The notes beneath the pieces were generated by a model. That model was not told the DNA's origin, did no database searches, and saw only the letters and a program-made list of their open reading frames with translations. 22,420 bases of DNA from a virus. The stretch lies in IMG/VR virus record IMGVR_UViG_3300030419_000859, positions 1-22,420 of that record, one strand, 5' to 3'. Positions 1 to 22,420 of this stretch are shown piece after piece (positions within the stretch are counted from its first letter, which is position 1; each line of letters begins with the position of its first letter). The position numbers were made by a program, and so were the translations under genes.

Positions 1-231
1 GGACTTCTTCACGGATACTCATTCAACTCTTGGAGTGATGTAGTAACCTACGACAATGCGTTCGTGCAAGAGTGGTTGAATTCACCCCAGACCTCCTTAT
101 ACTACAGCCTTCAAGTAATGGGAGACGTGCAGGACAAGAGCGATGCGTATGCTGCATTAAAAGATACCGACGTTGACGAATACTTGGAGGGGATTTTAAA
201 CGAACCCCTTACATGTGACTGTCAAGAATGA
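1..231 (+). CDS. C-terminal end of probable class I ribonucleotide reductase alpha subunit (partial)
   Basis: This is an open frame entering from the left edge and ending in TGA at 229-231, so only the last 76 residues are visible. The stretch TSLYYS followed by an acidic linker and a terminal TCDCQE resembles the end of a class I reductase large subunit, where a LYY-containing strand is followed by a flexible tail carrying a redox-active cysteine pair that re-reduces the active site. Its stop overlaps the start of the beta-subunit gene (ATGA), the arrangement expected for an alpha-beta pair. P-SSP7-like cyanophages are known to carry such a pair. The catalytic core lies outside the window, so this is an inference from tail, position and partner. 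It could instead be an unrelated metabolism gene. Confidence 0.55.
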   Translation, partial: GLLHGYSFNSWSDVVTYDNAFVQEWLNSPQTSLYYSLQVMGDVQDKSDAYAALKDTDVDEYLEGILNEPLTCDCQE

Positions 232-947
232 AAACACCATATGATAAACTAATCGAAAGGCGCCGGACATGGACGCCAGTACAAACCACAGCTGGAGAAC
301 TGAAACATGAAGCAGAAGATGCTATTAGACGTGCTCTCGCTTTACGGCACATGGAGCTCCCTGTTGGGGAATTCATTAAAGAAGGTCTTGAAAAAGATGT
401 ACCAGAAAGTGCCAGAAAACTACTCGAACTAAATGTAAAAGATGAGGAGAAACATGACCTTGCTCTGGGATACATTGCTGAAGCTATTGGGACCGACCCC
501 GAAGCCGAAGCTGAAGCACTCAAGTTACGCCAAGCGTGGGAACTACATCCCGACCACACAATTACTAAAGCGTTGGTAGCGGAACGTGCAATATTTTTCG
601 TACTTCTTCCCTTCTTTCGTTATAACGGCGATGCTGGTCTTAGGACTGTCAGCGCCGACATCAGTCGAGACGAACAAATACACGTGGCCACTAATAGCCT
701 TGTATGTCGTGAGCTGGGCTTATCTCCTAGTAATAGTCTGGACAAGCTTAGGAAAGCCACCATTAACTGGGTTCTTCAACCCCTAGGTATAAATACTCAG
801 GACAAATATTTGGACAAAAAATTCTGGCTGGATTCAAGTGATAACTTAATGTATCAAGGCAAGGCACCAGAACTTGTTGCTACAAAGTCAGCTCGGATGC
901 CAGCTTTTTTTGAGCATAGCAATGCAAACCTCCCACAATATGCTTGA
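228..947 (+). CDS. nrdB: Class I ribonucleotide reductase beta (small, radical-generating) subunit
   Basis: The 239-aa protein has the dimetal ligand pattern of class I reductase beta subunits: a first carboxylate (E43 or E48), E73xxH76 (EEKH), E119, and E149xxH152 (EQIH). Spacings of about 30 residues match the helical ferritin-like fold. The family holds a metal or tyrosyl radical that starts ribonucleotide reduction in the alpha subunit, giving dNTPs for phage DNA synthesis in the cytosol. At 239 aa it is shorter than bacterial NrdB (about 320-375 aa). The usual radical tyrosine, four residues after the ExxH histidine, is Leu80 here; Tyr82 is nearby. The start at 228 overlaps the previous stop (ATGA), implying translational coupling. 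The family is well supported; the subclass is not determined. Confidence 0.87.
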   Translation: MKTPYDKLIERRRTWTPVQTTAGELKHEAEDAIRRALALRHMELPVGEFIKEGLEKDVPESARKLLELNVKDEEKHDLALGYIAEAIGTDPEAEAEALKLRQAWELHPDHTITKALVAERAIFFVLLPFFRYNGDAGLRTVSADISRDEQIHVATNSLVCRELGLSPSNSLDKLRKATINWVLQPLGINTQDKYLDKKFWLDSSDNLMYQGKAPELVATKSARMPAFFEHSNANLPQYA

Positions 948-1107
948 GGCTGTACTTGGACCTCGGGTAGATGATAAGATCCTTCAAGAGATGGAGAAGA
1001 ATTTCCCCATCGTTAACCCCCACCCTAAAGAAGAGATCACAAGTATAATGTACAAAGCTGGTCAACGTTCAGTCGTTGAATGGCTAACTAAACGCTTAGA
1101 GGAATAA
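922..1107 (+). CDS. Small conserved-type protein of unknown function downstream of nrdB
   Basis: The encoded protein is about 61 aa from the ATG at 922, or 55 aa from the ATG at 940. An in-frame ATG at 874 exists but lies deeper inside nrdB. The protein is amphipathic, with a predicted helix containing the pattern IMYKAGQRSVVEWL near its C-terminus. There are no cysteines, signal peptide or membrane segment. It overlaps the end of nrdB and ends three bases before the next gene, so it fills the gap with no wasted sequence, which is the best argument that it is real. No clear Shine-Dalgarno decides the start; 922 is chosen as the smaller overlap that keeps both candidate methionines. I do not recognise the family. 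Confidence 0.65.
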   Translation: MQTSHNMLEAVLGPRVDDKILQEMEKNFPIVNPHPKEEITSIMYKAGQRSVVEWLTKRLEE

Positions 1108-1110
1108 GTT

Positions 1111-1968
1111 ATGTCGAGGCAAGACCTCCGAGACCTTGAGGTAGTAGACGGCTACCTTAATATAAAAGATGATGACTGGTTTCAACAGCAGTTTAATAAC
1201 AGCGCTGAGGAACAAGCTTTAGCTCAAGAGTTTGAGACTAGATTCATCGATGAAGTTTACGGAACTGAAGGTGGAAGATGGGAAGGCGATGGTCTTCCTA
1301 CACCTATCTCAGGTCAGGAGGATGCTCGCATAGATTACCGACGTGTCATACCTGATGGAGTTAGAGTTGGAAGTCCAGAACATTATGAAGCTTTAACTAG
1401 GGGAGCTATTGATTGGGCGTCTTATAGAGATGACCCTGCTTATCAAAAAGCTTTTAAAGATTTTGATGATGCAGGTAATGCTAATAATCTACAAGAGTTG
1501 TTTGGTTTTGATCAAGATGATTCAACTCATGGTACTGAAGAGCAGAGACTAGCATTCATTGAACATGCTGATGCAGGTGGTGCAGCTAGAGGAGACTACA
1601 ACTCAGGTGGTGGTGAAGAAGACACAGATTGGGATAATGATCCTGAGAACCCTAACTCCTGGTGGAACAAGTGGGACAATAAGTATACCCACGTAGAAGA
1701 TCCTAACAAAGCAACACCTAAACCTGAAACAGCATTCACTCCAAGCAGTGCCAGTGATGTACAAAGTTATTCACTGAAAGATAAAGATGGTAATGTATAC
1801 TGGAGTGCTACTATTAATGAGACAGCCAGAACAGACATTGCCACTCCTTCTGAGCCAGGATCAAGGAGAAACACAAATGCAGCTGCAGCTAGAGCAGGCA
1901 TAACAATTAGACGTGTAAACGTTAACAAACCTAACAACATACCAGCAGATTGGGGACCAGTAACATGA
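1111..1968 (+). CDS. Hypothetical acidic hydrophilic protein upstream of the portal block
   Basis: This 285-aa protein starts at an ATG preceded by GAGG at good spacing. It is strongly acidic and rich in Asp, Glu, Asn and Gly, with a low-complexity Gly/Asp/Glu/Trp-rich middle (around residues 150-190, including NSWWNKWDNKY). It has no membrane segment and no enzyme motif I can recognise. The C-terminal third, rich in Ser, Thr, Ala and Asn, includes a strand-like segment (YSLKDKDGNVYWSATI). Its place just before the gp7.3-like and portal genes suggests a virion or assembly role, but this is only positional inference. The stop overlaps the next start (ATGA at 1965-1968), so the two are probably translated together. 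Confidence 0.75.
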   Translation: MSRQDLRDLEVVDGYLNIKDDDWFQQQFNNSAEEQALAQEFETRFIDEVYGTEGGRWEGDGLPTPISGQEDARIDYRRVIPDGVRVGSPEHYEALTRGAIDWASYRDDPAYQKAFKDFDDAGNANNLQELFGFDQDDSTHGTEEQRLAFIEHADAGGAARGDYNSGGGEEDTDWDNDPENPNSWWNKWDNKYTHVEDPNKATPKPETAFTPSSASDVQSYSLKDKDGNVYWSATINETARTDIATPSEPGSRRNTNAAAARAGITIRRVNVNKPNNIPADWGPVT

Positions 1969-2525
1969 GCGAAGTAAATTTACCAGAACCAACTATTCCT
2001 ACACCAGTAAAACCAGCTCCAGATTGGGCTAGTATATTAAAAGCAGGTAATCCAAACTGGTTCGGACATAAAGATTACTATCAGGCTAGACGTCAAGGCG
2101 TTACTAACATGCAGATCAGGGATTACCTAGATCGTATAGGTAGTAACCAGCAAGGCGGTGTGCGTATGGGTAACGTAAGAATGGATCAAGGTGGTAATAT
2201 TTCTGGAGTATATAAGATAGCCAACGAAGCAGCTGAAATAGAAAAGGCTAACATGGGAGTAAGAGATGAAACCATAAGAAATTTAGAAACTTCATTAGCT
2301 GAAGAGAAAGCTAGAAATGAAAAGCTCTTTACTGATACTACTTATGTAACAGGAGGTGGTGCTAATCCAGTTAACACCATGGCTATTGGACCTAGCACAA
2401 CATCACCTCAGATGGATACAAAATCTTTATCTAGAAAAACTACAACTAAAAAGAAAACAACAACACCCAATAAAAGTTTAACATCAGGGTTAAACATAGG
2501 TACATCCACCGGAATGTCTTACTAA
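1965..2525 (+). CDS. Probable gp7.3-like tail/assembly protein
   Basis: The 186-aa protein starts at the ATG at 1965, which overlaps the previous TGA; a further in-frame ATG at 1950 is less likely. The N-terminus is proline-rich (PEPTIPTPVKPAPDW). A middle region with a coiled-coil-like segment (residues about 80-125, Glu/Lys/Asn-rich) follows. The C-terminal tail is basic (KTTTKKKTTT) and ends in KSLTSGLNIGTSTG. T7 gp7.3, a small protein needed for tail/fibre assembly, lies directly before the portal and has a basic region followed by a Ser/Gly-rich end with a terminal NI. Position and tail composition together suggest the same role here. The identification is inferred, as no enzymatic motif is present. 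Confidence 0.55.
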   Translation: MSEVNLPEPTIPTPVKPAPDWASILKAGNPNWFGHKDYYQARRQGVTNMQIRDYLDRIGSNQQGGVRMGNVRMDQGGNISGVYKIANEAAEIEKANMGVRDETIRNLETSLAEEKARNEKLFTDTTYVTGGGANPVNTMAIGPSTTSPQMDTKSLSRKTTTKKKTTTPNKSLTSGLNIGTSTGMSY

Positions 2526-2529
2526 AACA

Positions 2530-4098
2530 ATGACAGCAAAGAAAAGGTATGACGCTCTCAGAGGATACCGCACCGAGTATTTAAACAAAGCAGATATAGC
2601 GGCAAGACTAACTCTTCCTTATCTAATTAGAGATGAAGAACAATTCAGAGGAGCAACCCGTGACCTTGATACACCATGGCAGTCAGTAGGTGCCAAAGGT
2701 GTAGTCACCTTAGCTTCGAAACTCATGTTGGCTCTAATGCCAGTGAACACAAGCTTCTTCAAACTACAGATGGATGACTCACAAATTGGTGAGGAGATAC
2801 CACCTGAAGTTAAATCAGAATTAGATTTATCGTTTGCAAAGATTGAACGTACTATCATGGAGGCTATTGCAGCTTCAGATGATAGAGTTACCATACACCA
2901 AGCGCTTAAGCATTTGGTAGTAGCAGGTAATGCTTTAATCTTTATGGACAAGGAAAAGTTAAAGCTTTATCCGTTGAACCGTTTTGTTGTAGATCGAGAT
3001 GGTAGCGGTAATGTCATAGAGATCGTAACCAAAGAAAAAATTGCCAAAAAATTATTGGCAGATGTTATCCCCGATTATTTACCACCAGAAAATTCAGAGG
3101 ATACAGAACGTGAAGACGACTGCGATGTCTTTACCCACATTAAGAGAGATGGTAACAGATTCATCTGGCATCAAGAGGTACATGATAAAATCATACCTAA
3201 CTCTAGAGGTAAGGCACCACTAGATACTAACCCTTGGATTCATCTACGTTTCAACACAGTAGATGGTGAAGCCTACGGGCGGGGTAGAGTAGAAGAATTT
3301 ATTGGAGATCTAAAGAGTCTTGAGGCTTTATCTCAGGCACTAGTAGAAGGATCTGCAGCGGCTGCTAAGGTAGTCTTTGTAGTATCACCATCAAGTACCA
3401 CTAAACCACAGACCCTAGCGTCTGCTGGGAACGGTGCGATAGTCCAGGGACGTCCCGATGATATCGGAGTAGTCCAGGTAGGAAAGACTGCTGACTTTGC
3501 CACGGCATATCAAATGGTCGGACAGTTAGAGAAGAGATTAGCAGAAGCATTCTTAATTCTATCTATTAGACAGAGTGAAAGGACAACTGCGGAAGAAGTT
3601 AGAATGACACAGATGGAACTAGAGCAACAGCTTGGAGGTTTATTCTCCTTACTTACTGTTGACTTCTTGGTACCATATCTAAACAGAAAGTTATCAGTCT
3701 TCCAAAAGACTGGACGTATACCTAAACTACCTAAGGATATAGTGAAGCCTACTATTGTAGCAGGTGTAAATGCTCTAGGACGTGGACAAGATAGAGAAGC
3801 ATTAGGTCAATTCCTGACTATGATTTCTCAAACCATGGGACCAGAAGCAACACAGCAATTCATTAATCCAGAAGAAGTTATCAAACGTCTAGCTGCAGCT
3901 CAAGGTATTGATGTATTAAATCTTGTTAGATCTATGCAAGAGATACAAGATGAACAGCAGCAAGTACAACAACAACAGATGGCACTTGAACAACAGAAGG
4001 TTGACAATAGTGACCCACTGAATGATCCAAGTAAAAACCCACAACTAGCGGAGGAACTAAGTGGACAAGGTGAAACCATCCCGCCCACGGAAGGCTAA
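2530..4098 (+). CDS. Portal protein (head-tail connector, T7 gp8-like)
   Basis: The 522-aa protein is close to the length of T7 gp8 (536 aa). Family-like features include RYDALRGYRTEYLNKA at the N-terminus, the TLPYLI segment, DTPWQSVGAKGVVTLASKLMLALMPVN, and RQSERTTAEEVRMTQMELEQQLGG in the C-terminal half. The C-terminus is a Gln-rich coiled coil (about residues 470-500). The portal forms the dodecameric ring at one capsid vertex through which DNA is packaged and ejected, and to which the tail attaches. It lies directly before the scaffold gene, the standard T7 order. No Shine-Dalgarno is evident before ATG 2530. The distal end overlaps the next GTG-start gene. Confidence 0.95.
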   Translation: MTAKKRYDALRGYRTEYLNKADIAARLTLPYLIRDEEQFRGATRDLDTPWQSVGAKGVVTLASKLMLALMPVNTSFFKLQMDDSQIGEEIPPEVKSELDLSFAKIERTIMEAIAASDDRVTIHQALKHLVVAGNALIFMDKEKLKLYPLNRFVVDRDGSGNVIEIVTKEKIAKKLLADVIPDYLPPENSEDTEREDDCDVFTHIKRDGNRFIWHQEVHDKIIPNSRGKAPLDTNPWIHLRFNTVDGEAYGRGRVEEFIGDLKSLEALSQALVEGSAAAAKVVFVVSPSSTTKPQTLASAGNGAIVQGRPDDIGVVQVGKTADFATAYQMVGQLEKRLAEAFLILSIRQSERTTAEEVRMTQMELEQQLGGLFSLLTVDFLVPYLNRKLSVFQKTGRIPKLPKDIVKPTIVAGVNALGRGQDREALGQFLTMISQTMGPEATQQFINPEEVIKRLAAAQGIDVLNLVRSMQEIQDEQQQVQQQQMALEQQKVDNSDPLNDPSKNPQLAEELSGQGETIPPTEG

Positions 4099-4300
4099 GA
4101 AAGCTACACCAAAAGTCCAACCACCCCTTAGCGCAGATGATAAGGAACTCTTTGAAGAGAAGCCTAATAAATATGCACCTAAGATGAAGGTTGGCAAACC
4201 AACTATTAAAGCACCTGGAACTAAGGTGGTAACAACAGTTGGATTAGGAAACCTTACAGTAGAAACTATCAATGGCAGAAGCGCAGACACTAACGTATGA
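4061..4300 (+). CDS. Small basic protein between portal and scaffold (GTG start)
   Basis: The 79-aa protein begins at GTG 4061, preceded by a strong GGAGG (4050-4054) at good spacing inside the end of the portal gene. It overlaps the portal by 38 nt and the scaffold gene by 29 nt. The N-terminal half is rich in Lys and Pro (DKVKPSRPRKAKKATPKVQP), the middle has a KYAPKMKVGKPTIKAPGTK stretch, and the end is strand-like. It covers the otherwise empty 4099-4271 interval, and the Shine-Dalgarno makes translation likely. I do not recognise the family. The basic, proline-rich composition and position suggest a small head-assembly or DNA-contacting protein, but no function is assigned. Confidence 0.75.
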   Translation: MDKVKPSRPRKAKKATPKVQPPLSADDKELFEEKPNKYAPKMKVGKPTIKAPGTKVVTTVGLGNLTVETINGRSADTNV

Positions 4301-5057
4301 TGCAAACGAGCAGCCAGAAGGTGAGCTTAATGCAGAAGAGAAAGAGGCTCTGGAAGTTGGTGAGAAACTAGCTGAACAACAAGAGACTCTACTTGCTGGT
4401 AAATTTAAAGATGCGGAGGAACTTGAAAAAGGATACATCGAACTCCAAAAAAAGCTTGGCTCTTCGGAGGAGAAAGCTAAAGAGGAAGTTACTGAGACCA
4501 AAGATGAAAAGGTAGAAGAGAAGGAGGAAGAGACAGAGCTTGACACTGCTTTGTTAGAATCTCTTTGGGAAGAAGGTGTCAAAGGTGAGTACACTAAAGA
4601 GACTTTACAGAAACTAGCTGATACAGATTCTAGAGAAATAGCTCAGATGTATCTTAAGTATAGATCTGAGAATCAGAAACAAGAACAAACTTCATTAACT
4701 GAAGAAAATATTACACAGCTTAAAAGTGTTGTAGGTGGTGAAGGAGAGTATGATAAGATGATGAAGTGGGCTGGAGAATCTTTGCAAGAAGATGAAGTGA
4801 AGATGTACGATGCTGTTATGGATAAAGGTGATCCACTAGCAGCATTCTTTGCCGTCCAAGCCCTCACCTATAGGTACAACGATTCTCGTGGAGTAGACGG
4901 ACAAATGTTACAAGGTAAAGCACCCACTGAAAAAGGGGATACTTTTAGGAGTCAAGCCGAAGTTGTCCGAGCTATGTCTGACCCTCGTTATGACCAAGAC
5001 CCTGCCTATCGTCAGGACATCTACGATAAATTAGAAAGATCTAATCTTAAATTCTAA
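4272..5057 (+). CDS. Capsid scaffolding protein (T7 gp9-like)
   Basis: The 261-aa protein is highly charged and Glu/Lys-rich, as expected of a scaffolding protein that guides major capsid protein into a procapsid and then leaves. The N-terminal 60 residues contain LLAGKFKDAEELEKGYIELQKKLG, a pattern typical of cyanopodovirus and related scaffolds. An acidic low-complexity coiled coil follows (residues about 70-100). The C-terminal third (DTFRSQAEVVRAMSDPRYDQDPAYRQDIYDKL) is the probable capsid-binding helix-turn region. It sits after the portal, in the T7 order, but the capsid gene is displaced downstream by the psbA/hli cassette. The stop shares one base with the next start (TAATG). Confidence 0.92.
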   Translation: MAEAQTLTYDANEQPEGELNAEEKEALEVGEKLAEQQETLLAGKFKDAEELEKGYIELQKKLGSSEEKAKEEVTETKDEKVEEKEEETELDTALLESLWEEGVKGEYTKETLQKLADTDSREIAQMYLKYRSENQKQEQTSLTEENITQLKSVVGGEGEYDKMMKWAGESLQEDEVKMYDAVMDKGDPLAAFFAVQALTYRYNDSRGVDGQMLQGKAPTEKGDTFRSQAEVVRAMSDPRYDQDPAYRQDIYDKLERSNLKF

Positions 5058-5155
5058 TGCCACAAGGTAAAGGAACATACGGGTCTCAAAAAGGTAGACC
5101 CCCTAAGAAAGGTACTAAAGGTACTAAGAAAACATCACTTAAAATCAAATACTAA
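5057..5155 (+). CDS. 32-aa basic micropeptide with GRPPKK (AT-hook-like) core
   Basis: A 32-codon frame ([18 protein letters not shown], then a Lys/Thr/Gly tail ending SLKIKY) fits exactly between scaffold and psbA. Its ATG shares an A with the scaffold stop (TAATG at 5055-5059), and its TAA shares an A with the psbA start (TAATG at 5153-5157). Such perfect tiling is hard to explain by chance. The peptide has about ten Lys/Arg and no acidic residues. The GRPPKK segment resembles the Gly-Arg-Pro core of AT-hook DNA-minor-groove binders, although the flanking residues are not canonical. Similar short peptides starting [10 protein letters not shown] occur in other marine phages. No function is known; nucleic-acid binding is inference. 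Confidence 0.7.
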
Positions 5156-6228
5156 TGAGTACAGCCACACTAACTAAACAATCTAATTGGAATAGTTTCT
5201 GCGACTGGGTAACAAGTACTAACAACCGGCTATACGTCGGTTGGTTTGGTATACTCATGATACCATGTCTACTTACAGCAACTACCGCATTTATAATCGC
5301 CTTCATTGGCGCACCTCCCGTCGACATTGACGGTATCAGAGAGCCAGTTTCAGGCTCATTATTATATGGAAACAACATTATATCTGGAGCGATTGTACCA
5401 AGTAGTAACGCTATTGGTCTCCATTTCTACCCGATTTGGGAAGCTGCTACACTGGATGAATGGCTCTACAATGGAGGACCCTATCAACTCATCGTCTTCC
5501 ACTTCCTTATTGGCATCGCAGCTTACATGGGACGCCAATGGGAACTTAGTTATAGATTAGGCGCTAGACCTTGGATTCCAATTGCGTATTCGGCACCAGT
5601 ATCAGCAGCCTTTGCAGTATTCCTCGTATATCCTTTCGGACAAGGAAGCTTCTCTGACGGTATGCCGTTGGGGATATCAGGAACGTTCAACTTTATGTTT
5701 GTCTTTCAGGCAGAACATAATATCCTTATGCATCCTTTCCATATGTTGGGTGTTGCGGGAGTATTTGGTGGAGCTTTGTTCTCTGCTATGCATGGCTCGC
5801 TGGTCACCAGTTCAATCATTAAAGAAACTACCGAAGTAGAGTCTCCTAATTATGGATACAAATTCGGTCAAGAGGAGGAGACGTATAACATCGTCGCGGC
5901 TCATGGTTACTTTGGCAGACTCATATTCCAATATGCTTCTTTCAATAATAGCCGTAGTCTACATTTCTTCCTTGCTGTTTGGCCAGTCGTGGGGATATGG
6001 CTCACCTCTATGGGAGTCAGCACTATGGCATTTAATCTTAACGGCTTTAACTTCAATCAATCCATTCTCGACTCCTCAGGAAGAGTTGTCCCTACCTGGG
6101 CTGACGTCCTGAACAGAGCTAACCTTGGCTTTGAAGTTATGCATGAGAGAAATGCTCACAACTTCCCACTTGATCTAGCTGCTTCTAACAGAACAGAAGT
6201 AGCATTAACTGCACCTTCTATAGGATAA
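5155..6228 (+). CDS. psbA: Photosystem II reaction centre D1 protein
   Basis: This is a full-length 357-aa D1 with five membrane helices. Numbering is two lower than the standard D1. The redox tyrosine Y159 and its partner H188 are present, as are the chlorophyll P680 ligand H196, the iron ligands H213 and H270, and the quinone-pocket S262. The manganese-cluster ligands D168, E187, H330, E331, H335, D340 and the carboxy-terminal A342 are also present. A 15-residue extension after A342 would be removed by the CtpA protease. Residue 128 (standard 130) is Gln, as in low-light D1:1 forms. The protein replaces photodamaged host D1 in thylakoids during infection. The gene has no intron, no own Shine-Dalgarno and a TAATG junction with the upstream micropeptide, so it depends on upstream late transcription. 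Confidence 0.99.
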
Positions 6229-6232
6229 AATT

Positions 6233-6424
6233 ATGGGAATGGCTTACAACCCTGACCAGAGAGCTAATGACTTTCAGGTCGAATACAAAATAAATGCTAC
6301 AGGAGATCGTTGGTTTATACCTTATAACGATACAGCTTCTAAAGCAGACCAGGTTACTCAATGTAACAAACTAACTGGTCACACAGCAGACGATTCAGAT
6401 TGCGGATCAGCTGCAGTAGCGTAG
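6233..6424 (+). CDS. 63-aa hypothetical protein between psbA and hli
   Basis: The protein is soluble and small, with an aromatic/acidic N-terminal half (YNPDQRANDFQVEYK, DRWFIPYNDTA) and two cysteines in the C-terminal half (C44 and C57), flanked by Asp, Ser and Thr. There is no signal peptide or membrane segment. A weak AGGAT precedes ATG 6233 at suitable spacing; a second in-frame ATG at 6239 is also possible. It begins four bases after psbA ends, and a hairpin follows its stop, so it is cotranscribed with psbA. I do not recognise a family. Its place inside the photosynthesis cassette hints at a host-metabolism role, which is inference only. Confidence 0.7.
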   Translation: MGMAYNPDQRANDFQVEYKINATGDRWFIPYNDTASKADQVTQCNKLTGHTADDSDCGSAAVA

Positions 6425-6430
6425 AGTAAC

Positions 6431-6459
6431 GTGGCGACCTGACCGATCATCCTCGCCAC
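6431..6459 (+). other. Intergenic RNA hairpin between the 63-aa gene and hli
   Basis: A perfect 7-bp inverted repeat, GTGGCGA (6431-6437) and TCGCCAC (6453-6459), encloses a 15-nt loop. It lies 7 nt after the upstream stop. No T-run follows, so it does not look like an intrinsic terminator. It may stabilise or mark a processing point in the psbA-hli transcript. Confidence 0.55.
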
Positions 6460-6480
6460 AGTACATCTACTTATTGAACA

Positions 6481-6666
6481 ATGACAACTACAACAGAACA
6501 AGGCGGAAGACAAAACAGGTTCCCTAATGAGCCTAGAGTAGAAGTCCTAGACGTTAACTGGGCTGAGAATGCAGAGCGAGTAAATGGCTGGTCAGCAATG
6601 CTGGGCGTCATCGCTGCTATCGGAGCTTATGTAACTACAGGACAATTGATTCCTGGCTTGCTCTAA
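6481..6666 (+). CDS. hli: High-light-inducible protein (HLIP)
   Basis: The 61-aa protein has an N-terminal soluble arm and a single chlorophyll-binding helix with the pattern AENAERVNGWSAMLGVIAAIGAY, followed by TTGQLIPG. Glu32 and Asn35 match the pigment-binding ExxN of the HLIP family. The Arg usual after the Gly (ExxNGR) is replaced by Trp37. The TGQ-I/L-IPG ending is typical of the phage-related, multicopy hli group of marine picocyanobacteria. HLIPs bind chlorophyll and carotenoid in thylakoids and dissipate excess excitation, protecting photosystem II during assembly and stress. The gene is downstream of psbA and just upstream of the riboswitch. No Shine-Dalgarno is evident. Confidence 0.95.
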   Translation: MTTTTEQGGRQNRFPNEPRVEVLDVNWAENAERVNGWSAMLGVIAAIGAYVTTGQLIPGLL

Positions 6667-6675
6667 ACACCACGT

Positions 6676-6736
6676 CCGTTCATCCCAATGGGACGCATGA
6701 CAACCTAGGCATGGAACGGGGTCTAGGTACTTGGAG
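6676..6736 (+). promoter_or_regulatory. Probable glutamine-sensing riboswitch, downstream-peptide type
   Basis: The sequence folds as a three-way junction. P1 is CCGTTC (6676-6681) with GAACGG (6714-6719). P2 is TCCC (6683-6686) with GGGA (6690-6693) around a 3-nt loop. P3 is CATG (6696-6699) with CATG (6710-6713). Its 10-nt loop carries ACCTAG (6703-6708), which can pair with CTAGGT (6723-6728) as a pseudoknot. A Shine-Dalgarno (GGAG, 6733-6736) follows immediately, then ATG 6744. This architecture, the marine cyanophage setting and the short downstream reading frame match the downstream-peptide RNA class, a relative of glnA RNA that binds L-glutamine. If so, ligand would stabilise the pseudoknot beside the ribosome site and alter translation. 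Ligand binding is inferred. Confidence 0.78.
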
Positions 6737-6743
6737 ATTTACT

Positions 6744-6794
6744 ATGACTGTAAAGCTTAAGTATCGTGGTGTACCTTACACTAAAACAAAGTAA
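6744..6794 (+). CDS. 16-aa riboswitch-controlled peptide
   Basis: A 16-codon frame encodes MTVKLKYRGVPYTKTK, with Shine-Dalgarno GGAG at 6733-6736, 7 nt before ATG. The peptide is basic, with an LKYRGVPY core resembling the L-YRG--Y signature of short cyanobacterial DUF4278-type proteins. It directly follows the predicted glutamine-sensing RNA, which is how that RNA class is normally found, ahead of very short reading frames. It ends 6 nt before the next gene, so translation could also influence that gene. Function is unknown. Evidence for translation is the ribosome site plus the upstream RNA; the frame itself is too short to prove coding. Confidence 0.7.
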   Translation: MTVKLKYRGVPYTKTK

Positions 6795-6800
6795 AAACAA

Positions 6801-7169
6801 ATGAAATTAGCACTTGCCGCACTGGCTGCAACAGCACTAGCGACACCTGCATCAGCTGGTGTATATGTAAACGTGGAAGCAAATTCCTCGCTAACAGGAT
6901 CGGATTACACCGGCACTACTACCGACGTTCACGTGGGTTATGAAGGTGGAAACGACACAGCATCATTCTATGTACAAGGTGGTCCAGCCATCGTTGCTGT
7001 AGATGGAGCTGATGAAGGAGACACCAGAATCTCTGGTAAATTCGGTGGTTCCATAGCTGCTACCTCTAAGGTAGACGTTTATGGTGAAGTAGCTGTACTA
7101 ACAGCTGACTCAGATACAGATGATGACAACGCTTGGGCTACCAAGGTTGGTCTGAAATATACCTTCTGA
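6801..7169 (+). CDS. Secreted outer-membrane beta-barrel-like protein
   Basis: The 122-aa protein starts with a classic signal peptide (MKLALAALAATALATPASA, predicted cleavage after residue 19 at ASA). The mature part is Gly/Thr/Asp-rich with alternating strand-like segments (VYVNVEAN, DVHVGYEG, ASFYVQGGPAIVAV, VDVYGEVAVLT) and ends VGLKYTF. A terminal aromatic Phe is the recognition signal of the outer-membrane assembly machinery. Small proteins of this sort recur in marine cyanophages, but their role is not established. Remodelling the host outer membrane or excluding superinfecting phage are possibilities. It follows the riboswitch peptide by 6 nt and has no obvious Shine-Dalgarno, so the riboswitch might affect it too. 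Confidence 0.82.
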   Translation: MKLALAALAATALATPASAGVYVNVEANSSLTGSDYTGTTTDVHVGYEGGNDTASFYVQGGPAIVAVDGADEGDTRISGKFGGSIAATSKVDVYGEVAVLTADSDTDDDNAWATKVGLKYTF

Positions 7170-7300
7170 TGAAAAAGGTCAATGAATTATGGTTAGGGGT
7201 CTTTGCACTCCTATCCATTTTCATTTTTATAGAGGGTCTACATATGGTTGAGCATCAACATTGTAGATCCTGTCCATCGTGTGAGATTGATGCTTACTAA
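7169..7300 (+). CDS. 43-aa single-span membrane peptide with His/Cys-rich tail
   Basis: This 43-codon frame starts at ATG 7169, sharing an A with the TGA of the previous gene (TGATG). N-terminal K2 and K3 precede one hydrophobic helix (about residues 7-24, LWLGVFALLSIFIFIEGL). The C-terminal tail contains H25, H29, H31 and a CxxCxxC cluster (C32, C35, C38). The positive-inside rule would put the tail outside the cytoplasm, or in the lumen if in thylakoids. The CxxCxxC with nearby histidines could bind a metal or form disulfides. It is not a recognised holin. The overlap with the upstream gene and the clean membrane-plus-tail design support it being real. Function unknown. Confidence 0.7.
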   Translation: MKKVNELWLGVFALLSIFIFIEGLHMVEHQHCRSCPSCEIDAY

Positions 7301-7304
7301 CCCA

Positions 7305-7321
7305 GTACTGCGGAACAGTAC
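7305..7321 (+). other. RNA hairpin closing the host-manipulation cassette
   Basis: A perfect 6-bp stem, GTACTG (7305-7310) with CAGTAC (7316-7321), has a 5-nt CGGAA loop and lies directly after the 43-aa gene. An A-run, not a T-run, follows, so it is not a standard intrinsic terminator on the + strand. It may be an RNA-processing or stabilising element. The following AT-rich stretch to 7354 leads into the next gene and has TATACTAAT, which could act as a -10-like element but has no clear -35 partner. Confidence 0.5.
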
Positions 7322-7354
7322 ATACGGGTAAAAAACCTATACTAATTTAAACAA

Positions 7355-7849
7355 ATGCCTTTTAACGAAAACACTGCTGCTGGTACAGTTGTATATACAC
7401 CAGGAGCCTTTTGGTCTGGTAACGTACTAGCTAACGATTCAGAATTAGTTAGTTCTACTGACTATGCTTCTATACTATCAGTAACTTTAGGCAAGTATGA
7501 GCGTATCGTATTCAACATGTGGATCGATACAGCGAATGACGCTGATGGAGACCTTAAGTGGAAGCTTCTAACACCTTCTAGTCCTACATCTTTTAGAGCT
7601 AGAATGGTACTACCAGAAGTACCCATCTCAGGAGCTGTTACTGAAGCAGTAACTTCTGAAATTACTGGAACAGGTATTGCCGAACAGACTGCAGTAGGTA
7701 CAGATAGTGCTTACTACATCAAGGTCAACGGTGTACTAATCAATGGAGCTAACACAGGTTCATTGGACTTCCAGGCTGCACAGAACACAAGCTCTGCTAC
7801 AGCTACAACAATCAAAGCTGGCTCATATATCGAATATATGAAGTTCTAA
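7355..7849 (+). CDS. Probable capsid-associated (decoration) protein upstream of major capsid protein
   Basis: The 164-aa protein is beta-rich, with Thr/Ala/Ser-rich strands and the segment YERIVFNMWIDTANDADGDLKWKLLTPSSPTSFR, then a second half of alternating strands ending GSYIEYMKF. There is no signal peptide, membrane helix or cysteine. Codon use is C-ending at many positions, as in the capsid gene, suggesting high expression. It immediately precedes the major capsid gene and is separated from the host-manipulation genes by a hairpin. Proteins with this kind of composition sit beside capsid genes in other marine T7-like phages, and some, such as the Syn5 knob protein, decorate the head. 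I infer decoration or another virion role, but the family is not firmly recognised. Confidence 0.6.
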   Translation: MPFNENTAAGTVVYTPGAFWSGNVLANDSELVSSTDYASILSVTLGKYERIVFNMWIDTANDADGDLKWKLLTPSSPTSFRARMVLPEVPISGAVTEAVTSEITGTGIAEQTAVGTDSAYYIKVNGVLINGANTGSLDFQAAQNTSSATATTIKAGSYIEYMKF

Positions 7850-8007
7850 GCTTAGGGTGGGGAGCACCTCAGAGTCGGACTCCCCTCTCATTGGCATTAA
7901 GCCCGTACGCGGATACCTTTTTGCCGTCTAGACGGTGGGATAGACCACAAATTTTTTTAATTTCAATCGATTGAGAGACTTGTAACATATACACTACTCT
8001 CTAAGTA
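7850..8007 (+). promoter_or_regulatory. Structured 158-nt leader of the major capsid gene, with a possible weak terminator
   Basis: This is the longest gene-free stretch. It contains four elements. GGGGAG (7859-7864) pairs with CTCCCC (7880-7885) around a 15-nt loop. A 12-nt palindrome CCGTCTAGACGG lies at 7924-7935. GTGG (7935-7938) pairs with CCAC (7945-7948) and is followed by seven T (7952-7958), giving a weak intrinsic-terminator shape. GAGAG (7973-7977) pairs with CTCTC (7997-8001) just before the start codon. GTCTA in the palindrome could alternatively pair with TAGAC at 7941-7945. A late promoter is expected here by analogy with T7 phi10, but I cannot identify its sequence. Confidence 0.5.
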
Positions 8008-9021
8008 ATGGCTAATTCAATAGTTTCCAGTATTGGTACCATTAATAATACCAGTCAGACCCCGCTCTCACTAGGTACTGCTTATGATACCAAGTACGCA
8101 ACTTACTTGAAGCTGTTCTCAGGCGAACTTTTCAAAGCCTATGAGTCAGCTACAATTGCAAAAGGAACTGTACAAAACCGTCAACTAAAGAACGGTAAGA
8201 GTCTACAGTTCATCTTCACAGGTCGCATGACCGCCGCTTATCATACTCCAGGTGAACCAATCCTCGGATCTGGTGATCCTCCAGTAGCAGAGAAGACTAT
8301 CGTCTGCGACGACCTTCTCATAAGCTCAGCGTTTGTATACGATCTCGATGAAACACTTGCTCATTATTCCCTTAGATCAGAGATCTCCAAGAAGATTGGA
8401 CACGCTCTAGCTGAGGCATATGACAAGAAGGTATTCCGTACCATCGCACTAGCAGCTCGCGAAGCTCATCCTATCACAGCATCACCAGGTCCAGAGCCAG
8501 GTGGTTCTATCATTAAGATTGGAGCTAACAATGAGTATGATGCTCAGCGTTTGGTCGATGCATTCTTCGAAGCAGCAAGTATCCTAGATGAGAAGAACCT
8601 ACCTAAGACTGGTAGAACTGCAGTACTATCTCCAAGACAGTACTACGCTCTAGTATCTCAGGTTGATTCGAACATCTTAAACCGTGACTACGGTAACACA
8701 CAAGGTAACTTGAACTCAGGTGATGGACTAGTATCTATTGCTGGTATCAACATCCAACGTTCTAACAACCTACCTTTCAAAGCTGGTACAGTTAATGCTC
8801 AGGCTGGTGAGAACAATGCCTACAATGGTGACTTCTCTCAGCACGCTGGTCTTATCTACCAGAAGGACGCAGCTGGCGTTGTTGAAGCAATTGGTCCTCA
8901 GGTTCAAACAACCGGTGCCGATGTTAAGACAATGTATCAGGGTGATCTAATTGTCGGTCGTCTAGCAATGGGCGTCGGTACTCTTAACCCTGCTGCTGCT
9001 ATTGAAATTCAAACTGCTTGA
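8008..9021 (+). CDS. Major capsid protein (T7 gp10-like)
   Basis: The 337-aa protein is close to T7 gp10A (345 aa) and has the HK97-like capsid layout. The N-terminal segment includes YLKLFSGELFKAYESATI, the extended-loop region includes RQLKNGKSLQFIFTGRMTAAYHTPGE, and the spine-helix region includes SEISKKIGHALAEAYDKKVFRTIALAAR. The axial domain has GRTAVLSPRQYYALV and GINIQRSNNLPF. It polymerises into the icosahedral head on the scaffold. Nine of its ten Phe codons are TTC, consistent with translational selection in a very highly expressed gene. There is no Shine-Dalgarno; a small hairpin lies just before the ATG. It is followed by two small genes and a strong terminator, as in T7 after gene 10. 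Confidence 0.96.
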   Translation: MANSIVSSIGTINNTSQTPLSLGTAYDTKYATYLKLFSGELFKAYESATIAKGTVQNRQLKNGKSLQFIFTGRMTAAYHTPGEPILGSGDPPVAEKTIVCDDLLISSAFVYDLDETLAHYSLRSEISKKIGHALAEAYDKKVFRTIALAAREAHPITASPGPEPGGSIIKIGANNEYDAQRLVDAFFEAASILDEKNLPKTGRTAVLSPRQYYALVSQVDSNILNRDYGNTQGNLNSGDGLVSIAGINIQRSNNLPFKAGTVNAQAGENNAYNGDFSQHAGLIYQKDAAGVVEAIGPQVQTTGADVKTMYQGDLIVGRLAMGVGTLNPAAAIEIQTA

Positions 9022-9029
9022 GGTATACT

Positions 9030-9185
9030 ATGTCAGTTACCCCTGGAGTTACTAAGACAAGAACTATATCTGCCGCTAATGGTATTGGTGACAGAGTAGG
9101 TTCTACAACATTAAATGCGCCAACCCCTCTAGAGTACGGCAGACAGGTCCAATCGGACGGTCTATCTGCTAGAGGTGAAGCCTAA
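9030..9185 (+). CDS. 51-aa small protein directly after the capsid gene
   Basis: A 51-codon frame begins at ATG 9030 with GAGG (9020-9023) at ideal spacing, overlapping the capsid stop region. It encodes a soluble Gly/Thr/Ser-rich protein (MSVTPGVTKTRTISAANGIG, then TPLEYGRQVQSDGLSARGEA). There are no cysteines, hydrophobic helices or known motifs. The location between capsid gene and terminator and the strong ribosome site suggest an abundant late product, perhaps a minor head or decoration component. I do not recognise the family. Confidence 0.72.
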   Translation: MSVTPGVTKTRTISAANGIGDRVGSTTLNAPTPLEYGRQVQSDGLSARGEA

Positions 9186-9189
9186 TATC

Positions 9190-9201
9190 TAATATAAATT
9201 A
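9190..9201 (+). repeat. TAATATAAATTA leader repeat, copy 1
   Basis: This 12-nt motif ends at the A of ATG 9201. An identical copy lies at 9440-9451, before the gene at 9455. Both genes lack a Shine-Dalgarno, so the motif may act as an AU-rich translation leader or as part of a promoter. Confidence 0.5.
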
Positions 9202-9407
9202 TGGCAAACCCTGCAACACAAGCTGGGAACAATGGCGTTTCCGGCGCTACCGCTGGTATAAGCGGTGGTAACACAGCAATTCGTAAGTCTGTATCACAAA
9301 CTGAAGGCGGAACTTATTCTGCATCTGATGTTTATTCTGATACCAAGAACCTACGCTTTGCATATACTGGCGTCGAATGCGACGCACCTGCTCAATCAAG
9401 AGCATAA
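9201..9407 (+). CDS. 68-aa small protein before the late terminator
   Basis: The 68-aa protein is soluble and rich in Gly, Ala, Ser and Thr in its first half (NPATQAGNNGVSGATAGISG). Its second half is more ordered (SASDVYSDTKNLRFAYTGVECDAP), with a single cysteine. It has no signal peptide or membrane segment. It lacks a Shine-Dalgarno but is preceded immediately by an AT-rich motif that is repeated before the next gene. It is the last gene before the intrinsic terminator, so it shares the high transcription expected for the capsid gene. No similarity to the neighbouring 51-aa protein is visible by eye. Function is unknown; a minor virion protein is plausible. Confidence 0.72.
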   Translation: MANPATQAGNNGVSGATAGISGGNTAIRKSVSQTEGGTYSASDVYSDTKNLRFAYTGVECDAPAQSRA

Positions 9408-9410
9408 CAT

Positions 9411-9437
9411 AAGGGGGACTTCGGTCCCCTTTTTTTT
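9411..9437 (+). terminator. Intrinsic terminator after the capsid cluster
   Basis: The stem GGGGAC (9414-9419) pairs with GTCCCC (9424-9429) around a stable TTCG tetraloop, followed by eight T (9430-9437). Flanking A and G bases extend the stem into the T-run. It lies 4 nt after the 68-aa gene. It is the counterpart of T7 T-phi, which sits just after gene 10 and limits expression of downstream tail genes relative to capsid. Confidence 0.96.
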
Positions 9438-9439
9438 AT

Positions 9440-9451
9440 TAATATAAATTA
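9440..9451 (+). repeat. TAATATAAATTA leader repeat, copy 2
   Basis: This is identical to 9190-9201. It lies between the terminator T-run and ATG 9455, where transcription might be restarted or where the read-through message needs a leader. Confidence 0.5.
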
Positions 9452-9454
9452 ACT

Positions 9455-10081
9455 ATGGCTTTCCCTACCACAAACGCTGCTCAGGAACTACCAGCAGTAA
9501 ATGAGATACTGGCGTCTGTTGGTCAGGCACCTGTAACAACACTAGATCAAACCAACCCAGACGTTGCGATTGCATATGATACATTACTTAATGTGTCTCG
9601 TGAAGTACAGGCTGAAGGCTGGACGTTTAATACTGAAGAGTATTATCCGATGACCCCAGATACTAACGGTGAAATAATAATAGCAAATAATATACTACAG
9701 ATAGATTTACATGATGAAAAGGATAACCAATATGAAACTGTAAGAAGAAGTGGTAAATTATATGAGAAAATAAATCATACTTATGACTGGACAACCTTAA
9801 CAGGTTGGACTGAAGTACGTTGTAATATAGTATGGTTCTTTGATTGGGTTGATCTACCTAGACCTGTTCAAGATTATATCGTAGCAAGAGCTGCAGCAAT
9901 TGTTTCAAGCCGTATAGTCGGTGATCCAAATCAATTTCAAATATTAACTCAAAAGGAGTTATGGAGTAGAGCACAAGCTATGGAGTATGAATGTAATCAA
10001 GGTGATTATACATTCTTTGGACATAAGCGTGGTGAAAAAGTCTACGATTCTTACAAACCCTATCAAGCACTGTATCGCTAA
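9455..10081 (+). CDS. Tail tube protein A (T7 gp11-like, gatekeeper)
   Basis: The 208-aa protein is close to T7 gp11 (196 aa). Family features include AVNEILASVGQAPVTTLDQTNPDVAIAYDTLLNVSREVQ at the N-terminus, EGWTFNTEEYYPMTPD, a strand-rich centre, and the C-terminal WVDLPRPVQDYIVARAAAIVSSRIVGD. The protein forms the dodecameric ring joining the portal to the tail nozzle, and its ring is the platform for fibre attachment. It starts 17 nt after the terminator T-run with no Shine-Dalgarno. Its stop shares a base with the next start (TAATG at 10079-10083), giving coupled translation with its direct binding partner, tail tube protein B. Confidence 0.94.
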   Translation: MAFPTTNAAQELPAVNEILASVGQAPVTTLDQTNPDVAIAYDTLLNVSREVQAEGWTFNTEEYYPMTPDTNGEIIIANNILQIDLHDEKDNQYETVRRSGKLYEKINHTYDWTTLTGWTEVRCNIVWFFDWVDLPRPVQDYIVARAAAIVSSRIVGDPNQFQILTQKELWSRAQAMEYECNQGDYTFFGHKRGEKVYDSYKPYQALYR

Positions 10082-13065
10082 TGGCAAGTGTAACCCAAAC
10101 AATTAAAAGTTATTTAGGTGGTGTTTCTAACCAACCTGACGATAAAAAATTACCAGGTCAAGTAAAGGAAGCTTTAAATGCTTATCCTGATCCTACATTT
10201 GGGTTGACTAAACGACCTGGTTTTAAATTTATTTCTGAACTCACAGCTAGTTCTACAGCTTTAAGCACAACAGTATTAGATAACGCTAAATGGTTTTATT
10301 ATAATCGTGATGATGACGAGCGTTATATAGGTTGTATAACAGGAGCAAGTGGAAGCCCTTATGGACAGATATATGTATGGAATGCTGTTACTTATGCAGA
10401 ATGTGCTATTACTTATACTGGCTCTGCTAGAGAGTATTTAGGTAAGAAGGAGTCAGATGATGCTGTGGCTTCTACTCTTGCTACAGATTATGATGTATTA
10501 ACTATTCGAGATACTACTATAATTACAAATAAAAATAGAGTAGTAACAACTGTTGCAGGAGCTGCTCATACAGATGGTCAAGTAGGTACTGTTAGAATAC
10601 ACCTTACAGAATACAGTGCTCCATACGCTGTGACTATACACCCTTCAGGTGGCTCAGCAGCTACCTATACAGTTAATACAAGAGCTGGTGATACAGCTTC
10701 TAGTGACGCTGATACTACTAGTTTCTTGAATGCTACCACTATTCTTACTTCTTTAAAAACTTTAATAGATGCTGCTAGTATATCTAACTTAACTGTGACA
10801 GTTATAGGACCGACCTTAGAAATAAAAAGGAGTAGCGGTACATTTACTTTAACAGCATCAGGTGGTAAAGGTGGTAACGCTTTAACATCTTATCAAAATA
10901 CAGTAGAACAGCAGACTGAGTTAGCTGGTGAAACAGAACATGATCGTGTAGTTACTATTCAAAATACAGCATCTCAATTCGATACTTATTATAGTAAATT
11001 CATAGCGAATAATGGTACCTCAGGTGCTGGTTACTGGACTGAAACTTTAAAACCTGGAGAAAGTACAGGTATAACAGCAGCTAACATGCCTCATAAGCTA
11101 TATAATACAGCTAAAAATGCGTTTACATTTGGACCTATTACTTGGGTTCCTAGACAAGTAGGAGACGATAATTCTAATGAAGACCCATCGTTTGTAGGTA
11201 CCACTATACAACAAGCTTTTTTCTATAATAATAGATTAGGTTTCTTAACAGAAGATAATGTATCTATGAGTAAAGCAGCCTCTTTCTATGACTTCTATAT
11301 GACGTCAGCCCAGATATCTTCTGATGCTGACCCAATTGATATCAGTTGTTCTAGTACAAGACCTGCCAACCTACATGCGATCATACCTTCTGCTAGTGGT
11401 CTATTACTATTTAGTCAAGATCAACAGTTTGTTATGTTCTCAGCTGATGGTAACCTTAAACCTAGCACAGCATTGATTAGAACTCTGTCTAACTATAAGA
11501 TGGATAAGGATATAGATCCTGTTGATTTAGGTACTCAAGTTAATTTCCTCAGCAAAACACACAGTACAGCTGGTTTTGTAAGGGTATTCGGTATGGTACC
11601 TAGAGGTAATGATACCCCTATTGTTGTAGATATAGGTAGAATGGTTGCAGAGTATATCCCAGTAGCTGTGGATAGTCTTGTTGCTAGTACACAAAATAGC
11701 TTCATTGCTATGTATGGTAAGACTACAGATAAGGTATATTTCTATCGTACTTACAATGATGGTAAAGAAGACTTAATGCAGACATGGTTTAACTGGCAGT
11801 TACCTGGTAATGCTCATTATGTTGCCACCGACTCGGATACTATGTATTCAGTTATTAAAACTGGTACAGGAGGAACAGCTAGATATAACTTATGTAGTGC
11901 TACTTTAACTCAAACGCCTGAAGAGACTATTATTGTAACAGCTGATGGTCAGCAGGTTAATCCTCATATGGACTTCTATAAAGCTACTACAGCTGTATCT
12001 CAATACCCAGTGGAAAGTGTAGCAGTTACTGCAGGCGGTTCAGGTTATTCAGGAACCCCTACTGTGACAATAGCCGCACCGGCTAGTGGTACACAAGCTA
12101 CAGCTACAGCCACAGTTTCTGGTAATGCTGTTACTGCTATAACTATAACTAATCCTGGTAAAGGGTATGACCCTGCCAACCCTCCTGCTGTTACATTCAG
12201 TGGAGGTGGTGGTTCATCAGCAACTGCTACAGCTACAATATATGATGGATCTTATTGTACACTACCTTTTAGTAATATAACAACCCTTGAACCTGTAATT
12301 GTAATCGCTGGTAATGCAACTTCTAATTTTTCTGGTACTACTGAGTCTGGTTTTACCATCACTCCCGACAAGGTAACTGTAAATAGTGTTAACTACTTCT
12401 CAGTACCAAGGAAAGATTTATCAGCACAGGCAGCTAATGTATTCTTAGGTTATAAATATAATTATGATATAACATTACCTAAAGTATACTATCAAAAACA
12501 ACCAGGAGATTCAGATTTTACAGCGCCTTTAACTATATCTCGTATGAAATTCTCTGTAGGAAAATCTAGCGTAGTAGGATTTAAACTACAAAGAAAAGGT
12601 GTACAAGCTGCTACACAAACCTTTACAGGAGATGGTAGTACAACAGCATTCTCACCTGACTTTACTGTTCAAGATAAAACTGATGTAGTAGTTAAAAAGG
12701 CAGGTGCTAAACAAACTTTAACTACGGATTATACAATAGCATACCATGACACTCTTCCTAATAGAGTTACCGTAACGTTTGGTTCAGCTCCATCAGCAGC
12801 TGTTACTGCAGCTAATGTGACTACACCTGCTGAAGAAGTTGAAATCTATGTAGATAATTGGTACACGTTACAACCTACACAAGAAGCTAACTATTATTTA
12901 GGAGACGATGTACCTATTGATACTCAAAATACTTTTGTTGTCCCTATACATCAAAGAACAGATAACTACACGCTCCGAGTTTTTAGCGACTCCCCGTTCC
13001 CAGTAGCTCTAACAGCTTCTACATGGGAAGGTAATTATTCACCCCGCTTTTACAGAAGAACATGA
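10081..13065 (+). CDS. Tail tube protein B (T7 gp12-like nozzle) with inserted modules
   Basis: The 994-aa protein is about 200 residues longer than T7 gp12 (794 aa). Family hallmarks are SYLGGVSNQPDDKKLPGQVKEALNAYPD and GLTKRPGFKF at the N-terminus, then FFYNNRLGFLTEDNVSMSKAASFYDFY in the middle, and SPRFYRRT at the end. It forms the hexameric nozzle that closes the tail and opens at ejection. Residues 644-720 hold two tandem Gly/Ala/Thr-rich repeats, SGYSGTPTVTI...ATATATV and KGYDPANPPAVTF...ATATATI, common in phage surface proteins. Residues 847-886 align without gaps to the N-terminus of the tail fibre (16 of 40 identical). Both modules probably project from the nozzle. Confidence 0.94.
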   Translation: MASVTQTIKSYLGGVSNQPDDKKLPGQVKEALNAYPDPTFGLTKRPGFKFISELTASSTALSTTVLDNAKWFYYNRDDDERYIGCITGASGSPYGQIYVWNAVTYAECAITYTGSAREYLGKKESDDAVASTLATDYDVLTIRDTTIITNKNRVVTTVAGAAHTDGQVGTVRIHLTEYSAPYAVTIHPSGGSAATYTVNTRAGDTASSDADTTSFLNATTILTSLKTLIDAASISNLTVTVIGPTLEIKRSSGTFTLTASGGKGGNALTSYQNTVEQQTELAGETEHDRVVTIQNTASQFDTYYSKFIANNGTSGAGYWTETLKPGESTGITAANMPHKLYNTAKNAFTFGPITWVPRQVGDDNSNEDPSFVGTTIQQAFFYNNRLGFLTEDNVSMSKAASFYDFYMTSAQISSDADPIDISCSSTRPANLHAIIPSASGLLLFSQDQQFVMFSADGNLKPSTALIRTLSNYKMDKDIDPVDLGTQVNFLSKTHSTAGFVRVFGMVPRGNDTPIVVDIGRMVAEYIPVAVDSLVASTQNSFIAMYGKTTDKVYFYRTYNDGKEDLMQTWFNWQLPGNAHYVATDSDTMYSVIKTGTGGTARYNLCSATLTQTPEETIIVTADGQQVNPHMDFYKATTAVSQYPVESVAVTAGGSGYSGTPTVTIAAPASGTQATATATVSGNAVTAITITNPGKGYDPANPPAVTFSGGGGSSATATATIYDGSYCTLPFSNITTLEPVIVIAGNATSNFSGTTESGFTITPDKVTVNSVNYFSVPRKDLSAQAANVFLGYKYNYDITLPKVYYQKQPGDSDFTAPLTISRMKFSVGKSSVVGFKLQRKGVQAATQTFTGDGSTTAFSPDFTVQDKTDVVVKKAGAKQTLTTDYTIAYHDTLPNRVTVTFGSAPSAAVTAANVTTPAEEVEIYVDNWYTLQPTQEANYYLGDDVPIDTQNTFVVPIHQRTDNYTLRVFSDSPFPVALTASTWEGNYSPRFYRRT

Positions 13066-13475
13066 TCAACCAGGCGCGACTCGTTTACCCTAATGAGATA
13101 CCACAGATGTGGTTTAATATCAAACCTTTAATAGAAAAAGCTTTAGTACATGCTAATGGTGAAATGTTAGCATCAGATATACTAAAGTTGTTACTAGAAA
13201 ATAAGGAACATTTATTCATAGGGTATGACAACGATGAAATCCTAAGCGCCTTAGTAGGTGAGATCATAACTTACCCCCAAAAGAAAACGTTTAGAATCAT
13301 AACTTGGTCAACCAAATCTGGACATGACTATGAAGCATGGATAGGTTTATTTGATACTATAGAATACTTTGCTAAAAGTAAAGGCTGTGATTCTATAGAA
13401 GCTTGGACTAGAAAAGGTCTAGCTAGAAAACTTAAATGGGATAATGAGTATTCCGTAATAACCAAAAACATTTAG
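13062..13475 (+). CDS. gp13-like internal/assembly protein with acetyltransferase-like appearance
   Basis: The 137-aa protein matches T7 gp13 in length (138 aa) and position, between nozzle and gp14-like genes. A central LFIGYDNDEILSALVGEIITYPQ, followed by FRIITWSTKSGHDYEAWIGLFDTIEYFAKSKGCDSIEAWT and a terminal ARKLKWDNEYSVITK, gives the alternating strand-helix pattern of GNAT (acetyltransferase) folds. The usual GNAT acetyl-CoA-binding loop is not recognisable, so enzyme activity is doubtful. T7 gp13 is an assembly factor needed for correct particles. Its start overlaps the nozzle stop (ATGA at 13062-13065), and the next gene's Shine-Dalgarno overlaps its own stop. Confidence 0.7.
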   Translation: MINQARLVYPNEIPQMWFNIKPLIEKALVHANGEMLASDILKLLLENKEHLFIGYDNDEILSALVGEIITYPQKKTFRIITWSTKSGHDYEAWIGLFDTIEYFAKSKGCDSIEAWTRKGLARKLKWDNEYSVITKNI

Positions 13476-13483
13476 GAGGAACT

Positions 13484-14683
13484 ATGTCAGGTGGAGGTGG
13501 TGGCAGCGGAGGTCTTACTGAAGATCAAAAACGCTACCAAGAAGAGAAGTGGAAGTTTGATTGGCAGATGCTGGAGAATAGAACTAACTATCAGAAAGCC
13601 CAGCATATTGCATCAACTAGAAACCAAGAGGCTATAAGGCAACAAAAGAATGCCACAGCCATGAATGAATGGGTTGACAAAGAGAAGATGCGGATCTTTG
13701 ATTATAATAATCAGATTGAAGCATACAACGCTAGTGTCAACGCTTATGAAGAACAATTAGATTATAACGCTGTAGCTGCTGAGATACAAGCTTCAGATAA
13801 TAATAGAAAATATAACGAACAACTCATTGAAATAGGTTTCAAGAATGAAGATAGGATGATGAACCTAGGCTTCAATAAACGAGATCTTAGTCAAAAATTA
13901 CGAGGAGCTAAATCAGAATTAACAAGCAAATCACAAGGTGCTATGCTGGAAGGCTTGCAAAAGCAAGGTCAAGTACTAGCATCAGGTCAGACTGGTAGAA
14001 GTGCGCGTAAGAACTTACAAGCTGTACTAGCCCAGCAAGGCTCAGTACAAGCTGGTTTAGCGGCACAGTTAACTCAAGAACAAACTGGTTATGCCTTTGC
14101 TTTAGAGAAAGCTGAATTAGGATCTAAGTTTGCTGGAAGGCAATTACTAGCTTCTATGGATAGTGCTAAAGGACAATGGCAAGCAGATCAAACAACTAAC
14201 TTATTACAGAAGTACTCTGCTGATATTCAAGCAGAAGCATCACTTGCACCTGTACCTAAGTTACCACCACAGATGTCAGCTCCTATTGATCTACCTAGTC
14301 CTGAGATACCCCCATTACCTGATAGCCTTACAGCAGAACAATGGAAAGCTCTTAAGCCGCCTGAAGACGTTGGTGGAGGAAGTACTAGCGGTGGTCTTAT
14401 GGGATTCATTATGGCTGGTGCTCAAGTGGCTGGAGCCTTTGCAGGTTCAGATGATAGATTGAAATATGATATAACACGTGTAGGCACCTCACCATCTGGT
14501 ATACCTAAATACACGTTTAAATATAGAATGGATGGTAAACATGGTCCTAAATACATAGGAACCTCCGCTCAAGATTTAATTTCAATGGGTCGTAAAGATG
14601 CCGTTGGACAAAAAGAAAAAGACGGATTCTATTACGTTGACTACAGTAAGCTGGATGTTGACATGGAAGTCGTTACAACATAA
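13484..14683 (+). CDS. Internal virion (ejection) protein, T7 gp14-like, with C-terminal S74-type domain
   Basis: The 399-aa protein starts at ATG 13484 after a perfect AGGAGGA (13474-13480). It begins with a Gly-rich stretch, then long Gln/Asn/Glu-rich coiled coils (about residues 12-250) including SGQTGRSARKNLQAVLAQQG, typical of gp14-like ejection proteins. A proline-rich linker (about 258-290) and a hydrophobic helix (GLMGFIMAGAQVAGAFAG, about 304-321) lead to a last 78-residue segment, SDDRLKYDITRVGTSPSGIP...YIGTSAQDL...VDY. This segment matches the start of peptidase S74 / intramolecular chaperone domains, with Ser322 and Lys327 at dyad spacing. T7 gp14 is released into the host outer envelope at ejection. 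The S74-type end is absent from T7 gp14 (197 aa). Confidence 0.85.
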   Translation: MSGGGGGSGGLTEDQKRYQEEKWKFDWQMLENRTNYQKAQHIASTRNQEAIRQQKNATAMNEWVDKEKMRIFDYNNQIEAYNASVNAYEEQLDYNAVAAEIQASDNNRKYNEQLIEIGFKNEDRMMNLGFNKRDLSQKLRGAKSELTSKSQGAMLEGLQKQGQVLASGQTGRSARKNLQAVLAQQGSVQAGLAAQLTQEQTGYAFALEKAELGSKFAGRQLLASMDSAKGQWQADQTTNLLQKYSADIQAEASLAPVPKLPPQMSAPIDLPSPEIPPLPDSLTAEQWKALKPPEDVGGGSTSGGLMGFIMAGAQVAGAFAGSDDRLKYDITRVGTSPSGIPKYTFKYRMDGKHGPKYIGTSAQDLISMGRKDAVGQKEKDGFYYVDYSKLDVDMEVVTT

Positions 14684-14692
14684 ACTAACTAA

Positions 14693-17458
14693 ATGGCCAT
14701 TCTATACAAAGGGTACGCCCAAGAGAAAGGCTTTGGTGCTAATTTAGTTGACGTTCCTGATCCTTCAAAGAAAATACGTGAGCAAGGCTTAGTTGCCATG
14801 GCTCACATGAAGGATCAGATTGAATGGAACAATAAGCAAAGCCAAAGATTTGTCTCACAACTAGAATCAAACGCTACACAAGAAGCTAAGGCTCACGAAA
14901 CTGCTTTTAATATAGGACAAGATATATCAGAGACAGTTGCTAATCAAAAATGGGAGAACTTTGAATCTCGTATTAAAGCAGGGGAAGCTAAAAGAGCAGC
15001 AAAAACAAAGCAAGTACAAGACTTATTAAATCTTACTAAAACTGGAGCTAAGCTTTGGAAACAGTATGATGCTAAGTTAAAGAACGATGCTGATCAATTT
15101 GCATTAGGTTTATACGACCAACATGGTATTGGTTTAAAGAAGCTTAATGCTATTAAAGATATATCAGCTGAAATATGGAATGACTCAGCAAAGCGTGAAG
15201 CTGCATTAAGAGCTGCCGGCTTAGACGGTGTACCTTCTGATGTTTTAGATAGAGTAAGAAGCGCAGGTAGCTATAGATCTATTGCTATAGCTAAGCAGGA
15301 TGCTAGACGTTTTGCAATGAGCAAACCTGCTTACTATGCAGAACACTATTCTTCTGAAATAGAAGTTGGTGGTGTTCGCATGAGTCTTGAAAATGCTGTA
15401 ACATCTGCACAAGTTGAAACTGTATTACAACAGTTAGATGCTCAGCATAGACGAGAGATGGGTCCAAACGCTCCATCTTCTAAGATGCTTGCATTAGGCG
15501 GTGGCTATGCATTAATGGATAATGCTAGAGCTGCTGTACTTAGAGGTAAGAGAGAAGACTTAAAAGCAGAAGCTGAGAAGAAAAAATATGCTAATACTAA
15601 GCTCCTGTTAAATGACTTCATGGGACCAAACGAGAGAGGTATCTCTAGTCCTGGAGCTGGTGCTTTAAAAACTATACATTATCTTGCTGGTCATACAGAA
15701 GATTCACCTGCTAGTGGAGAAGAACTTTCTAGAGCCAGACAAGATGTTGTAGGAGCTTTAATACATGGATTAGAAGAAGATGACTTCACATGGGATGATG
15801 TAAAGGACTTAGAGAATACACCAATTCCAAATTTTAAAGGTGGTGGCAGTCCTACCTTTGGTAGTTTATATAAAAAGGATTGGGCTAAGTTAGAAGATGC
15901 TGGATTAGAAGCAGCTAAAAGAGAACAAGCTAGAGCTAATGTAGATCTCATAGCTCATAAAGCTGATGACTTAAAATTTAAAAGTGAGCTTTTAAACATA
16001 GCATCTACAGATCCTAGTGCTTCTACTTGGAGTAAATACCATAGTATAGCTATTAAAAATAATTGGCCAGAGGCAGCTATGTTTGCTTCTAACCAATTAA
16101 CTCGTGGACAAAGTGCTAATGGTGATGCTGATTCTATAGCTGATGTAAAGGAAAGGTTAGCTAGAAACGAGCATATACCAATAGAAGAGTTACAAAGATA
16201 TGGAGCATCACCAACAGCTTTCGCTACTATGAGTCAACTAGTTAATGAAGCTAGTCCTTGGTTACCAGAAGCTGGAGGTAATGGTGAGTTCATAGAAGAT
16301 ACAGTAGATGCCTATTTAAATAACATCATACCAGAGAACCTACTTGGACCTGATGACCCTACACGTGGCTTTGCTAAAAGATCTGCAGTTTCTATGGCTA
16401 GAGCTCAGTACAAAGCTTATATGTTAAAACATGATAATCATGATGATGCTTTGGCACACAGCTTATCTTATTTAGAAGGTAAGATGTTCTCTAAAGATCC
16501 GAACAATGTATTTAAAAAGAAATGGAATGAAAATACCAATCAACATGAGTTTGGAGGATTCTCTCTTAATAGAGGACAAGTAGATGCTATTGAAATTGAT
16601 AATAAAATTATAAGCACTACTTTGTTTAACAAACCTAATGCTATTTATAACCAACCTTTCATAGCAAAAGGTAAGCTTGCACGTAAAGCCGAGCTATTAC
16701 AACAAGGACGACACCAGCAAATTTTACCACGTGCTACCTTTATCAGCTATACTACTAAAGGTAATTTACCTGCTTTAAAAGCTGAGATGGCACAAATAGA
16801 ATACTACAATAAGTTAGCTAAAGAAAATGGTGATCCTTTAATACCACAGTATCCTAAGTGGTACCAACAGAAAGTTAATAAAGCTTATGAAGGTATACAT
16901 CCTTCTCAATATAGATTATTAGAATCTTATGATTACTGTGATGTCAATAAAGCTGCATGTAATAGCGGTATGAATCCTATTTACCAAAGACCTTCAATGG
17001 TTAAAGCTAGAACTATACTTTCTGAAACATTAGGCACAGGAGAAAATTATAATTCTACTGAAAAAGGTAGCAGTATAGATAGAAGTGATTTAGGATTCAG
17101 CTTAACTGGAACCACGCTTAGACAAATAATTCAACTTCAAGAAGCTGGTACTATAGTTACAGTAGGTAGATATCAATTCGATTTAGAAGCATTACAACAA
17201 GCTATTCAAACAACTGGTATGCCTTTAGATAATAAATTCACTGAAGATAATCAAGACATTTTATTTGATTCTTATTTTAAAACAAAAGGATCTGAAATAT
17301 CTAGTAATGTGAAAAATGAAGAGACTAGATTCTTACTTCAAAATATTCATGAGTCTACTAACTCAGATAAATTAAGTGATTTAGGTTTTCATAATCCTTC
17401 ATTATTATCTGCAGCTGCTTATGCTGAATTAAATAGGAGGAATCGTTATGCAGCCTGA
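14693..17458 (+). CDS. Internal virion (ejection) protein, T7 gp15-like, with C-terminal lysozyme-like domain
   Basis: The 921-aa protein is longer than T7 gp15 (747 aa). The N-terminal third is highly helical and charged, with coiled coils, as in gp15 proteins that build the periplasmic ejection tube. A C-terminal region (about residues 769-865) has the pattern TILSETLGTGENYNS...TLRQIIQLQEAG...VGRYQFDLEALQQAI...KFTEDNQDILFDSYF. This resembles phage muramidase domains, in which an E near an NYN motif and a GRYQF segment frame the sugar-binding groove. Candidate catalytic Glu residues are E778 and E784. The domain would open peptidoglycan for ejection. There is no Shine-Dalgarno before ATG 14693. 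The end overlaps the gp16-like gene by 11 nt and contains its Shine-Dalgarno. Confidence 0.85.
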   Translation: MAILYKGYAQEKGFGANLVDVPDPSKKIREQGLVAMAHMKDQIEWNNKQSQRFVSQLESNATQEAKAHETAFNIGQDISETVANQKWENFESRIKAGEAKRAAKTKQVQDLLNLTKTGAKLWKQYDAKLKNDADQFALGLYDQHGIGLKKLNAIKDISAEIWNDSAKREAALRAAGLDGVPSDVLDRVRSAGSYRSIAIAKQDARRFAMSKPAYYAEHYSSEIEVGGVRMSLENAVTSAQVETVLQQLDAQHRREMGPNAPSSKMLALGGGYALMDNARAAVLRGKREDLKAEAEKKKYANTKLLLNDFMGPNERGISSPGAGALKTIHYLAGHTEDSPASGEELSRARQDVVGALIHGLEEDDFTWDDVKDLENTPIPNFKGGGSPTFGSLYKKDWAKLEDAGLEAAKREQARANVDLIAHKADDLKFKSELLNIASTDPSASTWSKYHSIAIKNNWPEAAMFASNQLTRGQSANGDADSIADVKERLARNEHIPIEELQRYGASPTAFATMSQLVNEASPWLPEAGGNGEFIEDTVDAYLNNIIPENLLGPDDPTRGFAKRSAVSMARAQYKAYMLKHDNHDDALAHSLSYLEGKMFSKDPNNVFKKKWNENTNQHEFGGFSLNRGQVDAIEIDNKIISTTLFNKPNAIYNQPFIAKGKLARKAELLQQGRHQQILPRATFISYTTKGNLPALKAEMAQIEYYNKLAKENGDPLIPQYPKWYQQKVNKAYEGIHPSQYRLLESYDYCDVNKAACNSGMNPIYQRPSMVKARTILSETLGTGENYNSTEKGSSIDRSDLGFSLTGTTLRQIIQLQEAGTIVTVGRYQFDLEALQQAIQTTGMPLDNKFTEDNQDILFDSYFKTKGSEISSNVKNEETRFLLQNIHESTNSDKLSDLGFHNPSLLSAAAYAELNRRNRYAA

Positions 17459-20400
17459 AGAACAGAATTTTGGTCTAATTGAAGAAGATGAAATGCTTCG
17501 ACAATCAGCTCAAATAGAAAACGATTACAATAGGAAACGAGAAGAAGGTCAAATTGAAGGTGATCTTAATCCTGAACAAGGAGAAGAAGTAGAACCTACA
17601 GAAGAACCTAAAGATACCTTCAGTAACTGGACTCATAAAATACCTATTGTAGGTCAAGCTAAATGGGCTATGGATTCAGCTGCTTTAGGTGTAGGAGATT
17701 TTGCTGCTGATGCAGTGGGTCTTATACCTTGGCTTAAACCTGTTGATGAATGGTGGGATAAAAACTCTCCCAGATCAAATCATCCAGCACATAAATTAAT
17801 AAGAGATGCTTCATCAATTATTATTCCATCAGTAGCTGGTGGTATGGGTATAGTACGTGGAGCTACTGTAGCTACTAAAGCTATGACAATACCAAGTGCT
17901 ATTAAAACTCTTGGTGTCGTTGGTGCTTATACAGGAGCTGATACAGCTGTAGCTGCTATATCTTCTCATTCTAAAAAAGATGATAACTTGGCTGGTACTC
18001 TTAATAAATGGTTAGGTTGGGATATACCTTGGGCTACTAGAGCTGGAGACAGTCCTGATGTACGTTGGAAAAAGAATGTATATGAAGCAGCTGGTATGGC
18101 AGGTGGTGTAGAACTACTTGGTGTAGCATTCGCTTTTGCTAGGAAAACTAAAATGATTCCTAGAGATGAAGTAGCTGAAGTAGCTGTGAGACAAAGAGAA
18201 GCTAAGTATGCTGGTTATGATAACCCTATTTCAGCTGAAGTAGAAAGCGGTAGAGCTGCTAGAGAAGCTGCTCAAATGGATGAAATGAGAAGAGCTATAG
18301 ATGCTGATCCACAAGGTACAGTTTACAATGCATTTGTAAATGATATTGGACCTGATGATGCTGGTAAAGCTGTTATCAATACAGACCCTGATCCATTATT
18401 AGCTAAAGTAAATCATACTCAAATACAAAATGACTTAGATACCTTACATGGTAGAGCAGCTCCTGTAGTTGATGAAGCTTTTAATAGAGAGTTCCTTCAT
18501 GCTATAGATGGTAATGACAGGTTTAGAAAACTAGATCAGTTATTTGATAGGATCTCACCTAACATTGATGCAGTAGTAAATGGTAAGACCATTAAAGCTG
18601 AGCAGATGAATAGGTCTGTAGATAATCTAACCAATGCAGTCTTTGGACAAGACCTCCCATTAAAGGAATTTGAGTTCATTGTAGATGATATGAAGTCATC
18701 AATCTTCAATTCTAATGAATTTTTAGATGAAGAGAACTGGATAATAGCCTCTCGTGCATTTGAAAATGCATATAATAAGCTCTTTGATCCTAATCAAATG
18801 AGAGCTTCTGCTATGCTAACCCAGCAAGCAGCTGATAATATATCAGATGCTGCTACAGCAGTCAAGACTTTAGGAGAACAAGCTGACTCAACTAGACAAA
18901 TGAATATCATCTGGGATAAGATGAATTTATTAGGTCAAGAAGTACAAGTTAATAGATATATTGTTAATAAAGCAAAAGAGTATCAGAAGTTAAAAGTAGC
19001 TGGTAATGTAGATGATGTTATAACATGGATGAATCGCCAAGGCGGTGACTTTGATGAATACGTTAGACACGTTAAAGCAGAAGGTGGTAAAATAAATGAA
19101 ATGCTTAAAAAGGTTTCTAAAGAAAACCCTGCTTATTATAAAGCTTTCATAGAAGCTTTCGATGCTTCCAATGGTAAAATCGATTCAATCGATAAACTAC
19201 GCAGAGTAGCTGAAAGTAATATAGGTTTAATTAAAAAAGGATTTATTGACGGTGAACCTGAATTACCTAGTATGTTAATTAAGCAGATACATGCTGCAAG
19301 AATTAACGGTTTACTATCTGGTCTAGCACCAGTACGTGCAGCAGCTGGTAACTCTATGTTAACTGCTTTAAAGCCAGTCTCTGTATTTGCTGGAGCATAC
19401 CTACAAGGTCAGCCAGGAGCGTTCAAACGTGCTATGTATACCTATGGTGGTATCATAGAAAACTTTAAGCGTGGTCTTAAGGTAATGGCTAATGAATGGG
19501 ATTTAGCTAGAATGCATCCTGAAGAAGCTATGATGCGTGGTCGTGTTGACCTTAAACAAGCTCAGATGGATCAACTTGAATACATGGAATCCATGGCTGA
19601 TGGTTGGAGAAAAGCTAAAGAACCTGGTTGGCAAGCTAAGGTAGCTCTATGGAATATGACTAAAAATGTATCATGGTGGAACAAACAACAGTTTGTACGC
19701 TGGGGTACTAACGCCTTATACGCTATTGATGGAATGACTAATTCTTTCATGGCTAGTGGCATGGCTAGAGCTAGAGCATATGATGAGGTGCTAAAGGCAC
19801 ATGAAGGTGCTGTTAATTTTGACGAGCTATTTGTCAAAAAACAACGTGAGTTATATTCTGAAATGTTTGATGAAACAGGCAAACTAACAGATGAAGCTGC
19901 TAAGTATGCATCACAAGAAATTGCATTAAACTTAGATAATACAACAGTAAAACACTTTGAAAACTTCCTTGAATCAGTACCAGTAGCTAAGGGTATATTC
20001 ATGTTCCCTAGAACTGGTATAAATGCTGCACAGTTATCTTGGACATTTAACCCCTTAAGTAGTCTAGGTGTAGCAATACCTAAGATGAAAAGGGTTATGA
20101 AAGCTGTTACTCAATCAGAACAATTAAATGCTCTTGCAGAACATAGTATAAGACCGCAATCAGGACAAGATATGGCAGCTGCCTTTGCAGCTCTTAAATC
20201 AGAGTATATTGGAAGGCAGATAATGGGTAGTACTGTAGTTATGGGTACTGCTGTATGGGCGTTAAATGGTAACTTAACAGGATCTGGTCCTCAAGATGGT
20301 GCTCAAAGAGCAGCTCTAATGAGGATGGGTTGGAGACCTTTCTCTATTAAGAATCCTATTACTGGTGAATGGAGAAGCTATCAAGGCTTTGAACCTTTCT

Positions 20401-21290
20401 CTCAAGTAATGGGACTTGCAGCTGACATGGTGTACCACGGTACTCGTGTAGATCAAGCTGTCACAGAGGATTGGTTTAGAAAACTATCATTTGCAATCAG
20501 TATGAATATTACCAATAATACATTTATTGGAGGCTTTGAGCCTTTAGCAGGTATGCTTACAGGTGACGCAACTGGTTGGAATAGATTCTGGGCTCAACAG
20601 ACTGACCAAGTTATACCTATGAAAGGTGTAAGAACTATATTGAATAATGCTATCAGTCCACAGTTAAGAGATGTAAACAATGACTTTATGGCTTACCTAG
20701 CTAATGGTAGTAAGTTTATGTTTGGTGGTAGTGAAAGAGATGCATTACCTAATCTACTAGATGTTTATACTGGTAAACCTATTAACTATCATGAACCTAT
20801 AACTGCTTATGCCAATGCTATACTACCTTTCTTTAAACAGAATGGTGATATGGAACCTTGGAGACAGTGGTTATTAAGTACTGGTTGGTCTGGATTACAA
20901 AAGATAAGAAAGAATAAATATACTAAAGAACCTTTATCACCTAGAGATAGACATTTTATTAATAACTGGATAGCTAAGAATGCTAATCTTCAAGGACAGA
21001 TCACTGAGTTGATGACTCAGAATGATGGATTCTTTGCTAAGAAAGCAAAAGAATGGCATAAGGTTAAAGGAAAGATGCCTATTAAACAAAGCTTGGTTCA
21101 TAGAGAATTAGATCGTATACATGACCGTGCTTTTGAAGGAGCATGGAATGCACTTGAAGCGTACAATGCTCAATTTACTACACAAGGTAGATTGCTCAAA
21201 ATGCGTGATTACGATCTAAGACGTGGGATGGATAGCGAAGCCTTAGAAACACAAAAACAGATTCTTAAACTACAAAAAATGCGTAAATAA
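17448..21290 (+). CDS. Internal virion (ejection) protein, T7 gp16-like
   Basis: The 1280-aa protein is close to T7 gp16 (1318 aa) and lies in the same order, after gp15-like and before the fibre gene. It starts at ATG 17448, set by a perfect AGGAGG at 17435-17440 inside the previous gene. The N-terminus is acidic, without the lytic transglycosylase domain of T7 gp16. Hydrophobic, glycine-rich segments occur at about residues 70-95, 115-170 and 920-945 (IMGSTVVMGTAVWALNGNL), suiting a channel that crosses the inner membrane during ejection. The long centre is helical, and the end is a basic coiled coil (RGMDSEALETQKQILKLQKM). gp16-family proteins line the ejection conduit and pull DNA into the cell. 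Confidence 0.88.
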   Translation: MQPEEQNFGLIEEDEMLRQSAQIENDYNRKREEGQIEGDLNPEQGEEVEPTEEPKDTFSNWTHKIPIVGQAKWAMDSAALGVGDFAADAVGLIPWLKPVDEWWDKNSPRSNHPAHKLIRDASSIIIPSVAGGMGIVRGATVATKAMTIPSAIKTLGVVGAYTGADTAVAAISSHSKKDDNLAGTLNKWLGWDIPWATRAGDSPDVRWKKNVYEAAGMAGGVELLGVAFAFARKTKMIPRDEVAEVAVRQREAKYAGYDNPISAEVESGRAAREAAQMDEMRRAIDADPQGTVYNAFVNDIGPDDAGKAVINTDPDPLLAKVNHTQIQNDLDTLHGRAAPVVDEAFNREFLHAIDGNDRFRKLDQLFDRISPNIDAVVNGKTIKAEQMNRSVDNLTNAVFGQDLPLKEFEFIVDDMKSSIFNSNEFLDEENWIIASRAFENAYNKLFDPNQMRASAMLTQQAADNISDAATAVKTLGEQADSTRQMNIIWDKMNLLGQEVQVNRYIVNKAKEYQKLKVAGNVDDVITWMNRQGGDFDEYVRHVKAEGGKINEMLKKVSKENPAYYKAFIEAFDASNGKIDSIDKLRRVAESNIGLIKKGFIDGEPELPSMLIKQIHAARINGLLSGLAPVRAAAGNSMLTALKPVSVFAGAYLQGQPGAFKRAMYTYGGIIENFKRGLKVMANEWDLARMHPEEAMMRGRVDLKQAQMDQLEYMESMADGWRKAKEPGWQAKVALWNMTKNVSWWNKQQFVRWGTNALYAIDGMTNSFMASGMARARAYDEVLKAHEGAVNFDELFVKKQRELYSEMFDETGKLTDEAAKYASQEIALNLDNTTVKHFENFLESVPVAKGIFMFPRTGINAAQLSWTFNPLSSLGVAIPKMKRVMKAVTQSEQLNALAEHSIRPQSGQDMAAAFAALKSEYIGRQIMGSTVVMGTAVWALNGNLTGSGPQDGAQRAALMRMGWRPFSIKNPITGEWRSYQGFEPFSQVMGLAADMVYHGTRVDQAVTEDWFRKLSFAISMNITNNTFIGGFEPLAGMLTGDATGWNRFWAQQTDQVIPMKGVRTILNNAISPQLRDVNNDFMAYLANGSKFMFGGSERDALPNLLDVYTGKPINYHEPITAYANAILPFFKQNGDMEPWRQWLLSTGWSGLQKIRKNKYTKEPLSPRDRHFINNWIAKNANLQGQITELMTQNDGFFAKKAKEWHKVKGKMPIKQSLVHRELDRIHDRAFEGAWNALEAYNAQFTTQGRLLKMRDYDLRRGMDSEALETQKQILKLQKMRK

Positions 21291-21295
21291 GCATT

Positions 21296-22420
21296 ATGGC
21301 TACAACTTCAAATTCATATACAGGCAACAATTCCACCGTTGACTTTGCCTTCACATTTCCATATTTAAAGTCTACGGATATTAAGGTAAGCCTTGATGAA
21401 GTAGTACAAACCCTTACAACTCATTACACTTTACATAATGCAACAACTATAAGATTTGTCTCTGCTCCTGGTACAGGGGTTGCAGTTAAAATCTATAGAG
21501 ATACAGCATCTGATTCATTAGCTGCAACCTTCCATCCAGGTTCAGCTATTAGATCCAGTGATTTAAATGATAACTTTACGCAGAATATATACGTTACTCA
21601 GGAAGCGGAGAATGACGCTGCTACCTCTCTTACTAACTCTAGGGTTCTTGAAAGTGGCGCTTATGTATCTGCTATTTCAAAAGCTACAACTGCTTTAAGT
21701 AACTCAACCACAGCTATTAGTACTGCTAACACCGCTAGCACCAACGCCACGAACGCTGTTAGTACAGCTAACACAGCTTCAACTAATGCAACTAATGCGG
21801 TAAATACTGCGAACAGCGCTTCAACGACAGCTACTAACGCAGCTAACTCTGTTGGAGACAAGATCGACCAAGATGGTAGTGTAGCTATGGAAGCTGCTTT
21901 ACCTATGGGATCTAACAAGATAACTGGTCTTGCTGATCCTGCCAGTGCTCAGGATGCTGCCACAAAGAACTATGTAGATACTAACTTCTATACTAAAACC
22001 GATGCTGATGCTAGGTACTACAATTTAGCTAGTGCTGAAGAGATTCAATCTGGTGAAACCTGGTCTGCAGCTGATAACTTAGTTGCTACTACTGCAGCTA
22101 TTGATGCACGTATAACTGATTTAGTTGACGACGTTGGTGGTTTTGTACCTATAGCCAATGAAACATCTTTTCCTAACGCTAATCCTGATGTCAATAATGG
22201 CGCTGGAACTCTTGTTAGTATTAAAGCCCTCTCTGGTTCTATCACCTCCAACGGGAGTGGGGTAGCTACAATATCTAATGGTACTGTAGGTAATTCTACT
22301 GTAACTATTAATGGCTTAGAGAATAGCACTACTTATGCTGCTACATTAGGTATGATCGTAGAAACAACTACTACGTTAAATACCTATACATTCCATAGAG
22401 TAACTCCTAAAGCCACTGAA
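21296..22420 (+). CDS. Tail fibre protein, N-terminal part (T7 gp17-like, partial)
   Basis: This is an open frame from ATG 21296 to the right edge, 375 codons without a stop. Residues 1-95 are the T7 fibre N-terminal anchor type: NSYTGNNSTVDFAFTFPYL, QTLTTHYTL, IRFVSAPGTGVAVKIYRDT and SDLNDNFTQ. This domain docks to the tail ring/nozzle junction. A 14-residue repeat follows (STANTASTNATNAV twice, then NTANSASTTATNAA), an Ala/Asn/Thr-rich trimeric coiled coil of two heptads per unit. Next is MGSNKITGLADPASAQDAATKNYVDT with YTKTDADARYY, a motif common in phage fibres. The receptor-binding end is outside the window. It begins 5 nt after the gp16-like stop, with no clear Shine-Dalgarno. Confidence 0.93.
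   Translation, partial: MATTSNSYTGNNSTVDFAFTFPYLKSTDIKVSLDEVVQTLTTHYTLHNATTIRFVSAPGTGVAVKIYRDTASDSLAATFHPGSAIRSSDLNDNFTQNIYVTQEAENDAATSLTNSRVLESGAYVSAISKATTALSNSTTAISTANTASTNATNAVSTANTASTNATNAVNTANSASTTATNAANSVGDKIDQDGSVAMEAALPMGSNKITGLADPASAQDAATKNYVDTNFYTKTDADARYYNLASAEEIQSGETWSAADNLVATTAAIDARITDLVDDVGGFVPIANETSFPNANPDVNNGAGTLVSIKALSGSITSNGSGVATISNGTVGNSTVTINGLENSTTYAATLGMIVETTTTLNTYTFHRVTPKATE

Follow-up and report, generated by a model that had tools for sequence, protein, structure and literature searches.

The window, as we call the whole 22,420-base stretch of virus DNA analysed here, has the gene order of a T7-like cyanophage and carries an RNA which, judged by its sequence, is a member of the Glutamine-II class on every feature examined, with glutamine binding and switching predicted. 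We give a probability of roughly 70% to the reading that this phage Glutamine-II (type 2) riboswitch controls how a minimal relative, with one repeat only, of the glutamine-controlled DUF4278 peptides of the host is translated. By analogy with the host systems, glutamine most probably switches this translation on, and the product would mimic a nitrogen-response peptide of the host. Should this hold, a lytic phage would read the nitrogen state of its host in real time, with RNA alone, and answer with a peptide of 16 residues. It would also offer a small testable handle on the function of the DUF4278/YRG proteins in marine picocyanobacteria, because the phage has cut these proteins to one motif. 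New in this analysis are a pairing of the phage leader, here called P0, with the ribosome binding site (RBS) or the YRG codons, and a swap of the base pair C19:G41 in some relatives. A literature search found no description of the podovirus unit with a one-repeat YRG peptide, of P0 or of the swapped-pair subclass, which is weak evidence as subscription papers were mostly outside its scope.

The aptamer and its fold

When the whole window was scanned with Rfam, Glutamine-II (RF01704) was the single match reaching the gathering cut-off. It covers 6674-6727 on the plus strand at full length (model positions 1-60 of 60), with a score of 51.1 bits, where the cut-off is 33, and an E-value of 6.5e-10; Glutamine-I (RF01739) gave no match in the window at its cut-off. 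An earlier note on this DNA, made from the sequence alone, had placed an RNA of the downstream-peptide/glnA class here and proposed a covariance-model search, and the match found lies far over the cut-off. What the note had observed is partly confirmed, in that the RNA is real and its topology has to be corrected, and its interpretation, a glutamine-class RNA controlling a short peptide, is supported.

The anatomy was numbered on the crystal structure of the Prochlorococcus riboswitch, in which the ligand glutamine stabilises the PK helix and for which release of the RBS has been proposed (PMC6698751). Mapped in this way, the fold is a pseudoknot with three stacked helices (Table 1). The PK, P1 and P2 helices and the long-range pairs C19:G41 and A33:G42 were all found in the window copy, and the ligand-site bases C1, G2, G18, C19, C39, G40 and G41 are all kept. 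A near-identical ligand site is present in Glutamine-I (RF01739), which differs from the window RNA in being a three-way junction without a pseudoknot (PMC6698751).

Table 1. Features of the unit and of its surroundings, in positions of the window.
Feature	Position	Strand	Basis or remark
Head-tail connector	2530-4098		
Capsid assembly	4272-5057		
psbA	5155-6228		
Upstream ORF, 61 aa, possibly hli-like	6481-6666	+	stop TAA 6664-6666, 10 nt before C1
P0 5' strand ACACCACG	6667-6674	+	8/8 pairs with YRGV codons 6765-6772; cognate versus permuted energies
Glutamine-II riboswitch aptamer (RF01704)	6674-6727	+	covariance-model score, covariation
PK helix 5' strand, crystal C1-C5	6677-6681	+	pairs with 6714-6718; crystal mapping; invariant in 19-homologue alignment
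P1 hairpin (UCCC AAU GGGA)	6683-6693	+	Rfam match, complementarity, alignment
Linking strand C17 G18 C19	6694-6696	+	C19 pairs with G41 (6719), G18 in base triple; Rfam match and crystal
P2 5' strand ACCUAGGC	6703-6710	+	7/8 pairs changed on both sides
PK 3' strand G36-G40 (6714-6718), with G41 (6719) and G42 (6720)	6714-6720	+	Rfam match and crystal
P2 3' strand GUCUAGGU	6721-6728	+	covariation
Predicted hairpin, Shine-Dalgarno in stem, AUG in loop	6729-6762	+	-6.2 kcal/mol
Shine-Dalgarno GGAG	6733-6736	+	4 nt after last P2 base (6728)
16-codon ORF MTVKLKYRGVPYTKTK	6744-6794	+	single YRGxxY motif; minimal DUF4278-like repeat
P0 3' strand CGUGGUGU	6765-6772	+	inside Arg-Gly-Val codons
Cyanophage outer-membrane-like protein	6801-7169		
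Major capsid protein	8008-9021		further ORFs between it and the outer-membrane-like protein

The complementary segments drawn in the earlier note (6676-6681/6714-6719, 6683-6686/6690-6693 and 6703-6708/6723-6728) are all present in the sequence, but the topology drawn from them was another one. The helix called P1 there does pair at 6677-6681/6714-6718, but it is the PK helix, and 6676 is not paired with 6719, since G6719 is crystal G41 and has C6696 (C19) as its partner. The supposed loop-to-tail pseudoknot is a real and covarying helix, but it is the P2 of the Glutamine-II fold and longer than drawn, 6703-6710/6721-6728, closed by the pair of A6711 (A33) and G6720 (G42). The three-way junction falls, and the pseudoknot takes its place. 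The third helix of the junction, P3 (CAUG 6696-6699/CAUG 6710-6713), occupies C19 and the A33-G35 region, and we rejected it as part of the functional fold: it clashes with the crystal pairs C19:G41 and A33:G42, and relatives that have AGGGAACGG (L081, L083, L099) cannot form it intact. The 5' half of P3 is missing from host copies, and P3 can form only in nested alternative folds. It survives only as a possible alternative fold of the ligand-free RNA, as the folding models would allow.

The alignment of 19 phage homologues showed 98.1% of the cells of the Glutamine-II structure to be paired; changes on both sides were counted in 8 pairs and 32 cells, and none of 500 shuffles reached any of the structure measures, while controls slid out of register were 26-61% paired. 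The covariation score was 0.317 as compared to 0.089 in the shuffles (0/500 as high). Covariation was seen in 7 of the 8 pairs of P2, which in a set of 68 sequences paired to 86% in register and to 30-54% when slid. The PK helix is invariant among the 19 homologues, partly by construction at the loci found by pattern, and because of this it is uninformative on covariation either way; the invariance of P3 in the same alignment is equally uninformative. Covariation among related phages, which the earlier note had named as a check on its helices, is thus strong for P2 and leaves P3 unsupported. The minimum free energy of the aptamer standing alone is ordinary (z -0.42), which is to be expected because the folding program cannot see pseudoknots.

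The short frame and its host relatives

Downstream of the aptamer, the Shine-Dalgarno and the 16-codon frame were found as described earlier, and so was the gap of 4 nt between the 3' strand of a helix and the Shine-Dalgarno, the helix being P2. This short distance, together with a tight linkage, backs the claim that the RNA controls a short peptide. In an independent set of 118 pattern matches, a YRG ORF followed 106 of the 108 aptamer matches that had enough downstream DNA, and the two matches lacking one were GC-rich, non-homologous chance hits, hence the linkage is 106/106 for homologous aptamers. The hairpin predicted around the Shine-Dalgarno and the AUG (z -1.77, with 15 of 200 shuffles equally good) is suggestive only.

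The phage ORFs come in two shapes. Some, including MTVKLKYRGVPYTKTK of the window, have 13-22 residues and contain little beyond one LxYRGxxYxK-like motif, others, of about 32-42 residues, have a polar N-terminal stretch ahead of the motif, and in S-RIP2 the YRG frame extends to 79 residues. Among 54 distinct phage sequences, which were preselected for the motif [YF][RK][GSR]xx[YF] and are therefore informative only in their synonymous pattern and exact residues, both the Y and the R are invariant, the G is kept in 53, synonymous codon changes are common and the dN/dS of the YRG core is 0.23. This pattern indicates that the phage YRG motif is under purifying selection. A Pfam scan for DUF4278 (PF14105) concerned the longer phage versions, the 16-aa peptide of the window being under the length limit of the scan; three of them matched at 14-22 bits (maximum 21.6), below the cut-off of 25.3, and two others gave no match. 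The longer phage peptides are found in PHROGs in families of unknown function only, chiefly phrog_5049, and a host DUF4278 protein of 55 aa used as query against phages found no relative.

The family RF01704 was above cut-off in 77 of 121 genomes of the host family. The proteins encoded at the 30 top host loci have 33-58 residues and carry two or three YR motifs, and two of these proteins match DUF4278 at 33 and 41 bits; it is on these grounds that the phage peptide is seen to resemble a small host protein reduced to one repeat, the host protein being itself under a glutamine riboswitch. The host riboswitch of marine Prochlorococcus and Synechococcus has the same aptamer sequence, the same PK/P1/P2 fold, the same ligand-site bases and the same kind of small DUF4278-type ORF downstream. 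The phage copies differ from it in their shorter linker, CGCAUG as compared to CGCAGUUCGA, in having one peptide motif instead of two or three, in the pairing of the P0 5' strand with the RBS or the YRG codons, and in what lies upstream of the aptamer: a GTAN8TAC box was found in 2 of 163 phage copies and in 30 of the 30 top-scoring host copies. In these host loci (L150-L179) the box, which is the NtcA consensus, is placed 18-20 nt upstream of the aptamer.

Type 2 glutamine riboswitches turn on DUF4278 genes with glutamine (PMC6316151), and small host proteins such as the Yfr6 peptide, PMM1846 and the N-terminus of IF17 have both the LxYRGxxY motif and the glutamine-riboswitch control in common with the phage peptide (PMC6316151). 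The single repeat of the phages is most like the last repeat of the host DUF4278 proteins. A model of the 55-aa host protein, of low overall confidence (pLDDT 73.5, pTM 0.24), has three β-hairpins, one per motif. In an earlier study of phage infection in Prochlorococcus, antisense RNAs rose early, both against the Yfr6 unit of the host and against a gene similar to the Yfr6 peptide (PMC2518516), therefore this family of small proteins may matter in infection.

Glutamine riboswitches are known from other marine phages, namely Melnitz, Mosig, AG-345-P14 and T4-like cyanophages (PMC9004378, PMC9602691), and their presence in some phages is noted also in PMC9964418. The riboswitch of Melnitz differs in being glnA-RNA-like and located with ssrA. 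A strict pattern for the host-type riboswitch found nothing in viral contigs, and a looser one gave 119 matches there, mostly chance, of which 6 precede a YRG-like frame; one of the 6, L397, is a GC-rich chance match, and several have a box like GTAN8TAC upstream and may derive from cells. In four contigs of the viral collection (L312, L332, L361, L386) a YRG-type frame is preceded by a linker of the host type and, further upstream, by a GTAN8TAC-like box, and these contigs may stem from cells or from another type of phage.

Distribution in phages and gene context

Similar DNA occupies the corresponding position in P-SSP7, P-SSP2, P-SSP10, NATL1A-7, NATL2A-133, P-GSP1, S-RIP2, S-TIP37, S-CBP1 and uncultured relatives. 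The peptide ORF is often unannotated there, and in many of the isolate genomes examined, for instance that of the model phage P-SSP7, the unit as such carries no annotation. All 44 first-round records had RF01704 above cut-off, one copy each, as had most marine cyanopodovirus isolates and 28 of 50 capsid-anchored contigs, several of the others being truncated by a contig end. Of the isolates chosen by their capsid, S-TIP28, SS120-1, S28-C3, S-RIP1 and S-CBP4 have the riboswitch, and it was not found in Syn5, P60, S-CBP2, S-CBP42, S-B28 and the lake or reservoir phages DSL-LC07 and S-SRP01. The YRG ORF is present in all the riboswitch-bearing isolates and in none of these seven, where it was searched for within 1.7 kb upstream of the capsid gene. 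Three contigs from bacterial assemblies hold the unit, assigned to a Porticoccaceae MAG (L046), a Prochlorococcus single cell (L050) and an Actinomycetota MAG (L053); L050 and L053 are cyanophage DNA, judging by the psbA and the T7-like capsid genes that they contain as well.

The usual place of the unit in T7-like cyanophages is between psbA and the capsid gene. Two small ORFs separate psbA from the riboswitch in the window, and the 61-aa ORF directly upstream matched no Pfam family above its cut-off. Its distance to C1 is also the typical one: an open frame lies upstream in 152 of 163 phage units, and in these the median distance from stop to C1 is 10 nt. The earlier note had seen the unit as lying inside a photosynthesis cassette. 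It is true that psbA is nearby in the window, but this is incidental: in S-TIP28, SS120-1 and S28-C3 the stretch from head assembly to capsid has no annotated psbA, and yet these phages keep the unit, which is therefore part of the pre-capsid locus and not of psbA. A regulation tied to psbA is ruled out by the same relatives.

It is conceivable, though unlikely, that the riboswitch mainly controls the downstream outer-membrane-like protein or the capsid, via coupling or transcript stability, and that the peptide is merely a leader ORF. Short leader ORFs are able to couple to downstream genes, and the unit lies directly ahead of the capsid gene in most relatives, but in the window and in the NATL1A-7 group it is separated from that gene by 2-4 genes, over about 1.2 kb. 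Moreover, the amino acids of the ORF are conserved, as its dN/dS tells, and they match the host proteins encoded behind this riboswitch in cellular genomes.

Directly upstream of the capsid gene we observed another conserved and probably structured stretch, non-coding, at 7860-7960 of the window, L147:3770-3870 and L138:3820-3920. It reads GCCGGUACGCCGA... GACGGUGGGAUAGACCACAAA in relatives, and the window copy had no Rfam match at cut-off.

The helix 5' of the aptamer and the proposed mechanism

In folds of whole phage leaders, the 8-10 bases that separate the aptamer from the stop codon upstream were seen to pair with the YRG codons or with the RBS. This helix, P0, is kept with other bases in other phages, AUGCCACG/CGUGGCAU in L063, AAUACCGCG/CGCGGUAUU in L073 and AACGCUACG/CGUGGCGUU in P-SSP7. 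The mean energy of the cognate pairing was -10.0 as compared to -8.15 (sd 0.31) for permuted flanks in 42 phages, a z of about -6, and -10.47 as compared to -8.37 (sd 0.24, z -8.6) for 78 flanks unseen in the first set. Because permutations leave some relatedness effects, we also give the figure over 43 sequence clusters, where the mean z against shuffled flanks was -1.16 (se 0.24, p 2e-5) and 44% of the clusters had a z below -1.5. Host copies showed no such pairing signal (P 0.29). By these comparisons P0 is a covarying, phage-specific helix between the 5' flank of the aptamer and the RBS or the YRG codons, with good support in about half of the lineages and a putative one in the rest. It is energetically weak in some, the S45-C4-like and S-TIP37-like phages, in which other local pairings may replace it.

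The riboswitch of S-CBP3 (CGTTCATCTCTTCGGAGACGGG...GGCTGGAACGCG) scores 16 bits only, under the Rfam cut-off, and its C19:G41 reads G:C on the crystal numbering. Besides S-CBP3 (L138:3692-3760), this swap before a YRG ORF was seen in L434, L449, L450, L451, L459, L463, L475, L510, L512, L515 and L526, further contigs found by pattern search. The 5' flank pairs with the region ahead of the start codon in 11 distinct swapped-pair contigs, at an energy of -11.6 as compared to -6.6 when permuted (P 5e-5), and several of the pairings are unrelated to each other (GAUUAACGA/UCGUUAAUC, AGUAAGCU/AGCUUACU, AUACCGUA/UACGGUAU, AACUCCAUA/UAUGGAGUU). This is the clearest sign that the strand serves as an anti-ribosome-binding-site element. 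The subclass possibly has a changed ligand, and it is a natural test of the role of C19:G41 in the choice of ligand.

The mechanism we propose is as follows. L-glutamine would bind in the PK helix and stabilise it, as work on relatives suggests. When glutamine is lacking, P0 and the Shine-Dalgarno hairpin would hold the start region closed; when it is bound, the stack of PK and P2 would form and draw the 5' strand off, and the start region would open. The peptide would then be made at plentiful glutamine. Such an opening is easy to picture in the swapped-pair subclass, as its P0 often lies right against C1 and the RBS. In the lineage of the window, P0 pairs with codons 7-10, away from the Shine-Dalgarno, and because it pairs there the route of the opening is not obvious; single-strand folding gave the Shine-Dalgarno as 0.25 unpaired whether the PK strands were freed or not. 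Ribosomes terminating at the upstream ORF, with its stop typically 10 nt before C1, could also disturb P0. The peptide is probably one β-hairpin, and it probably acts on, or competes for, a partner of the multi-repeat proteins of the host. A more far-reaching scenario, which we offer as speculation and hold to be rather doubtful, is that T7-like cyanophages took a glutamine-controlled YRG gene from the host and cut it to one repeat, that an RNA strand closing the RBS replaced the NtcA-like box on the promoter side, that the product, gated by glutamine, inhibits or mimics a nitrogen-response protein of the host, and that the sister G19:C41 subclass senses a different metabolite.

The direction of the switch is not revealed by the sequence, and with P2 only 4 nt from the Shine-Dalgarno a stabilised P2 could also block ribosomes. 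That glutamine reduces the synthesis of the peptide, or works on transcription, is nevertheless quite unlikely, since a tested Prochlorococcus type 2 riboswitch raised expression (review PMC6316151) and the covarying pairing to the RBS region fits a ligand-free OFF state. The swap of C19:G41 in a related subclass could make one think of a remnant aptamer without glutamine binding, or of one for another ligand, but we consider this very improbable for the window copy, which keeps its ligand-site bases. Although the 3' strand of P0 overlaps the Arg-Gly-Val codons in many phages, there is hardly any chance that these codons are conserved as a helix strand around a functionless peptide, since the motif is invariant also in hosts, where P0 is absent, and in phages with P0 pairing to the RBS instead, and since the second Tyr and the Lys, outside P0, are conserved while synonymous changes are common.

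The glutamine-on translational switch is thus the reading that we prefer for the window, and the aptamer itself varies among related phages. In L040 and L119, which are S-CBP1-like, the P1 hairpin is larger by tens of bases, with complementary stretches inside it. In S-SBP1 (L147:3433-3640) an annotated ORF of 54 aa, gp32, splits the two halves of the aptamer. This ORF has its ATG within the P1 stem (UCUAUG/CAUAGA), on the 5' strand, and ends with a stop inside the linker GCAUGA, which places a gene inside the hairpin loop of the riboswitch.
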